From NCBI RefSeq assembly GCF_000024845.1, contig NC_013501.1:1182001-1246000 (forward strand): a stretch of 64,000 nucleotides of DNA, in the 5' to 3' direction. The position numbers were made by a program, and so were the translations under genes. The DNA comes from Rhodothermus marinus DSM 4252 (GTDB taxonomy: Bacteria > Bacteroidota > Rhodothermia > Rhodothermales > Rhodothermaceae). The number at the start of each line of letters is the position of its first letter. Within the stretch, counting starts at the first letter, position 1. Of the stretch, positions 1-64,000 are shown one piece after another. Below the pieces are notes generated by a model, which worked only from the letters and a program-made list of their open reading frames with translations, was not told the origin of the DNA and did no database searches.

Positions 1-1
1 C

Positions 2-1198
2 CGTGGCGTTGTCGAGATCATCCCGGAAGAGGAGCTGGTCCAGAAGCTGGAGCGCTCCTACCGTACCGGCAAGCCGCTGATCGTCAAGCTGGGCTGCGAT
101 CCCAGCCGGCCCGACCTGCACCTGGGTCATGCCGTCGTACTGCGCAAGCTCCGGCAGTTTCAGGACCTGGGCCACCAGGCCGTGCTGATCATCGGCGACT
201 TTACGGCGATGATCGGCGATCCGACCGGCCGATCCAAGACGCGCCCGGCGCTGACGCTCGAAGAAACGCGGGCCAACGGCCGCACCTACTTCGAACAGGC
301 CGCCAAAATTCTCGACCCCGAGCGGACGATCATCCGCTACAACTCGGAATGGCTCGGCCGGATGACCTTCCGGGACGTGATCGAGCTGGCGGCCAAGTAC
401 ACGGTGGCCCGCATGCTGGAGCGCGACGATTTCGAGAAGCGCTATAAGGCCGGCGAGCCGATCGGCATTCACGAATTTCTGTATCCGCTGGCCCAGGCCA
501 TGGACTCGGTGGAGATTCAGGCCGACGTGGAGCTGGGCGGCACCGACCAGCGCTTCAACCTGCTCGTAGGGCGCGACATCCAGCAGGCATACGGCCAGGA
601 GCCGCAGGTATGCCTGCTCATGCCGATCCTGGAGGGGACCGACGGCGTCGAGAAGATGTCGAAGTCGCTGGACAACTACATCGGGATCACCGAGCCGCCC
701 GAGGAAATGTACGGCAAGGTGCTCTCGATCCCGGATCACCTCATCTATCGCTATTTCGAGCTGGCCACGGACATCCCCACCGAGGAGCTTCCGGCCAAAA
801 AAGAATTTGCCGAGCGTGATCCGCGCAACGCCAAGCACGAGCTGGCCTGGACGATCGTGCGCATGTACCATGGCGAGGAGGCCGCCAACCGGGCGCGGGA
901 GCACTTCGAGCGCACGATCATCCGGGGCGAAGCGCCCGAGGATCTGGAGCCGTTCCGTCCCACGCCGGACGAAGGCACACGCATCGCGCTGGTCAACCTG
1001 ATCGTGCAGGCCGAGCTGGCTTCGTCCAAGAGCGAGGCCCGGCGGCTGATCCGGCAGGGGGCCGTTTCGATCGACGGCGAGCGCGTCACCGACGAGCACC
1101 TGGAGATCGACCTGGCGCAGCGGGCTCCCTTCGTGCTCAAGGTGGGCAAGCGCCGCTTTGCCCGGGTGGTGTGGGACGAGGCGCAGCAGCCGGCCTGA
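2..1198 (+). CDS. tyrS: Tyrosyl-tRNA synthetase, 5' end cut off by the window
   Basis: Class I aminoacyl-tRNA synthetase that charges tRNA-Tyr in the cytoplasm. The frame is open from base 2 and gives 398 residues; the family has about 400-420, so only some 10-20 N-terminal residues are missing. The HIGH-type motif reads [10 protein letters not shown] near visible residue 40, followed by [18 protein letters not shown]. The KMSKS loop is intact ([15 protein letters not shown], bases about 640-690). The C-terminal 60 residues look like the S4 RNA-binding domain ([21 protein letters not shown]). The in-frame GTG at 182 is internal, because the HIGH motif lies upstream of it. It converges with purE, with only 6 bases between the stops. 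Confidence 0.96.
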
Positions 1199-1204
1199 CG
1201 AGGC

Positions 1205-1720
1205 TCAGGACTCCGGTGCGAAGCGGGCCTGCACACGGGCGTCCATCTGCTCGACCTTTTCGATGAGGGCCTGCTTGTAGGCCACGACCCGCTGCAGCAG
1301 TTCGGGATCGCCTGTGGCGAGGATCTGCACGGCCAGCAGGCCGGCGTTGCGGGCCTGTCCGATGGCCACGGTGGCGACGGGCACGCCGCCGGGCATTTGC
1401 ACGATCGACAGCAGCGAATCGAGCCCTTGCAGGTGGCGGGTGGGGACGGGCACGCCGATGACGGGCAGCGGCGTGGCCGAAGCGATCATGCCGGGCAGGT
1501 GCGCGGCACCGCCGGCCCCGGCGATGATCACCTTGAGCCCCCGGGGGTGGGCCGTGCGGGCGTATTCCAGCATGCGGTGCGGCGTGCGGTGGGCAGAGAG
1601 TACGCGAATTTCGTAGGGCACGCCGAATTCCTCGAGCACACGGGCGGCTTCTTCCATGACGGGCAGGTCCGATTCGCTGCCCATGGCGATACCGACCAGC
1701 GGTGTGGTGGAAGCAGGCAT
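1205..1720 (-). CDS. purE: N5-carboxyaminoimidazole ribonucleotide mutase
   Basis: Catalyses N5-CAIR to CAIR in de novo purine synthesis, after PurK. The 171 residues match the usual class I PurE length. The N-terminal substrate-binding segment [16 protein letters not shown], the SAHRTP motif, and the [14 protein letters not shown] and [20 protein letters not shown] segments are all visible. The gene is on the minus strand, 17 bases downstream of the purK stop, so the two form a purK-purE operon. The ATG at 1720 gives a natural N-terminus of the usual length. Confidence 0.96.
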
Positions 1721-1737
1721 AGTGTCGGCAGGCTGGT

Positions 1738-2880
1738 TCAGAGGTAACGGGCGATCAGGTCGGCGGCCGTTTCGGCGCGCCGGCGTACGTCTTCTGGATC
1801 AGTTCCGGTAGCCGTCACGTGACCCATCTTGCGGCCGGGGCGCACCTGCATCTTACCGTACAGGTGCACGGCCACACCGGGGATCCGGAGCGCTTCGGGC
1901 AGGCCGCGCAGGTCGATCCGATCGCTGCTGCGCCGACCGAGGATGTTCACCATGACGGCCACAGGCTCCCGCAGTTCGGGCGAGCCCAGCGGCCAGTCGA
2001 GCACGGCGCGCACGTGGTTTTCGAACTGGGAGGTATAGCAGCCCTCGATCGTGTAGTGGCCGGTGTTGTGCGGGCGCGGCGCCAGCTCGTTGATCAGGAT
2101 GCGTCCGTCGGCCAGCTCGAACAGCTCCACGGCCGTGATGCCGATGCCGCCGACGGCCTCGACGGCGGCGCGGGCCACGCGCCGGGCCTCTTCGGCCACG
2201 GCCGGATCGATCGCGGCGGGCGCCTGAACCAGGTAGCAGCGGTGGTCTACCTGTTTCGTGTAGACGACCGGGTAGATCACTTCTTCGCCGCTCGGGCTCC
2301 GGGCCACCAGCACGGCCAGCTCACGCACGAACGGCGCCCAGGCCTCGACGAGCAGGCCGTCCTCCTGGGCCAGTTGCTCCCAGCCGGTCTTCAGCGCTTC
2401 GGGCGAGCGGGCCGTAAAGTTGCCGTAGCCGTCGTAGGAGCCCCGGTATCGCTTGAGCATTAACGGATAGCCGAACCGTTCGGCCGCCGCCAGCGCCTCT
2501 TCGAGCGTGGCGCAGCAGGCAAACGCGGGCAGTGGCAGGCCGGCCTCGGCCAGCACACGCTTCTGACGTCCCTTGTCGCGGATGATCCGGACGGTTTCGG
2601 CCTTCGGCCAGAGTGCGGTGTCTTCGGGCAGCACCGGCTCCAGCACGTCGGCCGGGGCCCACTCGCTTTCGACGGTCACCACCGTACAGCCCTCGGCAAA
2701 GCGACGCAGCACGTCCGGGTCTTTCCAGTCGCCCACGATCACCTCGCCCAGCCCTTCGGCCGGACCGGCCGGCTTCGGCACCAGAAACCGCACGCGCAAT
2801 CCCATACGGATCGCCGCCAGGGCCGTCATGCGGCCGAGCTGACCGCCGCCCAGAATTCCGATGACCGGAGTATGCACCAC
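1738..2880 (-). CDS. purK: N5-carboxyaminoimidazole ribonucleotide synthase
   Basis: ATP-grasp enzyme that makes N5-CAIR from AIR, bicarbonate and ATP, first gene of a purK-purE operon. The 380-residue product opens with the PurK nucleotide motif ([11 protein letters not shown]), then has ATP-grasp blocks ([31 protein letters not shown]) and a C-terminal barrel domain ([18 protein letters not shown]). I chose the GTG at 2880, which places the conserved motif about 8 residues from the N-terminus. A GTG at 2877 is equally possible, and a TTG at 2928 would add 16 residues with no family counterpart. It is divergent from the M20 peptidase; the roughly 200 bases between must carry both promoters, but I see no clear boxes. 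Confidence 0.95.
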
Positions 2881-3076
2881 CTTCAGACGTTCTACGCTTC
2901 CGAGAATTTCCCCAAACGGCCCTGGCAAAATACAAGGCCCGGCGCCCCGGGTGCAATGGCGAACTCTGCAAAAGGATGCGAAAAAGCGCTGCTTCAGCGC
3001 TGGTCTTCCAGAAGCAGCGGTTCGAGAAATGGTTGCAAGGCGGCTCGGAGGCGGCTATTTTGGGGAAAACCTGTCT

Positions 3077-4570
3077 ATGCGGATGATGCGCAAGCCGCTG
3101 CTGAAAGTCCTGATCGGAGCACTCGGGCTGTTGCTCGTGCTGATCGTCGTGCTGCTGGTGCGGGCCTGGCGGGTTGGGCAGCAGGTTGAATCGACCGAAA
3201 ATCTGGAGCCGCTGCAGCTCACGCTCGATGCGGAGGCGCTGGCGCAGCGGCTGGCCGGTGCACTCCGGTTTCCCACCGTATCCAATCAGGATCCGGCGCG
3301 CATCGACAGCAGTGCGTTTCGGGCACTGCACACCTACCTGAAAGAAAATTTTCCGCAGGTACACGCCCATCTCCGTCGGGAGATCATCGGTGGGCTGAGC
3401 CTGCTTTACACCTGGCCGGGACAGGACACGACGCTGCCGGCTGTGGTCTTCATGGGGCATCAGGACGTGGTGCCGATTGCCACGCCGGAAGCCTGGACAC
3501 ACCCGCCGTTCGGCGGCGTGGTGGCCGACGGGTTCGTCTGGGGACGTGGAGCGCTGGACGACAAGATCGGCGTGCTGGGCGTGCTGGAGGCCGTCGAGCA
3601 CCTGCTGGCCGACGGATTCCGGCCCGTGCGAACGGTCTATCTGGCCTTCGGGCACGACGAAGAAGTGGGCGGGCGGCACGGCGCCCGGCAAATCGCCGAG
3701 CGGCTGGCGGCGCGAGGCGTCCGGCTGATCGCCGTCGTGGACGAAGGCGGCTTCGTGGTGGACGGCGTCATTCCGGGCATGACGCGGCCGGTGGCGCTGG
3801 TGGGCGTGGCCGAGAAGGGCTACGTGAGTCTGGAGCTGACGGCCACGGCGCCGGGTGGACATTCCTCGACGCCGCCCACGCAGACGGCCATCGGGACGCT
3901 CAGCCGGGCCATCGTGACGCTGGAGGACAACCCCTTTCCGGCACGACTCGACGGACCCACCCGGGGACTGCTGGAACGGCTGGCGCCTTACGTCACCTTC
4001 GGACCGCGCGTGGTGCTGGCCAACCTGTGGCTTTTCGGACCGGTGGTGAAATGGATGCTGGCCCGCTCGCCGGCCGGCAACGCCAGCCTGCGCACGACGA
4101 CCGCGCCGACCATCTTCGAGGCGGGCGTCAAAGAGAACGTACTGCCGACGCAGGCCCGGGCCGTGGTAAACTTCCGGATCTACCCGGGCGAAACGGCCGA
4201 AAGCGTGGAGCAGCGCGTGCGGACACTGCTCGAAGACCTGCCGTTGCAGGTGCGCCGGCTCGAAGAGACGGTCACCGACCCGTCGCCGGTCTCCGATTTC
4301 GAGGGCGAGGCGTTCCGGCGGGTGGTGGCCGCCATCCGACAGGCACGGGCCGACGCGCCGCCCGTTGTGGCGCCCTATCTGGTGCCGGGCGCCACAGACG
4401 CCCGCTACTTCACGGCACTGAGCCCGAACGTGTATCGGTTCATCGGCGCGCAGATCACGCCCGAACTGCTCGCCACCATCCACGGGGTGGACGAACGCGT
4501 TGCGGTGGACGAATACGTGCAGGCCGTCCGCACCTACTACGCGTTGATCCGCGCGCTGAGCGGCCCCTGA
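3077..4570 (+). CDS. Membrane-anchored M20 family metallopeptidase (PM20D1-like)
   Basis: Zinc-dependent amidohydrolase/carboxypeptidase of 497 residues. Residues about 5-30 form one hydrophobic segment (KVLIGALGLLLVLIVVLLV), so the enzyme is probably anchored to the inner membrane facing the periplasm. Metal and catalytic motifs are intact: FMGHQDVVP, WGRGALDDKIG, AFGHDEEVGG, and a dimerisation domain with APGGHSSTPP. The long family form with an N-terminal anchor resembles PM20D1, which condenses or hydrolyses N-acyl amino acids; the substrate here is unknown. I chose the ATG at 3077, just before the membrane segment. An upstream start at 2861 would add 72 residues of low-complexity translation and overlap purK. 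It converges with the thioredoxin gene. Confidence 0.9.
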   Translation: MRMMRKPLLKVLIGALGLLLVLIVVLLVRAWRVGQQVESTENLEPLQLTLDAEALAQRLAGALRFPTVSNQDPARIDSSAFRALHTYLKENFPQVHAHLRREIIGGLSLLYTWPGQDTTLPAVVFMGHQDVVPIATPEAWTHPPFGGVVADGFVWGRGALDDKIGVLGVLEAVEHLLADGFRPVRTVYLAFGHDEEVGGRHGARQIAERLAARGVRLIAVVDEGGFVVDGVIPGMTRPVALVGVAEKGYVSLELTATAPGGHSSTPPTQTAIGTLSRAIVTLEDNPFPARLDGPTRGLLERLAPYVTFGPRVVLANLWLFGPVVKWMLARSPAGNASLRTTTAPTIFEAGVKENVLPTQARAVVNFRIYPGETAESVEQRVRTLLEDLPLQVRRLEETVTDPSPVSDFEGEAFRRVVAAIRQARADAPPVVAPYLVPGATDARYFTALSPNVYRFIGAQITPELLATIHGVDERVAVDEYVQAVRTYYALIRALSGP

Positions 4571-4573
4571 GGC

Positions 4574-5407
4574 TCAGTAGAGCCACATGTCGAACGTCCG
4601 GCGCCAGCGCTGCGTGACCGGATGGCGCGCGCCCAGCAGCGTGAAGATCGCCACACCGGCCTTGCGGGCCCCGTCGTCGTCATAGTAGCGGTCTTTGCGG
4701 AGCACGTCGATCAGCCGCTCGACGGCCGTGTCGAAGTCCTTGCGGGCCAGCGCTTCGATGGCCTGGCGGTAGAAGTCGCGTCCGGGGCCTTCCGGCAACG
4801 ATTCGGGTTGATCCTTCAGGCGAAGCAGCCGGGCGATGGTGCGAATGCCTTCGATCTGCTGCAGGTAGGCGGCTTCGGCGATGTCCAGGTTCTCCAGCAG
4901 CCGCTCCGCTTCGTCCGGATCGTCAAAAACCCGGATGCGGGCCAGCAGCACACGCGCTTTGTCGTTGCCGGGATCGGCCGTCAGCAGCTTCCGGAGCAGC
5001 GGTTCAGCCTCGGCCAGCTTCCCTTCGTCCAGGAGCTGTTCGATCTGCTCCAGCTGCGCCCGATTTTCGTCCGGAAGCACCTCGGCCAGCCACTGCTCGA
5101 TGGCGTACTCCGGCAGGGCGCCCACGAACTCGCCCACGACCTCGCCGTTCACGAACAGCTTCACGGCCGGGATGCCCCGGACGCCGTACTGCATGGCCAG
5201 CTCCGGATGTTCGTCCGTGTTGACCTTCACCAGCTTCCACTTGCCGGCGTATTTCTGCGCCAGGCGCTCCAGCACGGGGCCCAGAATCTGGCAGGGGCCG
5301 CACCAGGGCGCCCAGAAATCCACCAGGACGGGTATCCGGTAGCTGGCTTCCAGAACGTCTCGCTGAAAATCCGTTACTTCGTAAACGGCTGCGTTCGTAC
5401 CTTGCAT
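4574..5407 (-). CDS. CnoX-like thioredoxin/TPR chaperedoxin
   Basis: 277 residues: an N-terminal thioredoxin fold with an intact CGPC active site at residues 36-39 (FWAPWCGPC), then a C-terminal helical TPR-like region (LLRKLLTADPGNDKARVLLARI). This is the layout and length of YbbN/CnoX, which protects proteins from over-oxidation and hands them to GroEL. E. coli CnoX has lost the reactive cysteine pair, while this protein keeps CGPC and so may also be an active thiol-disulfide reductase (inference). Start: ATG at 5407 with GGTGGA just upstream; the longer TTG/GTG-type start near 5476 has no family support. An inverted repeat TGGTTTT/AAAACCA lies at 5421-5440 in the 80-base divergent gap. Confidence 0.88.
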   Translation of the reverse strand: MQGTNAAVYEVTDFQRDVLEASYRIPVLVDFWAPWCGPCQILGPVLERLAQKYAGKWKLVKVNTDEHPELAMQYGVRGIPAVKLFVNGEVVGEFVGALPEYAIEQWLAEVLPDENRAQLEQIEQLLDEGKLAEAEPLLRKLLTADPGNDKARVLLARIRVFDDPDEAERLLENLDIAEAAYLQQIEGIRTIARLLRLKDQPESLPEGPGRDFYRQAIEALARKDFDTAVERLIDVLRKDRYYDDDGARKAGVAIFTLLGARHPVTQRWRRTFDMWLY

Positions 5408-5487
5408 CGTTCCACCGGGTTGGTTTTTTCCGGAAAACCACCGGCGCCGGGCGCCGACAAGATTCAGTCCATCCACAGAAGTATGCC

Positions 5488-6627
5488 ATGCTGACAGTAC
5501 GTAGCGTTTTTCTGATCAGTCTGCTGATCGTTCCGGCCTGCACACCGAATTCATCCCCGCCCGCGGAGGCCTACGATCCGGCATCCGACTCGCTCCGCTT
5601 TCCGGGCGAGGTACACCTGCGCAACATCCGACAGCTGACCTTCGGTGGCAACAACGCCGAGGCCTACTGGAGCTACGACGACCGCTACCTGGTCTTTCAG
5701 AGCGACTGGGCGGCCATCAATCCACAGGGCTGTGACCAGATCTTTCTGATGCGGGCCGATGGCAGGCCGCTCGCCAACGGCGAGCGCTATCGGCTGCTTT
5801 CGACCGGGAAAGGCCGCACCACGTGCGCCTACTTTCTGCCGGACGGGCGTGTGCTCTACGCTTCGACGCACGCGGCCGGCCCTGAATGCCCACCCGTGCA
5901 GCGCACGGCCGAAGGGCGCTACGTCTGGCCCGTCTACGACACCTACGACATTTACATAACCGACACGACGGGCGCGGAGCCCGAGCTGCTCATCGGCGGA
6001 CCCGGCTACGACGCCGAGGCGACCGTTTCGCCGGACGGCCGTTACGTGGTCTTCACCTCCAGCCGGACGGGGGATCTGGAACTCTGGCGCTACGACCTGC
6101 AGACGGGCGAGCTGCTTCAGCTCACGCACGAGCTGGGCTACGACGGCGGGGCCTTCTTCTCACCGGACGGAAGCAAGATCGTCTGGCGGGCCAGCCGCCC
6201 CACCGGCGAGGCGGCCGAGCGCTACCGGCGGCTGCTGGCGCAGGGGCTCGTCGAGCCGACCGACATGGATCTGTTCGTGGCCGATGCCGACGGAAGCAAC
6301 CCACGTCGGGTGATCCAGCTACCCGGTTCGCAATGGGCGCCGTACTTTCACCCCGACGGCGAGCGGATCATCTTCGCCTCGAACCACCACACCGAGGGCG
6401 GGCGGCTGTTCGATCTGTTTCTGATTCGCCTGGACGGTACCGGCCTGGAGCAGATCACCCATTCGGGTACGTTCGACGCGTTTCCGATGTTTTCGCGCGA
6501 CGGCAAGCGGCTCGTTTTCGCTTCGAACCGCAATGCCCGGGGGGAGCCCTCGCGTGAGACGAACATTTTCGTGGCGGACTGGGTCGAACATCCGGAGCCT
6601 GTTGACCTGAACTTCGGCCGCGAATGA
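5488..6627 (+). CDS. TolB-like WD40/PD40 beta-propeller lipoprotein
   Basis: A 379-residue secreted lipoprotein with the lipobox LIVPAC (Cys at residue 18), followed by repeated PD40 blades: SPDGRYVVFTSSRTGDLELW, FFSPDGSKIVWRAS, HPDGERIIFASNHH, FSRDGKRLVFASNRN. This is the TolB-type propeller that usually binds a partner protein or a ligand in the periplasm. It is not TolB itself, because the N-terminal TolB domain is missing. Its stop overlaps the next start (ATGA), so the two genes are translationally coupled. Ligand and role are unknown. Confidence 0.85.
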   Translation: MLTVRSVFLISLLIVPACTPNSSPPAEAYDPASDSLRFPGEVHLRNIRQLTFGGNNAEAYWSYDDRYLVFQSDWAAINPQGCDQIFLMRADGRPLANGERYRLLSTGKGRTTCAYFLPDGRVLYASTHAAGPECPPVQRTAEGRYVWPVYDTYDIYITDTTGAEPELLIGGPGYDAEATVSPDGRYVVFTSSRTGDLELWRYDLQTGELLQLTHELGYDGGAFFSPDGSKIVWRASRPTGEAAERYRRLLAQGLVEPTDMDLFVADADGSNPRRVIQLPGSQWAPYFHPDGERIIFASNHHTEGGRLFDLFLIRLDGTGLEQITHSGTFDAFPMFSRDGKRLVFASNRNARGEPSRETNIFVADWVEHPEPVDLNFGRE

Positions 6628-7067
6628 TGCTGCGCTGGTTGCGACGCCATGCTGAGCCGGTTTCCTGGGCGTCTGCCTGCCGACGGGCCGTCCGGGGCGC
6701 CGCCTATCTGGACCGGGTCGATCCCGGCTGGTACCGGCACGTCGATCTGGATCGGCTGGAGCTGGCCGACGGCGCGCGGTGCGTGCTGGGCCAGCGCTAC
6801 GGGGCGTTCTTTCCGGGATTGACGCGGGCCGGCCTGTTGAACCTGAGCAGCGCGCCGCTGGGAAGCCTTTCGCCTGTCGATTATGGCTTTCTGTGCGTGC
6901 AGGTGGACGAAGCGACGCAGGCGCGCGACTATGCATTGCTCAACCGCGCCTGGCGCCGGGAAATCCGGCGGCGACGCCGGCGCGATGCGTCAGCGGCGGC
7001 GCAGGATCTGCCGGAGTTCGCGGGCGCGGCGCACGAGCGCGAGCCCGATGCCGCCGCTCATCAGTAG
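6624..7067 (+). CDS. Small unknown protein, tail-to-tail overlap with ccmF
   Basis: Up to 147 residues. The first ~110 look like a real conserved protein (AAYLDRVDPGWYRHVDLDRL, then RCVLGQRYGAFFPGL, then SPVDYGFLC), a pattern I have seen in short uncharacterised bacterial proteins. The last ~45 residues are Arg/Ala-rich. The start overlaps the preceding stop by four bases (ATGA), and a second ATG follows at 6627. The last 78 bases overlap the 3' end of ccmF on the other strand, so the natural C-terminus may have been lost and read-through into antisense ccmF sequence used instead. I do not assign a function. Confidence 0.65.
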   Translation: MMLRWLRRHAEPVSWASACRRAVRGAAYLDRVDPGWYRHVDLDRLELADGARCVLGQRYGAFFPGLTRAGLLNLSSAPLGSLSPVDYGFLCVQVDEATQARDYALLNRAWRREIRRRRRRDASAAAQDLPEFAGAAHEREPDAAAHQ

Positions 7068-9449
7068 AAAGCCGAGCCAGACCAGGTTGATCAGCGGCTT
7101 TTCGTAGGCCTGCACGACGATCCAGTCGTCGGGCATCACCTCGACGCCTTCGATGGCCAGCGTGATCTCGCCGGAGCTGACGTTCATGCCCGTGAACGTC
7201 ACGGCCAGGTTCCAGTCGCGCACGCGCGTCTGGATGTACTGCACCGAGCGATCGGCACGCACCAGATAGACGGGCCGGAGCGTGCGCGTCTCCTGCGTCT
7301 GCAGGTTCGTCAGGTGCAGTACGGCCGCCACTGCGATGGCCGTACTGTCGGGGAGCAGGGAGGGATCGACCTGCGTGTCGAAGCCCACGAAGCGGAGGGC
7401 GAACTCCTGGCGGCCGAGCACAACCGAATCGCCGCGGGCCAGCACCAGCTCACCGCCGTTCTCCGAAAAAGTCGAATCCTGCTCGAACATCTCGGCGGGC
7501 GAGACGGCTACGTACAGGTCCTTCCAGAACCCCATTTTGATGTCGGGGTGTAGGATCCATTCGCCACGGCGGTTCTGATAGGCTACCGGCTTGAGCGTAA
7601 AGGTCTGGCCGTCGGGCGCAGTAAACGACAGCCGATAGAAGGCATGGCCTTCCGGTGTGAAGCCGCGCCCTTCGTAGCGCACCTCGTAGCCGCCCACGCG
7701 GCGGGCCTCCTCGCGCACGAGCACGAAGTTGGTGCGCTCGTCGTCGCGCAGGGCCGGGGGAACGTCCCGGTGGGGGAGGGGCAGGCTGAAGCCGCTGGAA
7801 GCCACCACGCCCAGCAGCATCACGCCCAGGCCGATGTGCGAAAGCGCGCCGCCGGCCAGACGCGGATTGCCCCGGGCGATGCGCCAGAGCACCTGCAGAT
7901 TCCCGAAAAAGGCGAAAAATGCCGCAAAGACGAGCAGCAGAAGCAGCAGGCTGAAGCCGTAGGCCTGCCAGAGCTGCGTCAGACCGCCGAGCACGCCGGC
8001 CTGGGCCATCGGGCTGCCTGAAACGGCAAGGGGAGGACGCACCGTGTATTCGACGAACGGCGTCAGGAGCAGCACGGCCAGCGTGGCTACCACCGAGAGC
8101 GCCAGCGGTCGCAGCAACAGCCGGTGCGCCATCTCGATGTCCATCTTGTGCCACCAGATGAGCTGGGCCGCGCCCATCAGGAACGTGAAAACCACGGCCA
8201 GCGGAAGCGTCCACTGGTTGTAGAACGAGGTGGCGACGCTGGCCGGGTTGTCTCGAAACAGCTTGCCCAGGATGGGCGCGCTCGTGCCCACCAGGATCAC
8301 CAGGGCGGTGACGGTCAGCAGCAGCGCCCCGACGAAGATCAGCGCTTCCCGCGAGAGCAGGGGCGGCTCTTCGGCCGGGGCCGGAAGCTCCCGGTAGCGG
8401 ACAAACAGCAGACCGCCGCCCAGCAGCGCCATCGCGGCGATCCAGACCACGAGCTGGTTGTGCAGGCCCAGATCGACGAACGAGTGCACGGACAGATCGC
8501 CCAGAATACCGCTGCGCGTCAGGAACGTCGAGTAGATCACCAGCACGTAGCTGATCAGGCTCAGCACAAGGGCCATGCGGTAGCCGCGGCCGCTGCGCTT
8601 CTGGATGAGCATGGCGTGCAGGGCCGCCGCGCCCGTCAGCCAGGGCACGAACGAGGAATTTTCCACGGGATCCCAGGCCCAGTAGCCGCCGAACGAAAGC
8701 GTCTCGTACGCCCAGTAGCCGCCCAGCAGGATGCCCAGGCCCAGCACGAGCACGGCGAAAAGCATCCAGGGCATGGCCACGCGGATCCAGTCGCGGTAGC
8801 GCCGCTGCCAGAGGGCGGCCACGGCCAGCGCGAACGGTGCCACCATGGCCGCAAAGCCCACGAACAGCGTGGGTGGGTGGGCCGTCATCCAGGGGTTCAG
8901 CAGCAGGTCGTTGAGGCCGTTGCCGTCGGCCGGCACGAAGGCGGGATTCTGGCGGAAGATCGGCGCGTCCGGAAAGCGCTCGACGAGAAGCTGGAAGGGC
9001 GAGGAGCCGATCGCCAGGGGTCCCAGCTTCAACCCCACGATCATCGACAGCAGAAACGCCTGGCTGAGTGCCACGACGGCCATGGCCGGTGCTTCGAAGC
9101 GCCCCGACCAGCGCATGAGCCCGAAGCCGATCAGACCCGTATAGAGAATCCAGAGCAGAAACGAGCCTTCCTGTCCGGCCCAGAACGAAGAAATCAGGTA
9201 GTGCAGCGGAAGGTCGCGCGACGAGTACTGATAGACGTAGGCGTACTGAAACTGGTGCGTTAGGATCAGATAGAGGAGTACGGCGGAAGCCACCCCCGTG
9301 GCCCCGAACATCACGCCCCAGCTTCCCCGAGCCAGGCGGAGCCAGTCGAACGCTTCGCGCCGGCGGGCGGCCTGCAGATACGCCAGCCCGGCCAGCAGGC
9401 ACGCCACGAAAGCCGACAGGACGGCCAGTTGTCCCAGAACCCCTGCCAT
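6990..9449 (-). CDS. ccmF: CcmF-type cytochrome c heme lyase subunit
   Basis: Polytopic membrane protein of 819 residues, with many hydrophobic helices, from the heme-handling protein family. It carries the tryptophan-rich WWD-type segment (GGYWAWDPVENSSFVPWL) that presents heme to apocytochrome c, and the GQEGSFLLWILY and MTAHPPTLFVG histidine-containing segments typical of CcmF/NrfE. It is longer than the ~650-residue proteobacterial CcmF because of a C-terminal, probably periplasmic, extension. No other ccm gene lies in the window. Start: ATG at 9449 just before the first membrane helix; an upstream start at 9494 would add 15 polar residues. It converges with the preceding small gene. Confidence 0.92.
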   Translation of the reverse strand: MAGVLGQLAVLSAFVACLLAGLAYLQAARRREAFDWLRLARGSWGVMFGATGVASAVLLYLILTHQFQYAYVYQYSSRDLPLHYLISSFWAGQEGSFLLWILYTGLIGFGLMRWSGRFEAPAMAVVALSQAFLLSMIVGLKLGPLAIGSSPFQLLVERFPDAPIFRQNPAFVPADGNGLNDLLLNPWMTAHPPTLFVGFAAMVAPFALAVAALWQRRYRDWIRVAMPWMLFAVLVLGLGILLGGYWAYETLSFGGYWAWDPVENSSFVPWLTGAAALHAMLIQKRSGRGYRMALVLSLISYVLVIYSTFLTRSGILGDLSVHSFVDLGLHNQLVVWIAAMALLGGGLLFVRYRELPAPAEEPPLLSREALIFVGALLLTVTALVILVGTSAPILGKLFRDNPASVATSFYNQWTLPLAVVFTFLMGAAQLIWWHKMDIEMAHRLLLRPLALSVVATLAVLLLTPFVEYTVRPPLAVSGSPMAQAGVLGGLTQLWQAYGFSLLLLLLVFAAFFAFFGNLQVLWRIARGNPRLAGGALSHIGLGVMLLGVVASSGFSLPLPHRDVPPALRDDERTNFVLVREEARRVGGYEVRYEGRGFTPEGHAFYRLSFTAPDGQTFTLKPVAYQNRRGEWILHPDIKMGFWKDLYVAVSPAEMFEQDSTFSENGGELVLARGDSVVLGRQEFALRFVGFDTQVDPSLLPDSTAIAVAAVLHLTNLQTQETRTLRPVYLVRADRSVQYIQTRVRDWNLAVTFTGMNVSSGEITLAIEGVEVMPDDWIVVQAYEKPLINLVWLGFLLMSGGIGLALVRRARELRQILRRR

Positions 9450-9825
9450 GATCGCTGCTTGATTGCCCCGGAAGTCTCCAGAGCAGAAAGGCATTGCGTC
9501 GAAGGGGTTCCGAAAGAGCGGCTTTCCCGGCCGTGATTCACCAGATTTTTCTTGCCGGTCTTATATGTGATCGCTGATTTACCGGTGCATAAGGGTGCCA
9601 CACCCCGTGTGGCGGACGTGACCCGGCGGGTATGATCGGGCGGACACAGGGGTCCGCCCCTACAGGATAAGGAAAACGTCAAGGATCTGGTAGGGGCGCA
9701 CCGAAGCGTGCGCCCGTGCTTTCTCACATGCACGATGATTTCTCGGAAATCGTATGAGAACATGCTTCTGCGAAAGCACACGTCTTTAAGCCACGGCACG
9801 GTTTGCCGATTTTTCAAGGAAAGGG
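9450..9825. other. Non-coding stretch with repeats before the trp leader
   Basis: About 376 bases with no supportable gene. It holds the 5' region of ccmF (minus strand), a composite palindromic repeat at 9638-9751 (listed separately), and the sequence upstream of the trp leader promoter. Short open frames here are unsupported. Confidence 0.6.
9638..9751 (+). repeat. REPIN-like composite repeat, copy 1
   Basis: Two palindromes joined by a fixed spacer. GGGCGGAC/GTCCGCCC pairs 9638-9645 with 9652-9659, and GGGCGCAC/GTGCGCCC pairs 9694-9701 with 9708-9715. The 25-base spacer 9664-9688 (AGGATAAGGAAAACG...) recurs, 23 of 25 identical, in inverted orientation at 39231-39255. A third inverted repeat, GATTTC/GAAATC, lies at 9737-9742 and 9746-9751 and also recurs in the second copy. 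Confidence 0.85.
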
Positions 9826-9855
9826 TTGTGCAACCGCGCAATCTCGTTGTATCTT
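9826..9855 (+). promoter_or_regulatory. Possible trp operon promoter
   Basis: TTGTGC at 9826-9831, an 18-base spacer, and TATCTT at 9850-9855, the same -10 hexamer as at the GH10 promoter. The -35 is weak. The -10 ends only 10 bases before the leader ATG, which would give a 5' leader of about four bases, so either the leader peptide is nearly leaderless or the true promoter lies further upstream. Confidence 0.35.
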
Positions 9856-9865
9856 TAAGGCCACG

Positions 9866-9949
9866 ATGCGGCACGTTGCGTATCATAGCGCCCACTATTT
9901 TGGCTGGTGGTGGTTTAGCCCCGCCGCGGTGGGCCGCGCACGTGCCTGA
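9866..9949 (+). CDS. trpL: Trp operon leader peptide with three tandem Trp codons
   Basis: A 27-codon open frame starting ATG CGG CAC and ending TGA, preceded by TAAGG at 9856-9860. Codons 14-16 are TGG TGG TGG (9905-9913; peptide FGWWWF). Three consecutive Trp codons are very improbable by chance and are the hallmark of ribosome-sensed trp attenuation. The frame ends 70 bases before trpE and lies directly over segments 1 and 2 of the attenuator. When charged tRNA-Trp is scarce the ribosome should stall on these codons. The peptide itself probably has no other role. It is too short for routine gene calling. Confidence 0.88.
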   Translation: MRHVAYHSAHYFGWWWFSPAAVGRARA

Positions 9950-10008
9950 ATCGTGCATTCCGTAGCGAAATCAGTCGGCCCACCGCAAGCTTCGCGGTGG
10001 GCTTTTTT
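9890..10008 (+). promoter_or_regulatory. Trp attenuator (alternative RNA structures)
   Basis: Four segments can pair in mutually exclusive ways. Segment 1 is GCCCAC (9890-9895), segment 2 GCGGTGGGCC (9926-9935), segment 3 GGCCCACCGC (9977-9986), segment 4 GCGGTGGGC (9994-10002). 1:2 gives 6 perfect pairs around the Trp codons, 2:3 gives a perfect 10-bp antiterminator, and 3:4 gives a perfect 9-bp terminator stem followed by six U. Stalling on codons 14-16 would cover segment 1, free segment 2, favour 2:3 and allow transcription into trpE. This is the classical proteobacterial logic, read here directly from base pairing. Confidence 0.87.
9978..10008 (+). terminator. Rho-independent terminator of the trp attenuator
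   Basis: GCCCACCGC (9978-9986) pairs perfectly with GCGGTGGGC (9994-10002) across a 7-base loop and is followed by TTTTTT at 10003-10008. It lies 12 bases before the trpE start codon, so it must be bypassed for trpE to be expressed. Confidence 0.9.
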
Positions 10009-10019
10009 CGTTAGGTGCC

Positions 10020-11510
10020 ATGACGTTCGAGCGCTTTCAGGCATTGATCGACACGCACCGGACGGCCGGCCACACGCACCTGTTCGTGCCGGTCTTCCGG
10101 CGGCTGGGCGCCGACCTGCTCACGCCCGTGTCGGCCTTTCTGAAACTGCGCGGGCATGAACCCGGCGCTTTTCTGCTGGAAAGCGTCGAAGGCGGCGAGA
10201 AGCTCGGCCGCTACTCGTTCCTGGGCGTGCGACCCTACCTGACCGTGGAGGTGCGCGACGGACAGGTGACGCTGCAACGGGCGAATGCCGCGCCCGAGAC
10301 AAGTCCGGACGACTTCTTCGCCACCATGCGGCGGTTGCTCCGCCGGTATCATCCGGTCCAGGTGCCCGAGCTGCCGCGCTTTACGGGCGGGGCCGTGGGC
10401 TACCTGGGCTACGATATGATCCGGCAACTGGAGCGCCTGCCTGCCCCGCCGCCCGACGACCTGGGCCTGCCCGACGCCCGCTGGAACTTCTACGACACGG
10501 TGGTGGCCTTCGACCACGTGCGGCACCAGCTCGTGCTCATGGCGGGCGTTTTCGTGGAGCCCGAGACCGACCTGCGTGCGGCCTACGACGAGGCCGTCGC
10601 CCGTCTGGACGCGCTCACCGACACCCTTTCGCACGCGCCGCTGGAGGCCCCCGAGCCGGTCTCGCTCCCCGAGACGCCGCTCACGTCGAACTTCACGCGG
10701 GAGGATTTCTGCCGGGCGGTCTGCCGCGCCAAAGACTACATCTACGAAGGCGATATTTTCCAGGTGGTGCTCTCCCAGCGGTTTGCCACGCCGTACGCGG
10801 GCGACCGCTTCAATCTGTACCGGGCGCTCCGCCAGGTCAATCCGTCGCCCTACCTGTTCTATATCGATTTCGGCGACCTGGCGCTGATCGGTTCGTCGCC
10901 CGAGGTGCTCGTGCGCGTCGAGCACGGCCGGGCCGAGGTGCTGCCCATTGCGGGCACGCGGCCGCGCGGCCGCACGCCCGAAGAGGATCGGGCGCTGGAG
11001 GCTGAGCTGGAAGCCGACCCCAAGGAACAGGCCGAGCACCTGATGCTCGTCGATCTGGGCCGCAACGACCTGGGGCGTGTATGCCGCTTCGGGACGGTTC
11101 AGGTGGAGCGTTTCGCGTTCGTCGTGCGCTACTCGCACGTGATGCACCTGGTGTCGCTCGTGGCCGGCGAACTCGATCCGCGCTACGACGCGCTCGATGC
11201 GCTGGCGGCGTGCTTTCCGGCCGGCACCGTCAGCGGCGCGCCCAAGGTGCGGGCCATGGAGATCATCGACGAGCTGGAGCCCACGCGGCGCGGCGTCTAT
11301 GCCGGGGCGGTGGGCTACATGGATTTTTCGGGCAATCTGGACACCTGCATTGCCATCCGCACCATGGTGGTCCGCAACGGCACGATCTACGTCCAGGCCG
11401 GGGCGGGCATCGTGGCCGACAGCGACCCCGAACGCGAGTACGAGGAAACCGTTAACAAGGCCCGGGCGCTGGTCGAGGCCATGCGCGTCGCCGCGTCCGG
11501 TTTGCTTTAA
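10020..11510 (+). CDS. trpE: Anthranilate synthase component I
   Basis: Makes anthranilate from chorismate using ammonia delivered by TrpG. The 496-residue protein has the N-terminal regulatory segment FLLESVEGGEKLGRYSF, whose LLES motif binds Trp in feedback-inhibited enzymes, so feedback inhibition is likely. The chorismate-binding domain is complete (PIAGTRPRGRTPEED, DLGRNDLGRV, FPAGTVSGAPKVRAMEIIDE, VQAGAGIVADSDPE). First structural gene of the trp operon, directly downstream of the attenuator; AGGTG lies just before the ATG. Confidence 0.97.
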   Translation: MTFERFQALIDTHRTAGHTHLFVPVFRRLGADLLTPVSAFLKLRGHEPGAFLLESVEGGEKLGRYSFLGVRPYLTVEVRDGQVTLQRANAAPETSPDDFFATMRRLLRRYHPVQVPELPRFTGGAVGYLGYDMIRQLERLPAPPPDDLGLPDARWNFYDTVVAFDHVRHQLVLMAGVFVEPETDLRAAYDEAVARLDALTDTLSHAPLEAPEPVSLPETPLTSNFTREDFCRAVCRAKDYIYEGDIFQVVLSQRFATPYAGDRFNLYRALRQVNPSPYLFYIDFGDLALIGSSPEVLVRVEHGRAEVLPIAGTRPRGRTPEEDRALEAELEADPKEQAEHLMLVDLGRNDLGRVCRFGTVQVERFAFVVRYSHVMHLVSLVAGELDPRYDALDALAACFPAGTVSGAPKVRAMEIIDELEPTRRGVYAGAVGYMDFSGNLDTCIAIRTMVVRNGTIYVQAGAGIVADSDPEREYEETVNKARALVEAMRVAASGLL

Positions 11511-11530
11511 AAACCAACCCCGAACCGACC

Positions 11531-12022
11531 ATGGCTTCGCTGAAAGAACTGATCTTCAACAAAGGCGGGATCGGGAAGTCGCTCTCCCGCCAGGAAACCG
11601 TCGAGCGGATCAACCCGCTCATCCGCGAGCACATTGCGCTCAATCATCAGCACGACTACGTGATCCGTACGATCGGCGATGCCGAGATCGCCGAGCGGCT
11701 GGAGCAGTTTCAGAAGATCGCCCGCGTGGACGTCGGCAAGCTGGCCGAGGTGGTCTTCAGCGCGGGCGGCACGGCCTACAGCGGCGTCGATATGGAGCCG
11801 GACGACTTCAATCTGGGCACCGATCCGGCCGAGATGATCCACCGCCTGCTGGAGGCCGAGCGGCGCTTTCTGCAGCTCGTGAACGACGAGCTCAAGCTCA
11901 ACCATCAGATCCGTACGAAGGCCGTGCTGAACCTGGTGCGTCAGCACAGCGAGGAACGCCTGCGTTACCTGCAGGAAGTGGCCCGACGCTACCCGAAACC
12001 AGCGACCCTGGCGACGTCATGA
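11531..12022 (+). CDS. Unknown helical, possibly ferritin-like, protein in the trp operon
   Basis: 163 residues, predominantly helical with charged heptad-like patterns. His/Glu-rich helices (REHIALNHQHDYVIRTIGDAE, LLEAERRFLQLVNDELKLNH, RQHSEERLRYL) resemble ferritin-like four-helix proteins, but I cannot confirm a di-iron ligand set. It sits 20 bases after trpE, and its stop overlaps the trpS start (ATGA), so it is expressed with the trp genes. It has no role in the known tryptophan pathway. I recognise no named family. Confidence 0.85.
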   Translation: MASLKELIFNKGGIGKSLSRQETVERINPLIREHIALNHQHDYVIRTIGDAEIAERLEQFQKIARVDVGKLAEVVFSAGGTAYSGVDMEPDDFNLGTDPAEMIHRLLEAERRFLQLVNDELKLNHQIRTKAVLNLVRQHSEERLRYLQEVARRYPKPATLATS

Positions 12023-13083
12023 GTACGGCAACGACGGCAACGGCCCCGCATACGGTACAGCCGGCCGGTGCGGCTACCCGGACTATCGTGGTCTCGGGGA
12101 TCCAGCCGTCCGGCGAGCTGCATCTGGGGAACTACTTCGGGGCGATTCGCCAGCACCTGGAGCTGCATGAGCGGTACGAATCGTACTTCTTCATCGTCAA
12201 CTACCATGCCCTGACGACCATTCACGACCGGGAGGCGCTGCGGCGCTATACGTTTGAAGCCGCCCTTACCTATCTGGCGCTGGGCTTCAAGCCCGAAAAG
12301 GCTGCACTCTTCGTGCAGAGCGACGTGCCCGAGGTGACCGAGCTGGCCTGGATCTTCTACAACCTGGTACCGGTCTCCACGCTTGAAAAGGGCGTGGCCT
12401 ACAAGGACAAGGTGGCCCAGGGCCTGCCGGCCAATGCCGGGCTTTTCAACTACCCTGTGCTGCAGGCGGCCGACATCCTGATCTACGGAGGCACGCTCGT
12501 GCCCGTCGGCGCCGATCAGAAGCAGAACATCGAGATCTGCCGCGACATCGCGCAGCGCTTCAACCGGACGTTCTGCCCGCCGGATCGGTCGCTGTTTCCC
12601 ATCCCGGAGCCGCTCATTCGGGAGGAGGTGGCCGTGGTCCCGGGCATCGACGGGCGGAAAATGTCGAAAAGCTACGGCAACACGATCGGCATCTTCGACG
12701 AGGGCAAGACGCTGCGCAAGAAGGTGATGTCGATCGTGACCGACTCGACGCCGCTCGAGGCGCCGAAGGATCCGGAGCGCTGCAATGTGTTTGCGCTGAT
12801 CAAACTGTTCGCCGACGAAGAAACGCGCAACCGGATCGCCGAAGCCTACCGGCGGGGCGGCTACGGCTACGGCGACGCCAAGAAGGAGCTGATCCGGCTC
12901 ATCGACGAGCACTTTGCCGAGGCGCGTGAGCGGCGGCGCGAGCTGCTGAAGCATCCGGACTACGTGATGGACGTGCTGCGCGAGGGGGCCCGCAAGGGCC
13001 GCCGGCGGGCGCAGGAGATGATGGAGCAGGTGCGGGATCTGGTCGGGCTCAACTACGCCACCTATCGGTCGGAGGCGTCATGA
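12019..13083 (+). CDS. trpS: Tryptophanyl-tRNA synthetase
   Basis: Charges tRNA-Trp. The 354-residue protein starts with a ~20-residue Ala/Thr-rich tail and then the class I core: SGIQPSGELHLGNYFGAIRQ (HIGH-type motif), YPVLQAADILIY, PVGADQKQNIEICRDIA and PGIDGRKMSKSYGNTIG (KMSKS). The ATG at 12019 overlaps the previous stop by four bases, and its own stop overlaps the trpG start by four. Placing trpS inside the operon links tRNA-Trp charging, the signal sensed by the leader peptide, to the operon's own expression. Confidence 0.96.
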   Translation: MSTATTATAPHTVQPAGAATRTIVVSGIQPSGELHLGNYFGAIRQHLELHERYESYFFIVNYHALTTIHDREALRRYTFEAALTYLALGFKPEKAALFVQSDVPEVTELAWIFYNLVPVSTLEKGVAYKDKVAQGLPANAGLFNYPVLQAADILIYGGTLVPVGADQKQNIEICRDIAQRFNRTFCPPDRSLFPIPEPLIREEVAVVPGIDGRKMSKSYGNTIGIFDEGKTLRKKVMSIVTDSTPLEAPKDPERCNVFALIKLFADEETRNRIAEAYRRGGYGYGDAKKELIRLIDEHFAEARERRRELLKHPDYVMDVLREGARKGRRRAQEMMEQVRDLVGLNYATYRSEAS

Positions 13084-13694
13084 TTCTGGTGATCGACAAC
13101 TACGATTCGTTTACCTACAACCTGGTGCACCTGCTGGGGCGGCACACGCAGGATCTGCGCGTGGTGCGTAACGATGCGGTCACGCTCGACGAGGTGCGGG
13201 CCCTGCAGCCCGAGGCGATCCTGATCTCGCCGGGACCGGGGCGTCCGGCCGAGGCGGGCATCACGGAAGCCGTCATCGCCGAACTGGGACCGACCACGCC
13301 GATCCTGGGCGTGTGCCTGGGCCATCAGGCGATCGGAGAGGTCTTCGGCGGGCGTGTGGTGCATGCCCCGTCGCTCATGCACGGCAAGACGAGCCGCATC
13401 TTCCACATCGGGACCGGAATCTTCGAGGGGGCGGCACAGGGCTTCACGGCCACGCGCTACCATTCGCTGGTGGTCGATCGCGACACGCTGCCCGACGTGC
13501 TGGAGATCACGGCCTGGACCGAGGACGGGGTGATCATGGGGCTGCGCCACCGGCACCATCCGATCGAAGGCGTGCAGTTTCATCCGGAAAGTGTGCTCAC
13601 GACCGAAGGGCCGCGCCTGATCGCAAACTGGCTGCGCCAGGTGAAGGCATGGCATCAGGCCCGTGCGACATCGATCCCGCAAACGCAACGATAG
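13080..13694 (+). CDS. trpG: Anthranilate synthase component II (glutamine amidotransferase)
   Basis: Class I glutamine amidotransferase of 204 residues that releases ammonia for TrpE. It begins ILVIDNYDSFTYNLVHLLG; the catalytic Cys is in GVCLGHQAIGEVFGG, and the His/Glu of the triad are in EGVQFHPESVLT. YHSLVVD is also present. TrpE has its own gene (not fused), separated from trpG by two genes. Could also serve folate synthesis (PabA) as in other amphibolic TrpG proteins, but the trp location favours this role. Confidence 0.96.
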   Translation: MILVIDNYDSFTYNLVHLLGRHTQDLRVVRNDAVTLDEVRALQPEAILISPGPGRPAEAGITEAVIAELGPTTPILGVCLGHQAIGEVFGGRVVHAPSLMHGKTSRIFHIGTGIFEGAAQGFTATRYHSLVVDRDTLPDVLEITAWTEDGVIMGLRHRHHPIEGVQFHPESVLTTEGPRLIANWLRQVKAWHQARATSIPQTQR

Positions 13695-13700
13695 ACCGCC

Positions 13701-14750
13701 ATGCAACCCTACCTGACCGCGCTGGCCGAGGGCCGCACGCTGACGCAGGAAGAGGCCGAGGCGGCCATGCATCTGATGATGCGCGGCGAGGCGTCGCCCG
13801 AGCAGATCGCCGGCCTGCTCATGGGACTGCGGGCGCGGGGCGAGACGCTCGACGAACTGGTGGGCTTTACGCGCGTCATGCGCCAGTACGCCGTGCCCGT
13901 GCGCGTGGACGATCCGCATGCAATCGACCTGTGCGGTACGGGTGGCGACCGTTCCGGCACGTTCAACATCTCGACGGCCGCCGCCTTCGTGTGCGCCGGA
14001 GCCGGCGTGACCGTGGTCAAGCACGGCAACCGTTCGGTTTCGTCGCAGGCCGGCTCGGCGGATGTGCTCGAAGCGCTGGGCGTGGCGATTGATCTGGGTG
14101 CGGAGGGGGTCGAGCGCTGTCTGGAGGAGGTGGGCATTGCCTTCGCCTTTGCGCCGCGCTTCCATCCGGCCATGCGCCACGTGATGCCGGTGCGTCGGGC
14201 GCTGGGCGTGCGGACGTTTTTCAACATCCTGGGGCCGCTCTGCAACCCGGCCGGCGTGCGCCGTCAGCTTGTGGGTGCCTTCCGGTCCGATGTGGCGGCT
14301 ACAATGGCGGCCATTCTGGCCCGGCTCGGCGCCGAGCACGTGGTGACCGTCCATGCCGAGGACGGCCTCGACGAGCTGTCGCTTTCGGCGCCCACGGCCA
14401 CCTACGAGTACCGGCGGGGCGACGAGGCGCCGCGGGCCGGACGTGTCGAGCCGGAAGCGCTCGGGCTTTCCCGTGTGCCGCTGGAGCAGTTGCGCGGGGG
14501 CGATGCCGAAGCCAACGCCCGCCTGCTGCGCCGCGTGCTCGAAGGCGAGGCCGGCCCGCACCGCGACGTGGTGCTGCTGAACGCAACCTACGCGCTTTAC
14601 GTGAGCGGTCGTTTCGGCGACGATCTCGAGGCGTGTCTGGAAGCCGCCCGCGAAAGCATCGACAGCGGCGCGGCCCTGGCACGCCTGGAGCAGCTGGTCG
14701 AAGTGTCGAACCGGGTGGCCCGTGAGGCTGCCCGCCAACCTGCCGCTTAG
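13701..14750 (+). CDS. trpD: Anthranilate phosphoribosyltransferase
   Basis: Transfers phosphoribose from PRPP to anthranilate. The 349-residue protein carries the PRPP and Mg motifs DLCGTGGDRSGTFNISTA, VVKHGNRSVSSQAGSADVLEALG, and HPAMRHVMPVRRALGVRTFFNILGPLCNPAG. It lies 6 bases after trpG. A ~200-base gap to trpC follows, with a perfect 8-bp hairpin (CTGGCCCC/GGGGCCAG, 14850-14869) but no T tract, so transcription probably continues. Confidence 0.96.
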   Translation: MQPYLTALAEGRTLTQEEAEAAMHLMMRGEASPEQIAGLLMGLRARGETLDELVGFTRVMRQYAVPVRVDDPHAIDLCGTGGDRSGTFNISTAAAFVCAGAGVTVVKHGNRSVSSQAGSADVLEALGVAIDLGAEGVERCLEEVGIAFAFAPRFHPAMRHVMPVRRALGVRTFFNILGPLCNPAGVRRQLVGAFRSDVAATMAAILARLGAEHVVTVHAEDGLDELSLSAPTATYEYRRGDEAPRAGRVEPEALGLSRVPLEQLRGGDAEANARLLRRVLEGEAGPHRDVVLLNATYALYVSGRFGDDLEACLEAARESIDSGAALARLEQLVEVSNRVAREAARQPAA

Positions 14751-14954
14751 TGCCATGGATCGCGCGATGCACCATGCGACCACGGAGCCCGGCCCGTTAG
14801 GCCGACGCACCTGCTACGATGAACGATTTAGCAGGCGGCGATGCTACTACTGGCCCCGCCGGGGGCCAGAAGCGAAAACGTCAGCGATCGATTCGGTTCG
14901 CTTTCGCTGCATCGTCGTCTGAAAATCGTTCACCGTAGCCAGGAGGAAACAGCC

Positions 14955-15776
14955 ATGACGATCTTAGAACAGATTGCCCGGACCGTACGCGAACGCCTGG
15001 AAGAACGCAAACGTCGCGTGCCCGTCTCGCTCCTGGAGGAGCGTTCCCATTACCAGAGTCCCACGCTGCCGCTGGCGCCGGCACTGCGCACCGGCGAACT
15101 GGCCATCATCGCTGAGCTCAAGAAGGCTTCGCCTTCGAAGGGCATCATTCGACGCGAGTTCAACGTACCGGAGCTGGCGCGCCAGTACAAATGGCACGGT
15201 GCGCAGGCCATCTCGGTGCTGACCGAACCCGACTACTTCCAGGGAAGTCTGGAGCACCTGGAAGCGGCGCGGCGCACCGTCGATCTGCCGCTGCTCCGGA
15301 AGGACTTCATTCTGGACCCCTACCAGATTGTCGAGGCGCGGGCCTACGGTGCCGACGCCGTGTTGCTGATTGCCGCGCTGCTCGATCCGGTGCAGCTGCA
15401 CGAACTACACGCCATGGCGACCGAGCTGGGGCTGTCATGCCTGGTGGAGGTGCACTCAGAGTCGGAGCTGGACCGGCTCGATCTGGATAAAATTGAAATA
15501 CTGGGTGTCAACAACCGCGACCTGCACACGTTCGAGGTGGATGTCAACCGGGCGGTGCAGGTGCTGCGGCACGTGCCCGAGCGGATCGTCCGTGTGGCCG
15601 AAAGCGGCCTGCGCACGGCCGACGAGCTGGTGCACCTGCGCCGACACGGCATCGACGCCGTGCTGATCGGCGAGGCGTTCATGCGGGCACCCCATCCGGG
15701 CGAGGCGCTCGAACGACTGCGCCGGGAAGTGCAACGGCGCCTTGCAGCGCCCGACATGCTCCGTATGGCGGTTTGA
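14955..15776 (+). CDS. trpC: Indole-3-glycerol phosphate synthase
   Basis: TIM-barrel enzyme of 273 residues converting CdRP to indole-3-glycerol phosphate. Catalytic segments are visible: IIAELKKASPSKGIIR, PLLRKDFILDPYQIVEARAYGADAVLLIA, EVHSESELDRL, LGVNNRDLHTFEVD, VAESGLRTADEL, and VLIGEAFMRAPHPG. Start: ATG at 14955, with AGGAGG at 14941-14946, eight bases upstream; an earlier in-frame start near 14841 adds unrelated residues. TrpC and TrpF are separate genes, not fused. Confidence 0.97.
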   Translation: MTILEQIARTVRERLEERKRRVPVSLLEERSHYQSPTLPLAPALRTGELAIIAELKKASPSKGIIRREFNVPELARQYKWHGAQAISVLTEPDYFQGSLEHLEAARRTVDLPLLRKDFILDPYQIVEARAYGADAVLLIAALLDPVQLHELHAMATELGLSCLVEVHSESELDRLDLDKIEILGVNNRDLHTFEVDVNRAVQVLRHVPERIVRVAESGLRTADELVHLRRHGIDAVLIGEAFMRAPHPGEALERLRREVQRRLAAPDMLRMAV

Positions 15777-15790
15777 GCCCAACAGAACCC

Positions 15791-16447
15791 ATGCTGAAGG
15801 TCAAAATCTGCGGCATTACGAATCTGGAAGACGCCCGGTACTGTGCGGCGGCCGGCGCGGACTTTCTGGGGTTCATTCAGTACCCGGAAAGTCCGCGCTA
15901 CGTGGCCCCCGAGGTGGCCCGGGAGATCATCGAGTGGATTCACGGGCCCGAAAAGGTGGGCGTGTTCGTGAACGCAACCCCTGACGCGGTGAACCGGGCC
16001 ATCGAGGAGGTGGGCTTTACCATGGTGCAGTTGCACGGCACCGAGCCCCCTGAGTGGTGCGCCGAGATTGATGCCCCGGTGATCAAAGCCATCCATGTGG
16101 TGCACGACGCGTCGGCCGAGCAGCTCCGGGCGCTCATGGAGCCCTATCGGCCGTGGGTGACCTACTTCTTGCTCGACACGCACAAAACGAACCTGTGGGG
16201 CGGAACAGGCGAATCGTTCAACTGGCGACTGGCCCGTGAGCTCTCGGCTGAATACCCGATCCTGCTGGCCGGCGGGATTGGCGCGCACAACCTGGAGGAG
16301 GCCGTCCGCACGATGCGTCCGCTGGGCGTGGACCTGTCGAGCAGCGTCGAGGCCGCCCCGGGCAAGAAGGATTTCGACAAGCTGGCCCGCTTTTTCGAGG
16401 TGTTTCATGCGCTCCGCAAACAACTGGAAGCGGAGGCCGCGGAATGA
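15791..16447 (+). CDS. trpF: Phosphoribosylanthranilate isomerase
   Basis: Amadori isomerase converting PRA to CdRP, 218 residues. It opens with the family signature MLKVKICGITNLEDARYCAAAGADFLGF (split: KICGIT, catalytic Cys) and has VQLHGTEPPEW, LLDTHKTNLWGGTGESFNW (catalytic Asp in LLDT) and LAGGIGAHNLEEAV. The ATG at 15791 gives the standard N-terminus; a TTG at 15773 overlapping the trpC stop is an alternative. It lies 14 bases after trpC. Confidence 0.95.
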   Translation: MLKVKICGITNLEDARYCAAAGADFLGFIQYPESPRYVAPEVAREIIEWIHGPEKVGVFVNATPDAVNRAIEEVGFTMVQLHGTEPPEWCAEIDAPVIKAIHVVHDASAEQLRALMEPYRPWVTYFLLDTHKTNLWGGTGESFNWRLARELSAEYPILLAGGIGAHNLEEAVRTMRPLGVDLSSSVEAAPGKKDFDKLARFFEVFHALRKQLEAEAAE

Positions 16448-16584
16448 GGACGGAAGTGGTGCGGGAGCGGAGAGAAAAGATCGGATCCGGGAGCGCCCGA
16501 CCGTTTCGGGGCATCACATCGCCTTGTCATGCGGAGCACAGAGGCTGAACGAACTGCTGTAAAATTCTGCAGGGGACACAGACC

Positions 16585-17793
16585 ATGTCGACCGCCGAGA
16601 CCGAACTGCTGACCTACGAGGCGCCGGACGCCACCGGACACTTCGGCCCCTACGGGGGCGCATTTGTGCCCGAGACGCTGGTGCCGGCGCTGGAAGCGTT
16701 GAAGGCGGCCTACGCCGAGGCGCGTCAGGATCCGGGCTTCTGGGAGGAATACCACGCCCTGCTCCGGGAATATGTGGGTCGGCCCACGCCGCTCACGTTC
16801 GCACCGCGCCTCAGCGAAGCGCTGGGCGGGCTGCAGATCTACCTGAAGCGGGAGGACCTGTGCCACACGGGTGCCCACAAGATCAACAACACGATCGGCC
16901 AGATCCTGCTGGCCCGGCGCATGGGCAAGACGCGCATCATCGCCGAGACGGGCGCCGGACAGCACGGCGTGGCGACGGCCACGGTGTGCGCCCGCTTTGG
17001 AATGCAGTGCGTCGTTTACATGGGCGCCGAAGATGTGGAGCGCCAGCACCTGAACGTGCTGCGCATGCAGTTGCTGGGCGCCGAGGTGCGACCCGTCGAG
17101 AGCGGGAGCCGCACGCTCAAAGACGCCACGAACGAGGCCATCCGCGACTGGGTGACGAACGTCCACGACACGTTCTACCTGATCGGCTCGGTGGTGGGAC
17201 CGCACCCGTACCCGATGCTCGTGCGCGACTTTCAGCGCGTGATCGGCGACGAGGTGCGGCGGCAACTGGCCGAACGCATCGGCCGGGAGACGCCCGACGC
17301 ACTGGTGGCCTGCGTGGGCGGCGGCTCGAACGCCATGGGCTTGTTCTATCCGTTCCTGAACGACCGCCATGTGCGCATGTACGGCGTGGAGGCGGCCGGC
17401 GAGGGGCTTGACCGCCGTCATGCCGCCACGCTCACCTGCGGGCGGCCCGGCATCCTGCACGGCGCCATGAGCTATCTGTTGCAGGACGACGACGGTCAGG
17501 TGCAGCTGGCCCATTCCATTTCGGCGGGGCTGGATTACCCGGGGGTGGGTCCCGAGCATGCCTACCTGAAGGATCTGGGGCGCGTCACCTACGTGACGGC
17601 CACCGACGAGGAGGCGCTGGAAGGCGTGCGGCTATTGGCCCGCACCGAAGGGATTATTCCGGCGCTGGAAACGGCGCACGCCATCGCGTTTCTGCCCCTC
17701 CTGGCCCGCGAGCTGGGGCCGGACGCCGTCGTGGTGGTCAACCTGTCCGGCCGCGGCGACAAAGACATGGGCACCATTGCACGGTATATGTAA
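16585..17793 (+). CDS. trpB: Tryptophan synthase beta chain
   Basis: PLP enzyme that condenses indole with serine, 402 residues, TrpB1 type. The PLP lysine is in [22 protein letters not shown]. Other family motifs: [48 protein letters not shown] and [16 protein letters not shown]. The 137-base gap after trpF is longer than most in the operon and carries a GCAGGGG element before the ATG. A single palindromic repeat follows the stop. Confidence 0.97.
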
Positions 17794-17858
17794 CCGGAAC
17801 CGGACCGGTGTGGACACCCATCCGAATGCGAACCCGGACGTACCGATTTGGATGAATG

Positions 17859-17888
17859 TGTAGGGGCACGGTGCGCCGCGCCCCTACA
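17859..17888 (+). repeat. Single palindromic intergenic repeat between trpB and trpA
   Basis: TGTAGGGG (17859-17866) pairs perfectly with CCCCTACA (17881-17888), the same outer stem as the repeats at 21023-21052 and 39201-39230. The flank GATGAACGATGGG resembles AATGAACGACAG beside the copy at 20962. It lies inside the trp transcription unit. Confidence 0.8.
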
Positions 17889-17935
17889 CAGATGAACGAT
17901 GGGACGCGACATGCCCCTGTAAAACCTGGGACGAC

Positions 17936-18766
17936 ATGATCGATCGCCTGCAATCGATGTTTGCAACGTTGCGGGCCCGTGGTGAGAAGGCCATGGGCCT
18001 GTTTCTGACGAACGGGTTTCCGGATCCGGAAAGCACCCGCCCGCTGCTGGAGGTCATCGACGAGGCCGGCGCGGATTTCATCGAGCTGGGCATGCCCTTC
18101 AGCGATCCGCTGGCCGAAGGCGTGCCGATCCAGCGGGCCAGCGAGCGGGCGCTTCGGCACGGCGTGCGTCTGACCGACGCCTTCCGCACTGCCGAATGGT
18201 TCCGGGCGCGGAGCCAGACACCGCTGCTGCTCATGGGCTACGTCAACCCGATCTATCGCTACGGCTACCGGGCCTTCTGCCGCGATGCCGCCCGGGCGGG
18301 CGTGGACGGATTGATCTTGGCCGATCTGCCGCCGGAAGAAAGCAGGGCGCTGGACGAAGCCGCCCGCGAGGCGGGCCTGGCCATGGTCTATCTGATCGCC
18401 CCGAACACGCCGGACGAACGCATCCGGGCGATCGACGAGCGCGCCACCGGGTTCGTCTATGCCGTGTCGGTGACCGGCCTGACCGGGAGCCAGTTGCCCG
18501 ATCATGCGGCCGTCGAGGCCTACCTGCAGCGGGCCCGCCGCCAGGTCCGGCGTAATCCCCTGCTGGTGGGGTTTGGGATCAAATCGCACGAAGACGCCCG
18601 GCGCCTGAGCCGCCACACGGACGGCTTCATCGTGGGCTCGGCGCTGATCCGGCTGGTCGAGCGGCTCTGGGACGATCCGGCGCTTACGCCGGAGGAGCGG
18701 CTGGCGTCCGTGCGCCGGTTCGTGCATGCGCTGAAGCACGGTACGCCGGTTCAGGTGGGCACCTGA
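17936..18766 (+). CDS. trpA: Tryptophan synthase alpha chain
   Basis: TIM-barrel subunit of 276 residues that cleaves indole-3-glycerol phosphate and channels indole to TrpB. The catalytic Glu49 equivalent is Glu50 ([13 protein letters not shown]). The residue equivalent to catalytic Asp60 is Glu61 ([10 protein letters not shown]), a conservative but unusual change. The phosphate-binding segments [25 protein letters not shown] and [11 protein letters not shown] are present. The ATG at 17936 follows the palindromic repeat; the gap to trpB is 142 bases. Confidence 0.94.
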
Positions 18767-18817
18767 GCCATGCGGCAACGTTCCACGCGCGTAACGCTCA
18801 CCCGACGCGAGATCGTC

Positions 18818-19927
18818 ATGCCCCGGCGCCTTGCTGTATTTTTCGGAATCACATGCCTGTCGTTTCTGCTTGGCTGCGGCAATGTGGACTACCGGCCGCT
18901 TGCCATCGGCGACAACGGCGAAATTCAGGTGGTGATCGATTCGACGCTGTGGGCCGGACCCGTCGGCGAGGCGCTGCGCATGGCGCTGGGCTATTACGTG
19001 CAAACGCTGCCCAATCCGGAGCCGTTTTTCCAATTGCGTCCCATTGAGCCGCGCATCCAGGACGATCTGGATCGCGTCAAAAAGTTCAAGAACGTGCTCT
19101 TCGTGGCGGCGCTGCGCGATTCGAGTCAGATCTCGCGACTGGTGCAGCAGGCCTTTTCGCCCGAGGCGTTGCAGGCCGTGCGTGAAGGCTCGGCGGCCGT
19201 CGTGCCCCGAGGCGACCTGTGGCGGCGGCGCCAGCTCGTCTATTTCATCGTGGCCGAGACCGATTCACAACTGGTCGAGGCGATCCGCCGGGCCACGCCG
19301 AAATTGCGGGAAGACTTCGACGAGATTGCACGCGAGCGGCTGGCCATCGAAATGTTCGAAAAGGGCCGCCAGTTCGACATCGAAGACACGCTCATGGCCC
19401 ATCATGGCTTTGCCGTGAACGTGCAGCATGACTATGTGCTGGTGTTCGACACGACGCGCTTCGTCTGGCTGCGGCGCGTATTGCCCGACACCTGGCGGAG
19501 CCTGTTTGTCTATTACGAAGAAAACGCCGATCCGGCGAAGCTGACGCCGGAATGGATCTACGCCACGCGCGACTCACTTACGCGCCGCTATCTGCAGGGC
19601 AATGCCGGGGGCTTTGTGCAGATCGACTATCGCCAACCGCTCGAGACGCGCCAGATCGACTTTCTGGGACGTTACGGCTACGAGACGCGCGGGCTCTGGC
19701 ACATGGTGACCGAACTGGACGACGGGCGACTGTTTCCGGCCGGCATGGGCGGCCCGTTTGTCAATTACTCTTTTTACGACCAGAAGAGCGGGCGCATTTA
19801 CATGATCGACGGGATGGTGTTCGCGCCCGGTTTTGAAAAACGTGAGTTTCTGCGCCAGATGGAAGTCATTGCCTATACATTCCGGACGCGCGAGGATGTG
19901 GCGTCCGAAACACCCGCTTCCCCGTAG
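18818..19927 (+). CDS. DUF4837 lipoprotein
   Basis: A 369-residue lipoprotein with the lipobox LSFLLGCG (Cys near residue 20), then the DUF4837 start [24 protein letters not shown]. The family is found in Bacteroidota and has no known function. I chose the ATG at 18818 because it gives a normal signal peptide; an ATG at 18770 would put 16 extra residues in front of it. It lies close behind trpA and just before hisG, so it is probably part of the same transcript. Confidence 0.85.
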
Positions 19928-19955
19928 TCAACAACCCAAAACCACACGTTGCCCT

Positions 19956-20888
19956 ATGTCCACCGAAACGGCTACGCTGACCCGAACGGAACGACCCGAC
20001 GAACAGCCCCGCCGCGTGTTGCGGCTGGGCCTGCCCAAGGGGAGTCTGCAGCAGGCCACGCTGGAGCTGCTCGAAAAAGCCGGGTTCAAGTTCAGCGTCA
20101 GCGAACGCTCCTACTTTCCTTCGACCGACGACGAGGAGCTGAGCGCCATGCTCGTGCGCGCTCAGGAAATGGCCCGTTACGTCGAAGACGGCGTCTTCGA
20201 CGCCGGCATCACGGGCAAGGACTGGGTGATGGAGACCGGCGCCGACGTGGTCACGGTGGCCGATCTCATCTACTCGAAGCAGAGCATGCGGCCGGTGCGC
20301 TGGGTGCTGGCCGTGGCCGAGGACTCCGACATCCGCTCGGTGCAGGACCTGCAGGGCAAGCGCATCGCCACCGAGGTGGTCAACCTGACGCGGCGCTGGC
20401 TGGCCGAGCGGGGCGTGGAAGCCGAGGTGGAGTTTTCCTGGGGGGCTACCGAGGCCAAGTGCCCGGAGCTGGTGGACGCCATCGTCGAGGTGACCGAGAC
20501 GGGCGCTTCGCTGCGGGCCAACCGGCTGCGCATTCTGGAGGTGCTCATGGAGTCGAACACCCAGCTCATCGCCAACAAGCAGGCCTGGCAGGACCCCTGG
20601 AAGCGTCGCAAGATCGAAAACATCGCGATGCTGATGGAAGGGGCCATCCGGGCCGAAAACCGGGTGGGCCTGAAGATGAACGCCCGCAAGGCGGATGTTG
20701 AGAAGATCATCCGAATGCTGCCGGCCATGCGGCGGCCGACGATCTCGCCGCTGGCGGCCGACGGCGAGGAGTGGGTGGCCATCGAAACGATCATCGAAGA
20801 AAAAGAAGTGCGCCGGCTGATCCCCGAACTCAAACGCGCCGGCGCCGAGGGCATCATCGAATATCCGCTCAACAAAGTGATCCCCTGA
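19956..20888 (+). CDS. hisG: ATP phosphoribosyltransferase, long form
   Basis: First enzyme of histidine synthesis. The 310-residue product is the long, self-contained form with a C-terminal regulatory ACT-like domain ([51 protein letters not shown]), so HisZ is not needed and feedback inhibition by His is likely. Core motifs: [59 protein letters not shown]-type segment. It begins with a 20-residue polar tail. No other his gene is present nearby; it follows the DUF4837 gene by 28 bases. Confidence 0.95.
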
Positions 20889-20961
20889 CCTGATTTCCCG
20901 GCATCATGGGGCATGTGCGCGAAACCCCATGATCCCGTCTCCTTCTTCGGGCTGGAGGCAC

Positions 20962-21052
20962 GGGCGCACACTGCGGTGCGCCCCTACCGAATGAACGACA
21001 GCGTTTGCACCATTTTCGGCATGTAGGGGCGGACACAACGGTCCGCCCCTAC
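20962..21052 (+). repeat. REPIN-like composite repeat, variant spacer
   Basis: GGGCGCAC (20962-20969) pairs with GTGCGCCC (20976-20983). GTAGGGGCGGAC (21023-21034) pairs with GTCCGCCCCTAC (21041-21052), a perfect 12-bp stem. The two palindromes match those at 9638-9715 in kind, but the spacer is different (CGAATGAACGACAGCG...). Confidence 0.85.
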
Positions 21053-21136
21053 GTGTCCACATATCATATCCAGGGGGTATTGTGCCAGCATGCCCTGTCG
21101 AATCAGCGATCACTCGCGGGCTAAATCATTATCCGG

Positions 21137-21173
21137 CAGCGGGTTGCTCCGGCGGCCCGCCGCTGTTTTTTTT
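21137..21173 (+). terminator. Stand-alone intrinsic terminator
   Basis: CAGCGG (21137-21142) pairs with CCGCTG (21160-21165), and inner CGGCG/CGCCG can also pair. Eight T follow at 21166-21173. It is about 250 bases beyond hisG, so it either ends a long 3' UTR or an unseen small transcript. Confidence 0.7.
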
Positions 21174-21209
21174 GGGAAGACGCCGGTTCGACGTACACCG
21201 GGAGCGTCG

Positions 21210-21239
21210 TTGCAATTTGCTCATCGTGTTGAGTAAATT
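21210..21239 (+). promoter_or_regulatory. Possible promoter of the small membrane protein gene
   Basis: TTGCAA at 21210-21215, an 18-base spacer, and TAAATT at 21234-21239, the same -10 hexamer as in front of xyn10A. The palindromic operator at 21230-21245 overlaps the -10. Confidence 0.4.
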
Positions 21240-21245
21240 TACTCA
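21230..21245. promoter_or_regulatory. Perfect 16-bp palindromic operator candidate
   Basis: TGAGTAAATTTACTCA is a perfect palindrome. A further copy of the half site (TTGAGTAAAA) lies at 21251-21260, about two helical turns from the first half. It overlaps a possible -10 box, so a dimeric repressor could block transcription here. The AT-rich site stands out in this GC-rich window. The cognate regulator is not identified. Confidence 0.55.
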
Positions 21246-21328
21246 GTGCATTGAGTAAAATTGAAAAGCTTCTGTTTTTTAAAGATCTGATCCAATCTCT
21301 CAGGGATCATAGACGGTTGGAGGCGGCC

Positions 21329-21586
21329 ATGACTTTTCAGGATCTGCTTCCTGTTCTGATTGCCATTGGGGTTTTTCTGGTGTTTTTGCCATTTCGCAGG
21401 ACGTTGCAGCGACTTCCAGATCGGGTAGTCTATGCGGGCCACTGGCTGGGTGTCGGAATCACGGTTTTGCTGGGCTGGCTTGAAGGTTCCACCGAAAACC
21501 TGCCGTTCCTGGTGGCCTTCTTCTGTCTGCTGTTTGTGCTGATGGTGTATCGACGGCGTCAGGATCGCGTTGCTTTATCACGATGA
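21329..21586 (+). CDS. Small unknown membrane protein
   Basis: 85 residues with two to three hydrophobic segments (LLPVLIAIGVFLVFLPF, WLGVGITVLLGWL, LPFLVAFFCLLFVLMVY) and a basic C-terminal tail. Start: ATG at 21329 with GGAGG at 21319-21323, five bases upstream; a TTG at 21251 is in frame but inside the operator region. It stands after the palindromic operator and 26 bases before the broken ABC gene, so all may form one unit. No family recognised. Confidence 0.7.
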   Translation: MTFQDLLPVLIAIGVFLVFLPFRRTLQRLPDRVVYAGHWLGVGITVLLGWLEGSTENLPFLVAFFCLLFVLMVYRRRQDRVALSR

Positions 21587-21611
21587 TCCCGAGGACGCCG
21601 GGCGCATTTGG

Positions 21612-22341
21612 ATGAAAGGCTCTTCGCTACCACGACTCCGGCTGCTGGTGCGACTCTGGCGGCGGCAGCTCGGGCGACGGCTGGCGGAAGGGCAGGGGAG
21701 GCTCGAGCGTCGCCTGTTGGAGGCGGTGGGGGGGACTGCTCGGCGTTGGAATGCTGGGCATGGGGCTGGTGCTGGACCTGGTAGCGCCCACCGAAGGACA
21801 GGTGCTGCTCGACGGTCAGGACGTGCGGCACACCACCGCCTGGAAGCGACACACGGCCGCCTATCTCGACGAGAGCTTTCTGATCCCCTTCCTGACGCCG
21901 CGTGAATATCTGACGTTCGTGGGGCAGGTGTACGGGCTGGACGAGGCTACATGCCGGGAGCGGCTGGAAGCGCTGGCGCCGTTTCTGGAGCCGGCGTTGC
22001 TGGCGGAGCGCAAGTACCTGCGCGATCTTTCGGCCGGCAATCGGCAACGGGTCGGACTGGCGGCGGCGTTGCTCGTGCAACCCCGGTTGCTGGTGCTGGA
22101 CGAGCCTTTCGAGCACCTGGATCCGGCCGCCCGTCGCCAGCTGCGGCAATTCCTGCTGGATTACCGGGAGCGGTCCGGCGCCACGATACTGTTCACGAGC
22201 CACAATCTGGAGGAGGTGTTCGGTCTGGCCCGGCGCGTGCTGGTGATGGAAGAAGGGCGGATCGTGCGCGACGTGTTTGCAGCGGATAAGACGCGGGCGG
22301 AACTGGAAGCATATTTCGCCATGGAAGCGAAGAACACGTAG
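21612..22341 (+). pseudogene. ABC transporter ATPase remnant lacking the P-loop
   Basis: From about 21780 onwards it is an ABC ATPase: APTEGQVLLDGQDV, LTPREYLTFVGQVYGL, a signature-like LSAGNRQRVGLAAALL, Walker B RLLVLDEPFEHLDPAA, and H-loop FTSHNLEEVF. The Walker A GxxGxGKST is absent; its place reads GLLGVGMLGMGLVL. A run of seven G at 21728-21734 separates two frames: with six G, an open frame from ATG 21612 would continue through to 22341 (242 codons). That upstream part (LPRLRLLVRLWRRQLGRRL, then a hydrophobic stretch) looks more like the N-terminus of an ABC-2 permease. A remnant of 196 residues can start at 21751. ATP binding is not expected. Confidence 0.65.
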
Positions 22342-22392
22342 GTGGTATCTTCGGGCCGGCACAATGGCCCGCTCCTCCAATCTCTGATTTTC

Positions 22393-22728
22393 ATGCAGAA
22401 GACGAAGCGCGTGGCGATCGGTCTGCTGGCGGCCGGGTTGCTGCTGGCCGGTTGCGGCGGGGATCGATCCGAAACAGTTGCCGTGGACAGCACGCTGGTG
22501 GACGTGTTCGTCGAACTGCACCTGCTCTCGGCCCGGCAGGCGCTGGTGGGCGACGTGACGCCCGCCTTTCGCGACTCGGTGCTGGCCCGTTACGGGCTGG
22601 ATTCGGCCACGGTGGCCCGTCGGCTGCAGCACTATGCACGGGATCCCGAAGCCTTTCGTCAGCTCTATCAGCAGATCCAGGAGCGGCTGATGCTGGAACA
22701 CTACGGGAGCGAGGCCACGCCACGGTGA
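22393..22728 (+). CDS. DUF4296 lipoprotein
   Basis: 111-residue lipoprotein, lipobox LLLAGCGG with Cys near residue 21. The DUF4296 pattern follows (DVFVELHLLSARQAL, then FRDSVLARYGLDSATV, then QIQERLMLEHY), a small Bacteroidota family of unknown function. Start: ATG at 22393, the only one that gives a signal peptide. Its stop is 7 bases from the stop of recQ on the other strand. Confidence 0.82.
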   Translation: MQKTKRVAIGLLAAGLLLAGCGGDRSETVAVDSTLVDVFVELHLLSARQALVGDVTPAFRDSVLARYGLDSATVARRLQHYARDPEAFRQLYQQIQERLMLEHYGSEATPR

Positions 22729-22735
22729 GGTGTTG

Positions 22736-24490
22736 CTACAGCTCGGAGGGGCTCCGGCGCCCGGATCGCTTCAGGCACACGTCGCAGGCGTTGCACCGCT
22801 CGGGCGCCGATTCGCCGAAGTAGGTCAGCAGAAAGTGGCGGCGGCAGCTCGTGGTGCGGGCGTAGCGGACGAGTGCTTCCAGGCGCGCTTCGGCCTGCTC
22901 GCGGGCCTGCCGCAGCAGGCGGTCGTCGATGCTCAGGCGCTGAGGGCGGGCGATTTTGAGGCGGACCAGGCGGGCGCGGTCGGACGAGAGCCAGTCGAGC
23001 AACACACGCTCCCGCAGAAAATCCAGGCCGCGGAGCAGCCGCTCGCGCTCCACCCCGGTGCGGCGGCTCAGCCGGCGCAGGCTGACCGGCCACCAGGTGG
23101 AAAAGGCGTCGGCCGGGATCGCACGCAGCAGCGCTTCGACGAAGCGGGCCAGCCGCGGGTTGTTCGTGGCTGCCGCAAAGCGTCGAAAGTCGTTCGGTGT
23201 GCCGCGCAGGCGCAGCAGCACGTAATGGGCGGGTAGCCAGATCGGCTCCCAGACTTCCTGGCGCGTGAGCAGCTCCAGCGTGTGGCGCACGGCACCCACC
23301 GGGACGCCCACGATGCGGGCGATGCGTTCGGGAGCGAACAGCACGGGATGGTTCGGACGGATGCCCACGGGCACCTGGGCCAGGCTGCAGGCCACCTCGT
23401 AGATGCGGGCCACCACGTCGCGCGCCGGATAGCTCAGGGCGATCAACTGGCGCTGCAGGTCGATGTCTTTCTCCTGAAAGAGCAGCACGGCGTAGGCTTT
23501 CTGGCCGTCGCGTCCGGCCCGACCGGCCTCCTGGTAGTAGGCTTCGAGCGATGGCGGGAGTTCGGCGTGCAGAACGAAGCGGACGTCCGCCCGGTCGATG
23601 CCCATGCCGAAGGCGCTGGTGGCGGCTACGACGCGGGCCTGTCCCTCCCGCCAGGCCCGGGAGGCGGCCGCCCGGTCGGCCGCCGACAGTCCGCCATGGT
23701 AGCAGACCGCCTCGACGCCCAGCCGCCGCAGCGTTTCGGTCCAGCGTTCGGCGCTTCGCCGCGTGGCGCAGTACAGGATGCCCGGGCCGGGCACGCCCCG
23801 GAGTACGGCTCGGACGCGTTCCGCTTTGTCGGCGGTCTCGAACACGGACCAGACCAGGTTGGGCCGGTCGAAGCCGCGCACGATGATCCGGGGGGTGCGC
23901 AGCGCCAGTTTTTCGACGATGTCCTGACGCACGCGCGGGGTGGCTGTGGCCGTGAGCGCCAGCAGCGGCGGATCGCCCAGCTGCCGACGGGCCTCGGGCA
24001 GGTGCAGGTAGGCGGGACGGAATTGCGGACCCCATTCGCTGACGCAGTGCGCTTCGTCGACGGCCAGCAGCGCCACGCGCAGCCGCCCGGCCCGTGCTTC
24101 GAAGCGGGCGGTGGTGAGCTGTTCAGGGGTTACATAAAGCAACCGATAGGCGCCGTGCTCCGCATCGATCCAGCACTGCTCGGCCGCGTGCGTCGAGAGA
24201 TGTCCGTGCAGAAAGGCGGCCGGGATGCCCCGCGCCCGGAGCCGGGCCACCTGGTCTTCGATGAGCGCAAGCAGCGGCGAGACGACCAGCGTCAGGCCGT
24301 CCAGCAGCAGGGCCGGGAGCTGGTAGCAGACCGACTTCCCGGCGCCGGTCGGGAGCACGGCCAGCACGTCCTGTCCCTGCAGCACCGCCTGGATGATCTC
24401 CCACTGGCCCGGACGAAACGCGTCGTGTCGCCAGTAGCGGCGGAGCAGCGCGCGGGCGGTCTCGTAGCGGTCGGCCGCGGCATCGCTCAT
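22736..24490 (-). CDS. recQ: RecQ-family DNA helicase
   Basis: ATP-dependent 3'-5' helicase of 584 residues for recombination and fork repair. Motifs: FRPGQWEIIQAVLQGQDVLAVLPTGAGKSVCYQLP (motif 0 and Walker A; shown in part as GAGKSVCYQLP), LLAVDEAHCVSEWG (DEAH box), TATATPRVRQDI, GMGIDRADVRFV and QEAGRAGRDGQ. The Cys-rich zinc-binding element (CRRHFLLTYFGE...CNACDVC) lies at the very C-terminus, after about 200 residues of winged-helix-like sequence; in E. coli RecQ it follows the helicase core directly. No HRDC domain is evident. Start ATG 24490, four bases after the deoC stop. Confidence 0.92.
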   Translation of the reverse strand: MSDAAADRYETARALLRRYWRHDAFRPGQWEIIQAVLQGQDVLAVLPTGAGKSVCYQLPALLLDGLTLVVSPLLALIEDQVARLRARGIPAAFLHGHLSTHAAEQCWIDAEHGAYRLLYVTPEQLTTARFEARAGRLRVALLAVDEAHCVSEWGPQFRPAYLHLPEARRQLGDPPLLALTATATPRVRQDIVEKLALRTPRIIVRGFDRPNLVWSVFETADKAERVRAVLRGVPGPGILYCATRRSAERWTETLRRLGVEAVCYHGGLSAADRAAASRAWREGQARVVAATSAFGMGIDRADVRFVLHAELPPSLEAYYQEAGRAGRDGQKAYAVLLFQEKDIDLQRQLIALSYPARDVVARIYEVACSLAQVPVGIRPNHPVLFAPERIARIVGVPVGAVRHTLELLTRQEVWEPIWLPAHYVLLRLRGTPNDFRRFAAATNNPRLARFVEALLRAIPADAFSTWWPVSLRRLSRRTGVERERLLRGLDFLRERVLLDWLSSDRARLVRLKIARPQRLSIDDRLLRQAREQAEARLEALVRYARTTSCRRHFLLTYFGESAPERCNACDVCLKRSGRRSPSEL

Positions 24491-24494
24491 GGCG

Positions 24495-25196
24495 TCAGTA
24501 GCTTTCCGGATCGGAAGCCCCGTCCTGTACCAGCGCGACCCCTGCACTGGTGCCGAGCCGGCTGGCCCCGGCGGCCACCAGCGCTTCGGCCTGCGCGCGC
24601 GTGCGGATTCCGCCCGACGCCTTCACGCCCATCCGGTCGCCCACCACCCGACGCATCAGCGCGACGTCTTCGACGGTGGCGCCTCCGCCGGCAAAGCCCG
24701 TGGACGTTTTCACGAAGTCGGCTCCGGCCTCCAGCGCCAGTCGACAGGCGGTTTCTTTTTCCGCATCGGTCAGCAGCGCCGTTTCCAGAATCACTTTCAC
24801 CAGAATCCGATCGCGTCCTGCCGGTGGCCTGGCCGCTCGGGCGACCCCCACCACGGCGCGGATGTCCTCCAGTACTTCCCGGAGCCGGCCGCTTTTCAGC
24901 AAGCCGATGTTCTGGACCATGTCGAGTTCGGCCGCGCCGTCCCGGATGGCCTGTTCGGCCTCGGCCGCTTTGATGGCCGTGCGGTTGGCTCCGAGCGGGA
25001 AGCCCACCACGGTGCAGACGGCCACCTCGCTACCCTGCAGCAGTTCGGCGGCCAGCGGCACGAAGCAGGGATTGACGCACACGGCCGCAAAGCCATAGCG
25101 GCGCGCTTCCTCGCAGAGTGTGCGGATGCGGGCTTCCGTGGTGTCGGGTTTAAGTGCCGTGTGGTCGATCAGGCGGGCGAGTTCCTGGGGCGTCAT
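24495..25196 (-). CDS. deoC: Deoxyribose-phosphate aldolase
   Basis: Class I aldolase of 233 residues cleaving deoxyribose-5-phosphate to glyceraldehyde-3-phosphate and acetaldehyde. [10 protein letters not shown] at the N-terminus, [11 protein letters not shown], the proton-relay Lys region ([14 protein letters not shown]) and the Schiff-base Lys in [19 protein letters not shown] are present, as is KASGGIRT. The ATG at 25196 gives the standard N-terminus. The gene overlaps the 3' end of mscS by 47 bases in another frame. Confidence 0.94.
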
Positions 25197-26097
25197 GGTC
25201 GGTCGGCGGTAGCGGTCCAAACTGCGGCGTGTCGGGCAGGGCCACCTGCACGGCCGGGTAGGCCAGCTCGATCCCGCCGTGTCGGCGGAAGGCTTCCAGA
25301 ATGCTGACCGTCAGCGCGTGCTCGGTACCCCGGCGCTTGCGCACCTCGCACAGGTAACGCAGCGTCAGCCGGATGCCGTTCTCCACGATGCGCACGTAGA
25401 CGAACGGCGTCAGGATGCTGTAATGTACGAGAAATTCCCGGGACATCTGGCGGATTTCTTCGGCCACCTGGCGTTCGACGATGGCCGTCGATTCGCGCGC
25501 GAGCGATTCCATGATGTCGCGGGCGGCCTGCCAGTCGCTCCGGAAGGTGACTGTCACCGACAGCTCGTTCCAGATGAAGCGAAAGCCCTGGGTGTAGTTG
25601 TAGACCGGATAGAGAAAGACCCAGGCGTTCGGAATGTGCACGAGCCGGCCGGTGCTCTGGTCGGCGTCCACCCAGCCGCCGATCTCCATGAGCGTGGTGC
25701 GCATGACGCGGATGTCGATCACGTCGCCGCGCACGCCGTTGATCTCGATGCGGTCGCCCTGCTGGTAGGGATGCACCAGCACGATGCGAAGCCAGCCGGC
25801 CACGCTCAGCAGGGCCTCGCGCAACGCGATGGCCAGCCCGGCGCCGACGACCGTCAGGATGGCCACCAGCTCGGCCGGACGGGGCGAAAAGATCACCAGC
25901 AGCAGCCCCATCATGACGACGGCGCCGGTGCGTCGGATCTGGCGGCTGATGCGGTAGACGCGGTCCGGATCGTCGATGCGGCGCGTGAGCAGCCGGATGC
26001 TCACGCGCACCAGGACGAAGACGATGACCAGGCCGGCCGCCGCCAGCGCGAGCCGGTAGAGCAGGTCCTGTTCCTGAAAGGAAAAAAGCTCGCTCAT
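25150..26097 (-). CDS. MscS-family mechanosensitive channel
   Basis: 315-residue small-conductance mechanosensitive channel homologue. Three membrane segments: one N-terminal ([18 protein letters not shown]), a second ([15 protein letters not shown]), then the pore-lining, Gly/Ala-rich TM3 ([25 protein letters not shown]). The cytosolic beta domain has the family pattern [19 protein letters not shown] and VHIPNAWVF. Gates solute release on hypo-osmotic shock. Its start overlaps the clc stop by four bases; its 3' end runs 47 bases into deoC. Confidence 0.9.
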
Positions 26098-27971
26098 GAG
26101 CGGGCCTCGACTTCCGGCGTCTGCTGCAGGTGGCGAAGCAGGGCCCGGTGGTATTCGCTGATGAGCTGGTGCGGCCGCAGGAAGCCCACGATTTCGCCGC
26201 GCTCGTCCAGCACGGGCAGCTCCGGATAGCGCGTCTCCAGGAAGCGATTGAGGGCATCCTCGAGCGTGTCGGACAGCCGCACGGCCTCGAAGGGCACCTG
26301 CACGTCCTGGGCGACGATGAGCGGGCTGAGCGCGTCGGCCTCGCGCAGCAGCGACTGCAGGTCTTCGAGCAGCACCAGCCCCAGGTAGCGGGGCGGGCGG
26401 CCGCTGCCGGGCGCCACGACGGGCAGCACGACCTCCCGCGTGCGCGTGAACAGGTCCAGCATCTCGCGCAGCGTATGACCCGGCTCGACCGTGTGGAAGT
26501 AAGGCACGCGCTCGACGACCGCCGCCACCGGAATCTGGCGCAGCAGATCGGGCAACAGTTCGGCGCGGTGGGCGGGCGAGTCGTTGTGCGTGCGCACCTG
26601 CTCCTCGAACAGGCTCCACCGGCGGGCCACTAGGTGGGTGATCACGCCCGCGAAGATCAGCGGCACCAGCAGCGAGTAGCTCCCGGTCATCTCCGAAATC
26701 ATGATCGTGGCAGCGATGGGCACGTTGGCTGCGCCGCCCACGAACGTACCCATACCGATCAGCACGTAGGCCTCGGGCTGGGTGATCAGCGTCGGAAACA
26801 GCCGGTGCAACCCTTCCCCGTAGAGGCCTCCCAACATGCCGCCGATCACCAGCGACGGGGCGAAGGTGCCGCCTGCGCCTCCTGAGCCGATCGTCAGCGA
26901 CGTGGCGAAGATTTTCAACAGGGCCAGCAGCGCCATGAAGCCCAGCGGCAGGTTGCCGTCGATGGCCTGCTGCAGCCAGCCGTAGCTCGAGCCCATGATG
27001 GCCGGGAAGAAGAAGGCGATCGCGCCGACGAGCAGGCCGCCCAGCGCGGGCTTCAGAGCCGGTGGCAGGGGCAGCGGATCGAAGATGCGGCGCTTCGTGC
27101 CGTAGAAGACGCGCACGTAAAAGATGCCCACGATGGCACAGCAGAGCGCGAAGCCGATCAGCGGGAGCAGTTCGAGCGGACTGACGAACTCGAAGCGCGG
27201 GGTGACGAAGACAGTCCCCGAACGCTCAATGCTCGTATAGAGCGAATAACCGGTGATGCTGGCCACGATGGCGGGCATGAGCGCCTCGCTTTCGATGTCT
27301 TCGCGGTAGAGCACCTCGACGGCGAAGAAAGCACCGCCCAGCGGGGAGCGGAAGATGCTGCTCAGACCGGCCGCCATGCCGGCCACCAGAAACAGCCGGC
27401 GCTCCCGTTCACTCAAGCGCAACCGCTGGGCCAGCCATGACCCCAGCGTGGCGCCGATCTGGGTGATCGGCCCCTCGCGGCCGGCGCTTCCTCCCGATCC
27501 GATCGTCAGCGCCGCAGCCACGATCTTGACCAGCCCGGCGCGAAGGCGCATAAAGCCACGCTCTCGATGAAAGGCCCGGATCACGCTGTCGGTCCCATGG
27601 CCTTCGGCCTCGGGCGCAAAGGTGAAGACGATCCAGCCTGCAAGCAGGCCGCCTACCGCGGGGGCGATCAGCAGCAGCCAGCGACGGGCAGGATGGAGTA
27701 CCTGTTCCAGATCGAAAATGTCGGTGCCGCCTTCGCCTCGGGGGAAGGGCACCGGATACCCGGCCCCTTCGATCAGGATCAGCCGGGTCAGCAGGGTTAC
27801 CAGCTCGCCGAAGACCAGCGCGGCCAGCGCACCCAGCACGCCGATAATGGCCGAGTAAAACATCCAGCGGCCCGTGATACGCCAGTCGAAGTTCTGCGTC
27901 CAGGCCAGTAACGTGCGCGGATAGAACAGCCGAAAAACCTGGGCGGGATCGACGTGATTGCGGCGTGCCAT
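26094..27971 (-). CDS. CLC-family chloride channel/transporter with CBS domains
   Basis: 625 residues: about ten membrane helices of the CLC fold, then two C-terminal CBS domains (about residues 450-610). Ion-path motifs: TIGSGGSAGREGPITQIGA (GSGxx and GxEGP), GSGGAGGTFAPSLVIGG and GMGTFVGGAANVPIAATIM. In CLC antiporters the external gating Glu lies in the GREGP-type motif (GREGP here), so H+/Cl- exchange is possible. I chose ATG 27971; an in-frame GTG at 27992 would add seven residues. First gene of a clc-mscS-deoC-recQ operon. Confidence 0.92.
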   Translation of the reverse strand: MARRNHVDPAQVFRLFYPRTLLAWTQNFDWRITGRWMFYSAIIGVLGALAALVFGELVTLLTRLILIEGAGYPVPFPRGEGGTDIFDLEQVLHPARRWLLLIAPAVGGLLAGWIVFTFAPEAEGHGTDSVIRAFHRERGFMRLRAGLVKIVAAALTIGSGGSAGREGPITQIGATLGSWLAQRLRLSERERRLFLVAGMAAGLSSIFRSPLGGAFFAVEVLYREDIESEALMPAIVASITGYSLYTSIERSGTVFVTPRFEFVSPLELLPLIGFALCCAIVGIFYVRVFYGTKRRIFDPLPLPPALKPALGGLLVGAIAFFFPAIMGSSYGWLQQAIDGNLPLGFMALLALLKIFATSLTIGSGGAGGTFAPSLVIGGMLGGLYGEGLHRLFPTLITQPEAYVLIGMGTFVGGAANVPIAATIMISEMTGSYSLLVPLIFAGVITHLVARRWSLFEEQVRTHNDSPAHRAELLPDLLRQIPVAAVVERVPYFHTVEPGHTLREMLDLFTRTREVVLPVVAPGSGRPPRYLGLVLLEDLQSLLREADALSPLIVAQDVQVPFEAVRLSDTLEDALNRFLETRYPELPVLDERGEIVGFLRPHQLISEYHRALLRHLQQTPEVEARS

Positions 27972-28118
27972 AACCGGCGGATCGTTCGACACTCTCGGTG
28001 CTACCGGACCCTGCTTTCAAAAATACGTTCCGGAAGTTATCGACATCCGATGTGCAATCGAAACCCTGACGTAATTTTCTTCATTAACCCTGAAGCCTGA
28101 AATGATCTTGCCGGAGTG

Positions 28119-29348
28119 ATGGCAGCTCGAAATCTGTCGGATGTACGTGGACGCCTGCGCAACCGCCGGGCCGGACTCAACCGCCTGATTTTTGGCCTGG
28201 CGCTGCTGGGCCTGCTCGACACGACGCACCTCTGGGTGCAGCAGCAGCGCCAGTTCGAAGAAGGGTGCTTCGGCGTGGCGAGTCTGGCGCCGCTGGAAAA
28301 GGCCTTCGATTGCGCCTCGGTGGTGCAGAGCGCGGCCGGCACGCTGCTGGGCGTCTCAAACACGATCTGGGGCGCGCTGTTTTACGCCGCCGTGGCCCTG
28401 CTGAGCGCGCTGGCGTTGTTGCGTCCGGCCCTGCACCGGCATCGGTATAAGCTGATCCGGGCCGGACTGCTCGGCGTCGGGTTGCTTTACACGCTCTACC
28501 TGCTCTATTATCAGGCATTCGAGCTGGCCACGTTCTGTGCGCTGTGCCTGGTTTCGGCCGGGCTGGTGCTGACGATGGCCGGCCTGCAGGCTTACGAACT
28601 GTTCACCTTTCGACCGGCTACCATGGAACGACCGGAACGCATCCGCACCGAACGACTGGCCCTGGGCGGACTGGCGCTGGCTGCGCTGCTGCTCATGGGC
28701 GCCGACGTGTACCTGAACGACGCGCTTTCGCCGAAAACCTCGACCACCACGGCCGCCGCAGCGACCGAAGCGCAACCGGCCACGCAGACCTGCAGCTTCG
28801 ATACAGAGCGGCCGCCGGTGCGCTACTTCCGCGACCTGATCATGATGAACGACCCCACGGCGGGCAATCCCGACGCGAAGGTGGTCGTCATCGAATACCT
28901 CGATCCCAATTGCCCGCACTGTAAGCACCTGCACCCGATCATGAAGCAGGTAGTGGAAAGCTACGGGCTGCAGGCCTATTTCGTCTTCAAGCCGATCCCG
29001 CTCTGGCAGTTTTCCATCCCGCAGGTGGCTGCGCTGTACGCCGCCGCCCGGGAGGGGAAGTTCGAGGCCATGCTGGAGGCGCAGTTCGAACGCCAGCGCT
29101 CGGGTGGACTGACGCTGGAGGAAATTCTCGACATCGCCGAGGCGATCGGCATGGACCGAAACGAGCTGGCCCGGCAGATCAACGAGGGCGTCTTCAACGA
29201 ATACATGCAACGGCAGAGCCGACAGGCCAGCATGATCGGCGTGCGGGGCGTTCCCACCGTGCTGATCAACGGCCACTTCGTGCCGGGCTACGCCCGGACC
29301 GTCGAATGCCTCGGCCAGCTGATCGAACAGCAGGCGAAGGGCTCCTGA
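28119..29348 (+). CDS. VKOR-DsbA fusion, disulfide-bond formation
   Basis: 409 residues. The N-terminal half is a vitamin K epoxide reductase-type membrane domain with loop cysteines C50 and C65 (FDCASVVQS), a conserved Ser/Trp segment, and the active CxxC at 140-143 (CALC). A further membrane helix (about 180-197) and a Thr/Ala-rich linker lead to a DsbA-like thioredoxin domain with CPHC at 265-268 (DPNCPHCKH) and a cis-Pro region (RGVPTVLINGHFV). One polypeptide thus has both the oxidase and the quinone-linked re-oxidase. Start ATG 28119 after GGAG; a terminator follows. Confidence 0.92.
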   Translation: MAARNLSDVRGRLRNRRAGLNRLIFGLALLGLLDTTHLWVQQQRQFEEGCFGVASLAPLEKAFDCASVVQSAAGTLLGVSNTIWGALFYAAVALLSALALLRPALHRHRYKLIRAGLLGVGLLYTLYLLYYQAFELATFCALCLVSAGLVLTMAGLQAYELFTFRPATMERPERIRTERLALGGLALAALLLMGADVYLNDALSPKTSTTTAAAATEAQPATQTCSFDTERPPVRYFRDLIMMNDPTAGNPDAKVVVIEYLDPNCPHCKHLHPIMKQVVESYGLQAYFVFKPIPLWQFSIPQVAALYAAAREGKFEAMLEAQFERQRSGGLTLEEILDIAEAIGMDRNELARQINEGVFNEYMQRQSRQASMIGVRGVPTVLINGHFVPGYARTVECLGQLIEQQAKGS

Positions 29349-29372
29349 GGTCAACGCTTAAATTTTCTTCAG

Positions 29373-29406
29373 AAAAGGGCCGACACAAGGGGCGGCCCTT
29401 TTCTTT
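29373..29406. terminator. Bidirectional intrinsic terminator after the VKOR fusion gene
   Basis: AAAAGGGCCG (29373-29382) pairs perfectly with CGGCCCTTTT (29393-29402), 10 bp, followed by CTTT. The core GGGCCGACACAAGGGG resembles the palindromic repeats (GGGCGGACACAGGGG at 9638). Confidence 0.85.
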
Positions 29407-29432
29407 ATTGTAAAAGCAGTGCAGCAAGGCGG

Positions 29433-29849
29433 GTGAAGACAGTGAGACGTGGGGGACTGCAAACGGTGCTTCTGGGAGCTGTTGTGTGGAGCCTGATGGG
29501 CTTGCGGGCAATCGCGCAGGAAGAACCCTGGTGGACGGCCGTCTGGAAACCGCTGCTGACTTACCGGGGCGTGGAGATTACCTATCTGTTCTATGCGGAA
29601 AAAGATGGCTCCTACGAGGGCGTGGTGCTTCGCCTGCACAATCGCAACGACTTTCCGGTGGTCTGTCGCTTTCAGGTGGTCTTCCGGGCCGACGATGGCA
29701 GCGAAGAGGTAGCCTGGGTGGCCGATACGCTGCGGGCTGGTGAGATGCGTACGGGCGGGCTTTCGGGGCTGTTCTGGATGCCGTTCCGTGACGGCCGCTC
29801 GGTGGCCGAACTCGGCCTCCGCAAAATCCGCATCGAGGCGCTGCAGTAA
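29433..29849 (+). CDS. Small secreted protein of unknown function
   Basis: 138 residues with a signal peptide (hydrophobic stretch LLGAVVWSLMGLRAIAQ, probable cleavage after AIAQ), then a short beta-rich domain (YRGVEITYLFYAEKDG, VVLRLHNRNDFPVVCRFQVVF). The pattern resembles small extracellular beta-sandwich domains, but I cannot name the family. Start is GTG at 29433; the next in-frame GTG at 29442 is a possible alternative. It has its own transcription unit after a terminator. Confidence 0.7.
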   Translation: MKTVRRGGLQTVLLGAVVWSLMGLRAIAQEEPWWTAVWKPLLTYRGVEITYLFYAEKDGSYEGVVLRLHNRNDFPVVCRFQVVFRADDGSEEVAWVADTLRAGEMRTGGLSGLFWMPFRDGRSVAELGLRKIRIEALQ

Positions 29850-29915
29850 AGTGGAGCACTTTTTCTCAAAACACTTACTGGATCGCGCCGCACGGGTTGC
29901 CCCGGAAGACGAGAG

Positions 29916-31475
29916 CTACGCAGGCGGGCCCCAGCCGCCGCCTCCGGGGGTTTCGATGCGGATGCGGTCGCCGGCCTCGGCCTGAAAACTGGTCTTTCCG
30001 GGCATCTGGCGCACCTCGCCCCGGTGAATCCACAGGTTGCGGCCGGGTTGGCCCGGCGCACCGCCGGCCAGACCGTAGGGCGCCCGTCGCCGCCGTTCGG
30101 TCAGCCAGGTAACCTGTGCCGGCGCCAGCAGCTCGATCTCCCGGATGAGTCCGTCGCCGCCCCGGTGGCGGCCGGCGCCGCCCGAACCGTCTCGGATCGC
30201 ATAGTGCGTTACGCGGAGCGGATAGGCGTACTCGAGCGCCTCGACGGGCGTGTTCAGCGTGTTCGTCATGTGCGTGTGCACGGCCGAGGTGCCATCGGCA
30301 TCGGGCAGGGCCCCGGCGCCGCCGGCCAGCGTCTCGTAGTAGGCATAGTAACGGCCGGTGCGCGGATCGAGGCCGCCGATCGTCAGGTTGTTCATGGTAC
30401 CCTGAGAGGCGGCCGGAATGCGATCGGGGCAGACCTGCGCCAGCGCGCCCAGCAGCACATCGACGATCCGCTGGGAGGTTTCCACGTTGCCGCCGGCGAC
30501 CGCCGCCGGTGGCCGGGCATCGACCAGCGTGCCGGGCCGGGTGACGATCCGCAGAGGCCGTAGACAGCCTGCATTGGCGGGTACGTCGTAGCCCAGCAGG
30601 GCCCGGAACACATAGTACACGGCCGAGACGGTGATGGCACGCACGGCGTTCAGGCTGCCCGCGCACTGGGGATCGGTTTCGGAAAAGTCAATCGTGGCCG
30701 TGTCGTCCGCAATGGTCAGTGCGACCCGGATCCACAGGGGCGCTTCGCTGATCCCGTCGTCGTCGAGCGCATCTTCGAAGCGCCAGGTGCCGTCAGGCAG
30801 CGTCTGCAGCAGGGTGCGCATCAACCGCTCGGCATAATCCAGCAGGGCCCTGAAGGCCGCACGCAGCGTATCGAGGCCGTAGGCGGCGGCCAGCTCCTGC
30901 AGGCGCCGGACGCCCCGCTCGTTGGCGGCCAGTTGCGCACGCAGGTCGCCGCGCCGTTCGTCGGGCGTGCGCACGTTGGCGAGCAGCAATTCCCACACGG
31001 TCCGGTTCGGGCGGCCGCGCTCCATGAGCTTAACGGGCGGGATGATGAGTCCTTCCTGAAAGATTTCGCGCGACAGCGGCATCGAGCCCGGTGCCATGCC
31101 GCCGATGTCGGCATGGTGGGCGCGGCTGGCCACGAAACCGAGCAACTGCCCTTCGACGAACACCGGCGAAACGAGCGTCAGGTCCGGCAGGTGCGTGCCA
31201 CCCCGGAACGGATCGTTGAGCAGCACGGCATCGCCCGGTTTCAGCTCGGGGAATGCTTCGCGACAGGTCTGTACCGACAGCGGCAACGCGCCCAGATGTA
31301 CGGGAATGTGGGCGGCCTGGGCCACCAGTTCGCCATCGGACGTGAACAGCGCGCACGAATAGTCGCGGCGCTCCTTGATGTTCGGCGAAAAGCCAGTGCG
31401 GCGCAGCACGGCGCCCATTTCCTCAGCCACCGCGGCCAGCAGGTGGCGAAAAATTTCCAGCCGAACCGGGTCCAT
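29916..31475 (-). CDS. hyuB: Hydantoinase B / oxoprolinase subunit
   Basis: 519-residue B subunit of the ATP-dependent hydantoinase/5-oxoprolinase/acetone carboxylase-type family. Motifs: MDPVRLEIFRHLLAAVAEEMG, GFSPNIKERRDYSCALF, LKPGDAVLLNDPFRGGTHLPD, SRAHHADIGGMAPGSM and a Gly-rich C-terminus (IETPGGGGWGPP). It begins one base after the hyuA stop; an earlier start at 31496 would overlap hyuA by 20. The A and B subunits together hydrolyse cyclic amides using ATP; the actual substrate is not visible. Confidence 0.9.
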   Translation of the reverse strand: MDPVRLEIFRHLLAAVAEEMGAVLRRTGFSPNIKERRDYSCALFTSDGELVAQAAHIPVHLGALPLSVQTCREAFPELKPGDAVLLNDPFRGGTHLPDLTLVSPVFVEGQLLGFVASRAHHADIGGMAPGSMPLSREIFQEGLIIPPVKLMERGRPNRTVWELLLANVRTPDERRGDLRAQLAANERGVRRLQELAAAYGLDTLRAAFRALLDYAERLMRTLLQTLPDGTWRFEDALDDDGISEAPLWIRVALTIADDTATIDFSETDPQCAGSLNAVRAITVSAVYYVFRALLGYDVPANAGCLRPLRIVTRPGTLVDARPPAAVAGGNVETSQRIVDVLLGALAQVCPDRIPAASQGTMNNLTIGGLDPRTGRYYAYYETLAGGAGALPDADGTSAVHTHMTNTLNTPVEALEYAYPLRVTHYAIRDGSGGAGRHRGGDGLIREIELLAPAQVTWLTERRRRAPYGLAGGAPGQPGRNLWIHRGEVRQMPGKTSFQAEAGDRIRIETPGGGGWGPPA

Positions 31476-31476
31476 T

Positions 31477-33468
31477 TCAGGTATCGATCCAGACATGGCC
31501 GAAGCGGTCAACGTGGGCGGTGGTTTCCGGGGGCAGGTAAATGGTCGTATCGGGGCGCACGAGCACGGCGGGACCGAGCAGTCGGTTGCCGGCCCGCAGG
31601 CGGGTGGCATCGAAGAAGGGGACGTCCGCCCGGCTCGTCTCGAGCACGACCGGCGTCCTGTCCAGCAGGGCTTCGGAGGGCGGAACGGGATCGCCCGCCT
31701 CGACCGTCGGGAGCGCGGGCGGCGCGATCGGTCCGGTAGCCCGCACGCGCAGGTTGACGATCTCGGGCACGAGGTCCGGCGTGGCATAGCCGTAGCGCCG
31801 CCGGTGCAGTCGGTGGAAGGCCCTGATCCAGCCGCGGCCGAAGGGCACGGTCAGTTCGTAGCTCTGGCCGGGGTAGCGGACGTCGAGCAGGCGTTCGATC
31901 CGGATCTGACCCGACGCAAAGCCTTCGGCGCGTAGCTCCTCGCGTCCCTGGCGGACCAGCGGATCGAGACGCCGACGCAGTTCTTCCGCCGACGTGGTGC
32001 CCGGGAGCATGACGGTCCGGACATAGTCGCGCACCACGTCGGCGGCCAGCATGCCCAGCGCCGAAAGCACCGAAGCCTGGGCGGGTACGAGCACGCGGCG
32101 AATGCCCAGCGCCCGGGCCAGCGTGGCCGCGTGCAGGCCGCCGGCGCCGCCGAACGAGACGAGCACGAAATCGCGCGGGTCGTAGCCGCGCTCGACCGAG
32201 ATCACGCGGAGCGCCCGGGCCATGTGGGCTTCGGCCACCGCCACGACGCCCCGGGCAGCCGCCTGAGCGGGCGTCAGGCCGGGGGGTACGTCCAGGCGCA
32301 GCGTTCGGGCCAGTCGCGTCAGGGCCTCCTCGGCAGCTTTGGCGTCCAGCCGATGGCGGCCGCCGAGAAAAGCATCCGGCCGCAGGCGGCCGAGCACCAG
32401 GTGGGCGTCGGTCACGGTGGGTTCGATGCCGCCGCGTCCGTAACAGACCGGACCGGGATCGGCACCGGCGCTTTCCGGTCCCACGCGCAGGGCGCCGCCG
32501 GGATCGACGCGCGCAATGGAGCCGCCCCCGGCTCCGACCGTGTGGATGTCGAGCAGCGGGATCCCGATGGGAAGCCCGCCGATGGTACCTTCGGTGGTGA
32601 GGGGCAGGGCGTCGGGCACCAGCGCCACGTCCGTGGACGTGCCGCCCATGTCGAACGTGATCAGGTGGCGGGTGCCGGACAGTCCCGCCACGAAGCGGGC
32701 GCCGATCAGGCCGCCGGCCGGTCCCGAGAGCACGCAGCGGACGGCCTGGGCGCGGGCCTCGCGGGCATGAATCAGGCCGCCGCTGGACTGCATCACGCGC
32801 AGCGTGCCGCCCAGCGCGGCTTCGAGGCGGCCGAGGTAACGATCCAGCACGGGGGCCACGTAGGCACTGGCCGTCGTGGTGCTGGCCCGCTCGTACTCCC
32901 GGAAAGCGGGCAGGATGTCGCTGGAGGCCGCCACCACGAAGCCGGCCTCTCGCAGTGCGCGCGCCAGCCGTTGCTCGTGGTCCGGGTGGGCAAAAGAAAA
33001 AAGCAGACAGACGGCGACCGACTCCACGCGGGCCGACCGAAGCGCCTCGATCAGCGGCGGAATGGCCGTCTCGTCCAGCGGTTGAAGCACCGATCCGTCG
33101 GGGCCCACGCGTTCCGGCACTTCAAAGCACAGCGTGCGTGGCACGAGCGGTTCGGGCCGTCGGGCGGCCAGATCGTACAACTCGGCCCGGTTCTGACGGC
33201 CGATATATAGCAGGTCCCGAAAGCCCGCCGTGGTGACGAAGGCCGTGCGCGCGCCTTTGCGTTCCAGCAGGGCGTTCGTGGCGACGGTCGAGCCGTGCAC
33301 GATCTGGCGTGCGGCCGCCGGCACCTGCTGCAGGCCTTCGAGCACGGCACGCGCCGGATCGTCCGGCGTGGAGAAGATCTTGAAGGTAGTCAGGCGCCCG
33401 TCCGTTTCGTCGAAAACGACAAAGTCCGTAAAGGTCCCTCCGATGTCGATACCTACGCGGATGCTCAT
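31477..33468 (-). CDS. hyuA: Hydantoinase A / oxoprolinase subunit
   Basis: 663-residue A subunit with the actin-like ATPase fold. The first phosphate loop reads RVGIDIGGTFTDFVVF, followed by GSTVATNALLERKG, then a second ASKHA motif (FDMGGTSTDVALV), and VGAGGGSIARVDPGGALRVGPESAGADPGPVCYGRGG near the nucleotide/metal region (written as GAGGGSIARVD). It overlaps the Nramp-like gene by four bases and hyuB follows after one base, so the three are strictly co-translated. Confidence 0.92.
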   Translation of the reverse strand: MSIRVGIDIGGTFTDFVVFDETDGRLTTFKIFSTPDDPARAVLEGLQQVPAAARQIVHGSTVATNALLERKGARTAFVTTAGFRDLLYIGRQNRAELYDLAARRPEPLVPRTLCFEVPERVGPDGSVLQPLDETAIPPLIEALRSARVESVAVCLLFSFAHPDHEQRLARALREAGFVVAASSDILPAFREYERASTTTASAYVAPVLDRYLGRLEAALGGTLRVMQSSGGLIHAREARAQAVRCVLSGPAGGLIGARFVAGLSGTRHLITFDMGGTSTDVALVPDALPLTTEGTIGGLPIGIPLLDIHTVGAGGGSIARVDPGGALRVGPESAGADPGPVCYGRGGIEPTVTDAHLVLGRLRPDAFLGGRHRLDAKAAEEALTRLARTLRLDVPPGLTPAQAAARGVVAVAEAHMARALRVISVERGYDPRDFVLVSFGGAGGLHAATLARALGIRRVLVPAQASVLSALGMLAADVVRDYVRTVMLPGTTSAEELRRRLDPLVRQGREELRAEGFASGQIRIERLLDVRYPGQSYELTVPFGRGWIRAFHRLHRRRYGYATPDLVPEIVNLRVRATGPIAPPALPTVEAGDPVPPSEALLDRTPVVLETSRADVPFFDATRLRAGNRLLGPAVLVRPDTTIYLPPETTAHVDRFGHVWIDT

Positions 33469-34757
33469 GGGGCAAGACGACGCAGTCGATACAGATAGCG
33501 ACCCAGAAGCAGGAGCAAAAAGAAGGTAATGCCGCCGGCCAGTTTCAGCAGCAGCGACTCCGACAGTACCGGACCCACGCCGGCCGCCTGCAATGCGGCC
33601 AGCAGGTTGCGCAGGCCGAGCAACACGGCGATCCCGACCGAGAGGCCGGCGAGCACGTTCAGCCCGGGCGAAGTGAGGCCGTCGCGTCCCATCAGGCGCG
33701 GATCGTTGGTGGCGATCCACAGAAATACGGCCACGATCGGTAGCAGCACGCCGTTGAGTGCCTGGGCCGTGATGATGGCCGGGATCGGCCGCAGGTCCAG
33801 CAGACTCAGGAGCACGCCGCTGCCCCATACCACCAGCCAGGTAAGCCGGTAGGTGCGGTCGTGCTCCGAGGCGTTCGGTGCACTCAGCAGGCCGCGTGCT
33901 GTGATGGCGGCGGCGATGGGCGCCGTCAGCGCCGACGTGAAGCCGGCCGCAAAGAGTCCCAGCGCGAACAGGGCGCGGGCCCAGGTGCCCAGCACCCGAC
34001 CGAGCGTGTCGGCAAGGGCCGCGTAGGTGAAGGCGCCGTGCACCGCCGTGCCGACTACCAGCACGGCCATCGAGATCAGGCCGCCGCCGACGATGGCCAC
34101 GGCCAGCCCGAAGCGCGTTGCGTCCAGCGGTTCGCCCCGGGCCAGTCCGGAGCCCAGAAACAGGTTGTAGGGTACGACGGTCGTGCCGATCAACCCCACC
34201 ACCAGCAGCCCGGTGCCCTCCGGCATCACGGGCCAGACCAGATGGCGCAGCAGCGCAGCGTCGGGCGGATGCACCTGCAGGGCGGTGATCAGAAACGCTA
34301 GCCCCATGAACGCCACAAATGCCCCGAGCACACGCGGTAGCATGCGCAGCGTGCCGAACCAGAGCAGGGCACCTGAGGCTACACCTACGCCGAGCACCAG
34401 CAGGCGGCGAGGCGCGTCGAATACCAGCTCCAGCCCGGCCATGGCGCCCAGTACGTTCCCCACCTCGAAGGCCGCATTGCCCAGCACGATGGCGCCCAGC
34501 GCCAGCAATCGGACGGCCACGCCTTTCCAGCCATCGAACTGATCGCGCAGCGCTTCGGCCAGCGGACGTCCCGAGCAGATGGCCAGCCGGGCGGCCGCCT
34601 CCTGCAGCGTCCAGCAGGCCAACGTCGAGAACGTCAGCGCCCAGAGCAGGGCCAGCCCGTAGCCGGCCCCTGCGGCCGCCGCCGTAGTGACCGTGCCCGG
34701 ACCGATGAAGGCCGCCGTCAGAACGGCCCCGAGCAGGATGGACGTCCAGCGTTGCAT
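33465..34757 (-). CDS. Nramp-family transporter lacking the metal-ligand motifs
   Basis: 430-residue, about 11-helix LeuT-fold protein of the Nramp (SLC11) superfamily. Canonical TM1 DPGN is GPGT (FIGPGTVTTAAAAGAG), and TM6 MPH is VPY (GTTVVPYNLFLG), so the Asp, Asn and Met that bind Mn/Fe are all missing. The fold signatures (YGLALLW, LQEAAARLAI, NLFLGSGLA) are kept. Transported substrate is therefore unlikely to be a transition metal. It heads an operon with hyuA and hyuB, overlapping hyuA by four bases, which suggests a link to the substrate or product of that enzyme (inference). Confidence 0.82.
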   Translation of the reverse strand: MQRWTSILLGAVLTAAFIGPGTVTTAAAAGAGYGLALLWALTFSTLACWTLQEAAARLAICSGRPLAEALRDQFDGWKGVAVRLLALGAIVLGNAAFEVGNVLGAMAGLELVFDAPRRLLVLGVGVASGALLWFGTLRMLPRVLGAFVAFMGLAFLITALQVHPPDAALLRHLVWPVMPEGTGLLVVGLIGTTVVPYNLFLGSGLARGEPLDATRFGLAVAIVGGGLISMAVLVVGTAVHGAFTYAALADTLGRVLGTWARALFALGLFAAGFTSALTAPIAAAITARGLLSAPNASEHDRTYRLTWLVVWGSGVLLSLLDLRPIPAIITAQALNGVLLPIVAVFLWIATNDPRLMGRDGLTSPGLNVLAGLSVGIAVLLGLRNLLAALQAAGVGPVLSESLLLKLAGGITFFLLLLLGRYLYRLRRLAP

Positions 34758-34922
34758 GGAAAATTCCAGCGCAGAGCATTTATGCGACCGGAAACTATGA
34801 GATTCTCCCCCAGAAATGCCACGGCCCCATCGAACAGGCGGGGTGATCGCGTCGGTCCGCTCCTACTTTATTCGGCCGTTTTGTATGTTCTGAAAAAATT
34901 GACCAGGATTCAGGATGGCGTC

Positions 34923-36290
34923 ATGAAACGGCTCTGGATCGTACTGCTACTGGCCGGATGGGCACTGGCAGGCAAGACGCAGCCGGTAACGAAACAGCCG
35001 GATCCTTACATCCAGCAGCTGCTGGCGCGCGTTTCGGCCGATTCGATCGAGGCGAACATCCGCCGGCTGGCCGCCTTCGGTACGCGGCATACGCTTTCGC
35101 CGACCGACAACGATACATTCGGCATCGGGGCCGCCCGTCGCTGGATCAAACGAACGCTCGAACGCTACGCGGCGGCCGGCGGCGGACGCATGGAGGTATT
35201 TTTTGACCGCTTCTGGTACGGACCGGACGGCCGCCGTGTGGATCGGCGCGTGGAGATCGTCAACGTGATCGCCCGCCTGCCCGGCACCGATCCCGAAGAC
35301 GACCGCATTTTCATCGTCAGCGGCCATTACGACAGCCGCGTGAGCGACGTGATGGATTCGCTTTCGTACGCGCCGGGCGCCTCGGACGATGCCAGCGGGA
35401 CGGCCGCCGTCATGGAAATGGCCCGTGTGCTGGCCAGGGAGCGCTTTCCGGCCACGATTCTGTTCGTGGCGATGGCGGCCGAGGAGCAGGGGCTCCTCGG
35501 CGCTCGGCATCTGGCGGCCATGGCCGACTCGCTGGGCTGGAACGTGGCCGGGATGTTCACGCTGGACATCATCGGCAATACCGAGGGCGACAACCGCGTG
35601 CGCGACAACCGGACGGTGCGCGTCTTTTCGGAGGGGGTGCCCTCGGCCGAAACGCCGCAGCAGGCCCGTCTGCGCCAGGCTATCGGCGGCGAAAACGACA
35701 GCCCGTCCCGTCAGCTTGCCCGCTACCTGCACGAGATCGGCGCGCGCTATGTGCCCGAGCTCCGCGTGAAGCTGATCTTCCGGCGCGATCGCTTCCTGAG
35801 GGGCGGTGACCATATTCCGTTCAACGAGCGCGGCTTTGCGGCCGTCCGACTCACCGAGCCCAACGAAGCCTACACGCGCCAGCATCAGGACGTGCGCGTC
35901 GAGAACGGCATCGCCTACGGCGACGTGCCTGACCGCGTGGACTTCGACTACGTGGCGCGGGTGACCCGTCTGATGACGGCCGCACTGGCTAACCTGGCGA
36001 TGGCCCCGCCGCCACCCGCGGCCGCCTATATCGACGCGCGGGGGCTCTCGGTCGATACCCGGCTACTCTGGGAGCCTCCACGGGCCGGACGCGACCGGCT
36101 GGCGGGCTACTACGTGCTGGTGCGTGAGACCACCGCCCCGCAATGGCAGCAGAAGTGGTTCGTGTCGGCCACGGACACCAGCTACACCTTCGTGGGCTGG
36201 TCGAAGGACGATTACTTCTTCGGCATTCAGTCGGTCGATGCGCAGGGCCACGAAAGCCGCATCCTGTTTCCTGTCCCTCGATTCCGTTAA
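34923..36290 (+). CDS. Secreted M28-family metallopeptidase
   Basis: 455 residues: signal peptide (KRLWIVLLLAGWALAG) then a zinc aminopeptidase domain. Metal ligands and catalytic residues are visible: SGHYDSR (His, Asp), PGASDDASGTAAV (bridging Asp), AAEEQGLLGA (Glu pair), TLDIIGNTEG (Asp), and the last His in RQHQDVR. A C-terminal beta-sandwich of about 95 residues follows (LLWEPPRAGRDRLAGYYVLV), like a fibronectin type III domain. Start ATG 34923 with AGGAT upstream. It is divergent from the Nramp-like operon. Confidence 0.9.
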   Translation: MKRLWIVLLLAGWALAGKTQPVTKQPDPYIQQLLARVSADSIEANIRRLAAFGTRHTLSPTDNDTFGIGAARRWIKRTLERYAAAGGGRMEVFFDRFWYGPDGRRVDRRVEIVNVIARLPGTDPEDDRIFIVSGHYDSRVSDVMDSLSYAPGASDDASGTAAVMEMARVLARERFPATILFVAMAAEEQGLLGARHLAAMADSLGWNVAGMFTLDIIGNTEGDNRVRDNRTVRVFSEGVPSAETPQQARLRQAIGGENDSPSRQLARYLHEIGARYVPELRVKLIFRRDRFLRGGDHIPFNERGFAAVRLTEPNEAYTRQHQDVRVENGIAYGDVPDRVDFDYVARVTRLMTAALANLAMAPPPPAAAYIDARGLSVDTRLLWEPPRAGRDRLAGYYVLVRETTAPQWQQKWFVSATDTSYTFVGWSKDDYFFGIQSVDAQGHESRILFPVPRFR

Positions 36291-36309
36291 CGCAAACCGC
36301 TATAGCGCC

Positions 36310-38010
36310 ATGCCGCTGGATCGTCGCCTGTTTCTCCAGTACTGCTCGGCGCTGGGGCTGACCGGTACGCTTTTCCCCGGCGTGCTGTATGCGAAAATCG
36401 AAGAAGGCGAGCCGATCACGCCGGAAACGATCGCCTGTGCCGAACGCATCGCCGGCCTGTCTTTTACGGAAGAGCAGCGCCAGATGATGGTGGAGGACCT
36501 GACCGAGCGCCTGAAAGATTACGAGGCGATGCGTCAGGTCCCGCTTCCCAACGATGTGATTCCGGCCTTCGTGTTCGATCCGACCATCGGCGGCAAGCCG
36601 ATCCCGGAAGGAACGGCCGGAATGCGCTGGGAACCCCGACCGGTGGAGCGGCCGCGCAGCGACGAAGACCTGGCCTTCATGACGGTGGCCGAACTTTCGT
36701 ACCTGCTCAAGACGCGGCAGGTGCGCTCGGTGGAGCTGACCGAACTGTACCTGGCACGCATGAAGCGCTACGATCCCGTGCTGAAGGCCGTTATCACCTA
36801 TACCGAGGAGCGGGCCATGGCCCAGGCGCGACAGGCCGACGAAGAGCTGGACGCCGGCCACTGGCGAGGGCCGCTGCACGGCGTGCCCTACGGCGCCAAG
36901 GATCTGCTGGCCGTGCCTGGCTATCGCACGACCTGGGGCGCAAAACCCTACGAAAACCAGGTGCTGGATGTGACGGCCGCCGTGATCGAAAAGCTGGATG
37001 CGGCCGGCGCCGTGCTCGTGGCCAAGCTGACGCTGGGGGCGCTGGCCTGGGGCGACGTGTGGTTCGGCGGCCAGACGAAAAACCCCTGGAACATCGAGCA
37101 GGGCTCGAGCGGCTCTTCGGCGGGACCTGGGGCGGCGGTGGCGGCCGGGCTGGTGCCGTTCGCGATCGGTTCGGAGACGCTGGGTTCGATCGTGTCGCCC
37201 TCGACACGTAACGGAGTGACCGGCCATCGGCCGACGTTCGGGGCGGTGAGCCGCTACGGGGCCATGACGCTGGCCTGGACGATGGACAAGCTCGGTCCCA
37301 TGGCCCGTTCGGCCGAGGATTGTGCGCTCGTGTTCGATGTGATCCGGGGACGCGACCCGCGCGATCCGAGTACGCGCGATATGCCGTTCCCCTTCGATCC
37401 GAACTTCGACGTGCGGCAACTGCGCGTGGGCTATCTGGCCGAAGCCTTTGAGGAAGATTACGAGAACCGGGAAGCCGACCTGCAAACGCTCCAGGTGCTG
37501 CGCGACCTGGGCATTGAACTGAAGCCCATCCGCCTGCCGGACGACCTGCCCGTCTCGGCCATGCTGCTCACGCTGGAAGTGGAGGCGGCCGCTGCCTTCG
37601 ACGAGCTGACCCGGACGGGCGGGGTGGACCTGATGGTCCGGCAGGGCCGCAACACCTGGCCACATGTGTTCCGGGTGGCCCGTTTTGTGCCGGCCGTCGA
37701 GTTTCTGCAGGCCAACCGCATTCGCACGCTGCTCATGCAGCGGATGGCCGAGGTTTTCCGTAAGGTGGACGTGTTCGTTTCACCGACGTTCGGCGGGGGA
37801 ACACTTCGCATTACGAACCTGACGGGCCACCCCTGCGTGTGCGTGCCGAACGCCTTCCATCCGCTGAAAGACAACCCGCTGTCGCCGCGTCGCCGGCCCG
37901 GCAGCATCACGTTCATCGGCGGCCTGTATCGGGATGCCGAGGTGCTCATGCTGGCCCACGCCTACCAGCAGGCCACCGATTTTCACCGGCGCCGCCCACC
38001 GATTCGCTGA
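36310..38010 (+). CDS. Exported amidase (amidase signature family)
   Basis: 566 residues with a Tat-like N-terminus (DRRLFLQYCSALGLTGTLF). Amidase signature: catalytic Lys in HGVPYGAKDLLAV, the cis-Ser/Ser pair in GSSGSSAGPGAAVAAG, and SETLGSIVSPSTRNG. It hydrolyses an amide in the periplasm or outside; the substrate cannot be read from sequence. It follows the M28 gene by 19 bases, so the two may be co-expressed for peptide breakdown. Start ATG 36310; earlier in-frame sequence overlaps the M28 gene. Confidence 0.9.
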   Translation: MPLDRRLFLQYCSALGLTGTLFPGVLYAKIEEGEPITPETIACAERIAGLSFTEEQRQMMVEDLTERLKDYEAMRQVPLPNDVIPAFVFDPTIGGKPIPEGTAGMRWEPRPVERPRSDEDLAFMTVAELSYLLKTRQVRSVELTELYLARMKRYDPVLKAVITYTEERAMAQARQADEELDAGHWRGPLHGVPYGAKDLLAVPGYRTTWGAKPYENQVLDVTAAVIEKLDAAGAVLVAKLTLGALAWGDVWFGGQTKNPWNIEQGSSGSSAGPGAAVAAGLVPFAIGSETLGSIVSPSTRNGVTGHRPTFGAVSRYGAMTLAWTMDKLGPMARSAEDCALVFDVIRGRDPRDPSTRDMPFPFDPNFDVRQLRVGYLAEAFEEDYENREADLQTLQVLRDLGIELKPIRLPDDLPVSAMLLTLEVEAAAAFDELTRTGGVDLMVRQGRNTWPHVFRVARFVPAVEFLQANRIRTLLMQRMAEVFRKVDVFVSPTFGGGTLRITNLTGHPCVCVPNAFHPLKDNPLSPRRRPGSITFIGGLYRDAEVLMLAHAYQQATDFHRRRPPIR

Positions 38011-38086
38011 AAACACCTGGAATGAAAGGATTCATTTTTGTAAATTGTTGCGAAAGCCCTTACCTCGTGCAACGGAGCATACTCCC

Positions 38087-39136
38087 ATGAAAAAGCGCGT
38101 GACCATTGCCGATGTGGCCCGGAAGGCCGGCGTTTCGGTAGGGACGGTTTCCGCGGTGCTGAACAACCGGCCGACCGTTCGCGAGCATACGCGACGGCGG
38201 GTGCTGGCGGCCATCGAAGAACTGGGCTATCAGCCCTCGCCTTCGGCGCGGGCGCTGGGCGCCATGCAGGGCGACGGGAAAGTCTTCGAGCCGGCGATCG
38301 GGTTGATCATCAAAGAGATGGACAATCCGTTCTACTCGGAGGTGGTCATCGGAGCGCAGGAATACCTGGCGTCGCGCGGGTACATTTCGTTTGTATGCAC
38401 TTCGGAGGGGAGCTACGAGAAAGAAGGCGAGCTGCTCAGGGCCTTTCAGAACCGGTACGTGCAGGGTGCGGTGATTGCGCCGGTACTGGATGCGCGGGCC
38501 GATCTATCCCATCTGTTCATGCTGCGACGGGCCGAATATCCTTTCGTGCTGCTGGAGGCCGTGCAGGGGTTGCAGGTGAACGTGGTCAGCGTCGATAACG
38601 TCCGGGCCGCGCAGATGGCCGTCAGCTATCTGATCGAGCGCGGGCATGAACGCATCGTGCATTTTGCCGGGCCGCCCTACACGCAGCACACGCGCGACCG
38701 CATTCTGGGCGTGGAGAAAGCTTTCAGCCAGTCGCATTTGCGTTTTACCGACGAGGTGATCATTCCGGCCGGGGCGCACCTGCAGGACGGTTACGAAGCG
38801 GCGCTGGAGTATTTCCGTACGCACCGCGACAGCTTGCCCACGGGCGTGACCTGTTTCAACGACCTGGTGGCAATGGGCGTGCTCCGGGCATTGCACGAGC
38901 TGGGGATTCGCGTGCCCGAGGAGGTATCGGTGATCGGGTTCGACGACATCCCGATGGCGGCCTATCTGAGCACGCCGCTGACGAGTGTGCGCGTGCCCAA
39001 GCGCGAGATGGGCGCCCGCGCGGCCGAGCTATTGCTGGAGCTGATCGAAGCGCATGATCGGGGCGAACAGCTCCCTCCGCGGCATATCGTACTGGAAGCC
39101 GAGCTTGTCGAACGCGCTACCACGCGGGCGCTGTAA
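38087..39136 (+). CDS. LacI-family transcriptional regulator
   Basis: 349 residues. N-terminal helix-turn-helix VTIADVARKAGVSVGTVSAVLN with the hinge helix near residues 50-58 (PSPSARALGA), then a periplasmic-binding-like sugar domain (GLIIKEMDNPFYSEVVIGAQEYL, CFNDLVAMGVLRALHELGI, VIGFDDIPMAAYLSTPLTSV). Stands at the upstream edge of the xylan genes, which makes it a candidate regulator of them, with a xylan-derived sugar as effector (inference). Start ATG 38087, GGAG at 38074-38077. Confidence 0.93.
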   Translation: MKKRVTIADVARKAGVSVGTVSAVLNNRPTVREHTRRRVLAAIEELGYQPSPSARALGAMQGDGKVFEPAIGLIIKEMDNPFYSEVVIGAQEYLASRGYISFVCTSEGSYEKEGELLRAFQNRYVQGAVIAPVLDARADLSHLFMLRRAEYPFVLLEAVQGLQVNVVSVDNVRAAQMAVSYLIERGHERIVHFAGPPYTQHTRDRILGVEKAFSQSHLRFTDEVIIPAGAHLQDGYEAALEYFRTHRDSLPTGVTCFNDLVAMGVLRALHELGIRVPEEVSVIGFDDIPMAAYLSTPLTSVRVPKREMGARAAELLLELIEAHDRGEQLPPRHIVLEAELVERATTRAL

Positions 39137-39487
39137 GGAGGGGGCCACAGGGCCTGGGTGCGCTTGTCTTATACGATTTCGGGGAAATCATAGTGAGAAA
39201 GTAGGGGCGCACACTTCGGTGCGCCCCTACAGCTCCTTGACGTTTTCCCTATCCTGTAGGGGCGGACCACTGTGTCTGCCCTGTCTGTTCATCTTATAGC
39301 CTGAGGACGGGGGCTTCTTGGTACAGACGCTTCCAGCGTGCACGTCTGCTTATTTCAAGGAAGGCTATTCTGTCCCTCTTCGCATCGAAGGCAGCGTGGC
39401 ATCAGGTTGACCCGCTGTTGAAAGGCACATCGTGGCGCAATTCAGAGCGAAAAGGAGGGCTTTCTGCGGCTTTCTTTTTAGATAATC
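39137..39487. other. Non-coding stretch between lacI and GH43
   Basis: About 350 bases without a supportable gene. It carries the inverted composite repeat at 39171-39280 and ends at the GH43 promoter. A long stretch from 39300 to 39470 shows no structure I can name. Confidence 0.6.
39171..39280 (-). repeat. REPIN-like composite repeat, copy 2 (inverted)
   Basis: GTAGGGGCGCAC (39201-39212) pairs perfectly with GTGCGCCCCTAC (39219-39230). The second palindrome (about 39256-39280) is degenerate. The spacer 39231-39255 is the reverse complement of 9664-9688 with 2 mismatches, and ACGATTTC...GAAATCAT at the outer end matches the third inverted repeat of copy 1. Confidence 0.85.
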
Positions 39488-39516
39488 TTGACAGAAATGA
39501 AATGATGTTTTAATAT
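39488..39516 (+). promoter_or_regulatory. Strong sigma70-type promoter for GH43
   Basis: TTGACA (39488-39493), 17-base spacer, TAATAT (39511-39516). This is a near-consensus -35/-10 pair with optimal spacing, unlike the Bacteroidetes TTTG/TAnnTTTG form. The expected start of transcription is near 39523. Confidence 0.75.
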
Positions 39517-39562
39517 TGTAGAAATTATGAATCGATTAAATGTTTCAATAAACAATCCGGAT

Positions 39563-41956
39563 ATGTGGATTGTCATCTTGAACAGGCTTCGCTTTAAGAA
39601 AGCCTCCCGTGAATGGCCGGTAATTCTCGGGGGGTGGCTGATTCTGGCCGGATGGATGGCGCTGGGATTTCTGGTGCGGGCGGGGTATGCGCAGGAGCCA
39701 GGTCGTCCGGTGTACGTCAATCCGGTGATCCCCGGCGATCATCCAGACCCCACGCTGACCCGGGTCGGGGCTTACTATTACACGTCCGGTTCATCCTTCA
39801 ACGTCACCCCCAGGATTTACCGCTCGACGGACCTGGTTCACTGGGAGATCGTCGGGCGGCCGGTTTCGGCCTCCTGGTCGCTGTATGGCGACGTGCCTGC
39901 CGGTGGGGTATGGGGGGGCCATATGGTTTATTACCAGGGACTGTACTGGCACTTCTTCGGGCGTGGGACAGGAGATCGGGCCATGTATTTCGTAACGGCG
40001 CATCGGCCGGAGGGGCCCTGGGGTATGCCGGTTCGCATGAACGTACCGCCCGGCATTCCCGGTCTGGGCGTGGATAATTCCATCTTCATTGATGAGGATG
40101 GACGATGGTTTTTGCTGAGCAAGAATGGTCCCCAGAATAATTACATCGTCGAACTGGGACCGGATGGTCAGCCGGCCGGGGTTGTCTATGACCTGACCTG
40201 GATCAACCCGGACTCGGCCGGCAATCCTTATGGATGGGCTGAAGGGCCGGTGATGTGGAAGTATCAGGGCTATTACTACTACAGTTTTGCGCAACATCTG
40301 GTGGGTAATCAGTACGTTATGCGCAGCGATACCCTGTCGGACGATCCTGCCGACTGGGAAGGGCCCCGGTTGCTTTTCGAAACAGTGCCCGATCGGTACC
40401 AGCGGGTGTTTCGCAATCCCAATCATTGCTCACCGGCCGTTACCGCCGACGATGGGACGCACTGGATGATCTGTCATGCCTACGATCAGAGCGGGCCGGG
40501 TGAAGAATGGCGAGCGCTGGGACGTCAGGGGCTTCTGGTTGAAGTGCGTTACGAAGAGGGCTGGCCCGTAGCCCGCTTTCCAACCACGGAGCCCGTGGAG
40601 GGACCCGCTTTGCCCAGCAGCGGCATCCCCTGGGCGGTGCCCCGATCGGACTTCTTCGACAGGAGTCGACTGGCGGTGCACTGGTCTCTGCTGGGCTACA
40701 CGCCGGAGGAAACATACGATCTGACGGAACGTCCCGGCTGGCTGCGGCTGACGCCCAAAGGAGGGCGCACGTTTCCGCCCACGCCGGGACGGAATACTGT
40801 GCTGCAGGCCGCCGCCGAGCGGGCCTATTCCCTGATGACCCGGGTCGATTTTGATCCGGCGACCACCTCGGATGAAGCCGGACTCTGGATTATCAACGGT
40901 CCGGAGACGCTGCAGGCACGGTTATGCGTAACGCGCAGCTCGGAGGGCGAACGTGTCGTGGCTTTTCGTTTCGATACCCTTGCGCACAGTACGCCCCTGC
41001 CCTCGGAAGAACCGGTCTGGTTGAAGCTTGAACGAGAAGGGCATGAACTGACCGCTTCCTTCAGTTTGGATGGGGCAAGCTGGGCCCCGGTAGCCGAGAA
41101 GGTGAACGTGGCGCGTCTGGACCGCGAGCAGCCCGCTTCGGAGTCCGGTTACGATTTTAATGCATTTACGGGCAATCAGCAGGGATTGTACGTGCTCGGC
41201 AATACCCCGGCCTACTTTGACCTCTATATATATCGGGACGCCTACTCACGCATTCCGGCCCAGCATCCTACCAATTACAATGGCGTGATCACTTCGAGAA
41301 ATGGACTACCGGCGCATGCGAATTACCTGGCCGGCATCCACGATGGAGAATGGGCCATGTACGCCGGCGTGGAGTTCGGCGCGCCGGGAAGCGATTATTC
41401 CAGGATACCCCGCCAGGTTGTGGTGACGGCTTCCAGCGCTACCGGAGGTGGTGTGGTCGAAGTCTGGGTGGACGCGCTGGATACCGGCCAGAAAATCGCG
41501 GAAGTGCCGATCAAATCGACAGGGAGCTGGGACGTGTATCAGGACTTTACGGCCGAAGTGGTGCCGGTTAGTGGCCGTCATGATGTTTTTCTGCGGTTTC
41601 GGGGAAATCCCACGGAGACGTTGTTTCGCATTCGTTCCCTGCTGTTCGAGGGCCAGCTGACGGAGACGGCAACAGGACCTGGCGCCGCGGTCCGGCCACT
41701 CCTGGTGACGCATTATCCGAATCCGGTGCGCGATGACGTGACTTTTCTCGTTTCCCTGCCACGCACAGGACCTGTTCGCCTGGTGCTGTACAACGCACTG
41801 GGGCAGCAGGTGGCCACGCTGATTGATGCGGTGCGTCCGGCGGGGCGGTATCCGTTGCGCTTCACCATCAAGCATCTCTCGCCGGGCCTTTATTTCTATC
41901 AGCTTACCACGAAAGACCAGGTGGTAACAGGGCAACTCATCGTGATTTCCCGATGA
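39563..41956 (+). CDS. GH43 glycosidase, multidomain, with sorting domain
   Basis: 797 residues from ATG 39563, a secreted xylosidase/arabinofuranosidase-type enzyme. Signal peptide, then a five-bladed GH43 domain: catalytic base Asp in NPVIPGDHPDPTLTRVG, the second Asp in VDNSIFIDEDG, and acid Glu in WAEGPVMWKYQG. A beta-sandwich of the GH43 C-terminal type, a CBM6-like region (about 570-700) and a T9SS-like sorting domain follow (HYPNPVRDDVTFLVSLP, LYFYQL). An ATG at 39527 is in frame but only four bases from the predicted transcription start. It is 155 bases upstream of xyn10A. Confidence 0.86.
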   Translation: MWIVILNRLRFKKASREWPVILGGWLILAGWMALGFLVRAGYAQEPGRPVYVNPVIPGDHPDPTLTRVGAYYYTSGSSFNVTPRIYRSTDLVHWEIVGRPVSASWSLYGDVPAGGVWGGHMVYYQGLYWHFFGRGTGDRAMYFVTAHRPEGPWGMPVRMNVPPGIPGLGVDNSIFIDEDGRWFLLSKNGPQNNYIVELGPDGQPAGVVYDLTWINPDSAGNPYGWAEGPVMWKYQGYYYYSFAQHLVGNQYVMRSDTLSDDPADWEGPRLLFETVPDRYQRVFRNPNHCSPAVTADDGTHWMICHAYDQSGPGEEWRALGRQGLLVEVRYEEGWPVARFPTTEPVEGPALPSSGIPWAVPRSDFFDRSRLAVHWSLLGYTPEETYDLTERPGWLRLTPKGGRTFPPTPGRNTVLQAAAERAYSLMTRVDFDPATTSDEAGLWIINGPETLQARLCVTRSSEGERVVAFRFDTLAHSTPLPSEEPVWLKLEREGHELTASFSLDGASWAPVAEKVNVARLDREQPASESGYDFNAFTGNQQGLYVLGNTPAYFDLYIYRDAYSRIPAQHPTNYNGVITSRNGLPAHANYLAGIHDGEWAMYAGVEFGAPGSDYSRIPRQVVVTASSATGGGVVEVWVDALDTGQKIAEVPIKSTGSWDVYQDFTAEVVPVSGRHDVFLRFRGNPTETLFRIRSLLFEGQLTETATGPGAAVRPLLVTHYPNPVRDDVTFLVSLPRTGPVRLVLYNALGQQVATLIDAVRPAGRYPLRFTIKHLSPGLYFYQLTTKDQVVTGQLIVISR

Positions 41957-41974
41957 AAGAGATTGCAAAATCCC

Positions 41975-42003
41975 TTGACTTTGAAATGAACAGGGAGTAA
42001 ATT
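41975..42003 (+). promoter_or_regulatory. Sigma70-type promoter for xyn10A
   Basis: TTGACT (41975-41980), 17-base spacer, TAAATT (41998-42003). It gives a 5' leader of about 100 bases. Confidence 0.6.
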
Positions 42004-42111
42004 CTCCAATGAAAAAATGAAGCCCTACAAAAAATGAAAGTTGCCGATCGAGAGGGTGGGATAAAAAAGTTTATTTGAATTGACTTTATATCACCAAACG
42101 GGGAGGATCTT

Positions 42112-45105
42112 ATGCGCACCGCTACTGATCTGCGTTTTTTAAGAAACGCGGTTGGAAACGCTTCTCGAAGCGCTATTTTCCTGTTTCTCGTTTTTTCGCT
42201 GGTGGGTCAGGCATGGGGCCAGACGCCGGCAAATGTCAATGGAAGTTTTGAATCAACACCAGCCGGGGTAGTGACGGATCTGGCCGGAGGCGTGGAAGGC
42301 TGGGTGTTGAACGTGGGCTCCTTGGTGACAAATCCTCCGGTCTTTGAGGTTGTCGAGGCGACAGATGCGCCCCATGGTAGCAAGGTGTTGGCGGTGACGG
42401 TCAACGGGGCGGGGAACAATCCCTGGGACATCGAGGCGACGGCCTTCCCGGTGAACGTGGAGCCCGGCGTGACCTACACCTACACGATCTGGGCGCGGGC
42501 CGAGCAGGACGGGGCGGTGGTCAGCTTCACGGTGGGGAACCAGTCGTACCAGGAGTACGGGCGACTGCACGAGCAGCAGATCACGACGGAGTGGCAGCCG
42601 TACACGTTCGAGTTTACGGTCAGTGACCAGGAGACGGTCATTCGGGCGCCGATCCATTTTGGCTATGCGGCCAACGCTGGCAATACCATTTATATCGATG
42701 CCCTCGTGATCATGGGTCCCGAGCCGGAGCCTGCCGGACCGGAGCTTGTCGCCAACATCAACGGTGGATTCGAATCGACGCCGGCCGGGGTGGTGACGGA
42801 TCTGGCCGAAGGTGTGGAGGGCTGGGATCTGAACGTGGGCTCCTCGGTGACGAATCCGCCGGTTTTTGAAGTGCTGGAGACGTCCGATGCCCCTGAAGGG
42901 AATAAGGTGCTGGCGGTGACGGTCAACGGGGTGGGCAACAACCCCTGGGACATCGAGGCGACGGCCTTCCCGGTGAACGTACGTCCGGGCGTGACCTACA
43001 CCTACACGATCTGGGCGCGGGCCGAGCAGGACGGGGCGGTGGTCAGCTTCACGGTGGGGAACCAGTCGTTCCAGGAGTACGGGCGACTGCATGAGCAGCA
43101 GATCACGACCGAGTGGCAGCCGTTCACGTTCGAGTTTACGGTCAGTGATCAGGAGACGGTCATTCGGGCGCCGATCCATTTTGGCTATGCGGCCAACGTC
43201 GGCAATACCATCTACATTGATGGCCTGGCCATTGTGGACTCGGTGGGAGCCTGGCGGCCCGTGATTGTCGAGGCCGAAGATGGAGAGCTTGGCTCGGAAT
43301 GGGCGGTGGAGACCGAAGGGAACGTCACCTACATTACGATCACGACCGACTATAATGAAACCACGGGGGACGCAGATCATCCCGGCGAGAATCGGACGGC
43401 CACTTACCAGGTGACCTTCCCGGCTCCGGGCTGGTACGATCTCTACGCCCGGGTATATGTGGGACCGGAGACTTTCAACGACGACAGCTTCTTCTATGCA
43501 GATTCGTTTGGCGTGAAGGATCCGGAATCGCCGGATGACTGGATCATTGCCAACCAGTTGGCGGCGGCCGGATATACGGAGCCCGATGAGTATGTGACAG
43601 GCCTTGGGGCGGCAGGTTCGGAGGTGTGGAAATGGATAAACCTTTCAGAGAATAGTTTCAACGACGTCCCCTCCGATTCCTTCTATGTCTCGCCGGAATC
43701 GTTGACGGTGACGTTCATGATCGGCGCCCGGGAAAACGGGCTCCGAATCGACAAGCTGGCCTTTGGACGTTCGGACCTGCTCTATACGGTGGCGGATCTG
43801 GACACGGGCGGACCGGGCTCGCCGGAGCCGGAAGAGCCTCCGGTGGTGTTGCCGGAGCGGCCGCTTGCGGCTGATGTGGATAAGTTCCTGGGTAATATTT
43901 ACAGCCCCTCTCAGGTAGAGAATTTCGAGTATTACTGGAACTGTGTGACGCCGGAGAATGCGGGCAAGTGGGGCAGTGTCGAGGGTACGCGGGACCAGAT
44001 GAACTGGAGCAGTCTGGACGCGGCGTATGCGCTGGCTCGGGACAATGGCTTCTGCTTCAATTTCCATGTGCTGCTCTGGGGAGCGCAGCAGCCTGCCTGG
44101 ATTTCGGAGCTGAGCCCGGAGGAGCAGCTGGAGGAAATTCAGGAGTGGTTCCAGGCGGTGGCCGAGCGCTACAGCTTCACCGCGTCGCCGTTCGACGTGG
44201 TGCAGGTGGTCAATGAGCCGCTGCATCAGCCGCCGGATGGTCAGGAGGGACGGGCCAACTACATCGAGGCGCTGGGTGGTGCCGGCGAGACAGGCTGGGA
44301 CTGGGTGATCACAGCCTTCGAACTGGCCCGGCAGATTTTCCCGGAGGGCACGCGGCTGATGATCAATGACTACGGCATCCTCAGCAGTCTGGAAACGGCC
44401 CAGCAATATCTGGAACTGATTCAACTGTTGAAGGAGCGCAACCTGATCGACGTGATCGGGGTGCAGGGGCATGCTTTCTCGACGCGTTCCGGGGCGCCGA
44501 TTCAGGAAGTGCTGGATCTGCTGGCCACGACGGGATTGCCGATTCAGGTTACCGAGATGGATATCGACGGCAATCCCAATCAGAGCCCCTTCGTGACGCG
44601 GGAGCAGTCCGAGCAGAATCAGCTCCGGGACATGCAGCGCATCTTCCCGACCGTATGGTATCATCCGGCTGTGGAAGGGGTGACGTTCTGGGGCTGGCGG
44701 CCCGGCCTGTGGCGCAATGATTACGAAGCCTACCTGGTGTACAGCAACGGCGCTGAGCGTCCGGCCATGGTGTGGCTGCGGGAATTCATGGAAGCCTATC
44801 GAGAGTCGTACCTGAGCGCCAACGAGCCGGAAGGGACGTTGCCGGAGGAGCTTTCGGTGGTTTCCTGGCCGAATCCGTCCCGTGGTCAGGTGCGCTTCCG
44901 CTACGCCCTGCCGTTCGAGGCGGAGGTGCGCCTGCAGGTGTTCGACGTGCTGGGACGTGAAGTGATGACGCTGGCCTCCGGACGGCATCGGGCCGGGGTG
45001 TACGAGGTGGCTTTCGACGGCCGGCATCTGCCCAGCGGACTCTACCTGTATCGACTGGAAGCGAATGGGCGGGTACGGAGTGGCCGGCTTGTGCTGATGC
45101 GGTAA
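42112..45105 (+). CDS. xyn10A: Modular endo-1,4-beta-xylanase Xyn10A
   Basis: 997 residues, as in the well-known R. marinus Xyn10A. Signal peptide ([15 protein letters not shown]), two near-identical CBM4 modules (about residues 45-200 and 215-375), a third beta-rich module of unclear role (about 380-565), the GH10 barrel (about 580-905; acid/base Glu in [13 protein letters not shown], nucleophile Glu in [10 protein letters not shown]), and a C-terminal sorting domain ([23 protein letters not shown]) linked in the literature to cell attachment. RBS GGGGAGG at 42100-42106. It attacks the xylan backbone at the cell surface. Confidence 0.97.
42391..42697 (+). repeat. Duplicated CBM4 coding segment, copy 1
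   Basis: Nearly identical at DNA level to 42913-43219, an exact offset of 522 bases (174 codons). Differences are mostly silent or conservative, such as Tyr/Phe at the ligand face. Confidence 0.9.
42913..43219 (+). repeat. Duplicated CBM4 coding segment, copy 2
   Basis: Second copy of the 42391-42697 segment, encoding the second CBM4 module of Xyn10A. Confidence 0.9.
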
Positions 45106-45150
45106 TCAGGAGATCGTAAACACAACTCACAACCAGTTGCATTCGTCAGT

Positions 45151-48126
45151 ATGTGGGACATGAAGCGGTTTTGTCTGGTGGTGCTCGGGCTGCTGTGGCT
45201 CGGCACAGCTTCGGAGGTGCTGGGGCAACGGACGGGACGCATTACCGGCGTGGTTGTCGATGCCAGTAACGGCATGCCGTTGCCCGGCGCCAATGTGCTG
45301 GTGGCAGGCACGACGGTCGGGGCCGCCACCGACCTGGAAGGGAAGTTTATCATCCTGAATGCGCCGGCCGGTCCTCAAACGCTGGTGATTTCCTACATCG
45401 GATACCAGCGAAAAGAGGTGCCGGTGGAAGTGGTGCCGGGAGGCGAGGTCAGTGTGGAGGTAGCGCTTCAATGGGCCGGTATCGAAACCGGAGAGGTTGT
45501 GATCACCGCGCAGGCGGCCGGCCAGCTTCAGGCGATCAACGAGCAGCTCACGGCACGCAAGATCGTCAATGTCGTATCAGCCGAACGCATCCGTGAGCTG
45601 CCGGACGAAAGCGCGGCCGCCGCGGTCAGCCGCCTGCCCGGTATCTCCATCCAGAACGGCGATCAGATCGTCATTCGAGGCGTCGAGGCCAAGTACAACA
45701 CCGTCACCGTCAACGGCATCCAGTTGCCGTCCACCACGCTCAACCGGACCACCGGGCTGGGATTCATTTCGGCCAACATGCTCTCCAGCATTGAGGTGGC
45801 CAAGACGGTGACGCCCGATATGGACGCCAACACCATCGGGGGTAACGTCAACCTGCGCCTCCGTGAGGCGCCGGAAGGGCTGCACTATGACGCGCTGGTC
45901 TTCGGCGACTACAACACGCAGGACCATACGGCCGACAACTACCGGGCCTGGGCGAGCGTCAGCAATCGGTTCTGGAACAACCGTCTGGGTGTGTTTCTGC
46001 AGGCAAACGCCCGCCGTTTCAACGGCGGGGGAGACATTGCTTCGGCTACCTGGGCCGAGTTGCCCCAGGCCGACCCGGTGGCCGGTAGACGCCCCTACGG
46101 ACTGAACCAGTACGACCTGGAAGATCAGGTCAACATCGACAATGAGTACGGCGCCAGCATGCTCGTGGATTACCGGCTGCCGAATCGCGGCAAGCTCATC
46201 CTGCAGAATACCTACTCGGCCGAAGAGTTCGACAACGTCAGCTTCATCGACCGACTGTACCTGACTACCGGCGAGCGGCGGTTCCGGATCAATCGGGTGA
46301 TCGGCAGCCGCTATCTCCTGGTGAATGCCCTGCAGGGTGAACACTGGCTCGGGGATGTGGCCAAAGTGGACTGGGCCCTTTCCCATGCAAAAAGTCGGCG
46401 CAAGGACGATCTGGGGTATGAGACGGAGTTTGCCGGCACGAACTACTTCCAAGGACAGCCGCTGACGTACTGGACCTCGGAAGACCAGGTCTTCGATATC
46501 GAACTGCAACCAGGGGTCCCGGGAGCGGTGGGCGACGGCCGCACCTTCTACGAAGATTTCGGAGAGCGGCGGTTGGTCGGGGCCTTTAACATCCGCGTGC
46601 CCATTACGGTAGGCCCCATTTCGGGTGCGCTGCAGGGCGGCGGCAAATATACCCAGCTAAACCGCGATCGGGACCTGCTCCAGTACTATCGCCGGCTGGG
46701 CGACGGGGGCGGACAGAACGTCGGCGCCAAAGACTTTCTGGCGAGCATTGGAGCGGATCCGGAGGCCGCCCTCAACCTTCGCTACTTCATCGACAGCAGT
46801 TATGTCGACGAGCGGGGACAGTATTACCTGGAGGGGCGCTGGCCTTACAGTGGCGCGCTGCGGGTAGATTATCTGGACACGTACTTCCGTCTGGCACAGC
46901 AGGGATGGGCCACGCCGGCCCTGGCGCAGTCGAATCGGTATGACTACGAGGCGGAAGAGCGGGTCTCGGCCGGCTACATCATGGCCGATCTGGACATCGG
47001 GCGGCACCTGTCGGTGATCGGTGGGGTGCGCTACGAGAAGTTTAGCTTCACGAATCGGGCGCCGTTCGTCAATCAGGTGCTTTACGACGGATCCGGTGAC
47101 GTTCGGGATACCCTGGAGGTTTCGCGCTCGCATCCCCAGTGGTTCCCGAACATTCAGCTGCGCATCAGCCCGATCGAATGGCTCAACATCCGGCTGGCCT
47201 ATACGAAGACGACCTCTCGCCCGGACTATCAGTACCTGCTGCCCAGCACCTGGGTCGACTCGGGTGAGCGCGGGGAGGCCGGCAACCCCAACCTGAAGCC
47301 GACGCTGGCCGACAACTACGACGCGTACATTTCGGTGCACCACGACCGAATCGGGCTCTTTACGGTGGGCATTTTCCGGAAGGTGCTCTCCAACGTGGTG
47401 CGTCCGATTTCCATCCAGCGGCGCACGCTCGACCAGTTCGAGGGCACGTTCTGGGCGCCGGAGGCGGCCGGTTATCCGGAGTGCGACGACGGACGGAAAC
47501 ACATCTACTGCCCCGACGGCCCCCTGGTGCCGGATATCAACCCCGTCGGTCTGATCACTACCTATGTCAACAATCCCTACAAAGGGTATATCAACGGCTT
47601 TGAAATCGACTGGCAGACCAACTTCTGGTATCTGCCGCGGCCCTTCAACAGCCTGGTGCTCAACTTCAACTACACGCGCCTGCGCTCCAAGATGGACTAC
47701 CAGTCCATCTTCCTGGTGCGGACCAGTCCCTTTAGCCCGCCTACCCAGGTAGATACGGTGCGAACGGGGCGACTCTATCAGCAGCCGGACGATATCCTGA
47801 ACATCACGATCGGCGTGGATATCGGAGGCTTTTCGGGTCGCCTGTCCTTCCGCTATCAGGGAGAAGTGCTGGCCAACCTGGACCAGCGCGATCCGGCCAA
47901 CGACGCTTTCACACGGGCGATTTATGGCTGGGATTTCTCCCTGCGGCAGCGGCTTCCGATCAAAGGACTGTCGCTCTTCTTCAACGGCATCAACATCACG
48001 CATGCCGGTAGCTTCGATTATCGGCGGCTGGTCGTCGGACCCAATGCCACCGGGGTCAGCGAGGCCATCACGCGCATGGCCTACTACCCGCGGCGGTTCC
48101 AGCTGGGTATCCGTTACGGGATGTAA
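45151..48126 (+). CDS. TonB-dependent outer-membrane receptor
   Basis: 991 residues: signal peptide, an N-terminal carboxypeptidase-D regulatory-like domain (GRITGVVVDASNGMPLPGANVLVAGT), a plug domain (RELPDESAAAAVSRLPGISIQNGDQIVIRGVE), and a 22-strand barrel ending in LGIRYGM with the terminal aromatic replaced. The type resembles sugar TonB receptors of the Caulobacter kind, not SusC, and no SusD gene follows it. It takes up oligosaccharides across the outer membrane (inference). Start: ATG 45151 or 45160. Encoded just after xyn10A. Confidence 0.9.
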   Translation: MWDMKRFCLVVLGLLWLGTASEVLGQRTGRITGVVVDASNGMPLPGANVLVAGTTVGAATDLEGKFIILNAPAGPQTLVISYIGYQRKEVPVEVVPGGEVSVEVALQWAGIETGEVVITAQAAGQLQAINEQLTARKIVNVVSAERIRELPDESAAAAVSRLPGISIQNGDQIVIRGVEAKYNTVTVNGIQLPSTTLNRTTGLGFISANMLSSIEVAKTVTPDMDANTIGGNVNLRLREAPEGLHYDALVFGDYNTQDHTADNYRAWASVSNRFWNNRLGVFLQANARRFNGGGDIASATWAELPQADPVAGRRPYGLNQYDLEDQVNIDNEYGASMLVDYRLPNRGKLILQNTYSAEEFDNVSFIDRLYLTTGERRFRINRVIGSRYLLVNALQGEHWLGDVAKVDWALSHAKSRRKDDLGYETEFAGTNYFQGQPLTYWTSEDQVFDIELQPGVPGAVGDGRTFYEDFGERRLVGAFNIRVPITVGPISGALQGGGKYTQLNRDRDLLQYYRRLGDGGGQNVGAKDFLASIGADPEAALNLRYFIDSSYVDERGQYYLEGRWPYSGALRVDYLDTYFRLAQQGWATPALAQSNRYDYEAEERVSAGYIMADLDIGRHLSVIGGVRYEKFSFTNRAPFVNQVLYDGSGDVRDTLEVSRSHPQWFPNIQLRISPIEWLNIRLAYTKTTSRPDYQYLLPSTWVDSGERGEAGNPNLKPTLADNYDAYISVHHDRIGLFTVGIFRKVLSNVVRPISIQRRTLDQFEGTFWAPEAAGYPECDDGRKHIYCPDGPLVPDINPVGLITTYVNNPYKGYINGFEIDWQTNFWYLPRPFNSLVLNFNYTRLRSKMDYQSIFLVRTSPFSPPTQVDTVRTGRLYQQPDDILNITIGVDIGGFSGRLSFRYQGEVLANLDQRDPANDAFTRAIYGWDFSLRQRLPIKGLSLFFNGINITHAGSFDYRRLVVGPNATGVSEAITRMAYYPRRFQLGIRYGM

Positions 48127-48144
48127 CCCTCAAAATCAAAAAAT

Positions 48145-48154
48145 AGGAGGTGAT
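48145..48154 (+). promoter_or_regulatory. Very strong ribosome binding site
   Basis: AGGAGGTGAT is complementary over its whole length to the 16S rRNA 3' end and lies four bases before ATG 48159 (SD core eight bases before), which decides that start. Confidence 0.8.
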
Positions 48155-48158
48155 CGCT

Positions 48159-50165
48159 ATGAAACGACTGCTAATCCTGCTGTGCGCGCTCGTCCTGGGG
48201 GCCTCCGCCGGATGGGCACAGAATCCCCTGCAGGACTATGTCCTGGAGGTGCGCGGCGATACGCTGGTGATCGCGGACTTCTTCGATGCCGGCGGGGTAG
48301 CCAGCACGCTGGGGGCCGTCATTCAGGCGGAGACCGACGCCGGTAATGTGCCGGAAGGACGTGTGTACATGCTGCATGCCGGTACGAATGGTACGCTTGA
48401 GTCCGGAAACCAGGCGCTGTATCTGTTCGACGCAGCCATTCCGGAACAGGGCCGTCCGCTCGTGATCGTAGGTGAGCGGTGTGGTGGAAAAGATGCGACG
48501 GTCGTAAGTTTTGGCGTAACCGACGAGGCGCCTAACTGTCGGCCGCCCACCATTGCCGGTTTTCAGGATCAGTCGAATAATCCGGTCTATGCCGTCATTC
48601 GTATCGACAATGACCTGACGCTGAAGAATCTCTACTTCACCAGCGCCCATTCCCAGGGTCAGGCCAACTGGTCTATGGTCGAGGTCAACGGCGACAACAT
48701 TACGGTCGTCTTCGACAACGTCATCGGCGAGCATAACCGGTGGACGTGGATCAATGCCAACGGTAATCCCGGACTGTCGCTCTACGTCTACGACAGCTAC
48801 TTCCTGAACGCGACCGATCAGCCTTCTCGGCGCAATGGCGGAGTTTACGACGCCGTGGACGTCCCGACCGAACTGGTCTGGGTCGAGAACTCCACGCACC
48901 TGCAGAACCAGGGCATGCAGTACAAATTCCGTAACTTCGCGCCGAGCAAAGTGGTGTTCAACCACAACACGTTCGTCAACTGCGCGGGGCAACTCTTTCT
49001 CGGGTTTGGTTATCTGACCCACATGGTGGTGACGAACAACCTGTTCGTCAACAGCAACTACCAGCCTTACTATCCGGGGCTGGATTATTCGGAAATGTAC
49101 TCGCTCGACCCGAACGATCCCAATACCGATCTGAGTGCTTTCCAGCCCCATGGGATCATCAACCTGAATTACCTGCCAAAAGACGAAAATGGCAATTCTT
49201 ATGCTATTACGGCATCAGCCTGGCCGGGCACGCAGCCGTTCAACGAAGCCGATCGGAAGATCCTGGTGGATCTGAACGGCGTGTACTGGGATCCGATGCT
49301 GAAGACCATCGCCGATGCGCTCAACCAGAATGGTGTGGAAGGCGATGTGTGCGAGGCCGATGGCTGCGTGACGGGGCGGTCTGATCTGAACTGGACTTCA
49401 CAGGCCATTCTGGCCAACGAGCGTACGCTGGCGATGTTCGCCGACGACGCGCAGTTCCCCTATCTGGTCTGGGGGACGTGGTATGAGGCGGGCGATCCGC
49501 AGTTCATCAAGGGACCGGAGCAGGTGCGGCCCAACGTGGTGCAGGAACTGTATAACTGGGGCTACAACTCGGCCAGCAGTGGCGTAACGGCCGAGCAGTT
49601 GCTACCGAAGATTCGGATGGAGGGCAACGAGGCCGGTAACGAGATTCCTGACGAAGACCCGGCCAACTGGATCAACTACGACTGGCCGCTGGCCGTGAAC
49701 CTGGCCTACACCAACGAAACGTATCTGAACGGCGGCTACAATGGCTTCCCGCTGGGCGACCTGAACTGGTTCCCGGAGCAGAAGAAAGCCTGGCTGGCCC
49801 AGCGCGATGCCGAATATGCGGCCATCGAAGCGGCCCTCAACGCGGGCGTTCCGCTCGCCGTGAAGAAGGTGGCGGCCGAGATTCCGGACAACCTCTACCT
49901 GGAGCAGAACTATCCCAACCCGTTCAAGCGGACTACCACGATCCGGTTTGCGCTGGATGCGCCCGACAACGTGGAACTCGTGGTCTACGACCTGTTGGGC
50001 CGTCGGGTGGCCACGTTGCTCAAGGAGCAGCTCTCGGCCGGCGTCTACGAAGTCACCTGGGATGCGCGTGATGAGGGCGGCCGGCTGGTGAGCAGCGGTG
50101 TTTACTTCTACACGCTGAAAGTCGGATCGCATACCGAAACGCGGCAGATGGTGCTGCAGCGGTAA
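48159..50165 (+). CDS. Secreted beta-helix (pectate-lyase-like) protein with sorting domain
   Basis: 668 residues with a signal peptide (LLILLCALVLGASAGWAQ). The middle has repeated short strands ending in Asn (VFDNVIGEHNRWTW, YDSYFLNATDQPSRRNGG, VFNHNTFVNCAGQLFLGFG, VTNNLFVNSNYQ), typical of right-handed parallel beta-helices. Last 80 residues are a T9SS-like sorting domain (LEQNYPNPFKRTTTIRFAL, GVYFYTLKVG). Its perfect SD suggests high expression. I see no lyase or hydrolase catalytic set, so it may be a binding or enzymatic protein of unknown specificity paired with the TonB receptor upstream. Confidence 0.82.
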   Translation: MKRLLILLCALVLGASAGWAQNPLQDYVLEVRGDTLVIADFFDAGGVASTLGAVIQAETDAGNVPEGRVYMLHAGTNGTLESGNQALYLFDAAIPEQGRPLVIVGERCGGKDATVVSFGVTDEAPNCRPPTIAGFQDQSNNPVYAVIRIDNDLTLKNLYFTSAHSQGQANWSMVEVNGDNITVVFDNVIGEHNRWTWINANGNPGLSLYVYDSYFLNATDQPSRRNGGVYDAVDVPTELVWVENSTHLQNQGMQYKFRNFAPSKVVFNHNTFVNCAGQLFLGFGYLTHMVVTNNLFVNSNYQPYYPGLDYSEMYSLDPNDPNTDLSAFQPHGIINLNYLPKDENGNSYAITASAWPGTQPFNEADRKILVDLNGVYWDPMLKTIADALNQNGVEGDVCEADGCVTGRSDLNWTSQAILANERTLAMFADDAQFPYLVWGTWYEAGDPQFIKGPEQVRPNVVQELYNWGYNSASSGVTAEQLLPKIRMEGNEAGNEIPDEDPANWINYDWPLAVNLAYTNETYLNGGYNGFPLGDLNWFPEQKKAWLAQRDAEYAAIEAALNAGVPLAVKKVAAEIPDNLYLEQNYPNPFKRTTTIRFALDAPDNVELVVYDLLGRRVATLLKEQLSAGVYEVTWDARDEGGRLVSSGVYFYTLKVGSHTETRQMVLQR

Positions 50166-50195
50166 GCAGACCTGTTGCCAGCGTTGTTGCAGGAA

Positions 50196-50233
50196 CCGGG
50201 GCCGTGGTCACCAGGGCCACGGCCCCGGCTTTT
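50196..50233 (+). terminator. Intrinsic terminator after the beta-helix gene
   Basis: CCGGGGCCGTGG (50196-50207) pairs perfectly with CCACGGCCCCGG (50217-50228), 12 bp, then CTTTTG. Confidence 0.85.
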
Positions 50234-50265
50234 GACTACCGAGTACAATCAAGCGATGGAGTGCG

Positions 50266-52041
50266 ATGATGCGGGTAGTTCGCCAGCTCTCTCAGCGTCT
50301 CATTAGAATCGGTTGCTGGGGGTGGATACTGACGTTGTGGACCGTGACCGTGCAGGCGCAGGTCCCGGTGGTGGCTGAAGTCGGAGCGGACAGCCTCCGC
50401 ATCACCATCACCGCCTCGGATCTCAACGATTTCCTGGAAGGCCGTCCGGACTGGCTGGCCACTCTTCCCCGTGAGGAAGCCTACAAAAGGGCGCTGGACG
50501 AACTGATCACGCAGGCGCTGAAACGCATTGATCTGTTCCAATCCGGACGGGTCAACGATCCGGCGTTCCGGCAGCGGGTGGCCCGCATCGTCACGGAAGA
50601 GCTGGTCATCGCCTATGCCAGGCATCGCTACGAGGATCGCTACCTCAACGAAGAAGCAATCCGCCGCGAGCACCAGAATATGGGGCGGGTGGTCTACTAT
50701 CGGCAATTCGTTTTTCCCAAACCCGCCGACGCATCGGAAGCTGAACTGGATTCCATCCGGGCCGTGGTGGAGCGGGTCCGCGAGGCGTTAGCTTCGGGAA
50801 CGCCGTTCGACCAGGTGGCTCAGGAGGTCATTCGCGGTTCGATTCCTGGCCAGATCACCGGCTATGGCGTCGAAAGGTACCTGACCTGGAACTACGCCGT
50901 CGTCAACCCGAGGGCGAACATTCTATTTCGGCTGTCGCCGGGCGCGGTGCGGGCTTTCGAAGAACCCGGCCGCTTTACCGTGGCCCAGGTGACCCGCATC
51001 GAGAAACGGCCAGTACCGCCCCTGGAGCAGGTGCGCGAGCAAATCATCGAAGCGCTGAATCGCTGGTATGCTCCTGCGGCTACCGAGGCATTTCGGCGCG
51101 AGTGGATGGGGCTGGTGGATTCGACGACGCTTCGCTGGAACCTGTCGGCGCTGAACAAACTGGTGGCCTGGTCGAACACCCCGGGCTTTTATCAGGGCGC
51201 TTATCGGGATACCATCGCGCAGTACCTGAAGCGGCACGAGGACGCCCTCCTTGTCGGAGATGCCCGTGGAGGCATCCGCATCAGCGATCTGCCCCGCATC
51301 TTCGAAGAAGTGCTGACGCTCCAGCGCTCCAAGAACTACACGACCCGCTACATTCAGGATTTCCTGTTGGAAGCCCTCCGTACCGATCGCCTTGCCGAGC
51401 GGGCCAGAGCGCTGGGGTACATGCGGAAGGTCTGGCGACCGGACACGCCCAGTCCGTTGCTGGCCATGGAGATGGTGCGGTTTTATGACCAGCAACACAT
51501 CGAAAGCCGGCTTCCGAAGCCCACCGAAGAAGCCCTGCGCGCCTTCTATCAGGCGCATGCAGAATCGCTGTTCTATCAACTACCGCGCGTCTATACCGAA
51601 ATCATCGTGCGCCCGACGCGCGAAGCAATCGATAGCATCCGGGCAAAAATTCAGCGGGGTGTTCCTTTTGAAAAAGCGTCGCACCGTCGCCTGTTGCGCG
51701 CCTACGAACGCACCCGCGAAGGCAAGATCATCACCTGGAATAAGCGAACCGAACCGCCGTACTTCGGAGAGTTGGCCTTCAGCCTGAAGGTGGGTGAAAT
51801 TGCCGGTCCCATCGAGTACCAGGACGTCCGGGAAGGGCGGCGCTATGCGTTAATCCGGGTAACGAAACGGCTGGAAGAAAAACAACTGACCTTCGAAGAA
51901 GCACGCGATCGTGTCGAAAAGGCTTTTCTGGAGCATCATCGCGAGCGTCTGGCCCGGGAAGAGGCCGCCCGCTTACGGGAACGTTATCCGGTGCGTGTGC
52001 ACCAGGTTGTACTGCTGCAAATGCTCAACGGCATCCTGTAA
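50266..52041 (+). CDS. Periplasmic parvulin-like peptidyl-prolyl isomerase
   Basis: 591 residues, signal peptide (WGWILTLWTVTVQAQ). Two regions look like SurA/PpiC modules: residues about 145-255 (VVYYRQFVFPKPADASEAELDSI, then GTPFDQVAQE) and 440-540 (RVYTEIIVRPTREAIDSIRAKIQRGVPFEKAS and PYFGELAFSLKVGEIAGPIEY). It is probably a folding helper for exported proteins. Candidate clients are the surface proteins encoded beside it. Start ATG 50266, GGAG at 50258-50261; ATG 50269 is also possible. 22 bases before the next gene. Confidence 0.82.
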   Translation: MMRVVRQLSQRLIRIGCWGWILTLWTVTVQAQVPVVAEVGADSLRITITASDLNDFLEGRPDWLATLPREEAYKRALDELITQALKRIDLFQSGRVNDPAFRQRVARIVTEELVIAYARHRYEDRYLNEEAIRREHQNMGRVVYYRQFVFPKPADASEAELDSIRAVVERVREALASGTPFDQVAQEVIRGSIPGQITGYGVERYLTWNYAVVNPRANILFRLSPGAVRAFEEPGRFTVAQVTRIEKRPVPPLEQVREQIIEALNRWYAPAATEAFRREWMGLVDSTTLRWNLSALNKLVAWSNTPGFYQGAYRDTIAQYLKRHEDALLVGDARGGIRISDLPRIFEEVLTLQRSKNYTTRYIQDFLLEALRTDRLAERARALGYMRKVWRPDTPSPLLAMEMVRFYDQQHIESRLPKPTEEALRAFYQAHAESLFYQLPRVYTEIIVRPTREAIDSIRAKIQRGVPFEKASHRRLLRAYERTREGKIITWNKRTEPPYFGELAFSLKVGEIAGPIEYQDVREGRRYALIRVTKRLEEKQLTFEEARDRVEKAFLEHHRERLAREEAARLRERYPVRVHQVVLLQMLNGIL

Positions 52042-52063
52042 TTCAGAACCTGACGATCGACCC

Positions 52064-53770
52064 ATGTCTGTCAGCGCGCGTCTCCTGGTCGCAGGAATCC
52101 TTCTGCTTGCTTTCACTCCGGTACAGGCTCAGTTTGGACCACTCCCACCGGTGGCCGACATAGAGGGCGTGACCATTCGCGAGGTGGCGCGCTTTTCGGG
52201 AGATTATCGTCCCGTTCGCATTGCGCGCGATCCCGTAGAGGGGAAACTCTACGTCCTAGCCACCAGGGATCCGGATCGTTCCGGTCTGGCTCCCAGCGTC
52301 ATTTACCGCCTGGAACCTGACGGTGACGGGACGTTCACGCCGGTCGCATTGCTGCAGGATAGCGAGTTCGGAGCACCACGGGCGCTTGGAATGGCTTTTG
52401 GCCCGGATGGCACGCTGTACGTGGTAGGGAACGAAGATGTGGGTACCACGCATACCCGCTTTGTCATTCAGCGCGGTCGGCGCGAAGGAGAAAACTGGGT
52501 CTGGGAAAACGTAGCAACCTCCGAACCGTATCTGCTCAGTCACACCTGGTTCGATCATCGGGCCAGCGGTATCATCGTGTCGCCGGATGGCTCGACGCTG
52601 CTTGTCAATTCCGGATCGCGCACGGATCATGGGGAAATGTACGGCGGCGTGCGCGAGGAAGGACTCACGGCCTTGATCCTGAAAATCCCCGCCGATGCGA
52701 CCAATCTGGTGCTACCCAACGACCGCCAGGCACTCAAAGCCGGAGGGTATGTGTATGCCGAAGGGACGCGGAACACCTTTGATTTCGCCTATGCACCCAA
52801 CGGGGAGCTGTTCGGGCTGGACAATGCCGGCGACCGGGACGACAGCGAAGAACTGAACTGGCTTCGAGAAGGCCAGCATTACGGTTTCCCCTGGCGCATC
52901 GGGACGAGTACGACGCCGATGCAATTCGAGGGGTATGATCCAGACCAGGATCCGTTCGTGCAGCGTGACCGCAATACGAACAACCTGGCCGACACCGGAT
53001 GGTATTTCAGCAACGATCCGACCTATCCCGATCCGCCCGAAGGCGTCGTGTTCGTCGATCCGATTCCGAACGTCGGGCCCTACGCGGATCGCTACCGGGA
53101 TGAAACCACCGGCGAAGTCGTCGATGCCAGCGAGACGGGCACCACGATCGGTACGTTTACCGCGCATCGTTCACCACTCGGGCTGGTTTTCGATGCGGAT
53201 TCGCTCGTGGCTGAACCGATGCGAGGTGGGGGGTTTATGCTCAGTTTCAACAGTGCCGACGATCAGATGCTGGCGCGTATGGGCGATACGGGCGAAGATC
53301 TGGTTTTCCTGGATTTTGAGAAGGTGAACGAGCATTACACGGTGTCTGCTCATCTGGTAGCCCACGGCTTTGTACATCCTATCGACGCCGTCATGGTGGA
53401 AAACACCATCTATGTGCTCGAATATGGGAGCTGGAATGATTTCGGTGATCGGCGGGCGGTATGGGCCGTCACCCTTCCCCGTTACACGGGCACGGCGACC
53501 GCAGACGGTCCGGAGCGCGTGAAACCTGAGCTGGCCCTGTTTCCGAATCCCGCCGCCGACCATGCCCTGTTGACCTATCGGATGCCCCGGAATGGGACCG
53601 TGCAGATCACCCTGCTGGATCTACTGGGACGGGTGGTCCTTCAGCGCACGCAGACCGGCCAGGCGGGGCGGCTTCTGCTGCCTACCTGGAATCTTTCCGC
53701 GGGCGTTTATCTGCTTCGGCTCGAGAGCGGCACGTTTCGGACGTCACGGCTGCTGTACGTGGTGCACTGA
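52064..53770 (+). CDS. Secreted beta-propeller, sugar (sorbosone/glucose) dehydrogenase-like
   Basis: 568 residues: signal peptide (LLVAGILLLAFTPVQAQ), a six-bladed propeller of the PQQ sugar dehydrogenase fold (LGMAFGPDGTLYVVGNED, EGTRNTFDFAYAPNGELFGLDNAGDRDD, LNWLREGQHYGFPWRIGT), and a C-terminal sorting domain (LFPNPAADHALLTYRMP, GVYLLRL). Whether PQQ is bound is unclear. It might oxidise or bind sugars outside the cell. Start ATG 52064; follows the PPIase closely and is probably co-transcribed. Confidence 0.83.
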   Translation: MSVSARLLVAGILLLAFTPVQAQFGPLPPVADIEGVTIREVARFSGDYRPVRIARDPVEGKLYVLATRDPDRSGLAPSVIYRLEPDGDGTFTPVALLQDSEFGAPRALGMAFGPDGTLYVVGNEDVGTTHTRFVIQRGRREGENWVWENVATSEPYLLSHTWFDHRASGIIVSPDGSTLLVNSGSRTDHGEMYGGVREEGLTALILKIPADATNLVLPNDRQALKAGGYVYAEGTRNTFDFAYAPNGELFGLDNAGDRDDSEELNWLREGQHYGFPWRIGTSTTPMQFEGYDPDQDPFVQRDRNTNNLADTGWYFSNDPTYPDPPEGVVFVDPIPNVGPYADRYRDETTGEVVDASETGTTIGTFTAHRSPLGLVFDADSLVAEPMRGGGFMLSFNSADDQMLARMGDTGEDLVFLDFEKVNEHYTVSAHLVAHGFVHPIDAVMVENTIYVLEYGSWNDFGDRRAVWAVTLPRYTGTATADGPERVKPELALFPNPAADHALLTYRMPRNGTVQITLLDLLGRVVLQRTQTGQAGRLLLPTWNLSAGVYLLRLESGTFRTSRLLYVVH

Positions 53771-53825
53771 AAGGACCGGTCGCAAACCCGGGGCCCTGTC
53801 TCCCATCGGGGGCTGAACAAATGGG

Positions 53826-53854
53826 TTGACACGCCGCAGGGGGAAAAGTATCTT
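53826..53854 (+). promoter_or_regulatory. Strong sigma70-type promoter for the second GH10 gene
   Basis: TTGACA (53826-53831), 17-base spacer, TATCTT (53849-53854). A palindrome AAGCGCTT (53938-53945) about 80 bases downstream may be a regulator site. Confidence 0.72.
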
Positions 53855-53860
53855 AAAGAA

Positions 53861-53938
53861 ATGAAATTTGAATCGATTCATATCAGATGGATTTTGTCTG
53901 CAAAAAAAATCGACAGAATGGGTTTTGAAGCTGTGTGA
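53861..53938 (+). CDS. Possible 25-codon upstream open frame
   Basis: ATG at 53861, just after the predicted transcription start, with stop TGA at 53936-53938. Its stop overlaps a GTG in frame with the xylanase (GTGA). Could be a chance frame or a leader. No protein family. Confidence 0.2.
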   Translation: MKFESIHIRWILSAKKIDRMGFEAV

Positions 53939-54045
53939 AGCGCTTGAAGATGTCTGGGTCGCGGGTTGGCCGGGCAGCTGGCCGCGTTCGGTATCGAGTA
54001 CGTGCGAGGCTGACGCGCGCCTGCACAGAGAAAAAAACACCGAAT

Positions 54046-55542
54046 ATGTGGGCAACGCAATCGAGTTCACGGGGTGGCTGGCTCGGAAGGCTGTGCCGGG
54101 TGACCTGGGCCTTTCAGCTTGGCCTGCTGTTGCTGGGAAATGCTCCGGTGATCGCACAGAGCTGGCGAGCAGCCGCACTGCAACGCATCGAACAGTATCG
54201 CAAAGGCACGATCCGGGTGCAGGTGCTCGACCCTGATGGACGGCCGGTAGAAGGCGCGCAGGTACACGTGCGGATGCGCCGGCATGCCTTCGGGTTCGGG
54301 ACGGCGGTCAGTTTTGGACTGGTGCTGGGGCCCCATGCCCACCCTGTCTATCGCGCCAGACTCGAAGATCTGACCGGCGATGGCCGTACGTTCAACATGG
54401 CCACGCCGGAAAATGCGTTGAAATGGCCCTGGTGGGAGGCGGAGCGCCCGATCCCCAATGCGCAGAAAATCGAAGTGATCGACTGGCTACGTGCGCTGGG
54501 TTATGAAATCCGCGGGCACAATCTGCTCTGGCCGGACTGGCGCTGGTTGCCACAGGACGTTGCGGCACACCGCGACGATCCCGCCTATATCCACGATCGT
54601 GTCCGGCGCCACATCGCAGCCGTGGCCGGTCACTCGGGGCTTCGCGGCAAACTGCGCGACTGGGATGTGCTCAACGAACCGGCACACCTGACTGCGCTTC
54701 GCGATGTATTTGACGGATGGGGGCCATACCGGCGGGGCGAGGACTTCTACGTGGATGTTTTTCGCTGGGCAAAAGCCGCCGATTCTTCGGCGCGGCTTTT
54801 CATCAACGAGTTCAACATCATCAACAACTACGCCAACGAAGGGGCAACGCGCGCCTACTACAAACAGATCATCGCAGAATTGCTGGCACAGGGTGCTCCG
54901 CTGGAAGGCATCGGAATCCAGAGCCATTTTACGGTACCGTTGCCGAGCATGACCGAGGTCAAGGCGGCGCTCGATTCTCTGGCGGCCTTCGGGTTACCGC
55001 TTTCCATCACAGAATATGACGTGCGGGGCGCCTCCGAGCAGGCGGAAGCTTCGTTCATGGAGGATTTTCTGACGATGGTCTTCAGCCATCCGGCCGTCGA
55101 GAGCTTTATCATGTGGGGGTTCTGGGATGGCGCGCACTGGCGCGACGATGCGCCTCTTTTCCGAGAAGACTGGACGCTGAAGCCTTCGGGTAAGGTCTTC
55201 CTTGATCTGGTTTTCAATCGCTGGTGGACCGACACGACCGGCGTAACCGGACCGGATGGCTCCTGGACGGTTCGGGGATTTCTGGGGGATTACGAAGTGA
55301 CCGTACGGCATGAAGACCTCCGGGCAGACCGCGAAATGTCGCTTCGGAGCAGGTCCGACGCGTCCAGGGTCACGGTGGTGCTGGGAGCGACCGGGGAGCT
55401 GATGCGATCTCGACCGAAGGGGAGAAAACCGGAAGTCGTGCCGGGAGATGGAACGCCAGTGCGGAGCAGGCGGGATCGAGTGGCTGCAGCAGGCCTGAAC
55501 CGTCCGGGACCGTTGCGGCTGTACTTAAATAGCGGAAACTGA
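54046..55542 (+). CDS. GH10 endo-xylanase, second copy
   Basis: 498 residues from ATG 54046: signal peptide (VTWAFQLGLLLLGNAPVIAQ), a short N-terminal beta domain (IRVQVLDPDGRPVEGAQVHV), then a GH10 barrel with acid/base Glu in DWDVLNEPAHL and nucleophile Glu in SITEYDVRGA. The Arg-rich C-terminal ~60 residues have no recognised domain and no sorting signal. An in-frame GTG at 53935 would add 37 basic residues before the signal peptide. Unlike Xyn10A it has no CBM4 modules, so it may be released or periplasmic, acting on oligosaccharides. Confidence 0.9.
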   Translation: MWATQSSSRGGWLGRLCRVTWAFQLGLLLLGNAPVIAQSWRAAALQRIEQYRKGTIRVQVLDPDGRPVEGAQVHVRMRRHAFGFGTAVSFGLVLGPHAHPVYRARLEDLTGDGRTFNMATPENALKWPWWEAERPIPNAQKIEVIDWLRALGYEIRGHNLLWPDWRWLPQDVAAHRDDPAYIHDRVRRHIAAVAGHSGLRGKLRDWDVLNEPAHLTALRDVFDGWGPYRRGEDFYVDVFRWAKAADSSARLFINEFNIINNYANEGATRAYYKQIIAELLAQGAPLEGIGIQSHFTVPLPSMTEVKAALDSLAAFGLPLSITEYDVRGASEQAEASFMEDFLTMVFSHPAVESFIMWGFWDGAHWRDDAPLFREDWTLKPSGKVFLDLVFNRWWTDTTGVTGPDGSWTVRGFLGDYEVTVRHEDLRADREMSLRSRSDASRVTVVLGATGELMRSRPKGRKPEVVPGDGTPVRSRRDRVAAAGLNRPGPLRLYLNSGN

Positions 55543-55582
55543 AAGCGCTACGCATTAAAACTTAAGATAAGGTCAACAGGCC

Positions 55583-56146
55583 ATGAGGCCGGGCGCTTCC
55601 ACTTCGGAGCAGCAGGAGCTGGCGGCAAGGGTGCGCCAGGGCGATGCGGCGGCATTCGAGCGGCTGTTTCGGGCCTACTACACGCCGCTCGTGCACTTTG
55701 CCGTGCACATCGTGGGCACGCTCCCGGAGGCCGAGGAAGTGGTGCAGCGCGTGTTCGTCAACATCTGGCGCAACCGGGCCGCCTGGGCGCCCCACGTCTC
55801 GGTAGCGGCCTATCTCTACGGCGCCGTGCGCAACGAAGCCGTCAAATACAGCCAGCGGCGTCCGCCCGCCGTACCGCTGGAAGAAGCGGCCGAAATGGCC
55901 TGCGACCGTCCCCACCCGGACCAGCAACTGGTCGGCAACGACTTGACCGAACTGATCGAACGGCTCATCCAGGAGCTGCCCGAGCAGCGACGGCTGATCT
56001 TCACCCTCTCGCGCGATCACGGGCTCACCTACGCCGAAATTGCGCAATCCCTGGGCATCTCGATCAAGACTGTCGAAACGCAGATGGGGCGCGCCCTGCG
56101 TCAGCTTCGGGAGCGTCTCCAGGCGTGGTTGAACGTTGCGCCCTGA
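55583..56146 (+). CDS. ECF RNA polymerase sigma factor
   Basis: 187 residues. Region 2: AAFERLFRAYYTPLVHFAVHIVG...AEEVVQRVFVNIWRNRAAW; region 4: LIFTLSRDHGLTYAEIAQSLGISIKTVETQMGRAL. It is of the type that pairs with FecR anti-sigma factors in Bacteroidota nutrient systems. AAGGT lies upstream of the ATG. A TGAAAGCGCTACGCA element (55540-55554) lies between it and the GH10 gene. Probably drives the SusCD/GH67 genes. Confidence 0.93.
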   Translation: MRPGASTSEQQELAARVRQGDAAAFERLFRAYYTPLVHFAVHIVGTLPEAEEVVQRVFVNIWRNRAAWAPHVSVAAYLYGAVRNEAVKYSQRRPPAVPLEEAAEMACDRPHPDQQLVGNDLTELIERLIQELPEQRRLIFTLSRDHGLTYAEIAQSLGISIKTVETQMGRALRQLRERLQAWLNVAP

Positions 56147-56221
56147 AATTTCCGAAAGCCCTTCTGTCAGGGTATCGGCTCGCTGACGGATCTCTTCTAC
56201 AGCAAGGGGTAACGCGTCATC

Positions 56222-57265
56222 ATGCACGAAGGCATCGACTGGGATCTTCTGGCTAAATACATCGCGGGCGCCTGTTCGGAAGCCGAGCGGGCGGCCGTGG
56301 AAGCCTGGGCATCGGCCGACCCGATGCATCGCCAGCTGCTGGAAGAGCTGAGGCTGACCTGGCAGGTGATGGAGCAGATGCCCCCGCCGGTTTCGGTGGA
56401 GGCAGCCTGGCAACGCGTGCGGGCGCAGATGGAAAGGCCCGCCGATCGTCCGGCCATCCCTGCACGGCGGCATCGGGCCAGAGCATGGGGGGTACGGGTG
56501 CTGGCCGTGCTGGCGGTGACGCTCGGGGTTGCGCTGCTGTACCACGAGCTGGGGTGGCTTCCGCGGCCGGAGTCGGCCCACGAGCCCGAGGCTCCCCGGG
56601 TTTTTGTCACGCAGCGAGGACAGCGCGCCACCGTGCAGCTGGTCGACGGCACGCGCATTCTGCTGGCGCCCGAGTCGCGGCTTGAGGTGGCGGCCGATTA
56701 CGGTCGGACCGGGCGGCACGTAACGCTGGCCGGCGAGGCCTATTTCGAGGTGGCGTCCGACTCGCTGCATCCCTTTGTGGTGCAGGCGCCCCGGCTGCGT
56801 GTGCAGGTGCTCGGGACGGCTTTCGGCGTGCGTGCCTACGCCGAAGAAACCCGGGCCTATGTGGCCGTGCGCCATGGTCGGGTGCAGGTGCAGCCCGAGT
56901 CGGCTCACGCCAGGGCAGCGGCCGCGCTGCTGGCGGCCGGCCAGGTGGCCCGGTTGAAGGAAGCCGGGCAGCTTGAAATAAGGCGGCCGGCCAGCCTGGA
57001 CGCCTACGTGGGATGGGCCGAAGGGCGCCTGGTGTTCGAGCGAACCCCGCTGCGCGAAGTGGCCCGCACGCTGGCGCGCTGGTACGATCTGGAGATCCAG
57101 CTCGAGGATCCGGCGCTGGGGGCGCGGCAGCTGACGGCCACCTTCGAGGAAGCTCCGGCCTACCAGGTCCTGCAGATCATTGCGGCCACCATGAACCTGG
57201 AGGTCGTGCGAGACGCCGAAAACCCCCGGCGAATCCGCTGGCGGGAGGCTTCACCGCCATCCTGA
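56222..57265 (+). CDS. FecR-type anti-sigma factor
   Basis: 347 residues. Cytoplasmic N-terminal sigma-binding part, one membrane helix (about residues 82-104, RVLAVLAVTLGVALLYHEL), then the periplasmic FecR domain (QLVDGTRILLAPESRLEV, GEAYFEVASDSLHPFVVQAPRLRVQVLGTAFGVRAY in part) and a C-terminal DUF4974-type module (TPLREVARTLARWYDLEI). It receives the signal from the STN domain of the next gene product. 75 bases after the sigma gene. Confidence 0.92.
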   Translation: MHEGIDWDLLAKYIAGACSEAERAAVEAWASADPMHRQLLEELRLTWQVMEQMPPPVSVEAAWQRVRAQMERPADRPAIPARRHRARAWGVRVLAVLAVTLGVALLYHELGWLPRPESAHEPEAPRVFVTQRGQRATVQLVDGTRILLAPESRLEVAADYGRTGRHVTLAGEAYFEVASDSLHPFVVQAPRLRVQVLGTAFGVRAYAEETRAYVAVRHGRVQVQPESAHARAAAALLAAGQVARLKEAGQLEIRRPASLDAYVGWAEGRLVFERTPLREVARTLARWYDLEIQLEDPALGARQLTATFEEAPAYQVLQIIAATMNLEVVRDAENPRRIRWREASPPS

Positions 57266-57336
57266 AAGCAAAGCCAGAAGATTCCGCCGAAATCACTGAA
57301 CCTGAACGTTAACTAAACCGAATAAGGAGCGTCGCC

Positions 57337-60300
57337 ATGGCTACCCGTCAACGCCTTTTCTGGAAGCGCATCGAAGCGTGCCGGTTGTGGTTGCTGGTGC
57401 TGGGGGTGTTGCTGCTGGGCGCCGGACAGGTCCGGGCGCAGCAGCCGGAGGTCCGAACGGCTTCGAAAGTGGACACACCTATTGCCTGGCTGAACGACCC
57501 GTATCTCGAAAACGCTGCGCGACTCAGCCAGCCCCTGCGTCTGACACTGGAGCAGGTAACGCGTGAGCAGGCACTCCGCATCATTGCGCAACAGGCCGGC
57601 CTGCGACTTTCCTACGAGTGGAGCGAGGCGATGAACGAGCCCGTTACGCTCCGCCAGTCGCAGGGCACCGTGCTGGACGCGCTCTACGCCGTGACGGCCG
57701 GCACCGACCTGCGACTGATGATCACACGCAGCGGCTACCTGCTGGTCGGTCGTGCGCCGAAGTCCTCGGCCGAAATGGCGGAGCCTGCTCCGGTCCAGCA
57801 GGAAGGAAGCATTGCCGGCCGCGTGATTGACGCGGCCACCGGGGAAGGGCTTCCCGGTGTGAACGTCTTTCTGGTGGGTACCACGCTGGGAGCCAGCACC
57901 GACATAGACGGTAACTACCGGATCGACAATATCCCGGCCGGTCTCTACACATTGCAGGCGTCCTTCATCGGCTACCGGACGGCCACGGTCGACAGCGTCG
58001 AGGTGCGTGCGGGCGAAGTCACCGTGGTCAACCTGGCGCTCGAGCAGGAAGTGCTCGGCCTGGAAGAGATCGTGGTGGTGGGCTACGGTACGCAACGGCG
58101 TCGGGATGTGACAGGTGCCGTCTCGTCGGTGAACGTCGAAAGCCTGCAGGAGCTGCCCGTCACGAACGTCGTGGAGGCGCTCCAGACGCGGGCTCCCGGC
58201 GTGCGCGTGATCACCTCCGATGGACGGCCGGGCGGCAGCGGCCTGGAAGTTCAAATCCGAGGCGCTCGATCGCTGACAGCCAGCAACCAGCCGCTGTTTG
58301 TCATCGACGGGGTGCCCGTCGAAGGCGTAAATCTGTCCGAACTGAATCTGAGCGACATTGTCTCGATCGAGGTGCTGAAAGACGCCTCGGCGGCGGCCAT
58401 CTACGGGGCGCGTGGTTCCAATGGCGTCGTGCTCATCACCACGCGGCGCGGTCGCGAAGGCAAAGGTCGCTTTTCCTATGACGGTAGTATCGGATTTTCA
58501 GAAATAGCCAATCCGCTCGACGTTTTCAGTGGGCCGGAATTCATTGCGCTGCGGCGCGAGGCCTATCGTGCGGCCGGTATGCCCACCGACGACGAAACGA
58601 TTATGGACCCTGTTGAACGGGAGGTTGCGCAGAGCGGGCAATACGTCGACTGGCAGGAGGCCGTTCTGCGTACCGGTGTGCGTCACAATCATAACCTCAG
58701 CTATTCCGGAGGATCGGACGTATTTCAGGTTTATGCCAGCGGCGGCTATCTGCGCGAAGAAGGGATCCTGAAGCGCACGTTCTTCGAACGAGGGACTTTC
58801 CGGCTCAACACCGACTACCGCCCGATTTCCTGGCTCAAGTTCACCACGAACTTCCTGCTGGCCCGGACCAAGCAGGATGTGGCGGGCGGCGAACGCTACG
58901 GCCCCTTCTGGACCGCTTATACGCTGTCACCGCTGGGGAAAATCTATGACGAGCAGGGTCGGCTGCGGCCTTTTGTAACCGGCGACCCGACCGCCTGGAA
59001 TCCGCTCTATCAACTCCAGGAGTCCCGCGATGATCGCTGGAGCACGCGTGTGCTCGGCAATCTGGTGGCCCAGGTCAATCTGTATGAAGGCCTGAATTAT
59101 CAGCTCAACGCGGGCATGGATTACAACGCGACCAAAATGGGCGAGTACCGCACGAGCAACTATTCCGGCGGTGGGCAGCAGCGCGCCGTGCTGGGTTATG
59201 GCGAAAGCACCAGCTACACGATCGAAAACATCCTGACCTACGAGCGACAGCTGGGCACGCTGCATAACCTGCACGCCACGCTGCTCTACAGCGTGCAGCG
59301 TGTGCAGGACGAAGACCTGCAGGCCCAGACGCGCAACCTGCCCAGTGATCTGCTCGATTACAACGCGATCAGCAGCGGGGCCGATCTGCGCTCGCCTACC
59401 CGGAACTATTCGGCCTGGAGCCTGGAGTCCTACATGGCCCGCCTGCGCTACAGCTTCGCGGATCGGTACCTGCTGACGCTTACCGGGCGTATCGACGGCT
59501 CCTCCAAGTTCGGGGCGGGCAACAAGTACGGCTTCTTCCCGGCCGTTGCCTTTGCCTGGCAGCTCAGCCAGGAACCCTTCCTGGCCTCCGTGCGCCAGAT
59601 CGACAACCTGAAACTGCGCCTGAGCTGGGGTCAGACCGGTAACCAGGAAATCCCGATCTATCAGTCGCTCGGGCAAACCAGTCTGTTCTCCTATTCCTTT
59701 GGCGGGAATATCGTGAAAGGCTATGCGCCCGCCTCGCTCCCGAACCCCAACCTGAAGTGGGAAAAGACCACGCAGTTCAACCTGGGGCTGGATGCCTCGC
59801 TTTTTGGCGGGCGCATCATGTCCGCGATCGACCTCTACCGCTCCTGGACCTCGGACCTGCTGCTCCAGCGGCAGATCCCGGTCACGAACGGCTTTACCAG
59901 CTTCCTGGATAACATTGGCAAGACGGAAAACTGGGGCATCGACTTCAGCCTGGATACCTATCTGATCAACCGTCCTGATTTTTCCTGGCAGGTGAACCTG
60001 AACTGGTCGCTCAGCCGCTCGAAGATCGTCCGGTTGACCGGACAGACCGACGAGGCGGGCAATCCGGTGGATGACATCGCCAACCGCTGGTTCATCGGAC
60101 ACCCGATCGGCGTCATCTACGACTGGGTCTTCGACGGCATCTTCTGTTCGGGAGGGCCTTACGACGAGGCGGCCTGCCAGCAGGAGATCGCCAGCAGCGC
60201 CCAGCCCGACGCCCAGCCCGGCGACATCCGGGTCAGGGACCTGAACGGCGACGGCGTGATCAACGACCAGGACCGCACCATCGTCGGCACGACCGAACCG

Positions 60301-60780
60301 GACTGGTACGGTGGTCTGGGGACTACGCTGACCTATAAGAACTTCGATCTGAGCGTCTTCTTTACGGCCGTGCAGGGGGTGACCCGCTACAATCCCTACA
60401 TCTACCCGCGGGCTTACGACCCGAACATTGTGGTCATCTTTCTGCAGGGGCGGGCCAACCAGATCGCCGTCGATTACTGGACGCCGGAGGATACGGATGC
60501 CGATTTCCCCCGGCCCAATTATCAACGCGAAATGCCGCGCTACCTTTCGGCCCGGGCCGTCTGGGATGCCTCCTACGTGCAGCTCCGCAATATCACGCTG
60601 GGCTACACGCTACCGGCCTCGCTGGCGGCCCGCATCGGCGTCGATCGCATGCGGCTCTATCTCTCGGGGAATAACCTCTACTACTGGACGGACTTCGAGT
60701 CCTACAACCCCGAGCAGGGCGACGTCGAGGGCTACCCGGTAGCCCGGACGCTGACCTTTGGCGTGAATCTGTCCTTCTGA
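57337..60780 (+). CDS. susC: SusC-family TonB receptor with STN signalling domain
   Basis: 1147 residues. Signal peptide, secretin/TonB N-terminal (STN) domain at about 50-130 (LTLEQVTREQALRIIAQQAGL), carboxypeptidase regulatory-like domain (IAGRVIDAATGEGLPGVNVFL), plug with the SusC hallmark (SLTASNQPLFVIDGVPVEG, VLKDASAAAIYGARGSNGVVLI), then a barrel ending in LTFGVNLSF (aromatic terminal residue). It imports oligosaccharides together with SusD and signals to FecR. RBS AAGGAGC at 57324-57330. Presence of STN marks it as a regulated transporter. Confidence 0.95.
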   Translation: MATRQRLFWKRIEACRLWLLVLGVLLLGAGQVRAQQPEVRTASKVDTPIAWLNDPYLENAARLSQPLRLTLEQVTREQALRIIAQQAGLRLSYEWSEAMNEPVTLRQSQGTVLDALYAVTAGTDLRLMITRSGYLLVGRAPKSSAEMAEPAPVQQEGSIAGRVIDAATGEGLPGVNVFLVGTTLGASTDIDGNYRIDNIPAGLYTLQASFIGYRTATVDSVEVRAGEVTVVNLALEQEVLGLEEIVVVGYGTQRRRDVTGAVSSVNVESLQELPVTNVVEALQTRAPGVRVITSDGRPGGSGLEVQIRGARSLTASNQPLFVIDGVPVEGVNLSELNLSDIVSIEVLKDASAAAIYGARGSNGVVLITTRRGREGKGRFSYDGSIGFSEIANPLDVFSGPEFIALRREAYRAAGMPTDDETIMDPVEREVAQSGQYVDWQEAVLRTGVRHNHNLSYSGGSDVFQVYASGGYLREEGILKRTFFERGTFRLNTDYRPISWLKFTTNFLLARTKQDVAGGERYGPFWTAYTLSPLGKIYDEQGRLRPFVTGDPTAWNPLYQLQESRDDRWSTRVLGNLVAQVNLYEGLNYQLNAGMDYNATKMGEYRTSNYSGGGQQRAVLGYGESTSYTIENILTYERQLGTLHNLHATLLYSVQRVQDEDLQAQTRNLPSDLLDYNAISSGADLRSPTRNYSAWSLESYMARLRYSFADRYLLTLTGRIDGSSKFGAGNKYGFFPAVAFAWQLSQEPFLASVRQIDNLKLRLSWGQTGNQEIPIYQSLGQTSLFSYSFGGNIVKGYAPASLPNPNLKWEKTTQFNLGLDASLFGGRIMSAIDLYRSWTSDLLLQRQIPVTNGFTSFLDNIGKTENWGIDFSLDTYLINRPDFSWQVNLNWSLSRSKIVRLTGQTDEAGNPVDDIANRWFIGHPIGVIYDWVFDGIFCSGGPYDEAACQQEIASSAQPDAQPGDIRVRDLNGDGVINDQDRTIVGTTEPDWYGGLGTTLTYKNFDLSVFFTAVQGVTRYNPYIYPRAYDPNIVVIFLQGRANQIAVDYWTPEDTDADFPRPNYQREMPRYLSARAVWDASYVQLRNITLGYTLPASLAARIGVDRMRLYLSGNNLYYWTDFESYNPEQGDVEGYPVARTLTFGVNLSF

Positions 60781-60788
60781 CCCGCCGG

Positions 60789-60807
60789 ATTGTGAGCGCT
60801 CGCTAAC
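60789..60807. promoter_or_regulatory. LacI-type operator-like palindrome between susC and susD
   Basis: ATTGTGAGCGCTCGCTAAC: the left half and the GAGCGCTC core (60794-60801) match the ideal symmetric lac operator, 15 of 20 positions. It is the kind of site LacI-family regulators bind. Not experimentally supported; in a short gap it could act as an internal operator. Confidence 0.4.
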
Positions 60808-60826
60808 CGAAAACAGAGGAATTGCC

Positions 60827-62356
60827 ATGAAGACATATCTGTCGATGCCAACCCGCTGGCTCCTGAGCCTCCTGCTGCTGGTCGGATTGACCGGGTGCGG
60901 TGAGGGCTTTCTGGAAGAGGAGCCGCGCACGTTCGTCAGCACCGAGGCCGTGCTGAACTCGCCCGAGGGCCTGGAAGGCGCCGTGGTGGCCCTTTACGAC
61001 TTCCCGACCTGGATGTACCACAGCACGCGCTACAGCTACTGGTTCATCTCGGGCACCGACGTGGCCCGAATCGGACCGCTCCACGAAGATCGGGGGACGG
61101 CCCTTTACAACACCGATCTCAACCCGCAGCACGGTGCTTCGCGGGAATACTGGAACCAGTCGTACCAGACCCTCTACCGCGCCAATGCCATTATCGCCGC
61201 GGCTCCGAACGTGGACTTCGACGGCGACGAGGCCCGGCGCAACCGGGTTATCGCGGAGGCCCGTTTCTTCCGAGCCTACATCCTGTTCTATCTCCACCAG
61301 CGCTACGGCAATATCCCGCTGGTGACCGAGCCTTCGGAGACCATCCGCGAGAAAGAACAACCCGCCGATCCGGCAGACATCTACCGGGTCATTGTCGACG
61401 ACCTCCGGTTTGCCATCGACAATCTGGCATGGACGTACGACGACCAGCCCGGCCGGATCACGAAGGGCGCGGCCATGCACCTGCTGGCCAAGGTCTATCT
61501 GGTGCTCCAGAACTGGCAGCAGGCAGCCCAGACGGCCGAAACGCTCATCCTGCAGGGGCCCTATGAGCTGCTGGACGACCCGGCCGAAATCTTTGCGGAC
61601 AACAACGAAAACAACAAAGAGGCGATCTGGACCATTCAGTTCGATCCGCAGGCCGACAACTACGGTCATTTTCTGGCCGTGATGTTCACGCCGCTTTACG
61701 ACCGCATTCAGGGCGTGGCGCGTACCTTCGAGCAGGGCGGCCGGCCCTGGGCCCGTATGTACCCCAGCGCCTACCTGCTCAGCCTCTTCGACAAAAACGA
61801 CCGGCGGCTGAAAGCCTGGTACAAGACGCACTGGGTCTACGACGACCCCGACGAGGGGCTGCCGCCGGGCCGTCAGGTGGGCGACACGGTGCGTACCTCG
61901 GACTTCAACCCGCCGCCGGATTCAATGCTCTACCTGCATCCGGCCTGCAAGAAGTACTGGGAGTATGGCGCAACCCGCGATATCAACCAGGCCGACTCCT
62001 ACAAGGGCATCATCCGCTATCGCCTGGCCGAAACCTACCTGATCGCCGCCGAAGCCTACATGCGCCTGGGCGATCAGGCCAAAGCGCTCGAATACATTAA
62101 CCCGCTGAGGCGGCGGGCCGGTGTACCCGACCTGACCGAACTCAACGAGGACATTCTGCTCGAAGAGCATGCCCGCGAACTGGCCTTCGAACAGGACCGG
62201 TGGTTTACACTCAAGCGCATGGGACGCCTGGTGCAGCACGTGCGCCAGTACAATCCGGATGCGGCACCCAATATCAAAGACTGTCATGTAAACATGCCCA
62301 TTCCGCAGGAATTTGTGGACCTGACGGGCTTCCCGCAGAATGACTGCTATCGCTGA
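60827..62356 (+). CDS. susD: SusD/RagB-family nutrient-binding lipoprotein
   Basis: 509 residues with lipobox LVGLTGCG (Cys about 24). The SusD fold is shown by the TPR-like helices and typical blocks: YRANAIIAAAPNV, EARFFRAYILFYLHQRYGNIPLVTE, AAMHLLAKVYLVLQNWQQAA, YRLAETYLIAAEAYMRLGDQ and ELAFEQDRWFTLKRMG. It caps the SusC barrel and binds glycans at the cell surface. 46 bases after susC. Confidence 0.95.
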   Translation: MKTYLSMPTRWLLSLLLLVGLTGCGEGFLEEEPRTFVSTEAVLNSPEGLEGAVVALYDFPTWMYHSTRYSYWFISGTDVARIGPLHEDRGTALYNTDLNPQHGASREYWNQSYQTLYRANAIIAAAPNVDFDGDEARRNRVIAEARFFRAYILFYLHQRYGNIPLVTEPSETIREKEQPADPADIYRVIVDDLRFAIDNLAWTYDDQPGRITKGAAMHLLAKVYLVLQNWQQAAQTAETLILQGPYELLDDPAEIFADNNENNKEAIWTIQFDPQADNYGHFLAVMFTPLYDRIQGVARTFEQGGRPWARMYPSAYLLSLFDKNDRRLKAWYKTHWVYDDPDEGLPPGRQVGDTVRTSDFNPPPDSMLYLHPACKKYWEYGATRDINQADSYKGIIRYRLAETYLIAAEAYMRLGDQAKALEYINPLRRRAGVPDLTELNEDILLEEHARELAFEQDRWFTLKRMGRLVQHVRQYNPDAAPNIKDCHVNMPIPQEFVDLTGFPQNDCYR

Positions 62357-62373
62357 GCGATCGTAGCGCGCGA

Positions 62374-62423
62374 CAGGACGGGGTACCGCTCGAAGCGCCG
62401 ACTTCGGGTGGTGCCCCGTCCTG
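62374..62423. terminator. Large hairpin after susD
   Basis: CAGGACGGGGTACC (62374-62387) pairs with GGTGCCCCGTCCTG (62410-62423), 14 bp with one G-T pair. No T tract follows, so it may stabilise the susCD mRNA end or reduce read-through into the GH67 gene. Confidence 0.6.
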
Positions 62424-62489
62424 CTATCTCTGACAAACAAGGGGGCTTATTTTACCCCGTACCCTTCGGGACCATTTTGCAACAGCACC

Positions 62490-64000
62490 ATGCATCGGTT
62501 GATTTTATGGATCCTTCTGCTGGCAGGCATTGGCTTCTGGAGCCGGCCAGGCGTGGCGGAAGACGGCTATCAGCTCTGGTTGCGCTACGTGCGCATCGAG
62601 GATGAAGCGCTCCGACAACGCTACCTGCAACAGTTCCGAGCGCTTCACTTGGAGGCCACCTCGCCTACGCTCGAAATCGTTCAGGAGGAGCTCCGGCGCG
62701 GCCTGCAGGGATTGCTCGGCACGTCGATTCCATCGGTGGACCGGGTCGAAGAAGGGGTGCTGCTGGTCGGCACACCGGCTTCTTGCCCGACCGTCGCGGC
62801 GCTGGGGCTGGAGGCGGAGCTGCAGGCGCTGGGCGACGAAGGGTTCCTGCTCCGAACCATGACGGTAGAAGGACACCGCGCCACGGTACTGGCCGCTGCA
62901 AGCGATGTGGGCGTGCTCTACGGTGCTTTTCATCTGCTGCGCCTGCTTCAGACGCACCGGCCGATCGATTCGCTGAATGTTCGCGAAGCGCCCCGCGTGC
63001 GGCTGCGCGTGCTCAACCACTGGGACAACCTCGATCGCACCGTCGAACGCGGCTATGCCGGCTTTTCGCTCTGGGACTGGTTCAAACTCCCGGACTACAT
63101 CGACCCGCGCTACCGCGACTATGCCCGCGCCAACGCTTCGCTGGGCATCAACGGCACGGTGCTGACCAACGTCAACGCCGACGCGCGGGTGCTTTTGCCG
63201 GAATTTCTGGAAAAGGTGGCGGCGCTGGCCGACATCTTCCGGCCCTACGGTATCCGGGTGTACCTGACGGCGCGTTTCAGTGCCCCCATCGAAATCGGGG
63301 GACTCGACACGGCCGATCCGCTCGATCCCGACGTCCGGGCCTGGTGGCGGGAAAAGGTGGCGGAAATCTATCGCTACATTCCGGACTTCGGGGGCTTTCT
63401 GGTGAAGGCCAACTCCGAAGGCCAGCCGGGGCCCCAGGATTACGGCCGCACGCACGCCGACGGGGCCAACATGCTGGCCGAAGCGCTCGCGCCCTACGGC
63501 GGCGTGGTCATGTGGCGGGCGTTCGTCTACGCACCGGAGGCCGAAGACCGGGTCAAGCAGGCCTACGACGAATTTGTGCCGCTGGACGGACAGTTTCGCG
63601 AAAACGTACTGATTCAGGTCAAAAACGGGCCGCTCGATTTCCAGCCGCGCGAGCCGTTTCATCCGCTTTTCGGCGCCATGCCGCGGACGCCGCTCATGAT
63701 GGAATTCCAGATCACCAAAGAATACCTGGGCTTCTCGACGCACCTGGCCTATCTGGGAACGCTGTGGGAAGAGGTCCTGCAGGCCGACACGTACGCCCGG
63801 GGCGAGGGCTCGACGGTGGCCCGCGTGATCGACGGCAGCCTCTTCGGCCGCGAGCTGACCGGCATGGCCGGCGTGGCCAACATCGGCACCGACCGCAACT
63901 GGTGCGGCAGCATCTTCGATCAGGCCAACTGGTATGCCTTCGGGCGCCTGGCGTGGAATCCGGACCTGCGGGCCGACTCGATTGCCGAGGAGTGGATCCG
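62490..64000 (+). CDS. GH67 alpha-glucuronidase, 3' end beyond the window
   Basis: Open frame of 503 codons with no stop before the window ends. Signal peptide ([21 protein letters not shown]), then the GH67 N-terminal and catalytic domains. Diagnostic segments: [19 protein letters not shown], and [29 protein letters not shown], where SEGQPGP carries the catalytic Glu (written in two parts), and [19 protein letters not shown]. It removes 4-O-methylglucuronic acid from xylo-oligosaccharides, completing the xylan set. Normal length is ~700, so the last ~200 residues lie outside. Confidence 0.92.

Follow-up and report, generated by a model that had tools for sequence, protein, structure and literature searches.

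A very probable ribosome-mediated transcription attenuator before the trp operon of Rhodothermus marinus, and its recurrence across the class Rhodothermia

The 2004 attenuator survey of Vitreschak et al. is said to have mentioned Bacteroidetes/Chlorobi. Naville and Gautheret (2010) noted that Proteobacteria and Actinobacteria were the only groups with demonstrated leader-peptide systems before the Firmicutes cases they described (PMC2965389). Weinberg et al. (2010) listed the Bacteroid-trp element, RF01692, in Bacteroidetes (PMC2864571); it was later discussed for Flavobacterium (PMC6414381), and clues to leader-peptide attenuation have been described in F. psychrophilum (PMC9723704). A sequence-only reading of a 64,000-nt stretch of the R. 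marinus DSM 4252 genome (hereafter the window) placed a classical attenuator before trpE and considered Trp-codon attenuation remarkable in such a lineage. The attenuator anatomy is indeed present there, but the surprise was overstated, since Bacteroidetes Trp leaders were already in Rfam as RF01692.

RF01692 shares with the R. marinus element a Trp-rich leader, a position before trpE and the same GTDB phylum, but its segment sequences are unlike. The R. marinus element scored below the cut-off of its covariance model (gathering score 49 bits), as did all 10 class loci tested, and the whole R. marinus genome gave no match at E ≤ 10; four loci of our phylum sample, flavobacterial-type, scored above it. 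The E. coli-type Trp_leader, RF00513, has the same tandem Trp codons, four segments and terminator/antiterminator, but in R. marinus the leader ORF contains segment 2 and the transcript is probably leaderless; the match amounts to 14 bits, where the gathering score is 41. Hits to Rfam sRNA families (Qrr, GcvB and others) on the element also remained below their gathering scores and were taken as terminator resemblance. The element is new and is modelled by neither RF01692 nor RF00513, while the mechanism proposed for it is an already known and ordinary one. As an RNA element outside current Rfam models, it could be annotated in many genomes.

Two further systems invite comparison. The leaderless trpL of Sinorhizobium (S. 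meliloti; rnTrpL/peTrpL, PMC7298713) belongs to another phylum but has an RNA beginning at or by the trpL ATG (predicted here within 0-4 nt), a WWW leader and a terminator. The attenuators of pheST in gamma-proteobacteria and of trpS2 in Streptomyces avermitilis (PMC1262725) likewise place a synthetase gene under a leader sensing its own charged tRNA; in Rhodothermia, by contrast, the only trpS sits inside the biosynthetic operon (93 of 97 class genomes). The R. marinus locus is of interest because the element is deeply conserved, probably starts leaderless and would have the genome's one trpS under its command.

The anatomy of the locus is collected in the table. The 27-codon leader with three tandem TGG codons over four complementary segments lies exactly where the sequence-only reading had put it.

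Table. Features of the trp attenuator and operon of R. marinus (positions in the window)
Feature	Position	Strand	Details
-33 element of predicted Bacteroidota-type promoter	9826-9828	+	TTG; 24 nt before TA of the -7 box
-7 element	9850-9857	+	TATCTTTA; consensus TAnnTTTG
Predicted transcription start	9862-9866	+	0-4 nt before leader ATG; from promoter position
trpL leader peptide ORF	9866-9949	+	27 codons, translation MRHVAYHSAHYFGWWWFSPAAVGRARA*; kept in six Rhodothermus genomes
Segment 1	9890-9896	+	GCCCAC(T), partner (G)GTGGGC at 9928-9934; minimum-energy fold; invariant within genus
Three tandem Trp codons, putative stall site	9905-9913	+	TGGTGGTGG = TGG TGG TGG
Segment 2	9926-9936	+	GCGGTGGGCCG; inside leader ORF
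Leader stop codon	9947-9949	+	10 nt 3' of segment 2
Segment 3	9976-9986	+	CGGCCCACCGC; common to antiterminator 2:3 and terminator 3:4
Segment 4	9994-10002	+	GCGGTGGGC; terminator 3' arm
Terminator U-run	10003-10008	+	T6; ends 11 nt before trpE
trpE, anthranilate synthase component I	10020-11510	+	TIGR00564, 588.5 bits vs cut-off 517.7
163-aa protein	11531-12022	+	no family assigned; between trpE and trpS
trpS, tryptophanyl-tRNA synthetase	12019-13083	+	TIGR00233; only genome copy
trpG	13080-13694	+	TIGR00566
trpD	13701-14750	+	TIGR01245
trpC	14841-15776	+	NF001377; profile match from residue 39
trpF	15773-16447	+	PF00697, NF002298
trpB	16585-17793	+	TIGR00263
trpA	17936-18766	+	TIGR00262

Segments 2 and 3 pair without mismatch over their whole length, so the perfect antiterminator helix that had been proposed stands, with 11 bp and not 10. 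The terminator helix 3:4 was described correctly: GCCCACCGC (9978-9986) pairs with segment 4 over 9 perfect bp, followed directly by six U, and a separate prediction also called an intrinsic terminator. The 6 bp claimed for helix 1:2 were found with one additional G-U pair in the minimum-energy fold, in which the helix encloses the Trp codons; segment 1 is constant across the genus, and the evidence for 1:2 comes from folding. Folded as a whole, the 143-nt RNA reaches -66.5 kcal/mol (z -2.97), a value that 1 of 200 shuffles matches.

The geometry of the segments agrees with control by a translating ribosome. Segment 2 begins 12 nt past the last Trp codon and, as the leader stop codon lies beyond it, a ribosome completing the leader has traversed segment 2. 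In computed folds, RNA left free from 14 nt beyond the first base of each of the Trp codons adopts the 2:3 helix at -32 to -33 kcal/mol, and a ribosome at or beyond 9920 leaves just -8 to -11 kcal/mol. Helices 2:3 and 3:4 are mutually exclusive through their common segment 3, and these models indicate that stalling at the Trp codons would free the antiterminator.

Upstream of the leader, a TTG and a TAnnTTTG box form a predicted Bacteroidota-type promoter. A strict definition (TTG followed after 20-21 nt by TA, the latter 12-16 nt ahead of the ATG) found it before 66 of 80 leaders, while shuffles gave a mean of 1.3 and a maximum of 5; a permissive score, passed by 0.42 of shuffles, was dropped in favour of this strict test. 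Nearly all relatives in the class show a spacing of 23 or 24 from TTG to TA. The TAnnTTTG box of F. psychrophilum covers -12 to -5 relative to the start site (PMC9723704), a rule which would place the transcript start 0-4 nt before the leader ATG, at about 9862. Judging from promoter position, the leader is probably leaderless or nearly so, its RNA starting at or near the ATG.

From these elements we infer the start site, the stalling, the termination and their dependence on tryptophan as follows. RNA polymerase would start at or a few nucleotides before the leader ATG. Under a shortage of charged tRNA-Trp, the leading ribosome would stall on the three UGG codons, covering segment 1 and leaving segment 2 free to pair with segment 3; with 2:3 formed, the terminator could not arise and trpE-orf-trpS-G-D-C-F-B-A would be transcribed. 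With ample charged tRNA-Trp, the ribosome would run through segment 2 to the stop codon, segment 3 would pair with segment 4, and polymerase would halt at the U-run. If the leader were not translated, 1:2 and 3:4 would both form and transcription would be expected to halt too.

Comparison within the genus bears directly on this scheme. The sequence-only reading had set in advance the retention of the TGG run and of the pairing in relatives as its test. All six Rhodothermus genomes for which the region before trpE is available carry the leader MRHVAYHSAHY[FY]GWWWF, and the Trp run is also kept in most of the class. All 2:3 and 3:4 pairs are retained in the same six genomes (alignment A1). In one of them, G167, segments 2 and 4 have GCGGTGGGC replaced by GCAGTGGGC, and segment 3 has GCCCACCGC replaced by GCCCACTGC; in the aligned sequences this is a single substitution matched in segments 2, 3 and 4, that is, a three-way compensation. 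Covariation within the genus amounts to one changed pair per helix, which shuffles match in 80 and 96 of 500 cases and which by itself falls short of significance.

The comparison was extended to the class Rhodothermia, with trpE found in 245 genomes and the sequence before it examined in 108. In 77 of these 108 regions trpE is preceded by a terminator and a leader holding two or more Trp within six residues; the same rule accepted 4 of 106 reverse-complemented regions, a single one of 106 taken further upstream, and 1 of 540 shuffles. The pairing of segment 2 with segment 3 surpasses shuffles (p ≤ 0.05) in 60 of 80 genomes. Segments also prefer their own partners, with a mean of -17.3 kcal/mol against -13.5 for permuted partners and -14.8 for the best of 2000 permutations, although this swap test gave scant or zero advantage in families f8, f9, f10 and f12. 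The full classical attenuator claimed by the sequence-only reading is supported as a mechanism by its anatomy, its recurrence in the class and the compensated pairing in G167.

These data also weigh on a simpler account, in which the hairpin is a constitutive terminator, for instance of upstream read-through, and the WWW ORF and the antiterminator are incidental. Helix 3:4 is strong by itself and some class relatives have only weak 2:3 pairing, as this account would allow; yet it would leave unexplained the recurrence of a Trp-rich leader with a terminator at a frequency so far above that of the further-upstream control, the co-evolution of segment 2 with segment 3, and a conserved promoter just 5' of the leader. 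We consider it very improbable.

Class-wide, the Trp run is the sole conserved part of the leader peptide, the remainder not being conserved beyond the genus, and this distribution speaks to what the leader would sense. Trp-containing leader peptides of tna operons act by nascent-peptide arrest, and the R. marinus leader might by analogy respond to free tryptophan in a TnaC-like manner rather than to charged tRNA-Trp through its codons. Such arrest is hard to reconcile with conservation of the Trp codon run without other peptide residues, with a biosynthetic operon that must rise at low Trp, or with a terminator/antiterminator pair in place of the Rho-dependent site of tna, and there is very little to recommend it here. 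Less remote, but still unlikely, is an action of the terminated leader RNA or peptide in trans, like that of S. meliloti rnTrpL/peTrpL (PMC7298713): the predicted leaderless start would yield a small free leader mRNA of the rnTrpL kind, but the peptide outside WWW shows no conservation past Rhodothermus. A trans role is compatible with attenuation in cis and is not an alternative to it.

We read the element with high confidence as a classical attenuator of the trp operon, acting on transcription through the ribosome, because of its anatomy, the geometry of its folds, its conservation in genus and class, the co-variation, its position next to trpE and the complete trp operon behind it. The leader, the Trp codons, the exclusive helices, the terminator, their conservation and co-variation and the operon itself are established by sequence and comparison. 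Also counted in favour were the WWW leaders found before trpE in several phylum families outside the class, and the absence of TrpR (PF01371) and TRAP (PF02081) matches in the R. marinus genome, the only genome searched for both. Codon-based trp attenuation would be inherited throughout this deeply branching class, where it is probably ancestral. Together with RF01692 it would span much of the phylum and be no proteobacterial speciality. Outside Bacteroidota, a Calditrichota MAG (L200) has a WWWW leader and a T-run before trpE.

Not every genome of the order has kept the element; the losses concentrate in families f3, f13 and f15. The Trp leader is missing before trpE in G133-G143 and in part of f13 and f15, with trpS still in the operon, and at such loci another gene often ends within 80 nt of trpE. 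Three genomes of family f14 (G236-G238) have one-Trp leaders and a strong terminator, with trpS on another contig; theirs is possibly a degenerate or re-tuned attenuator.

The genes behind the attenuator give the locus its second point of interest. The genome searched is made up of two contigs and 3,386,737 bases, of which the larger contig accounts for 3,261,604, and trpS gave a single match in all of it. This gene overlaps both of its neighbours, and the strict promoter definition gave no second hit in 9000-18800 on the + strand. Of 97 class genomes checked, 93 have trpS no more than 5 kb downstream of trpE; at the loci outside the class, no trpS turned up in the first 1.5 kb behind trpE. 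With the only trpS inside the attenuated operon, a regulator responsive to charging would govern the charging enzyme. A broader proposal, that a leaderless Trp leader controls both tryptophan synthesis and the cell's only tryptophanyl-tRNA synthetase throughout Rhodothermia, is put forward tentatively, as plausible but slightly easier to doubt than to accept. If true, it would describe a closed loop in which low charging of tRNA-Trp raises tryptophan plus its tRNA-charging enzyme, and the predicted leaderless start with the sole trpS in the operon would offer a simple model of tRNA charging controlling its own enzyme.

Some details of the operon and its surroundings deserve mention. The true trpC start is probably downstream of 14841, as the profile match begins at residue 39. 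The 163-aa protein has no Pfam or NCBIfam match; it occupies the same place in most Rhodothermales loci and was not found in the class loci of other orders that were tested. Modelled from its single sequence, it is predicted with low confidence (pLDDT 62) to form a four-helix bundle, with weak Dps/ferritin-like matches, none at E ≤ 0.001. After trpA, a 385-aa lipoprotein-like ORF and then hisG follow in the same direction (18770-20888, +). A simple scan limited to hisG, pheA and ilvB gave no other attenuator, and no His leader was found before hisG. Finally, a palindromic repeat, GTAGGGGCG[CG]AC...GT[CG]CGCCC, is dispersed through the genome, with 7 matches in the window and some 30 more elsewhere; its sites include 9638-9715, 20962-20987, 21023-21052 and 39201-39230, and a REP-like inverted pair sits just 5' of the trp promoter.
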